A DNA stretch of 40,240 nucleotides from a virus. The DNA lies in IMG/VR virus record IMGVR_UViG_3300007734_000683, positions 1 to 40,240 of that record; one strand, given 5' to 3'. The notes under the pieces were generated by a model, which had not been told where the DNA came from, ran no database searches, and saw only the letters and a list, made by a program, of their open reading frames with translations. This document shows positions 1 through 40,240 of the stretch, piece after piece. Both the position numbers and the translations under genes were made by a program. Positions within the stretch are counted from its first letter, which is position 1, and the number at the start of each line of letters is the position of its first letter.

Positions 1-103
1 TTGGTTTTTGTTTCTTTAGGTCAGATGATAAAGTATCTATCTTCTTTCCTAAGATTGTAAAGTAATTTCCTATTATTTGTATTGCTTTTGTTAGATTATC
101 CAT
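1..103 (-). CDS. Fibre-like virion protein, N-terminal part (cut by window edge)
   Basis: The ORF opens with ATG at 103, three bases after the stop of the small membrane protein upstream, and is still open at base 1 after 34 codons. The segment is amphipathic and heptad-like (begins MDNLTKAIQIIG, ends SDLKKQKP), as expected for a short N-terminal coiled coil. The opposite end of the window (40240) is open on the same strand and starts inside a VPE/VPA repeat protein. A coiled coil followed by such repeats is a familiar layout of phage fibre or neck proteins. Joining base 1 directly to 40240 leaves the frame off by one base, so a few bases may be missing. Inference: one gene split by linearisation of a circular map. 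Confidence 0.6.
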   Translation of the reverse strand, partial: MDNLTKAIQIIGNYFTILGKKIDTLSSDLKKQKP

Positions 104-106
104 AAA

Positions 107-241
107 TTAATCATTCCATAGGGGGTGTCCTACTGTTTTTGTCGACTCATACTCATCATAACTTGATAAATTAGGATATACTTTATCTGAAATAAGTAGT
201 ATTAATCCTATCCAAATTGTTAAAAATATTATTATTTTCAT
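107..241 (-). CDS. Small single-span membrane protein
   Basis: A 44-residue protein. Residues 2-17 (KIIIFLTIWIGLILLI) form one strongly hydrophobic segment, followed by a polar tail rich in D, E, S and Y. The ATG overlaps the TGA of the large upstream gene (ATGA, 4 bases), so translation is probably coupled. The position at the end of the ejection-type proteins and before the fibre genes gives no clear role. It could be a small inner-membrane protein made late in infection. No family recognised. Confidence 0.5.
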   Translation of the reverse strand: MKIIIFLTIWIGLILLISDKVYPNLSSYDEYESTKTVGHPLWND

Positions 242-2943
242 TTTTTAGGGGTATAAAGTTTATTAAACTGCTTAACATCAGAAGTCCTCTTTATTAATAA
301 ATCTTCTAATTCTCTCTTAGTCTTTTTCTCAGTTACTGCTTTCTGTAGTTCTAGGTCTATTTGTTGAGGTTTAAATCCTGTCGTTGTTTTTATAACTTTA
401 ACAAATCCTTTCAAGTCATTTCCAAATACTTGATCTAAATAAGAAACACCACGAGATGTAAACAATGAACGAGCTATCAATAATTTAACTGGATCTGCAA
501 CATACTGAGTTCTTTCTCCAACTTTAACTAATTTACCTTGAGCGTTCTTTTTAAGAATATCTCTTTTTACTTCAGTGATATCAAGCATATCTTTAATTAT
601 TTGTGGAGCCATTTTATATTCTCTAGCATCATATACATCCTGCAAGTCTCGTTGTCTAAAACTATCTTTCCCTATACCTATTTCTATTGGGGCTTTTAAT
701 ATTGGATTAGTTTGACTAATTGTTCTTAAAATAGGATTAGAACCGAATAACTGCACAAAGGCTTCGATTGGTGTTCCAAAGGAAGATATATATTGTTTAA
801 GACCTTCAGGGCTATCTCCTATTTTTGCTCCTATGGATTCTTTAATAAAAGCAGGTAATGCTTTCTTTTCTTCTTCTGATATTTTTTCTGTACCAAAGGC
901 ACCTGGGAAGAAGTTTAATACTTGATTTATTCTTTGAGGATTCTCTCCTAGTGTTTGTAATTGTAATGCGATATTTTTTCTCGTGAAAGAATAAAAAGGA
1001 ATGATTCTACGCATTATTTGAGATTCGAAACCTGTCAGTGCTCGATAATCAAATCCAGCATTTTCTGCAAGTTTAAGAGCATCAGGTATTGATTTACCTT
1101 GATTTAAAGCTGTTACATAAGCTGTAGCTTTTTGTTGATGTTCTATAAATTGTCCTATTCCTCTTGCTACTTTGAATGGGATAGTTTCTTCCCCAAGTCC
1201 TACAGTCTTAACTGTTTCTTTTAATCTTTCCTTAGAGAATGTACTTGCTACTGATTTAAGTTCTGACCCACTCTTTAAAGCTAAATCAAAATCAGCATTA
1301 TAGAAAGTATCTCCAGAGAATCTATCTACAAATGGTTTCATAACTTGATCAAACTTCATTTTCTTCCCTCCTATCTCTATCAATCCAGTAGGCATCTTTT
1401 TATTAGTAGCCATGTTGTACGCAATTTTTTGACCGATTGATACGTTTTTAGGGTTAAGAGCATCAATACCTAACACTTCGAAATTTTGTATAAGACCAGA
1501 CATATAGTTTCTAACATGGAAAGGAGCAAAAAGTCCGGTAACAGAACGTTTAAATAGTGAAGTAACCGCATCAAAACCAGTGGCTTTTGCTAGCATACTT
1601 ATAGTTTGATAACCTGGATCTAATGAATCACGCAAAAGTTTAGCATCAAATTCAGGAGCATATCCAACTTCTTTGCCGAAGATACCTTTTTCTTTTATAA
1701 GTTTGTATCCTTCTTTGGCTGCTTCATCAGAATTTTTAAAAGCAGTTAAAGGTTTACCATATTTATTTACAAAACCTTGAAGAAAATTACGAGTCATTTT
1801 ATCACTCACTACTTGGGATTCACGAGTAAAAAATGCCTTAGCAGGATCTAATTCTATATTTTCGTTTGTAAGAAGATTTTTAAATTCTTTTTTATACCCT
1901 TCACTACCTACTCTAAGACCTTTAGATTCATTAAGAAACTTTTCTACTTTATCTTTTTTAAGAAATGGAAAATATGTTTCATAAGGATTTTCTGTTGTTC
2001 CTACCCCGAACTTTTGAGTTCTTGCCATTTGTTTTTCTATGATAGGAGCAACTTCTTTAGATGTACCTGTTAAGGCTGTTTCTTTACCAATTTTACCTGC
2101 CTCTTGGATAGTCTTTCCTGCTTCTCTAGCGGTAAATTCTGCTCTCTTACCTGCTACCATCTTTAAAGCTAATTCTTCTCTTTGAGCTTGAGATAATGTT
2201 CCTGTCCCTAATCTGTCTAAATTTGAAGCGGCAATACCTAATCTTGCTCTCTGTGCTTTTGACATAAAAGTTAATATATCTTCTTTAGCTCCTTTAGTAG
2301 TTTTATACCCATATTCGAAAGCCTTACCTATTGCATCTTGTAATCCTGTACCTGCCATTCTAAGTCCTGCTTCTGTAGCAGGAGCAACTTTACCTATTCC
2401 TTTTAATGCAATATTAGTTCCTGCCTTTGCTGTAGTAGTTAATCCTCTGGCAATAGCACCTCCAAAATAGGTAGATGGATCAAGTAATACATCCCCAATA
2501 AAACCTATCCCAGCTTTTGCTATTTTATTTTCTATCCCTAGTTTTTCTACAACATCAGCAAAGTGTCTTTTCTCTCCTACATAATCCGTTCCTGTAATAG
2601 CAGAACCTAAACCTTTAACTATCCCTGTCCCGTATTTAGCAATTCCTGCACCTACCCCTTTTTCAGTTCCAGTGAGTATTGCCTCCGCTGGATTTAATAT
2701 ATCTAGCCCAGTACTTAATCTTTGAAGTGCTGATAATTTAGGAGATACTTCTGTTATTTTTGCAGCTTGTTTCCCTAACCCAGATTCTTGTGCCTTTTGA
2801 GTAAGACCTTCAACTGTACCTAAATCTAGTTTTTTAGAAGAAACTACTGGAGTATATTTTGCTTTTAAAGCATTTAACCCTGTCAGTGTAGGTGTTGTAG
2901 TTTTTACAGAACCATATTTTTGTTGTAAGTCTTGTAGCGACAT
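238..2943 (-). CDS. Large internal virion / DNA-ejection-type protein
   Basis: A 901-residue protein whose start directly abuts the stop of the 640-residue gene (TAA ATG). Residues about 85-210 are rich in Gly, Ala and short hydrophobic stretches (for example FIGDVLLDPSTYFGGAI). Around 465-480 is LFAPFHVRNYMSG, and around 640-655 is IIPFYSFTRKNIALQ. The aromatic P-F-[YH]-x-[FW]-x-R-x-N pattern is one I associate with large internal or virion-associated phage proteins and polyvalent proteins. The C-terminal third is Lys-rich and helical. Its size, its place after the probable nozzle, and the lack of tail-tube genes suggest a protein stored in the capsid and ejected with the DNA. No enzymatic motif is visible. 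A tape-measure role is the alternative if the virion turned out to be long-tailed. Confidence 0.6.
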   Translation of the reverse strand: MSLQDLQQKYGSVKTTTPTLTGLNALKAKYTPVVSSKKLDLGTVEGLTQKAQESGLGKQAAKITEVSPKLSALQRLSTGLDILNPAEAILTGTEKGVGAGIAKYGTGIVKGLGSAITGTDYVGEKRHFADVVEKLGIENKIAKAGIGFIGDVLLDPSTYFGGAIARGLTTTAKAGTNIALKGIGKVAPATEAGLRMAGTGLQDAIGKAFEYGYKTTKGAKEDILTFMSKAQRARLGIAASNLDRLGTGTLSQAQREELALKMVAGKRAEFTAREAGKTIQEAGKIGKETALTGTSKEVAPIIEKQMARTQKFGVGTTENPYETYFPFLKKDKVEKFLNESKGLRVGSEGYKKEFKNLLTNENIELDPAKAFFTRESQVVSDKMTRNFLQGFVNKYGKPLTAFKNSDEAAKEGYKLIKEKGIFGKEVGYAPEFDAKLLRDSLDPGYQTISMLAKATGFDAVTSLFKRSVTGLFAPFHVRNYMSGLIQNFEVLGIDALNPKNVSIGQKIAYNMATNKKMPTGLIEIGGKKMKFDQVMKPFVDRFSGDTFYNADFDLALKSGSELKSVASTFSKERLKETVKTVGLGEETIPFKVARGIGQFIEHQQKATAYVTALNQGKSIPDALKLAENAGFDYRALTGFESQIMRRIIPFYSFTRKNIALQLQTLGENPQRINQVLNFFPGAFGTEKISEEEKKALPAFIKESIGAKIGDSPEGLKQYISSFGTPIEAFVQLFGSNPILRTISQTNPILKAPIEIGIGKDSFRQRDLQDVYDAREYKMAPQIIKDMLDITEVKRDILKKNAQGKLVKVGERTQYVADPVKLLIARSLFTSRGVSYLDQVFGNDLKGFVKVIKTTTGFKPQQIDLELQKAVTEKKTKRELEDLLIKRTSDVKQFNKLYTPKK

Positions 2944-4866
2944 TTATTTAAACAAAGAATTATATAATGTATTAATCAAACCTGGTTCATTAGTTGTTTC
3001 ATTCCCTGTTGGAGCTGATATAGATTCACCTACTGGAGCATATTTATTTATTGTAGAAGTACTTCCTGATGTACCACTTACTCCATAGAGTCTATTTGCA
3101 ATATCAATAGAATCTTGATCATTACCTAACGATTGAATTACTTCATCATAAGTAGCTCCTCCTTCTTTAGCAGATTTAATTATTCCTTCAGGACTATTAC
3201 TTGCTTGTACTTTTGCATTTGCTTGTGCTTCGGTATCACCAGCGGTTATGCCAGCGGTAGGATATAATTCTTGATAACGTTGTATATCTAATATCCCTAA
3301 TGGTTTTGATATGGTCCCTGTCCCACCTCTACTTGCTTTCTTGTAATATGTTTTTACCTTCCCCTGACTATCAGTAACGCTTACTACTTCACTTCCTGCT
3401 GGAGCATTACCACTTACAAGAGCTGTATACCCTTTCTCGGCCATATCTTTACTTGTGTCTGCTAGTTCTTTTGAATAACCGTAACTCGCTAATTTAGTAC
3501 TTATCTGTTCCGGTGTGTCGTTTAATGTAACTCCAGCTGTCGCATACGCAAGAGCAGTATCAGGATCCATCATTGCTTTTTGAACAAGGTCAGAAGTTTG
3601 TTGAATTCTATCTCTTTGTGCTGTTAGATCATCAATTTTAGAATCAAGATATGTTCTTTCGTCTTTAGTAAGTTGTACGGTTTTAGCTGATGCATCACTA
3701 GCCATACTTTCGTAAAAATTATTTAAAGATTTATAATAATCAATTTGGTCAGTAAATGCTGCTGTTATAGTTTGAGTAGCTAATTGTAGTTGTTGTTGTG
3801 CCTGACCCATTTGCCCGTTAGCGGCATCAAGTCCAGCTTTTACTACACCTACTGCCGCAGTTACAGCATTTGTTGCTTCAGTTATTCGAGGATTCCTAAT
3901 CCCTGCTAACCCCGTAACTCCTTTAACTTGAGCTATTGTTTCATTTCCTTGAGTCATAAGGTCAGTTAGTCTAGTAGTTAGAGCTTGAGCAATATTATAA
4001 TTCTCATTAAATCTTGCTTCTTGTTCACTAAGACGATCAAGAATCATTTGTTTTTCTTGTAGGGCTGCATTACCTTGAGCATTTATTGCTCCCTCTTGGC
4101 TAGAACGTATACTTTCTAATTCTTGTTGCGCCCTATCTTTGTCTTGTTGTATCTTTTGTAATTGTTGATTCCGAGCATTATCAAGATTTTGTTGTGCTAT
4201 TGCAGCACTATTAGCTAGGGAATTAAAATATGATTGAGTTGTATTAACAGCACTTCCTCCAGGGAGGATAGGTCCTGTTTTAATTCCAGTTGGAACATTT
4301 GTACCGACTGCTCCAGTTTTAGGAGCCTGTGGAAATTTTACATTTAAAACTGCTTGTGTTTTAGGACCTATAATACCGTCAGCAACTAATCCGTTAGCTG
4401 CTTGAAATGCTTTAATTTCTGCTGTAGTTTTAGGAGGAATATTTGCTATATTTGCTGTATTTTGTGTACCGATATTAGGTAAATTTGTAGCGGCTGCACT
4501 GACAGTTGGGATATAACCAAAACCACTACCAATAGGTACTTTTTTCATAGTTCCTGCTGCAACAGCTGCTTCATTTGCGGCTGTTTCTTTTAAAGAAGAT
4601 ACTTGAGTAGGAACTCCATTTACCATAGTTAAACCTGTACCAGCGCCAGATAGAGCTTTTGCTTCTGTATCAGCAAATGATTGATAGTATGGATTCCATC
4701 TTGTTGGATTGGAAGCAAGTTGTTGTTGTTTGCCAGACAGATATTCTTGTTGAGAAAGTGGAGTCATTCCATAAGGAACATTGCCAGCCCAGGGGACAAC
4801 TTGATAGTAATCTTCTCCTCCTGTGGATTGTTTATAGAATTTATATTGTGTCTCTTGTGGGTTCAT
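2944..4866 (-). CDS. Virion protein with peptidoglycan-binding domain and coiled coils
   Basis: A 640-residue protein. Residues about 145-178 match the PG_binding_1 pattern: a helix with IKAFQAANGL, then VADGIIGPKTQAVL. Residues about 215-290 form a long Q/E/R/N-rich coiled coil, with a second around 395-430. The N-terminus (1-60) is rich in Y, W and P and the rest is low-complexity. The peptidoglycan-binding domain in a late virion gene next to the 901-residue protein suggests a cell-wall-contacting part of the ejection apparatus. No catalytic lysozyme or transglycosylase motif is seen, so this copy probably binds rather than cuts. It is co-transcribed and abutted by the next gene. Tail-tip protein is the main alternative. 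Confidence 0.65.
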   Translation of the reverse strand: MNPQETQYKFYKQSTGGEDYYQVVPWAGNVPYGMTPLSQQEYLSGKQQQLASNPTRWNPYYQSFADTEAKALSGAGTGLTMVNGVPTQVSSLKETAANEAAVAAGTMKKVPIGSGFGYIPTVSAAATNLPNIGTQNTANIANIPPKTTAEIKAFQAANGLVADGIIGPKTQAVLNVKFPQAPKTGAVGTNVPTGIKTGPILPGGSAVNTTQSYFNSLANSAAIAQQNLDNARNQQLQKIQQDKDRAQQELESIRSSQEGAINAQGNAALQEKQMILDRLSEQEARFNENYNIAQALTTRLTDLMTQGNETIAQVKGVTGLAGIRNPRITEATNAVTAAVGVVKAGLDAANGQMGQAQQQLQLATQTITAAFTDQIDYYKSLNNFYESMASDASAKTVQLTKDERTYLDSKIDDLTAQRDRIQQTSDLVQKAMMDPDTALAYATAGVTLNDTPEQISTKLASYGYSKELADTSKDMAEKGYTALVSGNAPAGSEVVSVTDSQGKVKTYYKKASRGGTGTISKPLGILDIQRYQELYPTAGITAGDTEAQANAKVQASNSPEGIIKSAKEGGATYDEVIQSLGNDQDSIDIANRLYGVSGTSGSTSTINKYAPVGESISAPTGNETTNEPGLINTLYNSLFK

Positions 4867-4877
4867 ATTTATTTATA

Positions 4878-5036
4878 TTATACATTATAATCTTCAACTT
4901 CGTTACTAGGTTTTTTAAAATACTGTTCATTAAGATATCTTAATATGGCTTTAAATTCTGCATCATTTTTTGTCATACTATCTTTATCCATATATTCTTG
5001 CTTATATTCTTTTATTATTTTTGAAGGTTTTGTCAT
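4878..5036 (-). CDS. Small charged protein of the late operon
   Basis: A 52-residue ORF with ATG at 5036. It fills the gap between the 624- and 640-residue genes with four free bases on its upstream side. It begins MTKPSKIIKEYKQEYM and has a regular Lys/Glu/Tyr helical pattern without Cys or membrane segments. The tight fit in the operon supports it as real. Function unknown; it may be a small virion or assembly factor. Confidence 0.5.
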   Translation of the reverse strand: MTKPSKIIKEYKQEYMDKDSMTKNDAEFKAILRYLNEQYFKKPSNEVEDYNV

Positions 5037-5040
5037 AAAA

Positions 5041-6915
5041 TTATTGTACTAACATTGAAGTAGTATTTAATGCTATCCCAAAGGTTACTGATAAGGTTGA
5101 ATTTTCAGTACTTGGAGTACCATTATCATCAATATAATAAATAGATCCTGCTGTAAGTCCTGTAAATGTTGTCTGTTTTACATACCTCATATTTATAAGT
5201 CCTGATACTGTATCTGCAATAGTATTGAAAGCTGTACCGATAAATTTATTTGAAGTACTACCAAGTGTAACAAATGAATATTCTGTTCCTGCGACACCTA
5301 GATATTTGAAAGGTTTAAACTTGCATACCCAAGTACTTTGGTAATTGTTACCCGCATTAGTAACATCTTGGGTTGTTGTTGAAGTAATAGTAGTACCATC
5401 AACAAAAAGTAAATGATATTTTGTATTTGTGTTTGTAGTTCTAGTCGCAGTCAGTAAAACTGATGCGCCTAAGGATAAAACATTTAAGTAAAATTTCACT
5501 TGGTTAAATCCTGTTCCTAATTGTAAATCAGTTCCTTTCGTGACTGTGCTTCCTGAAATAGTTAGAATTGCTGCTTGAACTTTATTGTCTGCTGCCCCAT
5601 CTGAATATGTATATACCATAGCAACTTTAGTTGAGCTAAGGACTGCCATAGTTCCGATTGTGTACTCGTAACTTGTTGAATTCAATGTGTTAGATCCGTT
5701 TACAGTAGGTGTAGTGCTAGAAACATCTATAGTTTTTGCTACAAGTGGGTCAGAAGAATCACCTGCAAATACACAAAGAAGTTTATCTGTTGTAAGTAAA
5801 CAGAGAGATGCTCGTGTTTGTACCCCAGAAGAATGTACCTGTACTGGAGTATTAGTGGTGATAGTAGTTCCTGAGATCGATAATATCTGAACCTTATAGT
5901 CAGTTCCATCGTAGTAAGTGACTGCTACACGACCTGAGTCTAATTTAGCACAACAAACAGAAGCAGTATCAATCATATCTGTATCTACTATGGCAATAGT
6001 GCCAGCTGTTATAGTGCCTCCTGATGCACCTACATCTAGCACTACAGCTAAACAGTCTGCGGTGACATTAGCTCTTTCATAAATAACTAAAAATTTATTT
6101 GTATCAAATTGACAAACATCATATGAATAAGAATTAGCTGTACTAAAATTATAGACACCCCCGTAAGTCATATCAGTCTCACCTGCGTTTATTGTTCCTA
6201 TGAAAGATTGAACTTCTTTTGATAAAGATATACTGCCTCCAGTTAAATGGAGAGTCCTTGTTGCATCTATTTTTAAAATTTTATAAAGAAAGTCTGGAGA
6301 GACATTATCAGGTTCTGTAAATGTTCCAGAACTAGATGCAAAAGATGTAGGACGTACTCTTTCAACAATATCATTGCCAGTTGGATACACAATATCTCCA
6401 CTTGTTAAATCTTCTCCAGCTGTGTAAGTATAGACTATATTTGAATCTTGAATTGTTCCATTATTTATAGTGACTGTATTAAAAGTAGCAGCTCCGGTCT
6501 TTAATACTTTAGCAACAGCACTTCCTAAGGTAGTAGCTCCCCACCATGTGTTTCCTTCAGTATCAACGTGGAATGAATTAGCGGTTATAGTATCAGGAAT
6601 ATCAAGACTATTAACATCTAAATTAGTAGCGGTAACATTTCCTTGCATATCGACTCTAAAAGGAGCACTTGCAAATTCTGCATGGCCTAAATGTATTCCA
6701 AGGGGGCTTACTTTAAAAATGTCATTTCCTGAACCAACAGTTGCTGTATTAGCACCTAATGAAAATGGTCCAGCTGTTTCTCCTAGTTCTGGGGATTTAG
6801 GTTGTACAAGTGTACCTGTAGGTGTTAATTCTGGAGAATTATTAGATACATCTTGAAGTCCTCCAGGGAGGACAGAAGAAGGGATTAGATTAAATTTTGG
6901 TGTTAAATCTTCCAT
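5041..6915 (-). CDS. Fibre/tail-surface-like virion protein
   Basis: A 624-residue protein whose ATG shares one base with the preceding stop (TAATG at 6915). After a Pro-rich N-terminus, residues about 85-125 carry two copies of a motif common in phage fibres and prophage adhesins: FRVDMQGNVTATNL and FHVDTEGNTWWG. The rest is beta-rich with many short Thr/Ser/Val strands, which suggests a beta-propeller or beta-sandwich surface domain. There are no catalytic signatures and no membrane segments. It lies between the probable nozzle and the peptidoglycan-binding virion protein, so a tail-attached or nozzle-cap component is likely. Receptor binding is possible but not shown. Confidence 0.55.
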   Translation of the reverse strand: MEDLTPKFNLIPSSVLPGGLQDVSNNSPELTPTGTLVQPKSPELGETAGPFSLGANTATVGSGNDIFKVSPLGIHLGHAEFASAPFRVDMQGNVTATNLDVNSLDIPDTITANSFHVDTEGNTWWGATTLGSAVAKVLKTGAATFNTVTINNGTIQDSNIVYTYTAGEDLTSGDIVYPTGNDIVERVRPTSFASSSGTFTEPDNVSPDFLYKILKIDATRTLHLTGGSISLSKEVQSFIGTINAGETDMTYGGVYNFSTANSYSYDVCQFDTNKFLVIYERANVTADCLAVVLDVGASGGTITAGTIAIVDTDMIDTASVCCAKLDSGRVAVTYYDGTDYKVQILSISGTTITTNTPVQVHSSGVQTRASLCLLTTDKLLCVFAGDSSDPLVAKTIDVSSTTPTVNGSNTLNSTSYEYTIGTMAVLSSTKVAMVYTYSDGAADNKVQAAILTISGSTVTKGTDLQLGTGFNQVKFYLNVLSLGASVLLTATRTTNTNTKYHLLFVDGTTITSTTTQDVTNAGNNYQSTWVCKFKPFKYLGVAGTEYSFVTLGSTSNKFIGTAFNTIADTVSGLINMRYVKQTTFTGLTAGSIYYIDDNGTPSTENSTLSVTFGIALNTTSMLVQ

Positions 6916-8363
6916 TATCCTTCAAGGTGATGACCTTGTATAATTATCTTTCTAATAGCACAATCGTTCGATGCTGATCCTGCACTCCAATCTAATGCTA
7001 TTCTAAAATCTTGTAATGAATTTGCTAGTCCAAAGTTATCAAAATAATGTCTTGTTTTTCCTGTTGTAGTGATAACCTTTGCTGTACTTGTGTCTACTGT
7101 TTGATTTCCTTCTATAGTAAGTGAACATGAAGCATTTGCTCCTAGTACTTTTGTATATACAGTTATACTATCTATTTCTGCTAGATTTAATCCTGAACTT
7201 ACAGGAAATATTATAGATTTCCAGCTACAAGCAGTGTCATACCCTGAAAATTTAGCAAGTCTAAAATTAGTACCTCCATCAGTACTAGATATTATTGGAG
7301 TTCCAAAGGGAGCAGCTATTGCTCCGACAGTTGCATATCCTCCATCTGCTATTTGGGATAACTGATAAGGTAGTTCTCCAATAGTTGCTCCTGCTGAGTA
7401 TATTAATCCACTAGATATAAATAATATTGTATTATTGTATAAAGTCTTTTGAGCAAATGTAGGTAATGCTCCGGTAAATCTTTTTAAAGGAGTAATAGTC
7501 TTTCCATTTATATATCCGATGATAAATCCTGTAGAACTTAGGTCCTGATAAGCAACATATATTATTCCATTAATACGATATAGAAATCCTATTCTTTGCA
7601 TACCAACTCCCGCTTCATCTGTAAGAGTATTTATTAAAGCTGCACCATCAAATAAATAGACTTGCCCTTCTGATCTATTTGTTCCAGTTATATTTGAATT
7701 GACTGCAAGATACCAGAACCCATTTGAGTATAAAACATCATCAACTTGTGTCCCTATACCAAAGTCTAATTTAGTTGGAGCTAAGGTAGTCCCGATATAA
7801 GTTCCAACGTATCTCCCATTACCAAAAACTATTATATCTTCTTTCTTATCACTTGGATGTGGAGCAAGTTGTAATGTAGCAAAACCAGTTGGAACGGTAG
7901 AACCCCAGTCATCATCAAAAGTTACGTTTAAATCATATTTTCCAATGTTACCTGCACTTGCTGTATTATAAAAATAATAAAGATTTCCTCCCATGACTTG
8001 AATACTTTCTCCTTCAGTACAAGAAGTTATTGCGTGTGGCCATGTACCATCACTTGTGACAGTAGTAGAACTAAGTTTAAATAATTTAGAAGTTCCAATA
8101 GCATAAGACACATCTGTCGCTACAGCCTTATCCATTATAAATTGAATCTGTTCTGTAACAGCACTTGCCTGCGTACCATTAGTTAGGTTAGATAAAGCTG
8201 GACCTTGAGTAAGGTATGTTCCATTAATAACATCAACATTCTGCATAACTCCCGCAGAACCTCCTCCACCTAATTCGGTAAGAGAGTTTGAAAAAGCTAA
8301 AGGAGAATATCCTGCATAAAATTTAGATAACTCTATTGTAAATGTATTATCTTTTTGAGCCAT
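6915..8363 (-). CDS. Probable tail nozzle / beta-propeller-like virion protein
   Basis: A 482-residue protein starting with ATG that overlaps the upstream stop by one base (TAATG at 8363). Near residue 30 is a Gly-rich segment (TELGGGGSAGVMQNVDV). Most of the protein is short beta strands separated by turns (for example VFGNGRYVGTYIG, LYSNGFWYLAVNSN), as in beta-propellers. In T7-type phages the gp11 adaptor gene is followed directly by the gp12 nozzle gene, which contains a propeller. The same order here (adaptor-like gene at 8363-9130, then this gene) is the main reason for the call. Sequence similarity to gp12 itself cannot be judged by eye. Confidence 0.5.
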   Translation of the reverse strand: MAQKDNTFTIELSKFYAGYSPLAFSNSLTELGGGGSAGVMQNVDVINGTYLTQGPALSNLTNGTQASAVTEQIQFIMDKAVATDVSYAIGTSKLFKLSSTTVTSDGTWPHAITSCTEGESIQVMGGNLYYFYNTASAGNIGKYDLNVTFDDDWGSTVPTGFATLQLAPHPSDKKEDIIVFGNGRYVGTYIGTTLAPTKLDFGIGTQVDDVLYSNGFWYLAVNSNITGTNRSEGQVYLFDGAALINTLTDEAGVGMQRIGFLYRINGIIYVAYQDLSSTGFIIGYINGKTITPLKRFTGALPTFAQKTLYNNTILFISSGLIYSAGATIGELPYQLSQIADGGYATVGAIAAPFGTPIISSTDGGTNFRLAKFSGYDTACSWKSIIFPVSSGLNLAEIDSITVYTKVLGANASCSLTIEGNQTVDTSTAKVITTTGKTRHYFDNFGLANSLQDFRIALDWSAGSASNDCAIRKIIIQGHHLEG

Positions 8364-9130
8364 TAGAAGGCAACTTTATCACTGTTACTTTGATAATTAC
8401 TTAATCCATCCCCACTTCCATAATCTTCTTTACGGAATTGAACTGAAACACTTTCATCCCTACTTCTCTGAGAATAGAATAGTTGTAAATCTTGTTCCAT
8501 TTTTTGGATTAGTGGCATTAATATATTTACTTTACCATTCATTCCTTTTGAAATTGCATAATCTAATGCAGCACCGAATGATAGGATTCTATGAAAAGGA
8601 GCAGCAAATCCGGGTACTTTTGTAGTATCAGAAACTAGGAAATATGAAGCATCTCTTTGAAAATATACTTTAAGCCCAGATGTTAATGTAACTTGTGATG
8701 AAGTAGGTTTAGGATATAAATTAATAAAACCTCCTACTTTTTCATAGTATTGAGGTCTCCCTGGAGTTTTAAGAAATTCTGTCATTGATTGATCAGTAAT
8801 CTCATGTTCATTTATGGGGAATATTTTATAAAAATTTCCATTAGTGTCCTTAACTTCAACACGATTTATTGTTAAGTAAGTAGTATCTGGGATAGCGACA
8901 ACAGTAGTTGATTCTGTCATTGTTAAAGAAGTAGTAGGTTGAGAAGCATTATTTGTGTCATCCCATTTCCACCTACCATCTGCCTGCAATATTAAAGAAA
9001 CAATCTCATCGTATTTTCTATTTATGTTTCTAGTCTTTTGAGCTATTGCATACGAAGTAGAATCAGTATTGATTATAAAATCAATATCTTCAACTATTCC
9101 GGTTTTACCTGTACTATCACTAAATATCAT
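8363..9130 (-). CDS. Head-tail adaptor (T7 gp11-like)
   Basis: A 255-residue protein. Residues about 120-150 read GRPQYYEKVGGFINLYPKP, which fits the pattern G-x-P-x-x-Y-x-x-x-G-x-x-I-x-L-x-P-x-P seen in podoviral tail-tube A / adaptor proteins that join portal to nozzle. The N-terminal half has helices with aromatic residues (DGRWKWDD). The C-terminal half is helical and contains LSFGAALDYAISKG, also usual for this fold. The next gene starts within its stop codon. This is the strongest sequence evidence that the virion is short-tailed. Assignment rests on motif and gene order, not on a computed alignment. Confidence 0.65.
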   Translation of the reverse strand: MIFSDSTGKTGIVEDIDFIINTDSTSYAIAQKTRNINRKYDEIVSLILQADGRWKWDDTNNASQPTTSLTMTESTTVVAIPDTTYLTINRVEVKDTNGNFYKIFPINEHEITDQSMTEFLKTPGRPQYYEKVGGFINLYPKPTSSQVTLTSGLKVYFQRDASYFLVSDTTKVPGFAAPFHRILSFGAALDYAISKGMNGKVNILMPLIQKMEQDLQLFYSQRSRDESVSVQFRKEDYGSGDGLSNYQSNSDKVAF

Positions 9131-9148
9131 AATAGTTAAAAATTATTA

Positions 9149-9424
9149 TTAATAAATTGATTGTGAACTTGTAGCAACAGTTAATTTTGTAGCAGCTCCA
9201 GTAATGACTGTTAATCCATTAACTAATTCTACATCAAAAGTATAAGTTGCTATTGCATTGGTAGAATCAAATGAAAATACCACTGTCCCTGAAGCAGCAG
9301 AAGCATTGTCGTACCCAATAATCGTACCAGCTGTCCCACCTTGGACTGTGACTGTATGAAGTCTTCCTGATGTACTTCTACAAACTGTTGTCGTTGCTGT
9401 TGATATATATTTACTTGTATTCAT
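9149..9424 (-). CDS. Small beta-rich capsid decoration-like protein
   Basis: A 91-residue all-beta protein rich in Thr, Ala, Gly, Val and Ser (for example SGRLHTVTVQGG, YDNASAASGTVVFSF, ELVNGLTVITG), with no Lys-rich helix and no membrane segment. Small proteins of this composition are common close to phage capsid genes and often serve as decoration or cement proteins. It sits in the stretch between the capsid fibre gene and the adaptor. Function is inferred from composition and location only. Confidence 0.5.
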   Translation of the reverse strand: MNTSKYISTATTTVCRSTSGRLHTVTVQGGTAGTIIGYDNASAASGTVVFSFDSTNAIATYTFDVELVNGLTVITGAATKLTVATSSQSIY

Positions 9425-9426
9425 AA

Positions 9427-9594
9427 CTATTTTTTAACTTTAATATTTTTACTCTTACCAGCGCTGGACAAAGCGATAGCAATTATTTGTTCTCGTGAAC
9501 GAGGTTTTCCTCCTGCTCCTTTTTCTTTACCAGATTTTTTATTATCTGCATATAACTCATGAATATTTTTTGAAACTGATTTTCCTAATGGCAT
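9427..9594 (-). CDS. Small basic PLGKS-type phage protein
   Basis: A 55-residue basic protein with ATG at 9594, starting MPLGKSVSKNIHELYADNK and followed by GKPRSREQIIAIALSSAGK. This N-terminal MPLGKS and central GKxRxQxIAIALS pattern is recurrent in very short phage proteins encoded near structural genes. Its role is unknown. The start lies one base after the stop of the 108-residue gene upstream (TAATATG). It was found by direct translation because it is short. Confidence 0.6.
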   Translation of the reverse strand: MPLGKSVSKNIHELYADNKKSGKEKGAGGKPRSREQIIAIALSSAGKSKNIKVKK

Positions 9595-9595
9595 A

Positions 9596-9922
9596 TTATT
9601 TTCTTATTTTAACATTATTTGGTAATATAGTCTTGTATTTTTTATTATATTCTTCTACATCTTTTTTTGTAGGATTAATAATTTCACCACTTTTTGTTTT
9701 TTTAGAAGTTGTATCAATAGAAGGATTTCTAGCTGGACTATATCTAATTCTTCCAGCTTTCATATCTTCTCCCTCTTGTCTATATTTATCATCCTTTGCC
9801 TTATTCATTTTCATTTCTTTTTCAATCTGTCCTCCAGCCCATTTAAAAGGTGCTGATATTGCACTCTTTAAATTTTTTATATTATTTCCCATTTGTGGAT
9901 ATTTTGGTCCTGATCCTCTCAT
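9596..9922 (-). CDS. Hypothetical basic late protein
   Basis: A 108-residue Lys-rich soluble protein that begins MRGSGPKYPQMGNN and contains an amphipathic segment (SAISAPFKWAGGQIEKEMKM). It has no Cys, no membrane segment and no recognisable motif. It lies between the capsid fibre gene and the PLGKS protein, with its stop one base before the next start. It could be a minor capsid or assembly protein. Function not recognised. Confidence 0.5.
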   Translation of the reverse strand: MRGSGPKYPQMGNNIKNLKSAISAPFKWAGGQIEKEMKMNKAKDDKYRQEGEDMKAGRIRYSPARNPSIDTTSKKTKSGEIINPTKKDVEEYNKKYKTILPNNVKIRK

Positions 9923-9948
9923 ATATTTTTTATTGTTCAGTTCCCTGT

Positions 9949-9980
9949 CCCCACTCCTTGAATAAACAAGTGGAGTGGGG
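9949..9980 (-). other. Strong intergenic hairpin (no U-tract)
   Basis: CCCCACTCC (9949-9957) pairs perfectly with GGAGTGGGG (9972-9980); the loop is 14 bases, and TTG/CAA can extend the stem across a small bulge. On the minus strand the stem is not followed by a T run, so it is not a classic intrinsic terminator. It sits 26 bases after the capsid fibre gene and before the 108-residue gene. Likely an mRNA processing or stability element, or a weak attenuator. Confidence 0.6.
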
Positions 9981-10006
9981 CAGAAAACCGAAAGTTAGTT
10001 AATAAG

Positions 10007-11770
10007 TTAAGCGATAACCATATATGCATAACTCGGAGTTGCTGCATAAGTACCCGCTGCTGGCCAGGTCAAAACGAATGTTGTAGCCGTAATTGAAGAA
10101 ACATACGGTACAGTATTAGGATTTCCTGCTGCTGCGTTAAGAGGTGTGATAGCGACAGCCTTTGGAGCTGCTGTATAAGTCTTATGGAAAGTACAAGTAA
10201 GTACTGTTCCAGAAGCTGGTGTTCCTACTGTAGTAAATCCTCCAGCTACGTCAGATGAACCTGCAATAATTGTTGTTGCTGAAATACCAGTTGCGTTTGT
10301 AGTCATAACTGGAGCAGTAGTTTGAGCTGTATGGATATGTCCATTAGCACCGATACCAAATACTTCTAAAGCACCATCATTTAATGATAGGTATCTACCA
10401 GTAGTCAAAGTTGCAGCTGCTGCTGTAATTACTGCTCCTATTCCTGAAGTTAATCCTGCTGCTGATACTCTTAATATTCCAGCTGCTGTAGTAGCACTTG
10501 TTGCTGTAAGAGTAAGAAGATTACCAGTTGTTGTCATAATACCAGTAGAAGCAATACTTGCTACTGTACCAGTCACCATGATACTTCTTATTTTTGCTAT
10601 AGTTCCAGCTAATTGAGCAGTAGAAGTTATATCTAACAAAGTACCGTTTGTAGCACCACCTGTATCGATTGATGAAGATGAAAGTCTCAATAGTGATCCT
10701 CCGTCAGCAATAACTGAAGTAGTGTGTGCAATTTTTATTACAGTACCAGTTGTTAAAGCTGCTGTTGCTCCAAAGTCTAATACTGAACCTGTTGTTAAGG
10801 ATTCAGCAGTAAGAGCAAGAAGAATAGTTTCATCAGCTGCTGCTGTTTTAAATTCATTTAATGTACCGGAACTTGTTCCTGTACCAGTATGGTTAGATAG
10901 AAACATTCTACCTGCTCCAGTTAGAGATGTACCGGTTGTACCTGATTCAATGTTTACAAGGATACCTGTAGTCAAAGCTGTTGTACCTACGATGTTAATA
11001 GCTTTACCAGTGGTTAACGCTACTACAGGAATGTAAAGTACTGTTCCAGTTGTTAGGCCAGAGGCAGTAAGTGTCATAAATGAAGTAGTTGTTGAACCAG
11101 TAAAAGCACCTGAACCTGCAAATGCAAATACAGTAGCAGTAGTTGCAGTGTTGTTTGTAATACTTAGTGTTGCAGCATTGTCTGCATCTGTAATAGTTAA
11201 TGAAGCATCTGAAAGTACCATATCTCCAGCTGTAAGAGTAAAAGAATCAGAACCTGCTGTTCCTGCTAATGTAGCACTTTTCATTACTGCTACTCCTAGT
11301 TTAGAGAAAGACCATGTACCCGAAGTTCCAGAAATATCTGCACCAGTACCAGCATTAGTTATTTGTAATAATACTCCTGAACCTCCACCAGTGTTTGTAA
11401 TGGTTTGAACATTCCCATTTCCAGTAGTTCTATCAAAAGTCAATGTTGTACCATTAATATCAAGAGTTTGATCAAGAGCATAAAGAGCATCCCATGTTGC
11501 TACTCCACCTCCGCCTGTTCCATTTGCAATATTAAAGTCTGCACTTGTAGCAGAACCTTCATTAATATACATTGTTGTTCCTACTCCTCCAGCTGTATTT
11601 ACAAACATACATCCTTTAGCGTATCCTGCATCTCCATCTGTAGGAGTTGTTGCTCCAGTTGCACGCGTAACTTTATTGTCTTTATCGAGCATTATTATTT
11701 TAACAACAGGAGTTCCAACTTTCTTATTTTCTCCTGCTACTAAAAGCGCTCTATTATATATTTTTGCCAT
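10007..11770 (-). CDS. Capsid fibre / decoration protein with LTTG repeats
   Basis: A 587-residue protein right after the major capsid gene. Residues 1-90 include GDAGYAKGCMFVNTAGG and TTMYINEGSATSADFNIA, which resemble an N-terminal head-binding module seen in phage proteins encoded next to capsid genes. From about residue 200 to 470 the motif LTTG or close variants (LTSG, LTTGTVL, LTTGRYL) recurs about every 18-40 residues, consistent with a beta-solenoid shaft. The C-terminal 100 residues (VLTCTFHKTYTAAPKAVAI onward) look like a compact beta-sandwich tip. Probable head fibre or abundant decoration protein. Start is ATG at 11770 with leader AAAACAAAT and no SD. Confidence 0.65.
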   Translation of the reverse strand: MAKIYNRALLVAGENKKVGTPVVKIIMLDKDNKVTRATGATTPTDGDAGYAKGCMFVNTAGGVGTTMYINEGSATSADFNIANGTGGGGVATWDALYALDQTLDINGTTLTFDRTTGNGNVQTITNTGGGSGVLLQITNAGTGADISGTSGTWSFSKLGVAVMKSATLAGTAGSDSFTLTAGDMVLSDASLTITDADNAATLSITNNTATTATVFAFAGSGAFTGSTTTSFMTLTASGLTTGTVLYIPVVALTTGKAINIVGTTALTTGILVNIESGTTGTSLTGAGRMFLSNHTGTGTSSGTLNEFKTAAADETILLALTAESLTTGSVLDFGATAALTTGTVIKIAHTTSVIADGGSLLRLSSSSIDTGGATNGTLLDITSTAQLAGTIAKIRSIMVTGTVASIASTGIMTTTGNLLTLTATSATTAAGILRVSAAGLTSGIGAVITAAAATLTTGRYLSLNDGALEVFGIGANGHIHTAQTTAPVMTTNATGISATTIIAGSSDVAGGFTTVGTPASGTVLTCTFHKTYTAAPKAVAITPLNAAAGNPNTVPYVSSITATTFVLTWPAAGTYAATPSYAYMVIA

Positions 11771-11784
11771 ATTTGTTTTATATG

Positions 11785-11800
11785 TCCCCCTTTCGGGGGA
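11785..11800 (-). other. Intergenic GNRA hairpin after the capsid gene
   Basis: TCCCCC (11785-11790) and GGGGGA (11795-11800) form a six-pair stem. On the coding (minus) strand the loop is GAAA, a GNRA tetraloop, so it should be very stable. It lies 15 bases upstream of the ATG of the fibre gene and is followed by ACATATAAAAC, not by a T run. It is therefore more likely a processing, stability or translation-control element than a terminator. Confidence 0.6.
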
Positions 11801-11836
11801 GATTAATTAATTTTAATACTTACCAATTAGTAATAC

Positions 11837-13030
11837 TTATACCCATGCACTAACATCAAACTTTACTGCAACAAGAGAATCTCGCATACGAGTGAAAGTT
11901 TTCTTTCCAAATAACATCCAAGGGTGTACATATTTACCAAGTCTCAACTGAGCATCTCGGAATACAACATTAGGAGCTACTTGTGTAACTAAGTCGATTG
12001 CACCAACTTGACCCATAAGAGCGTATTGGAATTGAGAAGACCAAACGTTAGCAGCTTGCGCCATAGTTTCAGAAACAACAATATCGCCATAACCCACAAT
12101 ACCGATATTTGTAGTGTTGTCTGTAGCAACGATACCTGATTCTTCAAGTAATTGACGATTTTCTGCTGAAAGTTCGATGTAAGTTGTAGCACTTGGAGTA
12201 CCTGTACCGTTGATAGCAGCTACTAATTGAGTAGTTGTATCAGCATCAGAACCTCCAGAATAAACTTCACCAGCGTTTACAGCTGCTGCGTCTTTGAATG
12301 TAAATGTTACACCATTGATTGTTACAGTTTCTGTGTTACCGATAGCACTTGAAGTTGTAAGGGTTGCAGTAAAAGGAAGGTTGTTTGAAAGTCTTAGACC
12401 AAATCCAAAACGATTAGCAACTTTACCATTATCTGAAACTGTATCTCCGAAACCTGTTTCACGTCCACCTACATATTGCTGAATAACTTCAAGCATACGA
12501 GGTCCGATAAGAGCAAATCTCTCGCCACCTAGTCTCTTTTTACTATTAAGAACACGTCCAGCTGCGGTAAAGATATTTGCAGTATTAGCTGGTGACATTA
12601 CGATACCACCTACTGCTTCACCAATACTTACTCCAGTAAGAGTAGTACCAGCGTTTGAATATTCAGCAAATACAGCTTGATCAAGAGTATTGTTCAACTG
12701 GCGCATAGCACCTGCTGCAAATTCCTTGATAGTGTTGTACTTGTTTTGCATACCATCGATATCATCAACATAGAAAGAAGCTACTTTAGCAGTAGAAACT
12801 GTTAAGTAGTCATCTGTTGAAGAAATATCTTTAACAGTAATATCAGTACCCTTAGTGTATGTTTGTACACGAGCATAAGAACCATAAGGTTTATGTAGTG
12901 TATCTCCGTCTTTTAAGTCTGCTCGTAACTCAGTATTAGCAATACCTAAAGCAACAGATTCCTTGAAAAAGGTTTCCTGCATTGTAGGTGTCCAATAGGC
13001 TGGGTTGAAAGCTGTTAAACTATTAGCCAA
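11837..13030 (-). CDS. Major capsid protein, HK97 fold
   Basis: A 397-residue protein downstream of the scaffold gene. The N-terminus (FNPAYWTPTMQETFFKESVA) and later segments (TLDQAVFAEYSNAG; ALIGPRMLEVIQQY; QFQYALMGQVGAIDLV) fit HK97-type coat proteins of P22/podoviral style. Residues about 230-300 contain TVTINGVTFTFKD followed by TTQLVAAING, a beta-rich module often inserted in phage coat proteins. The only in-frame start after the upstream stop is TTG at 13030; no ATG lies between. The gap to the scaffold gene contains a 12-bp hairpin. Expected to be the most abundant virion protein. Confidence 0.85.
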   Translation of the reverse strand: MANSLTAFNPAYWTPTMQETFFKESVALGIANTELRADLKDGDTLHKPYGSYARVQTYTKGTDITVKDISSTDDYLTVSTAKVASFYVDDIDGMQNKYNTIKEFAAGAMRQLNNTLDQAVFAEYSNAGTTLTGVSIGEAVGGIVMSPANTANIFTAAGRVLNSKKRLGGERFALIGPRMLEVIQQYVGGRETGFGDTVSDNGKVANRFGFGLRLSNNLPFTATLTTSSAIGNTETVTINGVTFTFKDAAAVNAGEVYSGGSDADTTTQLVAAINGTGTPSATTYIELSAENRQLLEESGIVATDNTTNIGIVGYGDIVVSETMAQAANVWSSQFQYALMGQVGAIDLVTQVAPNVVFRDAQLRLGKYVHPWMLFGKKTFTRMRDSLVAVKFDVSAWV

Positions 13031-13075
13031 TGTTTTGTTAGAAAGTTTAGTAACCCATTAAGTGAATTAACCAAA

Positions 13076-13119
13076 TCTTCCTGTAAATTAAGTAAATAAG
13101 GAGAAAGTTTACAGGAAGA
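13076..13119 (-). other. 12-bp hairpin between scaffold and capsid genes
   Basis: TCTTCCTGTAAA (13076-13087) and TTTACAGGAAGA (13108-13119) are perfect reverse complements with a 20-base loop. On the minus strand the stem ends 45 bases before the TTG start of the capsid gene, and no T run follows. It may protect or process the capsid mRNA so that capsid is made in excess over scaffold. A protein-binding operator is possible but less natural inside an operon. Confidence 0.6.
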
Positions 13120-13128
13120 CAAAGCTAA

Positions 13129-13698
13129 TTAACCTAATTGTTGTTTTAAGTGTTCCTCGTATTTAGCAAATTCTGCTCTTCCGTCAGGAGTTCTTAAATC
13201 AAAATCAGAAGCTGTCATTTCCCCATAATCTTTCTTAATTGACTTACGTTTAGAACCTAGTGAAGCATTTTCAATTAACTCTTTTTTATTCTCTTTGTCT
13301 TTTAGAAATGATATATAATCAGAATTTAGAGCTTTTTTAACGCTTATACCTTGTACTTTTGCGTAAGTTGATACCTCTTTTTTAAGTTCATCACTTAAAT
13401 CAAGGTTATCTAGCTCCCTTTTCTCAAGTTTAGCGTCAAGGAGTTTATCAATGTCGCTTTCCTTAGGATTAGGGTTATTCACCTTTGGTTTGATTTCTAC
13501 AGGTTGTGTTTTTTTAACCCACTGACCCTCATCATTCCTTTCATAACCTTTCGCTTTTTTGAGTTGTTCATAAAGCGATTGATTCTGTTTTTTAAGTGAA
13601 TCGACATCTTCGGTTTCTTCAGGTTCATCACCTTCGTTACCTTTTATGTCTACTTCTTCATCATTTGGGGAGTCGATGTTCTCAATTTCGTTGTCCAT
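13129..13698 (-). CDS. Capsid scaffolding protein
   Basis: A 189-residue, very acidic, helical protein. The first 35 residues are almost all E, D, N and G, followed by a coiled coil (VDSLKKQNQSLYEQLKKAKG), a Pro/Lys linker, and a helical C-terminus that ends DLRTPDGRAEFAKYEEHLKQ. Position directly upstream of the capsid gene, charge and coiled-coil content are typical of scaffolding proteins. It should guide procapsid assembly and then leave. No protease gene is evident nearby. A short hairpin (GAGGC/GCCTC, 13708-13720) lies just upstream of its start. Confidence 0.75.
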   Translation of the reverse strand: MDNEIENIDSPNDEEVDIKGNEGDEPEETEDVDSLKKQNQSLYEQLKKAKGYERNDEGQWVKKTQPVEIKPKVNNPNPKESDIDKLLDAKLEKRELDNLDLSDELKKEVSTYAKVQGISVKKALNSDYISFLKDKENKKELIENASLGSKRKSIKKDYGEMTASDFDLRTPDGRAEFAKYEEHLKQQLG

Positions 13699-13706
13699 AG
13701 TTTTTT

Positions 13707-13720
13707 AGAGGCTTGGCCTC
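13707..13720 (-). other. Short hairpin just upstream of scaffold start
   Basis: GAGGC (13708-13712) and GCCTC (13716-13720) form a five-pair GC-rich stem with a three-base loop, ending nine bases before the scaffold ATG on the coding strand. No T run follows. Together with the hairpins at 13076, 11785 and 9949 it forms a series of stems placed in the gaps around the capsid genes. Confidence 0.4.
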
Positions 13721-13796
13721 GATGAGGATTTAAGAGACCCTCTGCTCAATTAATTTAATAATACCATATGTCAAGTCTATTTTCCCCTGTGGATAA

Positions 13797-13985
13797 CTAT
13801 GCTTCAGTTTCTTCTGGGGTAACTTCTTCTTTAGCTTCAACTTCTTCTACAACTTCTTCTATTTTTTCTTCTTCCATTTTCTTTTTAGGATTCATTAAAT
13901 TTTTAATATATGCTTCGACCTGTTTTTCAGTTTTACCTTGTTTCTTTAGTTTACGTTCTACAGCCTGTAAATAATTTTTATCCAT
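13797..13985 (-). CDS. Small acidic-tailed protein
   Basis: A 62-residue protein. The N-terminal half is basic and helical (NYLQAVERKLKKQGKTEKQ) and the C-terminal half is almost entirely E, K and V. I chose ATG 13985, which overlaps the upstream gene by eight bases; an ATG at 13994 adds three residues. The charge pattern resembles small scaffold-associated proteins, and it lies between portal-side genes and the scaffold. A perfect DnaA-box-like 9-mer (13788-13796) touches its stop codon, probably by chance. Function unknown. Confidence 0.5.
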   Translation of the reverse strand: MDKNYLQAVERKLKKQGKTEKQVEAYIKNLMNPKKKMEEEKIEEVVEEVEAKEEVTPEETEA

Positions 13986-14253
13986 ATTCTTCATCTTCTA
14001 ATCCTACATCGAAACTGTCTCGTGGATCTTTCTTTTTAGTTTCTCCGGATAAGTCGACAATTTCTTGTAGGATTTCTTTTAATTTTAAGTAAGCTCGTTT
14101 CTGGGATTTTAATTCAATAGTCTGATGTGTCGGTGTATCTTTCTCTGAAAGATTATCAATATTTTTTAATTGATTTAATTTAGTTTGCAGATATTCCTTT
14201 AATGCAATACCTGTTCCACTATTTAATATTGCTTTAATACTTTCTAAATCCAT
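13978..14253 (-). CDS. Hypothetical head-cluster protein
   Basis: A 91-residue helical protein (MDLESIKAILNSGTGIALKEYL; later QKRAYLKLKEILQEIVDL) with an acidic C-terminus. I associate this arrangement (GxxLKEYL, then a helix with KSQKxAYxKL) with small proteins found beside portal genes in phages, but cannot assign a role. It is two bases downstream of the 160-residue gene and overlaps the next one, so it is part of the packaging/head operon. Confidence 0.5.
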   Translation of the reverse strand: MDLESIKAILNSGTGIALKEYLQTKLNQLKNIDNLSEKDTPTHQTIELKSQKRAYLKLKEILQEIVDLSGETKKKDPRDSFDVGLEDEEYG

Positions 14254-14255
14254 AA

Positions 14256-14738
14256 TTATTTATATGGGCTAGGAGTAGATTCATCTATCATCTCACTAAT
14301 ACCATACATTTGTTGTACAGAAATATTAGCAGGAATATCATTAAGACTAACTTTGTGTAATTCAACAACAGAATCAGTTTTAATAAGCTCATTATAGTCT
14401 TCAATTTGCTTAATTCTTTCTTCCCATGTTTCTTTGTTAGCTTCTTTCAATTCTGTAAATGCTTCTGACCATAAATTTTCATCTTCCATAATGAAAGATC
14501 CATCTTTCTCTATTGGTTCACCGGCTTCATTTTTCTTTGCAAATTTCTTTGCAAGTTCTAATCTTTCTTCATCGAGCTTCTTAAATGCTTCTGAAGCCTC
14601 TGTCGCTTTTTCTAAAGATTCAATCTCCGGTTTTAGGAGAGAAACATTACGAGAAACTGCATAAGCAAATTTTGCTCCTTGTAAAGTTCCTAATGTATTT
14701 AACATTTGGTACAACTTAATACTTTCACCTTTTGTCAT
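14256..14738 (-). CDS. Hypothetical coiled-coil head-cluster protein
   Basis: A 160-residue helical protein. The N-terminus (LGTLQGAKFAYAVSRNVSLL) leads into a charged coiled coil (PEIESLEKATEASEAFKKL, EERLELAKKFAKKNEAGEP). The pattern KFAYAVxxNxxxLKPEIExL recurs in phage proteins of unknown function near the portal, some of them classed with DUF1617-like proteins, but the exact family is not certain by eye. Location between portal and scaffold suggests a connector-associated or assembly role. Confidence 0.5.
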   Translation of the reverse strand: MTKGESIKLYQMLNTLGTLQGAKFAYAVSRNVSLLKPEIESLEKATEASEAFKKLDEERLELAKKFAKKNEAGEPIEKDGSFIMEDENLWSEAFTELKEANKETWEERIKQIEDYNELIKTDSVVELHKVSLNDIPANISVQQMYGISEMIDESTPSPYK

Positions 14739-14767
14739 TTTTTTTGTTTATTCGTTATAATTAATAA

Positions 14768-14839
14768 TTAACACATCTTACCTCCTTTCTTTGCTGCTTT
14801 CTTTGGCATAACCTTAGCTACTTTAACTACTTTTTTCAT
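14768..14839 (-). CDS. Possible 23-residue Lys-rich peptide
   Basis: A 24-codon ORF with ATG at 14839 and TAA at 14768 in the gap between portal and the coiled-coil gene. Half of its residues are Lys or Ala and it ends KKGGKMC. It fills a 133-base gap in an otherwise tightly packed operon. No SD and no family. It could equally be non-coding, so confidence is low. Confidence 0.3.
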   Translation of the reverse strand: MKKVVKVAKVMPKKAAKKGGKMC

Positions 14840-14871
14840 ATTATTGTTTTTGTTTATTCTTATAATTCGAC

Positions 14872-16581
14872 CTAAGCCATTGCCATTTGTTGCTTTTTTA
14901 AAGTGGCATCAAGTGGGTTTGGTTCTTGTGGTTGCTCAGGTTGTGAAGGTGGTACTGGAGGAGTTTTAGGAAGTTGGGCAACATTAATTCCTTTTTTTGC
15001 CATAGCCATTTCTATCAACGCTGTTCGTCTTACTGGATCTTGTTCAAGTTGAATAAATGAATTTAATGTATCTAGTTCTGTAGTAAGTTGATAATTTTCT
15101 CCAGTAATATTTACCCTTACTCTAGGATAAAATTCCTCCCACATTTCTTTTTCTAAATTAACAATAGCTTCTTTATCTTTATTTATTTCTTGAAGTTTCT
15201 GCATCTTTAATTCTTTTGCCATTTCTTCATCATGTGGCGGGAAAGATAAAAGATTTCTAACATACCAGTCATTTATAAGAGTTTCCTGGTACTGACCTAC
15301 ATATCCACTATCGGCAGTTAAGTGTAATATCTTTTTTGTTTTTAATTCTTTTAGAGAATTAGGTAATATCCAATCTGTTATTACTCCAGTAAAAGCAATT
15401 CCTAGTTTTTCTCTAATATAATCAAACAACTTGTTAGCGTTCATATTCTGTTGTGCTGCTAATTTAAATGCAGTACGCGCAGGTAGATTTTCTCCAGTAA
15501 CAACTTCATATGAATTTGCTAGTGAATCTGCCAAGGTCATTAACCTATTCCAGTCAGCGATTAGTTGATCTAATCCATCCATTCTAGTATTAACCTGAGT
15601 TAAATCAGTTGATTTAACAATATCTCCATTCTGCAAATCAGTAAGTATATTTTGTGCAATTAATCTATCAGAAGAACGGAATACTGTTTTAGATGACCAT
15701 TCTAATCCTCTAGCTATTTGATTCCCTATCTCATTAGCGCGTGTCTGTATATCCATCAGTATCTCGTAAAGACCCATACGCAACCACCGTCCACAATAAG
15801 TGGACCGGTGATATTCCTTGTATGGTTTATCAGTAATTTCTTCGCAGAAAAGAACTTCTGTAGGGTTTTCCTTTTCAGTTCCTCCAACTATTACTTTCGC
15901 AAGAATGTATTTGTTCTCATCTCCTCCGTCAATATCTTTTATTTCGTTATATTCTTTTTCACTTATCTCTCCGTTTCTTTCGTAGATATGAAATTCAGGT
16001 GAAGATTTATTTAGTTCAGGCTTTCCAGAATTAAGTAACTCATCAATTTCTTCGTTGTACCATACGTTCTTTTTCTTTCTAAGATCAGAAGAAATCATGC
16101 ACTCGTATTCAATAACATCAGAATCCTCAAGAGTCTTAGCTGTTTGGTTAAGAACCATTAAATTATTTAGTTCGAGAATTTTATACTCTTTCCCCACCTT
16201 TTTCCACACAACATTTCCCCATTCGGATCCTTGTTCTACTGCTTCATTTAATTTTTCTGCTTCACCGGATTTAGCAAGGTAATCTTTTAATGCAACGTTA
16301 GCTATAATTAATCTCATAGCATCTTCTTTTGTATCAGAATACAAAGTAATATCAGATGTATCAAAATCTATATTTTTTATTTCACTGTTTACGCGTGGGG
16401 TAATTATATCAAACCAGTACTTATAGTTTCCCTGACTATCTAATTTTCCTTTAGGATATACTTGAGCCTTATACAATCCTATTCTTCGTAATAGTTTAAA
16501 TGCAGAAAATGTATAACCGTCTAGCATTTCATAACTATTGTTTTTATAATTATTTATTTCTTCTTGTATTTTTTTAATCAT
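14872..16581 (-). CDS. Portal protein
   Basis: A 569-residue protein located after the terminases, as usual for portals. It contains LRMGLYEILMDIQTRANEI and ARGLEWSSKTVFRSSDRLIA (about 265-315), followed by the helical clip/stem region and VVTGENLPARTAFKLAAQQN (about 355-375), a segment with the xGExxPxxTA style known from podoviral portals. The C-terminus is helical, with a Pro/Gln-rich tail after residue 535. It forms the ring through which DNA is packaged and which binds the adaptor. Its start overlaps the preceding stop by four bases (ATGA). Confidence 0.8.
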   Translation of the reverse strand: MIKKIQEEINNYKNNSYEMLDGYTFSAFKLLRRIGLYKAQVYPKGKLDSQGNYKYWFDIITPRVNSEIKNIDFDTSDITLYSDTKEDAMRLIIANVALKDYLAKSGEAEKLNEAVEQGSEWGNVVWKKVGKEYKILELNNLMVLNQTAKTLEDSDVIEYECMISSDLRKKKNVWYNEEIDELLNSGKPELNKSSPEFHIYERNGEISEKEYNEIKDIDGGDENKYILAKVIVGGTEKENPTEVLFCEEITDKPYKEYHRSTYCGRWLRMGLYEILMDIQTRANEIGNQIARGLEWSSKTVFRSSDRLIAQNILTDLQNGDIVKSTDLTQVNTRMDGLDQLIADWNRLMTLADSLANSYEVVTGENLPARTAFKLAAQQNMNANKLFDYIREKLGIAFTGVITDWILPNSLKELKTKKILHLTADSGYVGQYQETLINDWYVRNLLSFPPHDEEMAKELKMQKLQEINKDKEAIVNLEKEMWEEFYPRVRVNITGENYQLTTELDTLNSFIQLEQDPVRRTALIEMAMAKKGINVAQLPKTPPVPPSQPEQPQEPNPLDATLKKQQMAMA

Positions 16582-16814
16582 TGATGTTCAACTTCCAATT
16601 TATTGCAGACCTGACAAAGTCCTATTGGTATTTTTAACGTGCCTATTTTCTTATTATATTTAAAAAATAAAATTTGTTTTGGTTCATAATTATCCTGTAT
16701 GTAAAATGTTTCTTGGAATGAATGATGTTCTTTTGGTTCAATAAAAATATTATCTACAATTTCTTGTTCTTTTTGTCTGGTCATCTTTTCTTTTACCGCC
16801 GTTTTATAATCCAT
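16578..16814 (-). CDS. Hypothetical protein before portal
   Basis: A 78-residue protein. The N-terminus is charged (KTAVKEKMTRQKEQE), the middle aromatic (SFQETFYIQDNY), and the C-terminus ends with a single Cys pair, LCQVCNKLEVEHQ. One Cys pair plus His may bind a metal in a dimer, but this is speculative. It overlaps the portal start by four bases and the upstream gene by eleven. No family recognised. Confidence 0.45.
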   Translation of the reverse strand: MDYKTAVKEKMTRQKEQEIVDNIFIEPKEHHSFQETFYIQDNYEPKQILFFKYNKKIGTLKIPIGLCQVCNKLEVEHQ

Positions 16815-16956
16815 TGTCTTGTTTATTATTTTCTACTCTTTTCTTTCTATTCTCAATTATTTTTTTTTGTTCTCTCGTTCGGGGATCATGATGTTCTTTA
16901 TAAATTGCATCAAATTGTATAGAAGATTCTGGACGTTTTAATATATCTTTTTTCAT
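16804..16956 (-). CDS. Hypothetical small basic protein
   Basis: From ATG 16956 this is a 50-residue basic protein (begins MKKDILKRPESSIQ, ends KRVENNKQDNGL). This start makes a TAATG one-base overlap with the upstream gene, as at many junctions in this phage. An upstream ATG at 16989 would add eleven residues including a CYNCC cluster, but would overlap the upstream gene by 34 bases. The Arg/Lys-rich helix could bind nucleic acid. Function unknown. Confidence 0.45.
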   Translation of the reverse strand: MKKDILKRPESSIQFDAIYKEHHDPRTREQKKIIENRKKRVENNKQDNGL

Positions 16957-17162
16957 TAAAAAATCATTGCAACAATTATAACAAACCACATTAGTGGTAT
17001 GCGTAAATTTGTAACTGCAATCGTACTAGCAAATCCATATTCAAATATTGCAAAGTCTGGTGTGTACTTTTCAGTAGGTAGAGGAATAAACAAAGCAATG
17101 ATTGTTACTAAATCTTGGAGATATGGTGGAACTTTTATGGTTTTGTATTCGACTAATGGCAT
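16956..17162 (-). CDS. Hypothetical membrane-anchored small protein
   Basis: A 68-residue protein filling the gap between terminase and the next minus-strand genes. It begins MPLVEYKTIKVPPYLQDL and its last 15 residues (IPLMWFVIIVAMIF) are strongly hydrophobic and could span a membrane. The stop and the next start share one base (TAATG). A 99-codon plus-strand ORF covers the same bases but runs antisense into the terminase gene and is rejected. Function unknown. Confidence 0.45.
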   Translation of the reverse strand: MPLVEYKTIKVPPYLQDLVTIIALFIPLPTEKYTPDFAIFEYGFASTIAVTNLRIPLMWFVIIVAMIF

Positions 17163-17199
17163 TTGTGTTTATTATATAACTAATAATTTTGTCAAGCAA

Positions 17200-18774
17200 C
17201 TAATCAAGTGCATAATCTTTATTACTGTTCATTCTGTTCCATCGATTCTCCTCCACTCTCTCCTTTTCCATCGGATCATACGATCCATCCGGCACTAAGA
17301 AGGTTAGTGAAAAAGCATCCGCATCATTTGGTGATTTTAATCCGTATCTTTTTTTCATCTCCAGTTTAGGCATCACCTGAATCAACCCCGCAAGATTTCT
17401 TTTATATCTTATACCGAGTAATTCTTCTTTAAAATTTCCATTCTCCACCAACTCACCCCCCGCTTGTAGCCATTTCTTAGCCTCATAGAAGCACATAGCA
17501 CGCTTATTGAGGTACACATCCCTATCTCTTTCCGACTCACATTTATCCCCTGTATTTACCGTTGTGACGTTAATTGTACCCCTAGATGCTAGTGCAATCT
17601 CCTTACCTACGTCCATACCCGTCCCAAAAGCGTCTACAATGACGTTGTGGGGCTTTATTCCATACTCAAGCATCAATGTCATAGTTTTCTCCGCAATCGT
17701 CTTAGAGGTGCTCTTTTGCTCCTCACAGAGCTTCTTAGCTTTAAAGTTATCACGAATAATCCATGAGGTCTTATCGTCTCCCTCACCGGCTGGGTCCACA
17801 CCAAGGATTGAATCTTCAGAGAAAGTTAAGGATGATCCAAAATCAGGTTGAGTGTGTATATGCTGTTCGTTGATTAGAGGAACATATCCACTATCATCCA
17901 TACCATCTTCTTTAGGGAATTGGCCAAGTACACGAATTGCATATTGGATGCTATCAACTCCATATTTTTCAACAATAGAAGTAACGTATTTTTTATCTAC
18001 ACGAGATGAGTCCAAAGATGAAAACGTATAATTTTGCCATCGGGCGTTATCCTTGTGGTGAGTATCATAGAAATATCCATTAGCGCGAGTACCATTGGAG
18101 ATTAGGAATACCAAAATATTACCGGAGGTAAGTGATCCTTCCATTGTTTCAAATATTGCTTCATCCACACCAGATGCCTCATCAATCGCCATCATCACCC
18201 AGTCCGCGTGCACTCCAGCGAGTGCTTCCGTATTTTCTTTAGATGCGGTCTTTGCACGAGCGAACCATGTCATTGGAGATTCCTTCATTCGAATATGAGA
18301 TGACTCCCACTCGTACATCTGCCCTATAGATGGGTAGGCTCTATCAATCCATTTCTTAATCTCTTTCCAGAGTACGTCATATAATTGTTCCTTTCCAGGA
18401 GATGTACAAGCTACCTGTGCCTCAGGATGCACAAATAAAAACCAAAGGATAAGAAGACTCAAGGTCATAGACTTCCCAATACCGTGACCTGATACAATCG
18501 ATATACGAAGTGGTATATCTCCACGGATAGCTTTATCTACACCAAAAAGAATTAATGCCTGTTGCCAAGTTATATTTTTACCTTCCTCAAATGGTAAAAA
18601 CCATTCAGGACGAACTTTAATAGTAAATTTATCCCATTCTTTATCCTTTAGTTTTAATCCATCTAGGAACTGTTGCTTAAATTCTGGTTTTAATTTTTGT
18701 GGAGTAAGTCCCCATACTTGTTTAACAAAGTATAGAGATGACTTTTCCATTTCGTTGTAGATATTATTATCCAT
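17200..18774 (-). CDS. terL: Terminase large subunit
   Basis: A 524-residue DNA-packaging motor. Walker A is SGHGIGKS (95-102), Walker B is VMMAIDEA (about 192-199), and a coupling-motif region follows. The C-terminal nuclease domain shows the acidic residues expected of the RNase-H-like fold: ILGVDPAGEGDD (about 325), VIVDAFGTG (about 378) and NDADAFSLTF (about 485). Length is normal for the family. The gene starts directly after the small-subunit stop (TAA ATG). It should cut and translocate concatemeric DNA into the procapsid through the portal. Confidence 0.9.
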   Translation of the reverse strand: MDNNIYNEMEKSSLYFVKQVWGLTPQKLKPEFKQQFLDGLKLKDKEWDKFTIKVRPEWFLPFEEGKNITWQQALILFGVDKAIRGDIPLRISIVSGHGIGKSMTLSLLILWFLFVHPEAQVACTSPGKEQLYDVLWKEIKKWIDRAYPSIGQMYEWESSHIRMKESPMTWFARAKTASKENTEALAGVHADWVMMAIDEASGVDEAIFETMEGSLTSGNILVFLISNGTRANGYFYDTHHKDNARWQNYTFSSLDSSRVDKKYVTSIVEKYGVDSIQYAIRVLGQFPKEDGMDDSGYVPLINEQHIHTQPDFGSSLTFSEDSILGVDPAGEGDDKTSWIIRDNFKAKKLCEEQKSTSKTIAEKTMTLMLEYGIKPHNVIVDAFGTGMDVGKEIALASRGTINVTTVNTGDKCESERDRDVYLNKRAMCFYEAKKWLQAGGELVENGNFKEELLGIRYKRNLAGLIQVMPKLEMKKRYGLKSPNDADAFSLTFLVPDGSYDPMEKERVEENRWNRMNSNKDYALD

Positions 18775-19152
18775 TTAGATCATGTCTTCGAGTGGTGTTA
18801 CGTCTTGATTTGCAACCTTTAATCTTTCTTGTGCTAATGCTTTTAATGAGAATTGTACATTGCCTGTGAAGTCAATAGATTCCTTTGCTTTTCCAAAGAC
18901 ACGATCAAGAAGGGAGTTGGTAGCTTTCATTACTGTATCATTATTTTCTCCAGTGTCGGAAACATTTAATTGTGCAACGGCCAGTTGTTGATTAATTATT
19001 TGTGGAGTGTTTCCTAAAATACCGCGTATCATTTCTTCCCGCATTATTTCTATTTCTTTTGCGAGTGGAGTAGAAGTTTTTTTATTTCTGCGTAAAGCAC
19101 GTTTTGCTTCTTCTTCTTTTATACGCATCATGTGCATTTGTTTAACTAACAT
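18775..19152 (-). CDS. Probable terminase small subunit
   Basis: A 125-residue protein from ATG 19152. It is the first gene of the late unit, directly upstream of terL, with a basic, Met-rich helical N-terminus (KQMHMMRIKEEEAKRALRR) and helical remainder. The ORF is open upstream to ATG 19188, but that extension covers the TTGACA and TATAAT boxes of the late promoter, so the longer form would not be transcribed from it. Function as DNA-recognition subunit is inferred mainly from gene order. Confidence 0.65.
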   Translation of the reverse strand: MLVKQMHMMRIKEEEAKRALRRNKKTSTPLAKEIEIMREEMIRGILGNTPQIINQQLAVAQLNVSDTGENNDTVMKATNSLLDRVFGKAKESIDFTGNVQFSLKALAQERLKVANQDVTPLEDMI

Positions 19153-19161
19153 TGTTTTTTT

Positions 19162-19188
19162 ATTATAACATGAAAAAGTTTTTGTCAA
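19162..19188 (-). promoter_or_regulatory. Late-operon sigma70-type promoter
   Basis: On the minus strand, TTGACA (19188-19183) is followed after 15 bases by TATAAT (19167-19162). Both boxes are perfect; the spacer is two bases shorter than optimal. The expected transcription start, about seven bases further on (near 19155), is only about three bases before the ATG of the small terminase gene. The mRNA would be leaderless or nearly so. This is the natural start of the ~27 kb late unit. Confidence 0.65.
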
Positions 19189-19245
19189 AATTTTTTAAAA
19201 TTTTTTGGAAAAGAATTATTAAATTTTTTTTGAAAAATAATTATT

Positions 19246-19308
19246 TTATAAAATATTTCATCATAAGATATCTTTTTGTCAAGTTATCTTTTTTGAAATA
19301 TTTTATAA
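19246..19308. repeat. 14-bp inverted repeat upstream of late promoter
   Basis: TTATAAAATATTTC (19246-19259) and GAAATATTTTATAA (19295-19308) are perfect inverted copies with 35 bases between them, 58 bases upstream of the late -35 box. The interior holds two related half-elements ending in ATCTTTTT. AT richness makes chance more likely than usual, but arm length and position suggest binding sites for a regulator of late transcription. Confidence 0.5.
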
Positions 19309-19357
19309 GTTTTATAGGGTCAACATATATCTACGAGTGAGCGGGGGCTGGCATAGG

Positions 19358-19386
19358 TTGCCACTTGGCTTTCGGTATTGTATAAT
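19358..19386 (+). promoter_or_regulatory. Plus-strand sigma70-type promoter in control region
   Basis: TTGCCA (19358-19363), a 17-base spacer, and a perfect TATAAT (19381-19386). The predicted start is near 19393. Transcription would run through the 10-bp palindrome at 19463 and the iteron region toward the early genes. It may make a leader or primer RNA, or contribute to early transcription. Prediction by consensus only. Confidence 0.5.
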
Positions 19387-19462
19387 GTATATATATCAAG
19401 CAATATCAAGCACCGATAAGCATTATCAAATAAAAACAAGTATATATCATGGTTTTTTTAGT

Positions 19463-19486
19463 GTCGCACAATATGTATTGTGCGAC
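19463..19486. repeat. Perfect 10-bp palindrome (operator-like)
   Basis: GTCGCACAAT, a four-base centre ATGT, and ATTGTGCGAC. It is the most GC-balanced element in an extremely AT-rich region, about 80 bases downstream of a plus-strand promoter. No T run follows on either strand, so a terminator is unlikely. A dimeric DNA-binding protein site (operator) or a stable RNA stem in a leader transcript are both plausible. Confidence 0.6.
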
Positions 19487-19667
19487 ATGCTATAAAATAA
19501 GCTATATATAATAAGGGTTATTTAGAATTTTTAGGATATATCAATTTTAAAGCCATGCTATTTTAGAAATGATATAACATAGCTCTTATATATTTATACC
19601 CCTTTAAAATGCAATTTTGAGCCTTGTTTTTATATTTTTTCGCCGAATTACGCTTGGGACGGGGTTT

Positions 19668-19987
19668 TTTAGCCATTTTTTTACTATACTATACCTGCTA
19701 TACCTAGCCAAAGGTATAGTAAAAAGCATAGTAATTTTTTTTAACCTTTATTTTACCAGTATCAAAAAACGCATTCCTATACCTACTATACCTACTATAT
19801 ATAATATATATATATATATATAATACATAGCACACACACCCACACACCCACACGCACGCACGGAAGTGTTTAGCCATTTTTCAAAAAGGTATAGTAATTT
19901 TTTTTAAGCTATATACCACAAGCTAAAAATGCTACTATACCTCAAAAAAGGTATAGTAAAGAGGTATAGTAAAAATAGTTATCCACA
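19668..19987. other. Candidate replication origin with AGGTATAG iterons
   Basis: Nine exact copies of CTATACCT or its complement AGGTATAG lie at 19689, 19698, 19712, 19777, 19786, 19887, 19935, 19949 and 19962, in both orientations. Longer blocks also repeat: TTTAGCCATTTTT twice and ATAGTAATTTTTTTTAA twice. Between the two iteron groups are an AT-dinucleotide run (about 19795-19822) and a CA-rich run (about 19829-19860), good candidates for easily melted DNA. A perfect DnaA box ends the region. Iterons, melted region and DnaA box between divergent operons are the classic elements of an origin. The initiator protein is not identified; the HTH protein or the PrimPol-helicase are candidates. Confidence 0.65.
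19979..19987 (+). promoter_or_regulatory. Perfect DnaA box
   Basis: TTATCCACA, the consensus high-affinity DnaA site, ten bases after the last iteron copy. It suggests use of the host initiator for origin melting or helicase loading. Another perfect match on the other strand (13788-13796) has no origin context. Confidence 0.65.
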
Positions 19988-19995
19988 GTTTATAT

Positions 19996-20023
19996 TTTAC
20001 TTTACTTGATAATACTTTATAAT
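19996..20023 (+). promoter_or_regulatory. Candidate early promoter
   Basis: TTTACT (19996-20001), a 16-base spacer and a perfect TATAAT (20018-20023). The -10 box lies inside the left arm of the large hairpin at 20009-20072, so promoter use and structure may be linked. It faces the early genes, the first of which starts at 20246. The transcript would have a leader of about 215 bases. Confidence 0.45.
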
Positions 20024-20072
20024 AGAAGTATAGCAAATTAGTCCCTTGCTATAAACTATTATAAAGTATTAT
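20009..20072 (+). repeat. Long imperfect palindrome / 64-nt hairpin
   Basis: ATAATACTTTATAATAG (20009-20025) pairs perfectly with CTATTATAAAGTATTAT (20056-20072). Inside it, TATAGCAA (20029-20036) pairs with TTGCTATA (20046-20053), leaving a nine-base loop ATTAGTCCC. The stem is therefore 17 + 8 pairs with a small internal loop. A palindrome this long just after the iterons and DnaA box could be a cruciform, a lagging-strand (single-strand) origin, an operator over the early promoter, or the 5' structure of the early mRNA. Confidence 0.65.
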
Positions 20073-20245
20073 AAATTAAAGTAATTAAATCATATAACCA
20101 TAACATACTCAAATTTACTTAACGCATACATAGTTACAAAGCAAAAGTTATTAACAAAAAGAAGTAGCGAACCAGTCCGCTCAATGCTCGCAGTAGATAA
20201 AAATAGACTGGTAGCCATTAGCAAAGCATTAAAGAGAATATAACC
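20073..20245 (+). other. Non-coding leader before the early genes
   Basis: No convincing ORF. ACCAGTC (20171-20177) can pair with GACTGGT (20216-20222), and AATGCT inside that loop can pair with AGCATT further on, so the early mRNA leader may fold. With 19189-20008 this makes about 1 kb without a gene, holding the promoters, palindromes and origin-like repeats listed separately. Confidence 0.4.
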
Positions 20246-20377
20246 ATGACAAACAAACAAAAAGCAATAAACAAGATTAAAGCAATAGTATTACACGTTA
20301 AAGAAACCCATGACGAATATGACGAATTAGTAGATAAATTAGAAGCACTAGAAACATTTATTAATAAGAATTTATAA
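20246..20377 (+). CDS. Small helical early protein
   Basis: A 43-residue protein, the first gene of the early unit, starting MTNKQKAINKIKAIVLH and continuing as an acidic helix (DEYDELVDKLEALETF). It has no Cys and no membrane segment. The next gene starts seven bases later. Small early phage proteins of this type often bind host enzymes, but nothing in the sequence shows this here. Confidence 0.55.
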   Translation: MTNKQKAINKIKAIVLHVKETHDEYDELVDKLEALETFINKNL

Positions 20378-20384
20378 TAATTTT

Positions 20385-20717
20385 ATGGCAAATATTTGCG
20401 ACACAGAGTTAAAAATGTATAGAGAGAACAAAGAGTTTACAAGCGAAGAAGTGAAAGAAATCGAGAAATTTATCTACGAGTTTATAACTTATGAAGGTGG
20501 AGTTTACGACAATAGCGGAGCAGGAGAGGAATTCTTAAGTTTTCAAATGGAAACAAAATGGACATTACCAAAAGCGGAGATATTGCAAGATATGGCAAAA
20601 AAGTTTAATAGCGAGATTAGGGCTATCGGTCGGGAAAACGAATATGGCTATCTGGGCTTCATTAAAGTAAACGCAGAGGGAGAGTTGATTACTGATGAAA
20701 GTATAGACACAGCATAG
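20385..20717 (+). CDS. YubB/Api92-like small protein
   Basis: A 110-residue protein starting MANICDTELKMYRE and containing FLSFQMETKWTLPKAEIL followed by EIRAIGRENEYGYLGFI. A MAN-x-C start with a later [FW]xxETKW-x-P segment and an E-x-G-x-x-G strand is the pattern of the YubB/Api92 ferredoxin-like family found on plasmids and phages. Its biochemical role is not established. Family call is by pattern and moderately confident. Confidence 0.55.
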   Translation: MANICDTELKMYRENKEFTSEEVKEIEKFIYEFITYEGGVYDNSGAGEEFLSFQMETKWTLPKAEILQDMAKKFNSEIRAIGRENEYGYLGFIKVNAEGELITDESIDTA

Positions 20718-20833
20718 CTTTACAGCTTTAAGGGGGCTTAAAACTCAATTTTGAGCCTCTCATAAAGCCAAAAAGCACATTACATAACGCTTTTAGGCTC
20801 ACACCGCATGCTAGTGGTGGTGTCCTTTGAAAA

Positions 20834-21181
20834 ATGAATAAACAAAGAATGTTAGAAATAACTGTTAATCATTTAGCAGACGCTAACGGTACATGCTTGC
20901 AACATACCTTGTATGATTATCCCTATAGCTTAATAGTTAAACTATTTGGGAAAAATCGAAAAGGGGATTATAAAACAGATGCAGAGTGGACTCTTGAGAC
21001 AACAGAGGGAGTCTGTACTATTTATAATTACAAAGATGGCAAGAATTATTGTGGTAAAAAAGATGGTACACCCACTAGAGACATAACAGAATGGCACATG
21101 GGGGGGCATGATAAAAAAGCCGTGCATATTGTTTGTGTCGCATTAGAAGCATTTAAATTAGGCTATGAAGCTAAAAATTAA
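20834..21181 (+). CDS. Hypothetical early protein (TIYNYKDGKNY type)
   Basis: A 115-residue soluble protein. The central part reads WTLETTEGVCTIYNYKDG, then ITEWHMGGHDKKAVHIV. The strand pair with a YxDGKxY loop followed by EWHxGG recurs in small phage proteins of unknown function. It ends two bases before the next start. The 116-base gap upstream (20718-20833) holds only short inverted repeats. Function unknown. Confidence 0.55.
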   Translation: MNKQRMLEITVNHLADANGTCLQHTLYDYPYSLIVKLFGKNRKGDYKTDAEWTLETTEGVCTIYNYKDGKNYCGKKDGTPTRDITEWHMGGHDKKAVHIVCVALEAFKLGYEAKN

Positions 21182-21182
21182 C

Positions 21183-21437
21183 ATGAAAGAAAAATATCAA
21201 GGTTGGACGAATCGCTCAACGTGGTTGGTTGTTTTGTGGCTAGATAATGAAAGTCCAGAGATATATAAAAGAGTCAGAGAGATTGCAATAATATCAAATA
21301 CTAAAAAACATTTTATAAATTATATAAAACCGTTTTTATTAGATATAAAAGGATTATGGAAAGAATCAAATTTCGATATATTACAAACTAACTGGAGCGA
21401 AGTATGGGAACATCTAGCACCTAGCACAAAATACTAA
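21183..21437 (+). CDS. WTNRSTW-type small phage protein
   Basis: An 84-residue protein. I chose ATG 21183 because the family signature WTNRSTWLVVLWLDNE then starts at residue 7; an ATG at 21165 would overlap the upstream gene. Proteins with the G-W-x-N-R-x-T-W start are widespread on phages and plasmids and uncharacterised. It is separated from the previous stop by one base and from the next start by one base, so the genes are cotranslated. Confidence 0.65.
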   Translation: MKEKYQGWTNRSTWLVVLWLDNESPEIYKRVREIAIISNTKKHFINYIKPFLLDIKGLWKESNFDILQTNWSEVWEHLAPSTKY

Positions 21438-21438
21438 A

Positions 21439-21594
21439 ATGAAATCATACACCATAACATTTGAAGTAGACGGAACAGAAAGGCAAGCCCGATGGTCGGG
21501 TTACACCGAACAGGGGGCAATAGCTCAATGCTTCCTATACGAAGCACAAAACGGGGCAAGGTCGTTAAAAGTATTAGAGATAACCGAATACTAA
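21439..21594 (+). CDS. Small early protein
   Basis: A 51-residue ORF starting one base after the preceding stop. It begins MKSYTITFEVDGTERQAR, has an aromatic centre (WSGYTEQGAIAQCFLY) and ends LKVLEITEY, giving an alpha-beta pattern of a strand, a helix and a strand. A longer overlapping ORF in another frame (21492-21677) lacks such a pattern and is treated as a shadow. Function unknown. Confidence 0.6.
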   Translation: MKSYTITFEVDGTERQARWSGYTEQGAIAQCFLYEAQNGARSLKVLEITEY

Positions 21595-21598
21595 TAAC

Positions 21599-21910
21599 AT
21601 GCTACTATACGCAACCACAACGTCCGAGAGGGCAAGCAAAGGGCAAGGAGGGAACGAATTTATTAAAACAGACATAACCTTTAACGAAAAACTTATAGCT
21701 CGCTTAGAATTAAAGAAAAATAATGCAGGAGAGTTTATACTCGGGTTGATAGAATTTAATGAAAATGAATTCGGAGTTAAAGCAAGTACAATATGGAGAG
21801 AAAAAGGCAAAAGTCAAAAAGGCGAAATTGATTATACATGTCCAAAATGTAAAAATGGACAATCAAAACCGAATAGAGTTTGGTGTGATAACTGTATAAA
21901 TAATCACTAA
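21599..21910 (+). CDS. SERASKGQGG-type protein with C-terminal zinc ribbon
   Basis: A 103-residue protein with the N-terminal signature TTTSERASKGQGGNEF, seen in a recurrent family of small phage proteins, followed by beta strands (TDITFNEKLIARLEL). The C-terminus has two Cys pairs, CPKC and CDNC, 17 residues apart: a zinc ribbon. Probably a nucleic-acid or protein adaptor; the precise role is unknown. A clear terminator follows 20 bases downstream. Confidence 0.6.
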   Translation: MLLYATTTSERASKGQGGNEFIKTDITFNEKLIARLELKKNNAGEFILGLIEFNENEFGVKASTIWREKGKSQKGEIDYTCPKCKNGQSKPNRVWCDNCINNH

Positions 21911-21928
21911 AAAGTCAAAAAGAGAAAA

Positions 21929-21963
21929 GCCGTACACGAAACTAGCGCGTGGACGGTTTTTTT
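21929..21963 (+). terminator. Intrinsic terminator
   Basis: CCGTACACG (21930-21938) pairs with CGTGGACGG (21948-21956) with one A-G mismatch and a nine-base loop. Seven T residues follow (21957-21963). It closes the first early block (20246-21910). The genes after it would need readthrough or their own promoter. Confidence 0.8.
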
Positions 21964-22035
21964 GTTTGCAAAATTATGCCCCCCTCAATGGTCGGGAGGT
22001 AGGCATAACATTATAAACAACAAAACAAAACAAAT

Positions 22036-22107
22036 ATGCAAATAGTAATGTTCCTAGTTATCTTAGTGGCATTTTCAGTCGTAAATAGTATTATCAATAA
22101 CAAATAA
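22036..22107 (+). CDS. Possible 23-residue membrane peptide
   Basis: A short ORF, MQIVMFLVILVAFSV then VNSIINNK, consisting of one hydrophobic span and a polar tail. It follows the A-rich leader CAAAACAAAACAAAT typical of starts in this genome, and ends four bases before the HTH gene start. Real expression is uncertain because it is very short. Confidence 0.35.
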   Translation: MQIVMFLVILVAFSVVNSIINNK

Positions 22108-22111
22108 AATT

Positions 22112-22306
22112 ATGGAAAAATTATACAACGCATTAGAGGTAGCACAAATTTTAAAACTTAATAAAGATACGATCTTGCGATTTATTCGCGAGGGTAAAAT
22201 TAAAGCAGTAAAAGTGGGGCGAGAATACCGCATCAGAGAGGCAATTTTGAAAGATTTTTTGGGATATCCACAGGATGATTTGCAGGAGGAAACAGAAGTA
22301 GTATAA
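22112..22306 (+). CDS. Excisionase/MerR-like HTH DNA-binding protein
   Basis: A 64-residue protein matching the HTH_17 / excisionase-like fold: LYNALEVAQILKLNKDTILR forms the helix-turn-helix, then FIREGKIKAVKVGREYRI is the wing with the conserved G-K-I-x-x-x-x-V-G-R-x-x-R-I pattern. No integrase exists here, so it is more likely a transcription or replication-origin regulator than a true excisionase. It precedes the regulated-looking leader of the primase gene. Confidence 0.8.
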   Translation: MEKLYNALEVAQILKLNKDTILRFIREGKIKAVKVGREYRIREAILKDFLGYPQDDLQEETEVV

Positions 22307-22314
22307 TTTGGTAA

Positions 22315-22413
22315 TGCACAAGAGATTATCACAAAAAATTTATTCGTATTTAGCAAGCAGTATATGTAAGAACTTCCTTAGGGATAATTCTTGTGCAACA
22401 TATACTGCTTTTT
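22315..22413 (+). promoter_or_regulatory. Terminator/antiterminator or pseudoknot leader of the primase gene
   Basis: Four segments occur in the order A-B-A'-B'. A (22315-22330, TGCACAAGAGATTATC) pairs with A' (22383-22397, GATAATTCTTGTGCA) over 15 pairs with one bulged G. B (22356-22367, AGCAGTATATGT) pairs perfectly with B' (22398-22409, ACATATACTGCT), which is followed by TTTT. B-B' is terminator-like; A-A' encloses B and blocks it. The two stems are either mutually exclusive (attenuation) or form an H-type pseudoknot. The primase ATG lies 16 bases after the T run. Confidence 0.65.
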
Positions 22414-22428
22414 GTATGGGAATAAACT

Positions 22429-24450
22429 ATGGAAAATAAAACAATGACAATAGAACAGCAGGCATTTGCTTACCATGTCAATGGTTATAATTTATTACCT
22501 ATTGGTAAAGATAAAAAACCTATAATAAATAGCTGGAAGAAATGGCAAACAGAACAACAGACAGATGAGCAAATTATAGCTTGGTTTAAAGATGGGGCAA
22601 ATATAGGAATTATAACAGGGGAGATCTCCAGGATAACTGTTATTGATATTGATACAAAAAATGGACAAGAAAATGTAGACAAGATGTTAGAGGTATTTCC
22701 TAAAACTTATACTGTCAGGACACCCTCAAAGGGTTATCATCTCTACTATCAGTATGCCCCCGGCTTTACAGTCAGTGCAAATGCTTACCCAGAATTTCCT
22801 AGTGTTGACATAAGGGGTGATCAAGGGTATGTCGTAGCGCCCCCATCTGTTCTCCCCACTGGTACCTATGAGGTAATAAATAATATGTCTCCAGTACCAT
22901 TCCCGGTACATTTATTCCCTAAAACAAAACCACGCAAGTCTATAACTGAAATGACTACTGCAAGCAAGGGCAATAGGGATGACAGCCTTACCTCTTTCGC
23001 TGGTAAATTATTACAATCAGAAAATGATGAAGGTAAATGGTATACCGAAGTACTGCCAGCTGTCGAAAGAGCAAATTTGACCTATAACCCTCCATTACCT
23101 AAAGAGGATGTAATGAAAGTATTTAATTCAATAGCGAAGAAAGAAAAACAGAGAAGGGAAGGATTGATTTTATCCCCTATCCAAATGGATGATGGGGAAA
23201 TTATATCTAATGTAAAAATACCACTAAGGAAAAATTCAGCTAATGTCCCATATAAAGATATGGCTAATGCTTTAATTGTACTGGAAAATCATCCCTATTA
23301 TAAAGGTACAATAAAATACAATGTATTCAGGCAAGAAATAGAATATAACGGTAAACCCCTAGAGGATGCTGACATTATAAAGATACAATACTTCATGCAG
23401 ACAGAAGTTGGGCTACAAGGAATAATGCAAGGGAATGTTTATTCCGCTATAGTACACTACGCACAGAAGAATAAGTATGATGAGGCAGTAGACTGGCTAA
23501 CTGGGTTAGTATGGGACGGTACTCCTAGAGTAGCTACATGGCTTTCAAAAGCCTTAGCACTACCAGAATCAACATACTTAAGCGGTATAGGGTCTCAATG
23601 GTTGCGTGGCATGGTGAGCCGTATAATGCGTCCTGGGGCACAATTTGACTATGTCTTAATGCTTGTCGGACCACAGAACCTCGGTAAGACATCTTTCTTT
23701 AGAATAATTGGTGGACAGTTTTATAAGAGCTACACTGGGGAAGTAGATAATAAGGACTTTTACTTAGCAGTTAGAGGGGCTATGCTTATGGATCTTGATG
23801 AGGGGGCAACACTTTATAACAGTCAGGCAATTAAGATTAAAAGTATAATCACTGAAGTATGTGATGAATACCGCGCACCCTATGACCGGATAATGAAGAA
23901 ATATCCTCGCAGGTTTGTATTTTCTATTTCCACAAATGATATGGAGCCGTTTAAAGATGTGACAGGTAACAGACGTTATTGGCCTATTGATATTAAAGAC
24001 CCTGTAGAGTTTAAATGGTTGGAAGAAAACAGAGATCAACTATTTGCTGAGACATATTATAACTATAAAAATAAGATAGACATTGCAGAAGTACCAATGG
24101 ATGAGGCAACAGAAATACAAGAAGCACACCTCCATGATGATTCTTGGACTGAATTAGTGGTTGATGAAGTAAGGAAATCAGCAGACTACTGCGAGGGTGA
24201 TCCTAACTATTCTACAACTATTATGGAAGTATTTAGTAATGTATTTAAAGATGAAAGTCTAATAAGATTAGATAAAAGACATGAGATGAGAATAGGTACT
24301 ATCTTTAGAAAACAATTAGGCCTTGAAAAAAAGCAAACAATGGTAGATGGTGAAAGAAAAAATCGTTATTATATTACAGAAAAGAAGTTAAAAGAACTAC
24401 AAGAGAAAAATATAAAACAAGTAAAAAGTAAATTAGATGAAGAATTCTAA
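22429..24450 (+). CDS. Primase-polymerase / VapE-like helicase replication protein
   Basis: A 673-residue two-domain replication protein. Residues about 1-150 are a bifunctional primase-polymerase (PrimPol) domain: the aspartates of VIDIDTKNG (about 72-79), then TPSKGYHLYY and a loop VDIRGDQGYVVAPPS. Residues about 350-600 are a virulence-associated E (VapE)-type ATPase: VDWLTGLVWDGTPRV, Walker A GPQNLGKTS (about 414-422), Walker B AMLMDLDEG (about 451-459), and SISTNDMEPFKDVTGNRRYW (about 502-521) as sensor/arginine-finger region. It should prime and unwind phage DNA. No separate DNA polymerase is encoded, so synthesis probably passes to the host replisome or relies on the PrimPol itself. 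Confidence 0.85.
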   Translation: MENKTMTIEQQAFAYHVNGYNLLPIGKDKKPIINSWKKWQTEQQTDEQIIAWFKDGANIGIITGEISRITVIDIDTKNGQENVDKMLEVFPKTYTVRTPSKGYHLYYQYAPGFTVSANAYPEFPSVDIRGDQGYVVAPPSVLPTGTYEVINNMSPVPFPVHLFPKTKPRKSITEMTTASKGNRDDSLTSFAGKLLQSENDEGKWYTEVLPAVERANLTYNPPLPKEDVMKVFNSIAKKEKQRREGLILSPIQMDDGEIISNVKIPLRKNSANVPYKDMANALIVLENHPYYKGTIKYNVFRQEIEYNGKPLEDADIIKIQYFMQTEVGLQGIMQGNVYSAIVHYAQKNKYDEAVDWLTGLVWDGTPRVATWLSKALALPESTYLSGIGSQWLRGMVSRIMRPGAQFDYVLMLVGPQNLGKTSFFRIIGGQFYKSYTGEVDNKDFYLAVRGAMLMDLDEGATLYNSQAIKIKSIITEVCDEYRAPYDRIMKKYPRRFVFSISTNDMEPFKDVTGNRRYWPIDIKDPVEFKWLEENRDQLFAETYYNYKNKIDIAEVPMDEATEIQEAHLHDDSWTELVVDEVRKSADYCEGDPNYSTTIMEVFSNVFKDESLIRLDKRHEMRIGTIFRKQLGLEKKQTMVDGERKNRYYITEKKLKELQEKNIKQVKSKLDEEF

Positions 24451-25600
24451 ACAAATACCTTTACCTCATCAACAAAAGTTTTTAGATACCAATCCGAACA
24501 AGGCAATTCTTAATTGGGAGATGCGTACAGGCAAAACACTTCCTGCTTCTATATGGATAGATAATCCATGTAGGATCGGTAATACTTATATAATTTGTCT
24601 AAAAAAAAATAAGAAAGACTGGGAGAGTTTTAAAACCAAAGCTAAAGTTATCACTAAGGAGGAGTTTAAAAAACAAGTATCAACTATTATAAACCCAACA
24701 GCAATAGTCATTGATGAAGCACACTACTTTGGATCAGGACTATTTGTTAAAGGTAGGAGTCAATTAGCATCAGATATGTATGGTCTAATTAAGAAATATC
24801 CTGAATGTAATATGCTTCTTCTAACAGCTACCCCTATAAGACAAAATGCCTGGAGCTTACATACTTTACTTTGTCTTATAGGTGAATACTATAATTGGAA
24901 AGCCTGGCGTAATGAATTTTTTGAACTAAAAGCATTACCATTTCTTAGATTCCCTACTTGGATGCCTAAAAAAGATTGGCGTATAAATATTCGCAAATAC
25001 CTTGAAAAACATACTGACATAGTTGCATTAAGAGATGTAGTTGATAATTTACCTCCAGCTGAAACATATATAGAGAAAATAGAAACACCTAAATATGAGA
25101 AACCTACAGGTGAAGTAGTAACATGGTCGCACGAACATCAACACGAGCAACAGAATAAGGGTAAATGGATAGTTGAATTAGGATACAAAAAGATATTAGT
25201 TGTCTGTTATTATACAGAGCAAATTGACAAATTAAAGAAACTTTTGGAAGAATATAAACCAGTTTTTATTTTAGACGGTAGAACTAAAAACCAGGAGGAT
25301 GTTATCAAGCAAGCTCAAGAGTCAGAGGAATGTTACTTTATTGTTCAAAGTTCCTGCGGTGAGAGTTGGGATGGTTGGATGTTTGGAGCTATGGTTTTTG
25401 CTTCTATGGCTCATTCTTGCTATCAACATACCCAGATGCTAGGTCGTCAAAGACATCCTAAACATTTAAAAACAACAGAAACTTATTATCTTATAGGAGG
25501 ACGTTGGGACAAAAGAATTTATGATACAATAGAAGAAGGAAAAAATTTTAATGCACACATCTATTTACATGAGTCTTCCCGATCTACCCAAACAACATAA
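24437..25600 (+). CDS. DEAH-box SF2 helicase (SNF2-like)
   Basis: A 387-residue helicase. The Walker A motif is MRTGKT (about 29-34), motif II is VIDEAH (about 91-96), motif III LLLTATP (about 127-133) and motif VI QMLGRQRHP (about 333-341), so both RecA-like lobes are present in a compact form. It overlaps the primase gene by 14 bases and is part of the replication block. Such compact phage helicases act in replication or recombination by remodelling branched DNA. No additional DNA-binding domain is visible. Confidence 0.85.
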   Translation: MKNSKQIPLPHQQKFLDTNPNKAILNWEMRTGKTLPASIWIDNPCRIGNTYIICLKKNKKDWESFKTKAKVITKEEFKKQVSTIINPTAIVIDEAHYFGSGLFVKGRSQLASDMYGLIKKYPECNMLLLTATPIRQNAWSLHTLLCLIGEYYNWKAWRNEFFELKALPFLRFPTWMPKKDWRINIRKYLEKHTDIVALRDVVDNLPPAETYIEKIETPKYEKPTGEVVTWSHEHQHEQQNKGKWIVELGYKKILVVCYYTEQIDKLKKLLEEYKPVFILDGRTKNQEDVIKQAQESEECYFIVQSSCGESWDGWMFGAMVFASMAHSCYQHTQMLGRQRHPKHLKTTETYYLIGGRWDKRIYDTIEEGKNFNAHIYLHESSRSTQTT

Positions 25601-25970
25601 GAAAAAAGAAGCTGATTTTGGTGTTGATATGAAACACCGAACCGAAAAAGAAAAACCACCTACTTGTGCGTTAGAATTAAAACATACCCGAGGTAAAGAT
25701 AGTTTATTATTTAGTGAAGTGAGTGATGCACAGATTGCATTTGCTAATTGTATTTCAAGTAGTAAAGGCGCATGGATAAGAGTTATAGGAATGAATGGTG
25801 AACCTGACTATATATGGCTCAAGAATGAACCGGCATATATTGTTATAAAATATCCTAAAGGTATTTGTTATATAACTATTGGTAATTTTTTATATGAAAA
25901 AGAAAAATCTAAATGTAAATCCCTCACATGGGAAAAGGCTTGTTCAATAGGTAAAGTTATCCCCAACTAA
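25569..25970 (+). CDS. RecU-like PD-(D/E)XK nuclease (Holliday-junction resolvase type)
   Basis: A 133-residue protein from ATG 25569; an ATG at 25551 adds six residues. It starts KQHKKKEADFGVDMKHR and contains CALELKHTRGKDSLLF, in which D of ADFG and the E-L-K match a PD-(D/E)XK core. The Gln in SDAQIAFANCISSSKG and IRVIGMNGEPDYIW complete the usual alpha-beta order. RecU-type phage enzymes resolve branched DNA before packaging. It overlaps the helicase gene, which supports a role in recombination. Exact family is inferred. Confidence 0.6.
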   Translation: MSLPDLPKQHKKKEADFGVDMKHRTEKEKPPTCALELKHTRGKDSLLFSEVSDAQIAFANCISSSKGAWIRVIGMNGEPDYIWLKNEPAYIVIKYPKGICYITIGNFLYEKEKSKCKSLTWEKACSIGKVIPN

Positions 25971-25974
25971 AACT

Positions 25975-26003
25975 TTGACATCAATTTTCTTTATAATTAT
26001 AAT
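25975..26003 (+). promoter_or_regulatory. Perfect consensus sigma70 promoter
   Basis: TTGACA (25975-25980), exactly 17 bases, TATAAT (25998-26003). It lies just after the resolvase gene. The expected start seven bases on, near 26010, is the A of the ATG of a 29-residue zinc-ribbon ORF, so the transcript would be leaderless. It should boost expression of the ssDNA-binding protein and the genes behind it. Confidence 0.75.
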
Positions 26004-26009
26004 AAAGAA

Positions 26010-26099
26010 ATGAAATGTAAAAAATGTAAGCATGAATGGGTTCCAAGGATTAAAAATCCTAAGTGTTGTCCAAAGTGTAAGAATTATATCAAGTCATAA
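26010..26099 (+). CDS. 29-residue zinc-ribbon microprotein
   Basis: The ORF reads MKCKKCKHEWVPR then IKNPKCCPKCKNYIKS. Two CxxC pairs with a HEWxPR loop between them form a textbook zinc ribbon, frequently seen in very small phage, archaeal and CPR proteins. It is placed directly at the start point of a perfect promoter. Probably a nucleic-acid or RNA-polymerase-binding factor, but this is inference. Confidence 0.65.
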   Translation: MKCKKCKHEWVPRIKNPKCCPKCKNYIKS

Positions 26100-26169
26100 A
26101 CCTCCATGTGTCGATCGTGGAAATATGAAAAATTATAAAATTATAAAATAATAAAAATAAAAAAAATAT

Positions 26170-26547
26170 ATGAGTGATGAAATATTAAATCAAATAGACG
26201 ACAGTTTGTTTAGTGAGGAGAATATACCGGAAAGTTCATGGGCTAAGTTTCTTAAAGTTGGTGATAGTTACGCAGGGATTCTAGTAGAAGTTAAAGATAA
26301 ACCAGCTAAAGATGCTTTTGCCCCACAAAGAGTTTATACTTTAAAACAGAAGGATGGAGAATTAATTAATGTAGGAATTTCTTCTGAAAAAGAATATATT
26401 ATTGGTAGAGCAAACTCAGCTAAATTAGGAGATATTCTTGGATTTAAGTTTATTAAAGAAGTTCCAAGTGCTACTAAAGGTTACGCCCCAGCGAAATCTA
26501 TAGAAGTATATGTAAAACATATAGAAGGTGGTGGATTAGATTTTTAA
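26170..26547 (+). CDS. Probable ssDNA-binding protein
   Basis: A 125-residue protein. After an acidic start come VGDSYAGILVEVKDKPAKDAF and RVYTLKQKDGELINVGI, two beta hairpins of OB-fold style, then KLGDILGFKFIKEVPSATK and APAKSIEVYV. The pattern G-D-x-x-x-G then QxVYxLK then LGDxxGFKFxKEV recurs in phage proteins encoded among replication genes and thought to coat single-stranded DNA. Its place between resolvase and RecB/Cas4-like nuclease supports this. Confidence 0.6.
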   Translation: MSDEILNQIDDSLFSEENIPESSWAKFLKVGDSYAGILVEVKDKPAKDAFAPQRVYTLKQKDGELINVGISSEKEYIIGRANSAKLGDILGFKFIKEVPSATKGYAPAKSIEVYVKHIEGGGLDF

Positions 26548-26550
26548 GCT

Positions 26551-27018
26551 ATGAAAAAGATTAAACTAACTCAAGGTCAATATTGTTTATTAGATGATAT
26601 TGACTTTGAATGGTTTAATCAATGGAAATGGTATGCAAAAAAGCAAGGTATTAAATGGAAAGTTGCTAGAAATATAACTAATAAAATTGGTAAGCAAGAT
26701 ACAGTTTTATTACATAGAATTTTGATGAATTGTCCTTCAGGGAAAGAAGTAGATCATATTGATGGAAATCCATTAAATAATCAGAGAAAAAATCTAAGAC
26801 TTTGTACCAAAAAAGAAAATAGACAGAATAAAGGAATGTCTAAAAATAATAAATCAGGGTATAAAGGAGTTACATTACGTAGAAATGTATATGAAGTATA
26901 TATTAGAAAGAATAATAAACATTTATATATAGGTTCTTCAAAAGATAAACAAGAAGCATCGCGAATGTATAACAAAGTAGCAAAAGAAGTATTTGGTGAA
27001 TTTGCTAAGCTTGATTAA
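26551..27018 (+). CDS. HNH homing endonuclease with AP2 domain
   Basis: A 155-residue protein. Residues about 50-75 hold the HNH core (LHRILMNCPSGKEVDHIDGN, then PLNNQRKNLRLCT). Residues about 95-140 are an AP2-type DNA-binding domain (KSGYKGVTLRRNVYEVYIR, then KHLYIGSSKDKQEASRMYN). HNH-AP2 proteins are free-standing homing endonucleases. It sits three bases after the ssDNA-binding gene and is followed directly by a structured RNA-like element, suggesting insertion into the replication operon. Confidence 0.85.
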   Translation: MKKIKLTQGQYCLLDDIDFEWFNQWKWYAKKQGIKWKVARNITNKIGKQDTVLLHRILMNCPSGKEVDHIDGNPLNNQRKNLRLCTKKENRQNKGMSKNNKSGYKGVTLRRNVYEVYIRKNNKHLYIGSSKDKQEASRMYNKVAKEVFGEFAKLD

Positions 27019-27026
27019 CAATTAAC

Positions 27027-27106
27027 ATACAAGGGATTCTCCCTTGTATCCTGGAGGTTGACCCCTGAGTCTGCGGACAGTCAGGTAAGCGCATCTCCAG
27101 GATGTA
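27027..27106 (+). ncRNA. Structured RNA element with UNCG tetraloop
   Basis: Hairpin 1: ATACAAGGGA (27027-27036), loop TTC, TCCCTTGTAT (27040-27049). Stem 2: ATCCTGGAG (27048-27056) with CTCCAGGAT (27095-27103), both perfect apart from two bases shared with hairpin 1. Inside stem 2 a third stem, CCTGA+GTC (27064-27071) with GAC+TCAGG (27076-27085), has a two-base bulge and loop TGCG, a UNCG-type stable tetraloop closed by C-G. Large unpaired strands (27057-27063 and 27086-27094) remain, as in aptamers and ribozymes. The stretch is much richer in G and C than its flanks. I do not recognise a known class. Confidence 0.55.
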
Positions 27107-27123
27107 GGGGGGAATAATAAATT

Positions 27124-27270
27124 ATGAAAGAACTTATAAATCCAACAGCAGTAGTGTGTACTTGTTTCATGCTAATTATCATGTTGTTTAGAGGAATACA
27201 AACATTCCCAACTAATGCAATAATTTTATTAATAATATTTGTATTTGCTTGGATATGGAGTGAAAATTAA
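27124..27270 (+). CDS. Small two-span membrane protein
   Basis: A 48-residue ORF with two hydrophobic stretches (AVVCTCFMLIIMLF and AIILLIIFVFAWIW), starting 18 bases after the structured element and ending one base before the nuclease gene (TAATATG). Early small membrane proteins can act in superinfection exclusion or membrane-linked replication; nothing decides here. Confidence 0.5.
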   Translation: MKELINPTAVVCTCFMLIIMLFRGIQTFPTNAIILLIIFVFAWIWSEN

Positions 27271-27271
27271 T

Positions 27272-27979
27272 ATGAAAACACTAAAACTATTACCTAAAAA
27301 TCAACATTGGTATGAAAGTAATAAAAAGAAAGGAGTCTATTATCCTTCCGTAACAATGGTTACTGGATTTCTTCCTAAAGGGCAATTCTTTGAGCGTTAT
27401 CTTGCAGATCAAGAGTCTTGGGAAGAGTCGCAGAAGTTACTAAAAGAGGCTGGAGAGAGGGGGACAAGAGTCCACGATGCTTCTGAAATACTAGATAATG
27501 GAGGAACTATTACCTATGAAAACTCCGGACTTACTGATGAGGAATACGAATTACTTTCTTTCTATGTAAACTGGCATAAGAAGTTTACTCCAAAGATAGT
27601 ACATGTTGAACTTAGAATGGTATCAGACAAAATGAAACTTGGAGGTAAACTAGATCGTATCTATGAGATAGATGGTAAGACCGTATTATTTGATCTAAAA
27701 ACATCTAAAAGTGCCATCTTTGATAGTCACTGGATACAGGTAGCGTGCTACTCGGCCATGTATGAGGAATTATATAAGACTAAAGTAGATCAGGTAGCTA
27801 TCCTTAGACTAACTGGTAGAAGAAAAGAAGGCTACGAATATGTCACTCGTAGTCGAGAAGAGTGGTTAAAAGATTATAAACAATTTAAGAAAACGTACGA
27901 CACTATGATGTATTTGGGCAATAACAAGGTTATTGCGCCTAAGATCATCGAAGTCCCGGAAGTCTTGAGTTTAAATTAA
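27272..27979 (+). CDS. RecB/Cas4-like PD-(D/E)XK exonuclease
   Basis: A 235-residue protein from ATG 27272; the frame is open further upstream but that would overlap the small membrane gene. Motifs: GERGTRVHDASE (about 58-69, the His motif), KLGGKLDRIYEIDGKTVLFD with the first catalytic Asp (about 127), DLKTSK (about 144-149, D-x-K), and HWIQVACYSAMYEE (about 155-168, the Q-x-x-x-Y motif). This is the order of RecB-family nucleases including Cas4. No CRISPR array or other cas gene is present, so a role in phage recombination or DNA degradation is likely. Cys for an Fe-S cluster are not evident. Confidence 0.75.
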   Translation: MKTLKLLPKNQHWYESNKKKGVYYPSVTMVTGFLPKGQFFERYLADQESWEESQKLLKEAGERGTRVHDASEILDNGGTITYENSGLTDEEYELLSFYVNWHKKFTPKIVHVELRMVSDKMKLGGKLDRIYEIDGKTVLFDLKTSKSAIFDSHWIQVACYSAMYEELYKTKVDQVAILRLTGRRKEGYEYVTRSREEWLKDYKQFKKTYDTMMYLGNNKVIAPKIIEVPEVLSLN

Positions 27980-27980
27980 T

Positions 27981-28076
27981 ATGACAAACAAAACAGCAGA
28001 AAAATTTATAAAGTGGATATGTGGGATAACGGTAATCTATGCAGGCATACACATAATTTTATTTTTAATTCAATGA
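27981..28076 (+). CDS. Small membrane protein
   Basis: A 31-residue ORF starting one base after the nuclease stop. A short basic start (NKTAEKFIKW) is followed by one hydrophobic span (ICGITVIYAGIHIILFLIQ). Its TGA overlaps the next ATG by four bases (ATGA), supporting it as a translated member of the operon. Function unknown. Confidence 0.5.
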   Translation: MTNKTAEKFIKWICGITVIYAGIHIILFLIQ

Positions 28077-28273
28077 TAACCATAAAACTTTCAAGTGTAA
28101 ACGCACATCCTAGAGAAGTATTTAAGGTACTAGAAGATAGACGTGCAGAAATAGAATGGGCTTTGAAAAAAGAAAAGATAGTCTTACCTAAGTATCAGAA
28201 ATCTACAACACCTAAACTAACTGTAGGAGTATGGAATATGGTACGAGGATTTATAAACGAATTAAAACCTTAA
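28073..28273 (+). CDS. Hypothetical small early protein
   Basis: A 66-residue protein. I chose ATG 28073, which overlaps the preceding TGA by four bases; an in-frame ATG at 28013 would run through the whole membrane-peptide gene. It has a strand-helix start (ITIKLSSVNAHPREVFKVLE) and a basic helical rest. No family recognised. Confidence 0.5.
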   Translation: MITIKLSSVNAHPREVFKVLEDRRAEIEWALKKEKIVLPKYQKSTTPKLTVGVWNMVRGFINELKP

Positions 28274-28277
28274 TAAT

Positions 28278-28388
28278 ATGAAACCATCAAACAGAATAGC
28301 AGAACTAATAATTAAGAATTCTAAAAAATATGGTTCTCCAGAAAGAATATTTCGGGCAATATTCGATTATCTAGACGAACAACTGTAA
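28278..28388 (+). CDS. Small helical early protein
   Basis: A 36-residue ORF (MKPSNRIAELIIKNSKKYG, then SPERIFRAIFDYLDEQL), an amphipathic two-helix peptide that starts four bases after the previous stop. The spacing, helical periodicity and same-strand context suggest it is real. Function unknown. Confidence 0.45.
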   Translation: MKPSNRIAELIIKNSKKYGSPERIFRAIFDYLDEQL

Positions 28389-28435
28389 TGTCTGTGCTAA
28401 TTATAAGAGGGATGAATAAGTAATAAATAAAACAA

Positions 28436-28768
28436 ATGCCATTTAAAGACACAAAAGAAGGTACTACACACTATGAAAATGACGGTTGTGGAGAACCAGA
28501 ACACAATCCTATGCAAGATATAAAACAACAACTAAAACAAAAATATGGCAATGATAATACTCAATCAATAAGAAGTATGTCTTATGAAGAGTTTGATGAA
28601 GTTATCTCCCTCGCAGTAGAACAAGAGAAAGAGAGAGTGTTAGCTATGGTGCTGAAAGAGATAGATGGAATGTATAAAACACCATTAAATGAGGAAAGAG
28701 AATCTGTGGCAAATGTTCATAACCAAGCTCTAGATACCTTAAAAGAGAAACTACAAGCTAAACAATAA
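28436..28768 (+). CDS. Hypothetical early protein
   Basis: A 110-residue acidic, helical protein beginning MPFKDTKEGTTHYENDGCG with a central helix (YEEFDEVISLAVEQEKERVL). No membrane segment; the isolated Cys does not suggest a metal site. The 3' end of the gene (AGCTAAACAAT) is repeated downstream at 28956, next to a gene remnant. Function unknown. Confidence 0.5.
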   Translation: MPFKDTKEGTTHYENDGCGEPEHNPMQDIKQQLKQKYGNDNTQSIRSMSYEEFDEVISLAVEQEKERVLAMVLKEIDGMYKTPLNEERESVANVHNQALDTLKEKLQAKQ

Positions 28769-28771
28769 CCT

Positions 28772-28954
28772 ATGTATAAAAGAGTAGACTTATCAGAAAT
28801 AATAAGAGGAACAGCTAATAAGAAAGCTGAAACTATCACTATTAAGTGTCAAAATTGTGGTAAGGATAAAGAAGTAAACCATAATCTAGTTTGGCGTCGC
28901 TACTGCGACATTTCGTGCTACAAAGAAGCCCTAGAGGAAAAGAAAAGAGATTAA
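28772..28954 (+). CDS. Small zinc-finger-like protein
   Basis: A 60-residue basic protein with CQNCGKDKEVNHN and, 17 residues later, CDISCYKEAL: a CxxC plus CxxxC arrangement typical of small treble-clef or zinc-ribbon proteins. It starts three bases after the upstream stop. Likely binds nucleic acid; partner unknown. Confidence 0.5.
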   Translation: MYKRVDLSEIIRGTANKKAETITIKCQNCGKDKEVNHNLVWRRYCDISCYKEALEEKKRD

Positions 28955-28969
28955 AAGCTAAACAATTAA

Positions 28970-29071
28970 AAAAAAGGAGATAAAACTTGGGAGGAATTAA
29001 AGAAATTAAAACTAAAAACAGGTAAGAACTGGGACACCTTTATAAGTGACGTAATAAAGATAAAAGTATGA
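28970..29071 (+). pseudogene. Headless remnant of a TWEELKxLK-type small gene
   Basis: After two in-frame stops (28952 and 28967) the frame is open for 33 codons and reads KKGDKTWEELKKLKLKTGKN, then WDTFISDVIKIKV, ending in TGA that overlaps the next ATG. The TWEELK-x-x-K-x-x-T-G-x-x-W-D-x-F pattern looks like the C-terminus of a small phage protein, but no ATG, GTG or TTG start exists in frame. Just upstream AGCTAAACAAT repeats the tail of the 28436 gene. Probably the scar of a recombination or deletion. Confidence 0.35.
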
Positions 29072-29289
29072 AAAAAGAAATAAAAAAGATACTACTCCTA
29101 GTAGAAACCATTTTTACACCTAAAGCTAAGGACAGTTTTAAGGTTTTAGAGATAATTTTGGAGAATAGTATGAAAAGTAAAGATAAACAATGGGAAGATA
29201 AGATTAGACTATACTTTTCTAAAGTTTCAGGTAGCGAGTATGAAGAAAGACAGATGTTAAAAAAGTTTAGAGAAATTACTGAGGTTTAA
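29068..29289 (+). CDS. Hypothetical early protein
   Basis: A 73-residue Lys/Glu-rich protein with a hydrophobic N-terminal helix (IKKILLLVETIF) and charged helices after it. It overlaps the preceding remnant by four bases. No motifs recognised. Confidence 0.45.
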   Translation: MKKEIKKILLLVETIFTPKAKDSFKVLEIILENSMKSKDKQWEDKIRLYFSKVSGSEYEERQMLKKFREITEV

Positions 29290-29319
29290 ATTTATAAGTG
29301 ATATATTAAAAGAAACAAA

Positions 29320-29517
29320 ATGAAAGAACTAAACATTGAACAAACTAAATTTCTATTGCAAGAAATGGAAAGATTACAAATTGAACACCCAAAGGCGAAT
29401 ATTTTATACGATACTGAACACAGAAGAATAAATATAACTTATCCGTTGCCTAGAGATTTTGACAAATTCAAAGATATTAAAATTTTCAACGACCACATTA
29501 GAAATGTAAAAATGTAA
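29320..29517 (+). CDS. Hypothetical early protein
   Basis: A 65-residue soluble protein: a helix (IEQTKFLLQEMERLQIEH), then strands (ANILYDTEHRRINITYPLP) and a short C-terminal helix. This alpha-beta-beta order suggests a small compact domain. Leader is A-rich without SD. Function unknown. Confidence 0.45.
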   Translation: MKELNIEQTKFLLQEMERLQIEHPKANILYDTEHRRINITYPLPRDFDKFKDIKIFNDHIRNVKM

Positions 29518-29541
29518 ATATTATTAGAAGATAATGAAACA

Positions 29542-29578
29542 AAATAAACTGGTCGATATGTTACAATTAAAAGAAAGG
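29542..29578 (+). repeat. Leader repeat R1, copy 1
   Basis: 37 bases upstream of the yopX-like gene that recur at 30809-30845 with one mismatch (G/A at the 'gatat' position). The repeat contains AAAGAAAGG, the best SD-like sequence in this region, so it probably works as a ribosome-loading leader. Confidence 0.85.
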
Positions 29579-29588
29579 AAATAAAACT

Positions 29589-29942
29589 ATGATAGAAATA
29601 AAATTTAGAGCGTGGGACAAATTAAATAAAGAAATGACCTTATTTGGATTGTTCGAGAGACCTACTGCTACTTGGGGGAAACATTGTGAAATAATGCAAT
29701 TCACTGGTCTCCTAGACAAAAACGGCAAAGAGATATATGAGGGGGATATAGTTGAATGGAAATATTTAAAAACTTGGCACAAAAACGAAGTTAGGTGGGT
29801 TGGGGGTGGATTTGTGGTAACCACATCTGGTTTTAAAGATGACTTAAATGAACCTCAAGATTTATCGCTTGTGTCAATATTAAGTTGTGAAATCATCGGC
29901 AACATTTACGAGAACCCAGATTTATTAACCCAGAAACCATAA
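29589..29942 (+). CDS. YopX family protein
   Basis: A 117-residue protein with the YopX signatures: start MIEIKFRAWDKLNKEM, then IMQFTGLLDKNGKEIYEGDI followed by beta strands, and end EIIGNIYENPDLL. YopX proteins occur widely on phages and form beta-rich oligomers of unknown function. It is preceded by repeat R1 and its stop lies inside repeat R2; a second R1-R2 pair without the gene lies at 30809-30899. Confidence 0.85.
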   Translation: MIEIKFRAWDKLNKEMTLFGLFERPTATWGKHCEIMQFTGLLDKNGKEIYEGDIVEWKYLKTWHKNEVRWVGGGFVVTTSGFKDDLNEPQDLSLVSILSCEIIGNIYENPDLLTQKP

Positions 29943-29976
29943 AAGGTTTCCTAACAAACAAAAGATAGATGAAAAA
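29931..29976 (+). repeat. Repeat R2, copy 1
   Basis: 46 bases covering the last codons of the yopX gene, the intergenic leader and the first codons of the methyltransferase-like gene. They recur at 30854-30899 with one mismatch. In copy 2 the first part is no longer coding. Confidence 0.85.
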
Positions 29977-30586
29977 GATAATTCTACAACTTTGTGCAGA
30001 TACTGGAAGCGATACAAGACCTTGGCGAGATGCAGGGTATGAGGTTATTCTAATAGGTAAAGATATAGGCGTAGAAAACTATCACCCACCAAAGAATGTT
30101 TATGGAATAATCGCAAATCCACCTTGCACTAATTTTTCTTCTGTAAGAACTTCTGCAAAGATACCTAGAGATGAAGAAGAAGGTATGAGACTCGTAAAAG
30201 AGTGCCAAAGAATTATTGAAGAAGCTAACCCTACTTTTTGGGTAATAGAAAATCCAGCGACAGGACTCTTGAAGAAATATCTAGGACAACCACGATTTAC
30301 TTATCAGCCTTGGGAGTTTGGGAGTCCTTGGAGTAAGAAAACTGCATTATGGGGAAAATTTAATACCCCTGAAAAGAAATATAAAACTTGGGAAGAAGTA
30401 CCAAACAAAATACCAGAACTTTATATACGAGGCACAAGAAATAAACCAAATATGGTATACCTACACAAAAGTGCTAAAAAATATATTCGTGAGTTTGATT
30501 GCTTTGAAAATGTAGACAGCGATATGGAATTTAGAAGTTTATGTTCACAGAAATTTGCCCAAGCATTTTATGAAGCTAACAAGTAA
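29969..30586 (+). CDS. C5-cytosine methyltransferase-like protein
   Basis: A 205-residue protein. Around residues 45-55 is IIANPPCTNFSS, fitting motif IV (PPC) with the catalytic Cys; around 90-98 is FWVIENPATGLL, fitting motif VI (ENP in place of ENV). The start, LQLCADTGSDTRPWRDAGYE, replaces the usual DLFAGxGG of motif I. It is shorter than full C5 methyltransferases and lacks an obvious target-recognition domain. Phages encode such short relatives; they may modify DNA against restriction or have another use of the fold. Confidence 0.65.
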   Translation: MKKIILQLCADTGSDTRPWRDAGYEVILIGKDIGVENYHPPKNVYGIIANPPCTNFSSVRTSAKIPRDEEEGMRLVKECQRIIEEANPTFWVIENPATGLLKKYLGQPRFTYQPWEFGSPWSKKTALWGKFNTPEKKYKTWEEVPNKIPELYIRGTRNKPNMVYLHKSAKKYIREFDCFENVDSDMEFRSLCSQKFAQAFYEANK

Positions 30587-30591
30587 CCCCT

Positions 30592-30618
30592 TTATCCCCT
30601 TAACAGGGCATAGCCCTA
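30592..30618 (+). repeat. Leader repeat R3, copy 1
   Basis: 27 bases identical to 31154-31180, with similarity continuing for about seven more bases. It contains the small hairpin GGGC-ATA-GCCC. It lies in the leader of the 57-residue gene. A shortened form (AGCCCTAGAAA) precedes the gene at 31466. Confidence 0.8.
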
Positions 30619-30626
30619 GAAATAAA

Positions 30627-30800
30627 ATGAAAGAAGAAAAATACTATGTAGGGCAGACTATACAAAGTGGTGATGGTACAGAATATGTAGTGTCTGCTAT
30701 TTGGGAACAAAAACCACAATGGGCGGATTTAGAGCTAAGGAACAAAGAAACTGGTGAAGAAGGAAGTCTAAGAGTAGGAATAGATAAAATTAGAAGGTAA
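30627..30800 (+). CDS. Hypothetical small beta-rich protein
   Basis: A 57-residue protein from ATG 30627, which follows repeat R3; an upstream ATG would run through the end of the methyltransferase gene. The pattern YYVGQTIQSGDGTEYVVSAI, then WADLELRNKETGEEGSLRV, suggests a small SH3- or KOW-like beta barrel. Function unknown. Confidence 0.55.
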   Translation: MKEEKYYVGQTIQSGDGTEYVVSAIWEQKPQWADLELRNKETGEEGSLRVGIDKIRR

Positions 30801-30808
30801 CAGAAGGT

Positions 30809-30845
30809 AAATAAACTGGTCGATATATTACAATTAAAAGAAAGG
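30809..30845 (+). repeat. Leader repeat R1, copy 2
   Basis: Second copy of R1 (36 of 37 bases identical). Here it is followed after only eight bases by R2 copy 2, while in the first locus the whole yopX gene lies between them. It therefore marks a deleted yopX paralogue. Confidence 0.85.
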
Positions 30846-30853
30846 GTACTAAT

Positions 30854-30899
30854 CCAGAAACTATAAAAGGTTTCCTAACAAACAAAAGATAGATGAAAA
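30854..30899 (+). repeat. Repeat R2, copy 2
   Basis: Second copy of R2 (45 of 46 bases identical). The part that encodes the YopX C-terminus in copy 1 is non-coding here. The end of the repeat supplies the leader and first codons of the 30893 gene. Confidence 0.85.
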
Positions 30900-31165
30900 G
30901 ATTTCAAATAAATGGTAAATACGAATATTGTCCTAATGGAAATTATTGGACAGATATATCTGGTATCTTTGATAAAGAATTGTATTTATTCTGCGACTGT
31001 AATAAATGTAATGGGCAGGTTTATAAACTAAAACCGTTCAATATAACAAAAAAGATAAAAAAAGAACAGATAGATAGATTTAGAAAATTGGATAAACTTG
31101 AAGAAATTAGAAATAAAATCACGTTAGAAAATATGCAAAAAGTAAAAGATTTATTATCCCCTTAA
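30893..31165 (+). CDS. Hypothetical protein with CDCNKC motif
   Basis: A 90-residue protein: beta start (FQINGKYEYCPNGNYW), a Cys cluster FCDCNKCNGQVYKL around residues 34-45, and a basic C-terminal helix. The Cys may bind metal. Its leader and first codons come from repeat R2. Function unknown. Confidence 0.5.
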   Translation: MKRFQINGKYEYCPNGNYWTDISGIFDKELYLFCDCNKCNGQVYKLKPFNITKKIKKEQIDRFRKLDKLEEIRNKITLENMQKVKDLLSP

Positions 31166-31180
31166 CAGGGCATAGCCCTA
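31154..31180 (+). repeat. Leader repeat R3, copy 2
   Basis: Exact 27-base copy of 30592-30618, overlapping the stop of the 30893 gene and forming the leader of the 31189 gene, with the GGGC-ATA-GCCC stem. Confidence 0.8.
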
Positions 31181-31188
31181 AAAATAAT

Positions 31189-31440
31189 ATGCCACCATTA
31201 AATATGAGTTTTGAAAATCAATTTTATCCCTGTGAATGTTGTAAACCTAGATATTGCACAGCAACAGTAACTAACGGGAGAAAATGGACAAAAAAAGAAA
31301 TAGAACAAGAGATAATTTACTACGCCACAGAACTGTCTAATAAGAAGTGGTACGAAGACAAAAGCTACACAAAAAACAGACTAAAACACTGGACAGAAAA
31401 GTTAGATAGATACAACGAGGCTAAAGAAAGTTTTAATTAA
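31189..31440 (+). CDS. Hypothetical protein with N-terminal Cys cluster
   Basis: An 83-residue protein. CECCKPRYC near residues 15-23 could bind a metal ion. The remainder is helical and charged (TKKEIEQEIIYYATELSNK, LKHWTEKLDRYNEAKE). It follows repeat R3. No family recognised. Confidence 0.5.
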   Translation: MPPLNMSFENQFYPCECCKPRYCTATVTNGRKWTKKEIEQEIIYYATELSNKKWYEDKSYTKNRLKHWTEKLDRYNEAKESFN

Positions 31441-31465
31441 TTATCAGCCCTAGAAACATAAAGAG

Positions 31466-31633
31466 ATGAAAATAGAACACAAATTACCTAAAAACAAAGA
31501 AGATGCAATTAAATTTGCTCGTAAAGAGATTAAAGAGTGGTATAAATTATTAAAAAAGCTACAAGTACAGACTTACTGTCCCTGCTGTGGTGCGGATTTA
31601 CCAGTAAAACTTCCTAAAAATTGGGGAAAATAA
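31466..31633 (+). CDS. Small CPCC-containing protein
   Basis: A 55-residue basic helical protein with a single CPCCGADLP motif near residue 38, resembling half of a zinc ribbon. Last convincing gene of the early unit, 58 bases before the terminator. Function unknown. Confidence 0.5.
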   Translation: MKIEHKLPKNKEDAIKFARKEIKEWYKLLKKLQVQTYCPCCGADLPVKLPKNWGK

Positions 31634-31691
31634 AAAATGCTAAAACAGGTATATAGACATTCTGGATGTGATCTAAAAAACTTTAAACAAT

Positions 31692-31714
31692 AAACCACCC
31701 GAGAAGGTGGTTTT
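31692..31714 (+). terminator. Intrinsic terminator of the early unit
   Basis: AAACCACC (31692-31699), loop CGAGAA, GGTGGTTT (31706-31713) followed by T. The A/T-rich base of the stem gives a U-rich end on the plus strand. It ends the 20.2-31.6 kb transcription unit. Confidence 0.75.
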
Positions 31715-31824
31715 GTGCTGTCTAGTAGTGGTTGAAAATTTCTGTATAAAAAGTTTTAGTTGTACTGTACACGATGAACTCTTAGGACATCGGGAGTTTC
31801 GAAACTTTGTACATTGTGCGATTG

Positions 31825-31854
31825 TTGACAGCTCATAATCGCTCTAGTTATATT
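31825..31854 (+). promoter_or_regulatory. Plus-strand promoter in convergent region
   Basis: TTGACA (31825-31830), an 18-base spacer, TATATT (31849-31854). It would transcribe from about 31861 through the hairpin at 31905 and antisense to the end of the late unit. No gene follows on the plus strand, so the product would be a small or antisense RNA, or the match is fortuitous. Confidence 0.4.
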
Positions 31855-31899
31855 ATCCTACGAAATAAAAAATGTGTCCAACTGGGGATAACTTTAGAT

Positions 31900-31926
31900 A
31901 AAAAGAAGCAACCCTAAGATTGCTTC
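31900..31926 (-). terminator. Intrinsic terminator of the late unit
   Basis: On the minus strand GAAGCAA (31926-31920), loop of eight, TTGCTTC (31911-31905), then TTTTT (31904-31900). A clean intrinsic terminator 52 bases after the last late gene. Confidence 0.75.
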
Positions 31927-31978
31927 AGTTGTGATTGGATAGCTCTAAAAAAGAGCAGAATGAGGATGATTAAAATAA

Positions 31979-32152
31979 TCATTGAGTGTAGCGTAGTGCT
32001 TGATTTGTTCCCTTTTGATTTGGGAGTGGTTGTGGGTGTTGAACTGGTTTGTGTTCGGCATCTTTTTCTTCTTGTTTGTTGACGATTTCGTCAAAAATGT
32101 CGAGTTGTTTGCCAGGTTTCCCAGCAGGAATCGGAACGAGTTTCGTTGCCAT
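31979..32152 (-). CDS. Small Pro/Gln-rich late protein
   Basis: A 57-residue ORF from ATG 32152. It begins MATKLVPIPAGKPGKQLD, has an acidic helix, and a Pro/Gln/His-rich tail (HKPVQHPQPLPNQKG). It is the last late gene before the terminator. No family recognised; low complexity suggests a flexible protein. Confidence 0.5.
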   Translation of the reverse strand: MATKLVPIPAGKPGKQLDIFDEIVNKQEEKDAEHKPVQHPQPLPNQKGTNQALRYTQ

Positions 32153-32164
32153 GATAGAAAATGT

Positions 32165-32440
32165 TTAAGAGTGAAGTTTTAGAAAGACTTTATAGAGAAT
32201 GAATCCCCAGAATGTAATTTTTGCAGTCGTTTCATTAAGAAAGACTTTAATTATTGCACGATAGAAACCATGCTCTTGTTTTTTGTACGGAATTATCTTT
32301 TCCAAATCATCGTGACATGAACGACATAGTTTGAGAATATTTTTATCCCCAGAATATTGTCCATGATAATGACGGGTTGGATAAATATGATGTCGGGTTA
32401 AGTTACCGAGACCTCCGCATTTAGGACAAATGCCAATCAT
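32165..32440 (-). CDS. HNH endonuclease
   Basis: A 91-residue protein with CPKCGGLGNLTRHHIYP, then NILKLCRSCHDDLEKIIP: two CxxC zinc pairs around an HH motif with the final H-D-D, the usual small HNH fold. In many phages a small HNH protein assists the terminase in packaging, but there it lies near terL. Here it lies after the lysis genes and a terminator, so a homing or mobile HNH is as likely. The C-terminal 30 residues are hydrophobic, which is unusual for the family. Confidence 0.75.
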   Translation of the reverse strand: MIGICPKCGGLGNLTRHHIYPTRHYHGQYSGDKNILKLCRSCHDDLEKIIPYKKQEHGFYRAIIKVFLNETTAKITFWGFILYKVFLKLHS

Positions 32441-32495
32441 GATATGAGTATTTAATTGTGAAAAGAATGTACTAATTTAATTATACGTCTAAAAT

Positions 32496-32537
32496 GAAAA
32501 ACACCTCAGGTATACTGTGTATAACCCTCTGGTGTTT
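32496..32537 (-). terminator. Terminator after the lysis genes
   Basis: On the minus strand AAACACC (32537-32531) pairs with GGTGTTT (32505-32499) and is followed by further T. The interior can continue the stem via AGG/CCT and TATAC/GTATA. It lies between the holin-like gene and the HNH gene, so the HNH and the last small gene would be expressed at a lower level. Confidence 0.6.
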
Positions 32538-32602
32538 CTCTCAGGATAGGATTCGTAGACCCATAGTCGAAAAACTGATAAGTCGGTGAACCAATCCATC
32601 CT

Positions 32603-32878
32603 CTAGTTATTATCTCTCATCATTTGTGTAGTTGCAACACTAGCAGAACCAAATATAAGCAAACTTATAGCATTGATATAAGTTGCATCTTCAGGACTAA
32701 TGAGTCCTTTGAATGCTAGAAAAGCAGATGTTGTTGCTATGATACCCTGAATTATATTCTTCTTTCCTCGTAAAAATAGTAAAATTTTAGTCATTTTTTT
32801 TCTTCTGGCTTGTAATTCGACCATTTCCTCTATTTCGTATTTACTGTATTCGTCTTTGGGAAGTTTCATGTTAGTCAT
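32603..32878 (-). CDS. Putative holin
   Basis: A 91-residue protein. A charged N-terminal helix (1-40) is followed by two hydrophobic segments, GIIATTSAFLAFKGLI (about 45-62) and AISLLIFGSASVATTQM (about 70-86), and a short polar tail. Two spans and the eight-base overlap with the peptidase gene upstream fit a class II-like holin that releases the endolysin. Another membrane protein at 34896-35240 is a competing candidate. Confidence 0.6.
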   Translation of the reverse strand: MTNMKLPKDEYSKYEIEEMVELQARRKKMTKILLFLRGKKNIIQGIIATTSAFLAFKGLISPEDATYINAISLLIFGSASVATTQMMRDNN

Positions 32879-33368
32879 CAGTAGGTTCTATTATTAGTTG
32901 TTCCATGTCATGAGTAAGTACAGAAATATCTATGTGAATATGCTTTTTTGCAACCTCTAAAAATACTGGTTCATTTATAGTAAATAGTGCCTTTAGTATC
33001 TTATATCGTTTTGTGTTGTCAGTCGTGCTTAAATCGCATCCTAGCCCCTTTAAATGGCTACTATTGGGCTTACCACCTATCTTCTTATTATGCTCTGGGG
33101 TTCTAAAACCACTAGTGATGATGAAGGGTACACCTGCTACTTCCCTTGCCTTGTCTAAGATTAGCCAGAGGTCTGGGTGTAGTTTAAATTTTTCTACCTC
33201 TGCCACGCTAAACCACTTGTAAGGGTGTCGGTATAGGAAGTTTACGAAAGGTTTTATGTTAGAGAAAGTTTGTGCGTAATTGCCGTCTGATGCGTAAGGG
33301 TCATCGTTCTTATAGAAAGGAATTTTCTTATAACACTTATTGTTTTTTTTATATACTTGTGGTGGCAT
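32871..33368 (-). CDS. M15-family peptidase endolysin
   Basis: A 165-residue protein. The zinc site is SSHLKGLGCDLS (about 103-114: His and Asp ligands) and KHIHID (about 142-147: second His). FIITSGFRTPEHNKKIGG precedes it, typical of Peptidase_M15 D-Ala-D-Ala or L-Ala-D-Glu peptidases. No signal peptide is evident, so it should need the holin. It cleaves stem peptides of peptidoglycan for host lysis. Confidence 0.8.
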   Translation of the reverse strand: MPPQVYKKNNKCYKKIPFYKNDDPYASDGNYAQTFSNIKPFVNFLYRHPYKWFSVAEVEKFKLHPDLWLILDKAREVAGVPFIITSGFRTPEHNKKIGGKPNSSHLKGLGCDLSTTDNTKRYKILKALFTINEPVFLEVAKKHIHIDISVLTHDMEQLIIEPTDD

Positions 33369-34038
33369 TGTATTTTTCTATATAATTTATAATATAAGTA
33401 TATTTTTGACTATTACATACTTTACATAAAGGCTGTATGTTGCTTATGTTAGAACTTCCTCCTTTAGAAATTGGTGTTATGTGGTCTGCACTTAGTTTTA
33501 TATCAGGTTCAAATTTTTTACAACAAAGACACATATAATTATATTTCTTTTTCAGAGATTCCCACTCAGTTTCTGTGTATTCTCCTCCTGCGTTTTTTCT
33601 TTTGTAGTTTCTTAGTCTTTGGTGGAAATTGTATCTTGCTCTATTTTTTAATAAATAATTTTTTCTATATTCAGTCTTATTATCTTTATTTTTTTTATTA
33701 TAATCTTTCAAATATTGTTTTCTTTTTTCTTTACTTGCAACTCTTGCTTCGTATTTTGCGTAAGCAGTTTCTCCGATTAAAGTTTTAATATGTGCTAACC
33801 TTTTTGGGGTTAAAGTGTGAATATAATTTTTTCTATTTTTCCGTGCGACACTTAACTTAAGTTTTGTTTCTTCTGAATGTTTAAATGTACGTCCAAGCAT
33901 ATATTTATTACCAAGTCCTAGTTTGTTCCCTTTTTGGAAACCGCAATGTGAATACCCTTTAGGCATCTTCATACCTCTATTCCAAGCTCCTTTTTTCCTT
34001 CTACCTTCAGCCATTTTTTGTTTTTGTTCGTCTGTCAT
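33349..34038 (-). CDS. NUMOD3-HNH homing endonuclease
   Basis: A 229-residue basic protein from ATG 34038 (TAATATG after the upstream stop); a GTG at 34053 would overlap. The N-terminus holds NUMOD3-like DNA-binding modules (GRRKKGAWNRGMKMPKG, MLGRTFKHSEETKLKLS). The C-terminus is the HNH nuclease: CLCCKKFEPDIKLSADHITP, then SKGGSSNISNIQPLCKVCNS. It overlaps the endolysin start by 20 bases and probably entered the lysis cluster as a mobile gene. Confidence 0.85.
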   Translation of the reverse strand: MTDEQKQKMAEGRRKKGAWNRGMKMPKGYSHCGFQKGNKLGLGNKYMLGRTFKHSEETKLKLSVARKNRKNYIHTLTPKRLAHIKTLIGETAYAKYEARVASKEKRKQYLKDYNKKNKDNKTEYRKNYLLKNRARYNFHQRLRNYKRKNAGGEYTETEWESLKKKYNYMCLCCKKFEPDIKLSADHITPISKGGSSNISNIQPLCKVCNSQKYTYIINYIEKYNATTSI

Positions 34039-34039
34039 A

Positions 34040-34588
34040 TTATATTGGTTCACCAGTTACACAATTAACTTCTACTTCTGTTAAATCGAGTTCGTCTACG
34101 ACTGCACATCCTTTTCGGTTAAGAGTGAAGCAAAAAGCGTGGAGTATCTCATGTGTTATTCTACTTAGAACTTTGTCGTTATCTACTACCCACTTATTTA
34201 TTGCTAGTTGGATGAATTCGGTTTGTGCATAAAGTGGTTTATTATTCGCCCATGAAGTTACTATCTGATTGCCAGCGATAGGATGATTGATAGTATCCAT
34301 ATCCCATTGAAAGATTACACAGTCATATTCGTTTTCTTTGACATATTTTCTGCAGTGGTCTTTAGTAATGTCGTCTAAACCTAGAAGTGAGATAGTATCT
34401 TCCTTTCCATTATCTGTACGATAACCCTTAGTAGTTTTGTATTCGTGGACTGAAACAAGCTCTTGCACTGGCTTGGTGAAGAACGAAACATCAATGTCTT
34501 TTTCTTTAAAGAAAGTTATTGCTTTAGCGAAGTCTTTTTTAGTGTCTAAATTAGTGTTGTCGAGGATTAAGATTTTAAAGTTTGACAT
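34040..34588 (-). CDS. HExxH-containing putative metallopeptidase
   Basis: A 182-residue protein with ITHEILHAFCF at about 142-152: a HExxH zinc motif in a helix. The N-terminus (FKILILDNTNLDTKKDFAKA) is a strand-helix unit, and VIFQWDMDTINHPIAGNQIV precedes the motif. The third zinc ligand is not obvious; Asp/Glu in the C-terminal DELDLTEVEVN segment could serve. It lies among fibre and lysis genes, so it may act on host surface proteins or on lysis. The family is not recognised. Confidence 0.6.
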   Translation of the reverse strand: MSNFKILILDNTNLDTKKDFAKAITFFKEKDIDVSFFTKPVQELVSVHEYKTTKGYRTDNGKEDTISLLGLDDITKDHCRKYVKENEYDCVIFQWDMDTINHPIAGNQIVTSWANNKPLYAQTEFIQLAINKWVVDNDKVLSRITHEILHAFCFTLNRKGCAVVDELDLTEVEVNCVTGEPI

Positions 34589-34592
34589 AGTT

Positions 34593-34883
34593 TTACCAAT
34601 CTTGATTCTTATAATATTCTTCTGCGGTTATGGGTTCGCTAATAAAGCCATTTTCTAGTTGAGTGTTTTTGTAGAATGTGTTGGATTTTTCATCCCATTT
34701 GTATTCCACAAAAAGAGGATACTCACGTTTGAACTTCTCTAGTGCTTCTTTGATTACTTGCTCCTCGTTGTCTGTACTATGAGCAAGAACTTTAGAAAGC
34801 CAAATCCCTTTTTGGGCTTCTTTTCTAGCTTCGTATGTTTCTTTTGTATCTAAATGTTGCATTTTATTATAGATGTCGAACAT
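34593..34883 (-). CDS. Hypothetical late protein
   Basis: A 96-residue helical protein rich in K and E, with KEALEKFKREYPLFVEYKWD in the centre and PITAEEYYKNQDW at the end. No membrane segment or Cys. Four bases separate it from the HExxH gene. Function unknown. Confidence 0.5.
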   Translation of the reverse strand: MFDIYNKMQHLDTKETYEARKEAQKGIWLSKVLAHSTDNEEQVIKEALEKFKREYPLFVEYKWDEKSNTFYKNTQLENGFISEPITAEEYYKNQDW

Positions 34884-34895
34884 AAGTTTATTATA

Positions 34896-35240
34896 CTATT
34901 TTATCCAACGAAAGAAAGTATAGACAAATCCACAGGCTACTCCTAAAATAGCTACAAACTTTAATAGTCCTACACTTACCGAACCAAAGGTTAAAGCATT
35001 TAAGCCGATATTGATTGCAGGCAAAGCCTTCTCTTTCCATTTATTATCTTCTACAATATAGGCATCAATTTTAGTGTCTAGGTTTCGTATCTTTCCATTT
35101 ACATGGGTTTCAATAGCTTTAGCCACTACAGGTTCTATCCTGTGTAAAATGGTGTCTACTAAATCAGAGGTTTCTCTTTTACCTGATTGTACTGCTTTTA
35201 CTATTAAGTCTTCAAAGTGTTGTTTGTCTTCTGGTTTCAT
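34896..35240 (-). CDS. Coiled-coil protein with C-terminal membrane anchor
   Basis: A 114-residue protein. Residues 1-70 are a polar helix (LVDTILHRIEPVVAKAIETH); residues about 75-112 are hydrophobic (LTFGSVSVGLLKFVAILGVA, then FVYTFFRWIK). It could be a holin, antiholin or spanin-like lysis protein. Start overlaps the preceding stop by one base (TAATG). Confidence 0.55.
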   Translation of the reverse strand: MKPEDKQHFEDLIVKAVQSGKRETSDLVDTILHRIEPVVAKAIETHVNGKIRNLDTKIDAYIVEDNKWKEKALPAINIGLNALTFGSVSVGLLKFVAILGVACGFVYTFFRWIK

Positions 35241-35935
35241 TATCTTTTTCTTACTACTATGCCACCTCCTCCCATTATCACATCTCTAATTCTTGTTGTG
35301 GTGTAGGTTATTACTAATTTTGGGTCACTTGATGTACCTGCTTGGTCTGCGTAATATCCAGTGAACTGGATTCTGGCTGTTGCTCCCCATGTTGGAGATG
35401 CTCCAGCTACGTCATAGTTTGCATTTCTTAAAGCAAATTTAGAAACCCCTGTCTTTGATATGTTACCGATACCAGTAGCGTTAAAAGTAAAGTCGTTATA
35501 CCCAGTTGTACTCCAAGAAGCATAAGCCATAGGTGAGCCTGTTTGCGAAGTTGAACCAGTTTGAGTAAAGTCTGCATTTACAATAGCAGTGTTAGAGGCT
35601 GGGGTTGAAGTGTAAACATCAATAGTAGGAGCAAGTCCAGCAATGTCTAGTTTAGCTGTTCCCTCTACAGACAGTACAGCAGCCGAAATGGTGGCAGCAG
35701 AAGTAAGGGCAGAAGTATCAAACAAAAGAATGGCTCTTTTCAAAAGAATCCAGTTCCCAGCGGTAGTGTCGGGGGTAAATGCAACGAATTGACTATTTGC
35801 GTCTGTATCAGCAGAATTGTTACCAGCACCAGCAATAATAGTTGCCCAAGTTTCAACAACAGTGTCTCTTTGTGCCCAGCCATCTACAGAAGTTGATTCT
35901 GGGTTTGCATCTGGGTATACTGTTAAAGTTGCCAT
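35240..35935 (-). CDS. DNRLRE-like fibre/surface domain protein
   Basis: A 231-residue all-beta protein. It resembles the DNRLRE-type beta-sandwich: WILLKRAILLFDTSALTSAA, later VYTSTPASNT, and the end GYYADQAGTSSDPKLVITYT. Such domains occur on surface and fibre proteins and may bind glycans. It ends with a Gly/Arg tail (MGGGGIVVRKR). Starts and stops overlap neighbours by one base. Confidence 0.6.
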   Translation of the reverse strand: MATLTVYPDANPESTSVDGWAQRDTVVETWATIIAGAGNNSADTDANSQFVAFTPDTTAGNWILLKRAILLFDTSALTSAATISAAVLSVEGTAKLDIAGLAPTIDVYTSTPASNTAIVNADFTQTGSTSQTGSPMAYASWSTTGYNDFTFNATGIGNISKTGVSKFALRNANYDVAGASPTWGATARIQFTGYYADQAGTSSDPKLVITYTTTRIRDVIMGGGGIVVRKR

Positions 35936-36294
35936 TATATTTGTTCGTTAATTGCGTCTCGTAATTTATCTTTCTTGATTTCGCCATTTAAGAAAGTTAT
36001 AAGTTCTTCATCTGTCTTTATATTATCTCCAAAATCACTTGTGTCGTAATACATACAAAACTTTCCTGAGTTTTCTGTAACACCTCGGATTTTATTTTTT
36101 TTTGCTAAATGTTTTAAATCATCAAAACTTTCAAGTCTTTTAGTTCTAGTGTAGACACTTTTAGTTACAAGATTTCCATTCTCATCTTCTACTTGTTTAT
36201 TCTGATAGTCACCTTCGTAAAGACGAACAGCTACATTTCTTATGTAGCCATTGTCGTCTCTTTTAATATACCAAAATTTATAATCTGTTCTCAT
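35935..36294 (-). CDS. Hypothetical fibre-cluster protein
   Basis: A 119-residue alpha-beta protein. It begins MRTDYKFWYIKRDDNGYIRN, followed by strands (VAVRLYEGDYQNKQVEDENG) and a C-terminal helix. Similar small soluble proteins occur between phage fibre genes. It could be a fibre chaperone, but no motif proves it. Confidence 0.45.
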   Translation of the reverse strand: MRTDYKFWYIKRDDNGYIRNVAVRLYEGDYQNKQVEDENGNLVTKSVYTRTKRLESFDDLKHLAKKNKIRGVTENSGKFCMYYDTSDFGDNIKTDEELITFLNGEIKKDKLRDAINEQI

Positions 36295-36299
36295 TATAA

Positions 36300-37592
36300 T
36301 TATGATTCTATTGTGTAATATGAAACCAATATTCTAATACTTCCAGTAGTTGGTGCTTCACAAGTTATTCTAAGGTCTTCTCCGTCTGCTCCTACTCCGA
36401 CTATTCCACTTCCGTTACCTCTAATTACACCTGAACCTGCTGCTATTCCTGGGTGAGTTAAGACTACTCCTGTAGTGGTTGGGGTTGTTGTTGTACCGAA
36501 ACCTACTCGTACTCCTACATCTACTGTATTTGCATTATCACAAAGTGCTTCAATTTCTGTTACTACTATTTTAAGTCCTCCTGCGATTGTAACGATAGCT
36601 GCGTCGGTCTGTGCTGCGGTATATGCTGCTTCAAAAGTTACTATGTTAGGATGTCCTCCTATTACAAAAGGGACACCTGCTCGGTTAGCATACCAATCTG
36701 TTCTGTCTGCTGCCGCTACTGCTGTTGGGTTAGTACCATGAGCGATTGCTTTATGCCCTACTTTTATTGGGTTTCCTGAATCTACTCCGTCATGGGCAAT
36801 GTTACCTACTACTTGAGCATTTAGGTTAGAAGCTGTTGCTTGTCTAACAAATACATCACCATCTGCACCTTTTATATCTACGAATCCCGCTGTGGTAAAT
36901 GCTGTTCCTTTTGTTCCAAGTAGGTTAGAGTCAAGCCCGAATTTAGCTGTATAAGTTGTAGAGTTTGTCGTTAATAGATTACCCGCACCATCAGCTGTTC
37001 TAACAGTACCAATTACTTTAGTTGTTTCTGCTGAGAGGGTGGAATTAACTGAAAAAGCCGTATTGTCTGAAGCAATCGTTACTCTTTGTGAACCTGTCCC
37101 TGTAACACCATTACCCATGAGAGGTGTTACTCCATTAATTTGTGCTACGTTTACAGCAGAGTTAGCTGTGATTGATACTGTACCTGATACTGGTTGAGTT
37201 GCTTGCCAGAAAGTACCTGTTACTGGAACAGAATCATCTGTAGCAATAGTTACTCTTTGAGTTCCTGCACTTCTTAATCCAGTCCCCATAGCTATAGCAG
37301 CACCTCCCATTTGTGAAAGATTAGTTACAGTTGAGACTGTAGTTACACCAGCTAGGGTGTTTGCTGGTTTAAGCAAAGTATTAATTGAAGTATCTTGAGT
37401 AGATTGTAGAGCAGAAGTTGCAGCACCTGATGGTAAATCGGGAGTAACTAAAAGTTTATTAGTTAAAGCTGGTTGGTCGGTTGCTATAACTACTCGCAAT
37501 GTTCCTGCTGATTTAACCCCAGAGTTTGTATCAGTAGCTGTTCCTCCTACTTTTTTAAGATTTATATTTGGTTGTGAATTTCCTTGACTCAT
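36300..37592 (-). CDS. Fibre-type virion protein with RVTIATD repeats
   Basis: A 430-residue protein from ATG 37592; the frame is open to 37664, but that would overlap the upstream gene. It has at least three copies of a repeat ending G-x-x-RV-[TV]-IA-[TS]-D (LRVVIATDQPAL, QRVTIATDDSVPV, QRVTIASDNTAF), a common unit in phage tail and surface proteins. The C-terminal 120 residues (IVTFEAAYTAAQTDAAIVTI onward) form a beta-rich domain. Confidence 0.65.
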   Translation of the reverse strand: MSQGNSQPNINLKKVGGTATDTNSGVKSAGTLRVVIATDQPALTNKLLVTPDLPSGAATSALQSTQDTSINTLLKPANTLAGVTTVSTVTNLSQMGGAAIAMGTGLRSAGTQRVTIATDDSVPVTGTFWQATQPVSGTVSITANSAVNVAQINGVTPLMGNGVTGTGSQRVTIASDNTAFSVNSTLSAETTKVIGTVRTADGAGNLLTTNSTTYTAKFGLDSNLLGTKGTAFTTAGFVDIKGADGDVFVRQATASNLNAQVVGNIAHDGVDSGNPIKVGHKAIAHGTNPTAVAAADRTDWYANRAGVPFVIGGHPNIVTFEAAYTAAQTDAAIVTIAGGLKIVVTEIEALCDNANTVDVGVRVGFGTTTTPTTTGVVLTHPGIAAGSGVIRGNGSGIVGVGADGEDLRITCEAPTTGSIRILVSYYTIES

Positions 37593-37596
37593 ATAA

Positions 37597-37926
37597 TTAT
37601 GTATTTTCTGTTCCGTACAATCCAAATGATAGGGTTGTAGAAGAAGCATAACACTTGACGACATCAGTGGTTGCTAAAGTTATACCAATAGTTGCTATGA
37701 ATGTATCATTTGCACCTACTGTTGTATCATAATAAATATACTGTTTTGCGTTATCTGCTGCCGCTGCTACCTGAACCGAAATTCTAAAAGTTGCATCTGT
37801 TGCAGCTTGATTACAAACAATCAATGAGCTTATTGCTGTTGATGTTGCACCAGGTACTGTGTACAACGTAGTTAATGTTGTTGCAGCTGGATTTACTTGT
37901 GCTAAGTTTTTTAATACTTGTGCCAT
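37597..37926 (-). CDS. Small beta-rich structural protein
   Basis: A 109-residue protein (begins MAQVLKNLAQVNPAATTLTT, with LYTVPGATSTAISSLIVCNQ and DTFIATIGITLATTDVVKCY). This VPxGxxxxxxxLxVCN arrangement recurs in short phage virion proteins that sit between fibre genes and resemble domains also found fused inside fibres. Likely a virion accessory or collar protein. Four bases separate it from the next start. Confidence 0.55.
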   Translation of the reverse strand: MAQVLKNLAQVNPAATTLTTLYTVPGATSTAISSLIVCNQAATDATFRISVQVAAAADNAKQYIYYDTTVGANDTFIATIGITLATTDVVKCYASSTTLSFGLYGTENT

Positions 37927-37952
37927 AAATTTTTGTTACTATTAATTAATAA

Positions 37953-39371
37953 TTAAGCCCCCATAAATATAAATGATGTTGTGTAATCAATTACTCCACC
38001 AGAAATATCAGATAAATAAGCTATTGTTCCATTTGCTGCTTGAAGTGTTGCTGTATATGAAGTTGCAGATGTGTTTGCTGTTGAGATAGTAGTAACTCCA
38101 GTAGAAGTACCTTTCATTGCTAATTTATCTTTATCAAAAGTTTTTAGTCCTGTTACAGATTGAACACCTGCAAGCACCATATCTCCTGTTCCAGCTGGAG
38201 TAACAAAAGTAGGGGCAAGTGCTGCACCATTTGATTGTAAATAAGTACCTGCTGCTCCCAATGCTAATTCTTGTACATCTCCTACACCATCCGAATACCA
38301 TACTTTCCAGTTTCCATTCCCTACGAACTGAGTTAATGCTCCTGAAGAGTTTGCCTTTGTATTGATTTGTGTTTGAATTGCACTTGTTACACCTGAAATA
38401 TAACCTAATTCTGTTGGTGTTACAGCACTTGAAATAAGATTTTTAGAAGCATCAAAGTAAGGGACCGTTGAAACTGTAGCACCTGTTACAAGGAGTCCAG
38501 GTATTGTAGTTTTTGCTGCTGATATGGTCATAGCTGCAGTACCTGCGATTGTAGCGAATAGGTCTGTTCCATCTCCACCGAACCCTGTTGTTGTAGCTCC
38601 TCTTTGTGGAATAAATGAAGGTGCTGTCGAAGAAGAAGCTCCTGACCCTATTCTTGGACTTGTTGTAAGCACAGAGTTCATTATCAAACCTGTAACACCT
38701 GAACTCCAAGTTGCTGCTAAAGGTGCAAGAGCATGAAAGTCCCAAGTACCATTTGCTGTTGATATACTTGTACAATAACAAACTACTGCTCCACCTGCTG
38801 GGACTACATATTGTGCTACCCCACCTGCATTGTTTATAGTTAAAGTCCCACTTGAGTTATTGTTGAATTCAAAGATTGAAGACAGGGCTAGTGTTGTAGC
38901 ATCTGGTAGTTGAAATGTCTGATTAGAAGCACCTGTTAGGTTTTGTGTTCTTGCACTAGCTACTGTTAAGACTGTTGTGCCACCTGCTGAAACTGTTGAT
39001 GCAGTGTTTGCGAAGTAATTGTTACTAAAAGTATTTACGTTTGCATCACGTTGTACTAAAGTGCTTGCTGTAGCTGATGTAGATACTCCTGTACCAGTTA
39101 CAGTTCCATTTAATGCTGGGGTGGTTAAAGACGGAGTGTTGTTAAAGACAACCAATCCTGTCCCTGTTTCATCAGAAAGTAATGCTGCTAATCCTGCTGA
39201 AGTTGTAAATACTCCTGAATATAAAGTATCAAAATATGTCTTGAGAGTTGCTTTTACATTCGCCCATGTTATTTTCTTTGTAGTTACAGTTGCTGTATCT
39301 ACGATAGGTAATACATCAGCATCTAATGCTGGGGTATAACTTGTTAATGCTGAAATTTTCGAATCGGCCAT
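37953..39371 (-). CDS. Tail fibre / receptor-binding candidate
   Basis: A 472-residue protein with the N-terminal signature MADSKISALTSYTPALDADV, then LPIVDTATVTTKKITWANVK, widely seen at the start of phage fibre proteins. The middle is repetitive and rich in T, S, G and A with short beta strands (TTVLTVASARTQNLTGASNQ), typical of trimeric fibres. The C-terminus is short (VIDYTTSFIFMGA). Receptor recognition is likely but the tip domain is not identifiable. Confidence 0.65.
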   Translation of the reverse strand: MADSKISALTSYTPALDADVLPIVDTATVTTKKITWANVKATLKTYFDTLYSGVFTTSAGLAALLSDETGTGLVVFNNTPSLTTPALNGTVTGTGVSTSATASTLVQRDANVNTFSNNYFANTASTVSAGGTTVLTVASARTQNLTGASNQTFQLPDATTLALSSIFEFNNNSSGTLTINNAGGVAQYVVPAGGAVVCYCTSISTANGTWDFHALAPLAATWSSGVTGLIMNSVLTTSPRIGSGASSSTAPSFIPQRGATTTGFGGDGTDLFATIAGTAAMTISAAKTTIPGLLVTGATVSTVPYFDASKNLISSAVTPTELGYISGVTSAIQTQINTKANSSGALTQFVGNGNWKVWYSDGVGDVQELALGAAGTYLQSNGAALAPTFVTPAGTGDMVLAGVQSVTGLKTFDKDKLAMKGTSTGVTTISTANTSATSYTATLQAANGTIAYLSDISGGVIDYTTSFIFMGA

Positions 39372-39387
39372 AGTATTTTTGTTAAAT

Positions 39388-39594
39388 TTATAATATTATT
39401 TTATCACTATTTTCTTGTAATAGATAGAACCCGTCTTCTAATAACAGATAGGAAACTGCGGCAGAGGTGATACTGATGACTAGACCATTTGTTACATTTA
39501 CAGTATTGCCCGAACCATCTAAAAAAGTGCCTGTGTATCCTGCCGGATCGTATTGTCTGTATTCTCCTAATATTGTATCGTATTTGTTGCTCAT
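39388..39594 (-). CDS. Small fibre-cluster protein
   Basis: A 68-residue protein whose C-terminus YLLLEDGFYLLQENSDKIIL contains the LLLEDG repeat style found at the ends of many phage tail proteins. The N-terminus (YRQYDPAGYTGTFLDGSGNT) is beta-rich. It starts four bases after the preceding fibre gene. Possibly a tail appendage subunit. Confidence 0.5.
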   Translation of the reverse strand: MSNKYDTILGEYRQYDPAGYTGTFLDGSGNTVNVTNGLVISITSAAVSYLLLEDGFYLLQENSDKIIL

Positions 39595-39598
39595 TTTT

Positions 39599-40240
39599 TT
39601 ATACTATTGATACTGTAATTGTTGTTGTTGTCCCACTCACTGTTATTGTTTTGGTTGCTACTGTAGTTCCAGATAACTTATAAGTTATAATCGTTGTCGC
39701 TGGGGCTGCTGATTCATCTATTACCTGTTGATCAAACATAGGGATAGCAAATCCGTCTGTAGTTACCGGCATAGGATTAGTACTACTAACTGCTGTAGTT
39801 CCTACTCTGATAGCTACAGTAGAAGGACCACCTCCGCCACCTCCAAAATCATTAGCTGAAAGTACTCGTCCCTTACTGTCTACCATCTGGACCGGGATAG
39901 GGTTTGTGTTAGATATTCCATCAAGTAACTTAACTGGTTCTACTTCTTTATTTACTCCATCTATTAATTCCTGCATCCCTATAACTTTCATTTCATTGGG
40001 AAAGTTTACTGGAGTAGGTTCTATATTAACTATAGGTGCAGGTACATTAACTATAGGAGCTGGAATATTCACTACTGTTTCAGGAACATTAATAGTTGGA
40101 AGTTTGATTTCTGGAACATTTACGGTGATTGGAGGTAGTTTAACCTCAGGAAATTCTGGGTAAGCAGGAAATTCTGGCATCACTATCTCAGGCATAGTAA
40201 CAGTGACCTTAGCTTCAGGCACCTTAACTTCAGGAACATT
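39599..40240 (-). CDS. Fibre-like virion protein with VPE repeats, C-terminal part (cut by window edge)
   Basis: The frame is open to the right edge of the window; a GTG at 40222 is not a convincing start. Reading inward, the first 80 residues are repeats of xVPExxx, for example PEVKLPPITVNVPEIK and VNIPAPIVNVPAP, expected to form an extended fibrous stalk. Then come NPIPVQMVDSKGRVLSAND, GGGGGG, NPMPVTTDGFAIPMF and a beta-rich end. The N-terminus is probably the coiled-coil segment at 103..1. Likely a fibre or neck-appendage protein. Confidence 0.6.
   Translation of the reverse strand, partial: NVPEVKVPEAKVTVTMPEIVMPEFPAYPEFPEVKLPPITVNVPEIKLPTINVPETVVNIPAPIVNVPAPIVNIEPTPVNFPNEMKVIGMQELIDGVNKEVEPVKLLDGISNTNPIPVQMVDSKGRVLSANDFGGGGGGPSTVAIRVGTTAVSSTNPMPVTTDGFAIPMFDQQVIDESAAPATTIITYKLSGTTVATKTITVSGTTTTITVSIV

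Follow-up and report, generated by a model that had tools for sequence, protein, structure and literature searches.

An RNA element immediately upstream of the primase-helicase gene of a tailed phage probably acts as a genuine control switch for primase production, because its fold is kept in four relatives that spell it with different letters. The whole case is computational and is built on five sequences from metagenomic contigs. The window, by which we mean the entire stretch of 40,240 nucleotides analysed, encodes a large terminase and a major head protein, and no DNA similarity to named phages was found in the region tested. Both stems of the element look real and selected as RNA. We give about an even chance to the more specific reading that the element is a cis-acting switch in the leader of the phage replication operon and acts through a coupled leader open reading frame (ORF). 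As judged from sequence, the element probably also encodes a tiny leader protein that starts at the first letters of the message.

Table. Features of the leader element and its surroundings in the window, and the corresponding segments in four related contigs.
Feature	Position	Strand	Sequence or remark
DnaA-box-like site	22264-22272	+	ATATCCACA, 8/9 to TTATCCACA; 50 bp before leader ATG
Sigma70-type promoter	22279-22307	+	TTTGCA-17-TATAAT; consensus match, not mapped start
Leader ORF, putatively leaderless	22314-22439	+	41 codons; TATAAT-N6-ATG; relatives have equivalents
Segment A	22315-22330	+	TGCACAAGA-g-ATTATC; 5'-terminal, overlaps leader start codon
Extended B stem, lower part, 5' side	22339-22345	+	TTTATTC
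Segment B	22356-22367	+	AGCAGTATATGT
Segment A'	22383-22397	+	GATAATTCTTGTGCA; inside B hairpin loop
Segment B'	22398-22409	+	ACATATACTGCT
T5 run after B'	22409-22413	+	read from sequence
Extended B stem, lower part, 3' side	22420-22426	+	GAATAAA; two bases before primase ATG
Primase-helicase (target gene)	22429-24450	+	Prim-Pol / PriCT-1 / VapE-like, 673 aa
L003 segments A / B / A' / B'			TGCACGAGA / AACCAGTAGAGG / TCTCGTGCA / CCTCTACTGGTT
L010 segments A / B / A' / B'			GACATTAC / AGCCCAGAGATTT / GTAATGTC / AAGTCTCTGGGCT
L012 segments A / B / A' / B'			TGCTAC / GAAATAGCGCACTTAA / GTAGCA / TTAAGTGTGCTATTTT
L044 segments A / B / A' / B'			ATGCAAAGAT / GCCCCCTGT / ATCTTTGCAT / ACAGGGGGC

In the window, the A:A' helix has 15 pairs (9 + 6) with a single bulged G between them, and the B:B' helix has 12 perfect pairs closing a hairpin loop of 30 nt. 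The two helices are interleaved in the order A-B-A'-B'. The sequence-only reading had described these same segments and stems, and their positions hold. The stems exceed chance. A script that seeks the best interleaved helix pair returned -40.4 kcal/mol, against -18.1 +/- 3.1 for dinucleotide shuffles (300 per sequence), and 0/300 shuffles reached the observed value. The nested-fold MFE gives z = -4.5 for the stretch and -4.05 for the RNA from 22314. When every 110-nt stretch of the whole window is scored for interleaved helices on both strands, the element comes second, behind an unrelated structured region at 27.0-27.1 kb. The B stem had been said to end in a T run. The T5 run is there, but the B stem continues downward through its lower part and further inner pairs, so that the run lies partly inside an extended, imperfect stem.

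Relatives were found through terminase and primase searches, and four related contigs (L003, L010, L012 and L044) cover the primase start, with primases that are 55%, 68-69%, 57% and 45-46% identical to that of the window, respectively. All four carry the A-B-A'-B' order upstream of the primase, with stem sequences that are almost wholly different. The presence of two interleaved helices in each phage rests on separate shuffle tests and not on the core alignment; in every one of the five phages, 0/300 shuffles reach the observed value. Two-sided changes occur in 12 of the 14 core pairs across both helices. The sequence-only reading was to fall if related phages showed no compensatory changes, and with this many two-sided changes that objection does not apply. 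All 70 cells of the core pair (6 + 8 pairs in 5 phages) and shuffled and slid controls are far lower, a percentage that is biased upward and controls that flatter the result, because the core register was picked from the pairing and the cores were joined with fixed spacers. The A-B linker is 30 nt in the window, 25 nt in L003 and 26 nt in L010, L012 and L044, and the A'-B' spacer is 0 nt in the window, 1 nt in L003 and L044, 7 nt in L010 and 12 nt in L012. Segment A falls within nt 1-17 in all five phages and includes start-codon bases in three of them; in L010 and L012 it begins 10-12 nt after the leader start and not on it. Outside the stems, similarity is clear only between the window and L003, which share TTATTCGTAT in the A-B linker; there this stretch pairs with bases of the primase start.

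The element appears to be a trait of this clade and not of the whole primase family, because none of five named VapE-primase phages (LfeSau, Mushu, P738, BC669P2 and JB1P3) shows a significant interleaved pair ahead of the annotated gene. It is mostly absent from the distant relatives L013-L045. A pattern search with the exact B stem found no match, and one with the A-B linker matched the L003 contig alone. Apparent matches in L036 and L038-L043 are due to iteron-like repeats: these contigs carry origin-like TGGGACAT repeats in both orientations about 160 nt before their PrimPol genes. L018 passes the shuffle test with a GC-rich hairpin of another layout. The distant primase relative L033 has ATAGACG / ACCCCCCAA / CGTCTAT / TTGGGGGGT followed by TTTT before its primase (~2850-2975), with an ORF through B-A'-B' and with A outside the leader ORF. 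It is not among the five phages counted here and may be an independent case of the A-B-A'-B' arrangement.

The sequence-only reading placed the element between an HTH gene and the primase gene. The flanks are correct, with an HTH_17/excisionase-like gene of 64 aa ending at 22306 and the primase following, but an ORF covers the whole element and reaches 11 nt into the primase gene. This putatively leaderless ORF, which had been overlooked, crosses the element in 5/5 phages, and in each of them it ends at the primase start or overlaps it. Relative to the A of the primase ATG, its stop codon starts at +8 in the window, L010 and L012, at +5 in L003 and at -6 in L044, where the junction is TAA-TGT-ATG and the ORF stops 3 nt before the primase. 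The four overlapping leaders (115 nt in the window, 85 in L003, 127 in L010 and 151 in L012) are all 1 modulo 3 and differ by multiples of 3; the L044 leader is 93 nt long. Dinucleotide shuffles put the chance of an open frame at 0.05 for the window, 0.15 for L003, 0.06 for L010, 0.02 for L012 and 0.13 for L044, and the product for five of five open is ~1e-6 under a null that ignores stem constraints and for a frame that was noticed first. The leader peptides are not conserved, and a function of the peptide itself is unlikely as the five look unalike. A frameshift from the leader ORF into the primase was set aside on the frame relation alone: such a shift would have to be +1, and the ORFs just terminate where the primase begins.

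The mark of bacterial leaderless genes is a TANNNT whose first T lies about 12 bp ahead of the start codon (PMC3160421), and TANNNT-N6-ATG stands at the leader ORF in all five phages. Because TATAAT-N6 precedes the ATG in the window, the transcript should begin at that codon and would be leaderless. L012 carries the identical TTTGCA-17-TATAAT, and the -35 boxes of L003 and L010 are weak. Two further ORFs on the same strand of the window have TATAAT-N6-ATG, at 20385 and 26010. The latter (26010-26099, 29 codons) has a perfect promoter, TTGACA-17-TATAAT-N6-ATG, and its product is a small zinc-ribbon-like protein with two CxxC pairs. Only 3 of 47 window genes are preceded by a Shine-Dalgarno (SD)-like site, so the host probably uses other initiation signals. 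In SD-poor bacteria, start-site structure tunes initiation (PMC6847099). The main sigma factor of Bacteroidetes uses TTTG / TANNTTTG and most transcripts there carry leaders (PMC6847099); if the host belongs to the Bacteroidetes, the promoter reading would need revision on both counts.

Folds of growing 5' fragments, computed as nested structures only (no pseudoknots), gave the same order of events in the five phages. The mean pairing probability of A:A' rises to ~0.9-0.99 with A' complete, and B:B' takes over once B' is complete. When the finished leader is folded as a nested structure, A is left unpaired and the leader ATG is 64-99% accessible; a lasting block would therefore need the putative pseudoknot. 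Linker lengths of 25-30, 9-20 and 0-12 nt across the five phages place no obvious bar to both helices in one molecule. In L003 and L044 the extended B stem is predicted to hide the primase start more strongly than 100/100 shuffles do. The hiding is weak in the window, where 10/100 shuffles go as low, and in L010 (18/100), and it is absent in L012 (92/100 shuffles), in which B' ends 47 nt before the primase ATG.

Because the leader ORF reaches the primase start through the element in every phage, the sequences point at translation as the main output. An ORF that passes through both stems and ends at the primase start fits either termination-reinitiation coupling or the melting of a structure that hides the start, and the opening of such structures by translation of an upstream ORF is an established mechanism (PMC6728339). 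In the mechanism that we propose, transcription would start at the ATG of the leader ORF, so that ribosomes would load on the bare 5' end of the transcript; the 5' end of leaderless messages is bound mostly by 70S ribosomes (PMC9031893). As A' emerges (~nt 65-84) it would pair with A and close the 5' end. When B' emerges (~nt 78-104), B:B' would form, either in place of A:A' or together with it as an H-type pseudoknot, and would place a long hairpin before the primase start. Primase would then come mainly from ribosomes that loaded early on the leader and translated through B and B'. In four phages they would stop 8-11 nt inside the primase gene, and in L044 3 nt before it, and would restart at its start codon, which would tie primase synthesis to ribosomes catching the nascent transcript. 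Where no ribosome follows, the T-run may also bring about premature termination. The paired segments with their covariation, the ORF and its end, the promoter spacing and the predicted folding order are supported by the sequences; the leaderless start, the coupling, the direction of control and any termination we infer. It is possible, though on balance doubtful, that the element represents a new class of phage leader RNAs. A pseudoknot at the 5' end would then gate a leaderless start codon, and the overlapping leader ORF would be translated only by ribosomes that catch the nascent transcript; these would pass from it to the primase.

The switch named in the sequence-only reading survives in its pseudoknot or alternative-structure form, given the covariation and the ordered exchange in five of five phages, but a transcription attenuator we regard as unlikely, while taking it seriously. 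Here B:B' with the T-run would be an intrinsic terminator, A:A' would be an antiterminator that traps B in its loop, and ribosome loading on A, or a regulator, would decide between the stems. T4-T5 adjoins B' in four phages and the exchange in growing fragments falls around the time that the T-run is made, but L044 has only GTTTAA after B'. The 30-nt loop is outside the limits of the terminator scan, which lists no terminator here, and part of the T-run is paired within the longer, extended form of the stem. Segments A, A', B and B' have zero overlap in the window, so the two helices lack the common strand of a terminator and antiterminator and could exclude each other only by topology or kinetics. 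Nor does an attenuator require the conserved ORF overlap. The layout of attenuators had also been called rarely reported for phage replication genes; the P4 replication operon, which is controlled by premature termination (as described in PMC4825925), is a precedent.

A stand-alone small RNA gene, with a promoter, a pseudoknotted RNA of ~100 nt and a terminator, would act in trans and merely have the primase as its next gene. The dedicated promoter right at A and the T-run after B' suit it, but the ORF that is open through the RNA to the primase start and the synteny with the primase, both in 5/5 phages, argue for action in cis. Loop sequences are unconserved except between the window and L003, and BLAST of the leader against its own contig returned only itself and the inverted arms, with no second complementary site at a sensitivity that short matches would escape. 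We consider this rather improbable. Less credible still is a DNA element, in which the interleaved inverted repeats would serve as operators or as part of a replication origin. The pairing is kept and the repeat sequence is not, which misfits a protein-binding site common to the relatives; the B stem of L012 keeps G-U pairs, and the origin-like repeats of the window sit at 19.66-19.98 kb. In its favour, an HTH gene precedes the element and DnaA-box-like sites lie 50-62 bp upstream in four phages: besides the site in the window, exact TTATNCACA boxes precede the leader ATG of L003, L010 and L012 by 54, 55 and 62 bp, and L044 has no exact TTATNCACA box there. A metabolite riboswitch with an H-type pseudoknot aptamer is very improbable. 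The A-B-A'-B' order is the topology of SAM-II-type aptamers. SAM-II leaders resemble the element in this topology and in combining terminators with start-codon control (PMC9373788), but the five phages share no conserved aptamer core that could bind a ligand, and Rfam gave no match to the element at gathering level and only snoRNA matches below it, at chance level (E 1-3.4).

The cis-acting reading through a coupled leader ORF has counterparts in known systems. Plasmids are known to control replication initiators by leader ORFs and pseudoknots, and among tailed phages and their satellites P4 is the best-known parallel. In the repZ and IncL/M systems the leader ORF is translationally coupled to the replication initiator and the leader RNA pseudoknot is the switch. 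The pseudoknot of ColIb-P9-type leaders promotes initiator translation, with an antisense RNA as the regulator. In the RNA phage MS2, ribosomes can enter the maturation-protein leader only while the strand is nascent and its 5' region still unfolded. This limit on ribosome entry resembles the one proposed here, but MS2 is an RNA phage and its leader has neither a leader ORF nor interleaved helices. The plasmid parallels comprise ColIb-P9 (IncI-alpha) repY-repZ, its IncB and IncL/M relatives and IncFII R1 tap-repA (among the references of PMC10724649). The phage element shares with them a putatively coupled leader ORF and a putative leader pseudoknot before a replication gene. Unlike them, its leader ORF appears leaderless, the helices lie inside the ORF, the target is a primase-helicase and no conserved antisense promoter is seen: the window has one promoter-like site on the opposite strand, and none stands at the matching place in the relatives. 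The P4 immunity leader (seqA, CI RNA, seqC) is likewise a phage replication operon leader under RNA pairing control. As described in PMC4825925, P4 uses a trans-acting antisense RNA, transcription termination and an untranslated leader, whereas here the pairing is internal to the leader and the leader carries an ORF. No P4-like trans-acting RNA complementary to two leader sites was found in the same BLAST against the contig, which misses short matches. Gifsy-1 IsrK / orf45-anrP is a prophage parallel whose leader combines a terminator and alternative structures with an ORF that is coupled to the gene behind it, but there the switch is a trans-acting sRNA, the ribosome binding site is normal and the target is an antirepressor (PMC4825925).

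The RNA element before the primase of these uncultured phages is conserved in structure and variable in sequence, has no known family, and unites an interleaved double stem with an ORF that is putatively leaderless. If the cis-acting reading is true, phages of SD-poor hosts can control a replication gene through RNA folding, and if the new-class reading is true, the leader would be a built-in timer for synthesis of the replication protein. The element, if real, makes simple, testable predictions.

Other features of these genomes deserve mention. The non-coding stretch 19660-19990, between divergent gene blocks, holds GGTATAGTA repeats and their complement and a perfect DnaA box (TTATCCACA) at 19979, and it is a possible replication origin. 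L003 has similar repeats plus a DnaA box, and CACTGTCA-type repeats lie upstream of the leader in L044. After the gene at 21599-21910, the interval 21938-22026 has a terminator-like hairpin with T7 and an inverted repeat (ATTATGCCCCCCTC / GAGGTAGGCATAAC) upstream of the HTH operon. The stretch 27027-27125 (+), which has the best interleaved-helix score of the window and no credible Rfam match, is strongly structured and intergenic, directly after an HNH endonuclease gene (26551-27018); its hairpin ATACAAGGGA/TCCCTTGTAT competes with a long stem, TTCTCCCTTGTATCCTGGAG / CTCCAGGATGTAGGGGGGAA. A start region is repeated at 29939-29974 and 30863-30898 (+), where the 30 bases preceding the genes at 29969 and 30893 are identical (ATAAAAGGTTTCCTAACAAACAAAAGATAG).

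Follow-up and report, generated by a model that had tools for sequence, protein, structure and literature searches.

A stable intercistronic RNA hairpin with two competing folds behind a homing endonuclease gene of an uncultured phage

Between an HNH homing endonuclease gene and a small predicted open reading frame (ORF), the genome of an uncultured phage carries a plus-strand RNA hairpin with two mutually exclusive folds; this hairpin most likely serves the downstream gene as a leader or processing element. Computation established both folds, the fact that they exclude each other, the bias towards the plus strand and the position; an effect on translation and actual use of the switch are presumed. 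Of the specific readings, a cis-acting intercistronic leader hairpin of the gene starting at 27124, in a plus-strand operon of early type, is tentatively preferred, at little short of an even call. This reading fits because of the position of the element, its plus-strand bias and the closeness of its 3' strand to the start codon. The element is unclassified and has no known relative; leader hairpins as such are already known.

The element adds a strongly supported, unclassified RNA to uncultured phages that show no SD signal and often have structured leaders. Should both folds be in use, the element would be a compact translational switch of a phage, and a case in which to test how translation can be set by structure independently of SD pairing. 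Otherwise, this isolated sequence without relatives would be an ordinary phage leader hairpin.

Genomic context

The window, i.e., the whole stretch of DNA that was analysed, is a record of 40,240 bases from an uncultured phage. A plus-strand operon spans the region of the element and, according to a Pfam search, encodes a VapE-type primase, a helicase, an HNH endonuclease and a PD-(D/E)XK exonuclease. The following features, all on the plus strand, can be differentiated:

25975..26003, +, perfect match to a sigma-70 promoter (TTGACA-17-TATAAT), about 1 kb upstream, which would transcribe the element
26551..27018, +, gene of a free-standing homing endonuclease of HNH-AP2 type, 155 aa (Pfam HNH_3, 1.7e-11; phrog_99, 9.7e-35)
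27027..27036, +, strand A, 5' arm of a 10-bp hairpin (folding)
27036..27049, +, strand B, partner of A (through 27040-27049) or of C (through 27036-27047) (folding)
27048..27103, +, central part, i.e., 9-bp stem, weak continuation, internal loop and inner stem (27064-27085), identical in both folds
27104..27115, +, strand C, 3' side of the outer helix with GGGGGG (27107-27112), pairing probability about 1.0 in the full-length fold
27116..27123, +, A/U-rich spacer of 8 nt from the hairpin base to the ATG (sequence)
27124..27270, +, predicted ORF of 48 aa that contains two hydrophobic stretches (MKELINPTAVV...FAWIWSEN), the putative controlled gene

As an earlier note on this DNA had stated, the element occupies the gap between the HNH endonuclease gene (stop at 27016-27018) and a small hydrophobic ORF (ATG at 27124). 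The gap measures 105 bases, the element lies wholly outside both ORFs and it begins 8 nt after the end of the HNH-AP2 gene. The 48-aa ORF has no family match in Pfam, in PHROG or by tblastn against phages.

Perfect sigma-70 promoters occur twice in the window, at 25975 (+) and 19188 (-), against 0.06 expected. Immediately behind the former, at 26010-26099, there is a cysteine-rich mini-ORF of 29 aa (MKCKKCKHEWVPRIKNPKCCPKCKNYIKS). Between the divergent operons, at 19680-20085, repeated ACTATACC/GGTATAGT units are accompanied by a 29-nt inverted repeat, and this intergenic region is a possible replication origin. An intrinsic terminator was rejected as an identity for the element: the hairpin is followed by AAUAAAUUAUG with no U run, and a scan for such terminators finds none on the plus strand.

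Structure and strand of the element

All the parts that the earlier note had named at 27027-27106 are present: (i) a 10-bp hairpin (27027-27036/27040-27049, UUC loop, -12.3 kcal/mol); (ii) a 9-bp stem (27048-27056/27095-27103); and (iii) an 8-bp inner stem (27064-27071/27076-27085) with an AG bulge and a C(UGCG)G loop. The UNCG loop is not unique, since the inner stem can also pair as CUG(CGGA)CAG at a cost of only 0.3 kcal/mol. The GC-richness relative to the flanks was likewise found (0.54 at 27040-27119 against 0.20-0.30 in the surroundings). What that description missed is the true extent of the structure, which reaches 27115, together with the outer helix and the link to the next start codon. 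When the entire gap is folded, the structure of minimum energy contains an unbroken 21-bp helix between 27036-27056 and 27095-27115; this helix extends weakly (27057-27060/27090-27094) and is followed by an internal loop (ACC/UAAG) and the inner 8-bp stem.

The 80 nt from 27036 to 27115 fold at -42.8 kcal/mol (z -4.9) and none of 1000 dinucleotide shuffles was as stable; the same holds for 27027-27106 (z -4.3, 0/1000). The element is the most stable 80-nt fold in the whole window. The compactness and GC-richness of the fold, together with its UNCG-type loop, might suggest a self-cleaving ribozyme, a function also proposed in the earlier note. Against it, the structure is a near-continuous duplex lacking a multi-helix or pseudoknotted core, and no Rfam ribozyme was matched at E values up to 10; the proposal thus found no support and is scarcely credible.

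The mismatches of the 21-bp helix reveal the strand on which the element acts. Compared as DNA, the arms of 21 nt each show 81% complementarity, with four mismatches, all of which are U.G pairs on the plus strand and A.C on the minus strand. Since about 1/6 of random mismatches are expected to be of the U.G type, four out of four would arise by chance roughly once in a thousand cases (by the analysis' own estimate). The evidence therefore points to a plus-strand RNA hairpin, in the sense of the operon. The minus strand folds at -30.9 kcal/mol versus -42.8 kcal/mol for the plus strand, i.e., 12 kcal/mol worse.

These results bear on the reading in which the sequence works at the DNA level (as an origin, a packaging signal or a protein-binding inverted repeat) or its structure is due to chance. 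The 10-bp hairpin is perfect as DNA, and the element comes from a single 40 kb window scanned by eye, both of which would suit such a reading. But the imperfect outer repeat, whose every mismatch is tolerated in plus-strand RNA, and the failure of all 1000 shuffles to reach equal stability make it distinctly improbable.

Two mutually exclusive folds

The 10-bp hairpin (A:B) and the 12-bp extension of the outer helix (B:C, 27036-27047 with 27104-27115) compete for strand B. When the upstream flank was shuffled 4000 times, four of the shuffles gave strand B a hairpin partner of 10 bp or more. When the transcript is lengthened stepwise, A:B belongs to the minimum-energy fold up to 27109 and B:C from 27112 on, in a calculation that describes equilibrium at each length, not kinetics. 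For the energies, the fold with A:B enforced reaches -36.2 kcal/mol and the unconstrained one -44.9 kcal/mol. In the B:C fold, the GGGGGG run (27107-27112) is fully paired and lies 11 nt before the ATG, the base of the helix being 8 nt before it.

In the preferred reading, a leader hairpin of the gene at 27124, the nascent message would form A:B first, with strand C free until it is made, and A:B would then be displaced once 27110-27112 have been transcribed. In the full-length message, the 21-bp helix would form, hide the G6 run and position a rigid hairpin so that 8 nt separate it from the AUG, which would lower or time the translation of the gene. The outcome would be set by the speed of transcription, by a bound ribosome or protein, or by cleavage of a strand.

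Since two exclusive folds can form, a riboswitch or a protein-responsive switch must also be considered. The stem, internal loop and inner hairpin would here act as the sensor for a ligand or for a protein of the phage, with A:B versus B:C as the expression platform. Such an element is predicted to have exclusive folds that alter access to an expression signal, and this was found here as a prediction only: a sensor-like stem common to both folds, two exclusive partners and a strand C next to the start codon amount to the layout of a translational switch. Furthermore, the gp32 and gp43 operators of T4 show that phage proteins can use leaders of this kind (PMC3014915). Nevertheless, widespread riboswitch classes normally occur in many genomes, and here neither an Rfam match nor a second copy in seven related records or the phage collection was found; moreover, pairing nearly closes the inner loop, leaving ACC/UAAG. 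A riboswitch or protein-binding operator is hence considered improbable. The same low weight is given to the more specific proposal of a three-strand RNA switch, in which a sensing stem-loop and a ligand or phage protein would select between the anti-sequestering hairpin and the 21-bp helix and thereby control a small phage membrane protein via a rare SD-like site, in a phage whose translation otherwise begins independently of SD sequences.

Leader or processing element

Any effect of the element may come from structure close to the start codon or from processing of the RNase III type, and an intercistronic processing or stability element is given substantial weight, even if by itself it is rather unlikely. 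According to this alternative, a long duplex would be cut by RNase III, parting or protecting the HNH and downstream messages, with no regulated switch. Lying between cistrons, a duplex of 21-25 bp (27036-27060/27090-27115) that has an internal loop and is topped by an 8-bp stem fits in size and place, corresponding to the duplex of about two turns that characterizes RNase III sites. Moreover, this phage and its relatives have other long intergenic hairpins. But this alternative leaves unexplained both the perfect competing 10-bp A:B hairpin, with its rarity among shuffled flanks, and the fact that the 3' end of the helix falls 8 nt before the ATG.

The leader reading itself has to face two observations. 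No sigma-70-like plus-strand promoter was found by a scan in or just before the hairpin, unlike the late-promoter arrangement of T4, in which an alternative promoter in the 5' arm yields mRNA free of the hairpin, and the start codon at 27124 is weakly paired; both argue against a leader. In its favour, the 3' strand of the hairpin holds the start-proximal site, 27107-27112 being paired with a probability of about 1.0, as in leaders of T4 type.

The GGGGGG run is the best anti-SD match among the 49 starts of the window that were tested (-9.9 kcal/mol). SD use is not general, however, the mean upstream of the 49 starts being -1.70 kcal/mol against -1.78 kcal/mol at random places. Burial of the G6 run may therefore be of no consequence, and the run may serve pairing alone. 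Structure near the starts appears to matter in the phage and related records, because (i) among 99 starts preceded by a gap of 25 nt or more, 27% have leaders with z < -2; and (ii) the bases from -10 to -2 are less paired than in shuffles (0.32-0.44 versus 0.49-0.50). An A occupies position -6 in 70% of 99 starts. Bacteroidia use SD-less, A-rich starts with reduced pairing near the start, and the starts of this phage resemble these (PMC9976891, PMC8710568). Nonetheless, a Bacteroidota host was not adopted, since Bacteroidota-type promoters are at chance level (2 found versus 2.2 expected) while perfect sigma-70 promoters are enriched.

Other structured leaders in the phage and its relatives

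Further stable structures, unrelated in sequence to the element, occur near starts in this phage and in related records. The leader of the primase gene (window 22315-22410, ATG at 22429; related record L013, 12980-13055) contains an upstream strand (UGCACAAGA) whose complement lies in the loop of a hairpin with a U run at its end, the layout of a pseudoknot or an attenuator. A comparison of the window with L013, limited to these two sequences, shows 21 of 21 pairs conserved, with compensation in each of the four that vary, and 27 of 500 shuffles scored as high; Rfam gives no convincing match for this leader. The same layout is found, with unrelated sequence, at 9462-9545 of record L011. It also occurs at 7703-7804 of L014, another phage record, where a perfect sigma-70 promoter is immediately followed by AACUUAC, a hairpin with a GUAAGUU loop, a U run and the ATG. 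A general scan for upstream strands that pair with hairpin loops was too permissive in AT-rich DNA and was not used as statistics.

In addition, the helicase ATG of a related phage (L009) is immediately preceded by a GC-rich structure of 120 nt (5862-5982; z -4.3). The window contains two leader modules in duplicate (29923-29975 and 30847-30899; 30592-30629 and 31154-31191), each comprising a small hairpin (GAAACC/GGUUUC, AGGGC/GCCCU), an A-rich stretch and the ATG; in the first module, a C to U change in one copy gives a G.U pair. Finally, L009 contains at 8362-8487 tRNA-like ends (GGGGAAG ... GUUCGAAUCC ... CUUCCCC) around an over-long middle, in which no tRNA is recognized by ARAGORN or by Rfam. 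The stable structures before gene starts suggest selection for structured leaders in this group of phages, but they say nothing direct about the element at 27027.

Searches for relatives of the element

A search of the whole window with Rfam at the gathering threshold gave no match and, at E values up to 10, the region 26900-27250 gave chance matches only; the earlier description of the element as an unknown structured RNA thus holds. No tRNA was found either. Exact and gapped core patterns retrieved from IMG/VR either nothing or a single match, by coincidence, within the coding sequence of a tail protein (L008), and blastn against phages and plasmids returned chance matches (E about 1 or worse). 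A covariance model, weak in that it was built from one sequence, found only the element itself in 200 kb of related loci. Relatives of the phage were reached through the exonuclease, primase, terminase and helicase (terminase 47-79% identical, helicase 57%); these are fragments (L002-L009), and none of them spans the homologous gap.

The homing endonuclease gene

The short distance from the HNH stop to the element would also suit a part of the homing endonuclease unit, either a co-mobile RNA or an insertion mark, as the earlier note had suggested, and hairpins do control some phage homing endonucleases (PMC2988022). The known hairpins of this type, however, act at the start of their own gene, not behind its stop. 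Furthermore, the next same-strand gene lies at most 20 nt from the stop in 8 of 12 phage-encoded HNH-AP2 relatives, and the 3' flanks of 11 of the 12 are unremarkable (z -1.2 to +1.1), the exception being Pam5 (-3.2). Since 12 relatives were checked and 11 have no structured flank, the RNA does not generally travel with the HNH-AP2 family; the suggestion is contradicted by these relatives and is very improbable.

A separate hairpin is found within the gene itself. At 26559-26620, in the first 24 HNH codons, the window contains a 28-bp hairpin with five U.G pairs (z -6.2 to -8), which folds at -26.7 on the plus strand against -17.4 on the other strand; in Escherichia phage Mimir124, a distant HNH relative, the same gene region has z -4. 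This hairpin possibly restrains translation of the endonuclease and, compared with the element at 27027, would be the better fit to the known pattern of homing endonucleases restrained by a hairpin.

Comparison with known systems

The early mRNA of phage T7 contains RNase III sites, which are long intercistronic hairpins with an internal loop located just before a gene start. The element is similar to them in hairpin and place; here, cleavage is putative.

The gp32 and gp43 operators of T4 are likewise structured leaders upstream of a phage gene start (PMC3014915). The gp32 operator is a pseudoknot and, as such, is nearer to the primase leader of this phage; binding of a protein to the element at 27027 is hypothetical. 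The seg43 gene of Aeromonas phage 25 has a very stable hairpin directly upstream of its start (PMC2988022), as the element does; but while the ribosome-binding site of seg43 lies outside the stem, the G6 run lies inside it here.

Hairpins of T4 type are found at the starts of e, soc, I-TevI, segB and mobE of Aeh1 (PMC3014915, PMC2988022). The element differs from them in that (i) it sits after a homing endonuclease gene and before another gene; (ii) it has a second, competing hairpin; (iii) it belongs to a phage in which SD use is not general; and (iv) a scan for sigma-70-like promoters found none in its 5' arm. What it shares with them is a stable hairpin over or beside a phage start, whose 3' strand carries an SD-like sequence, in an intercistronic or intragenic leader.
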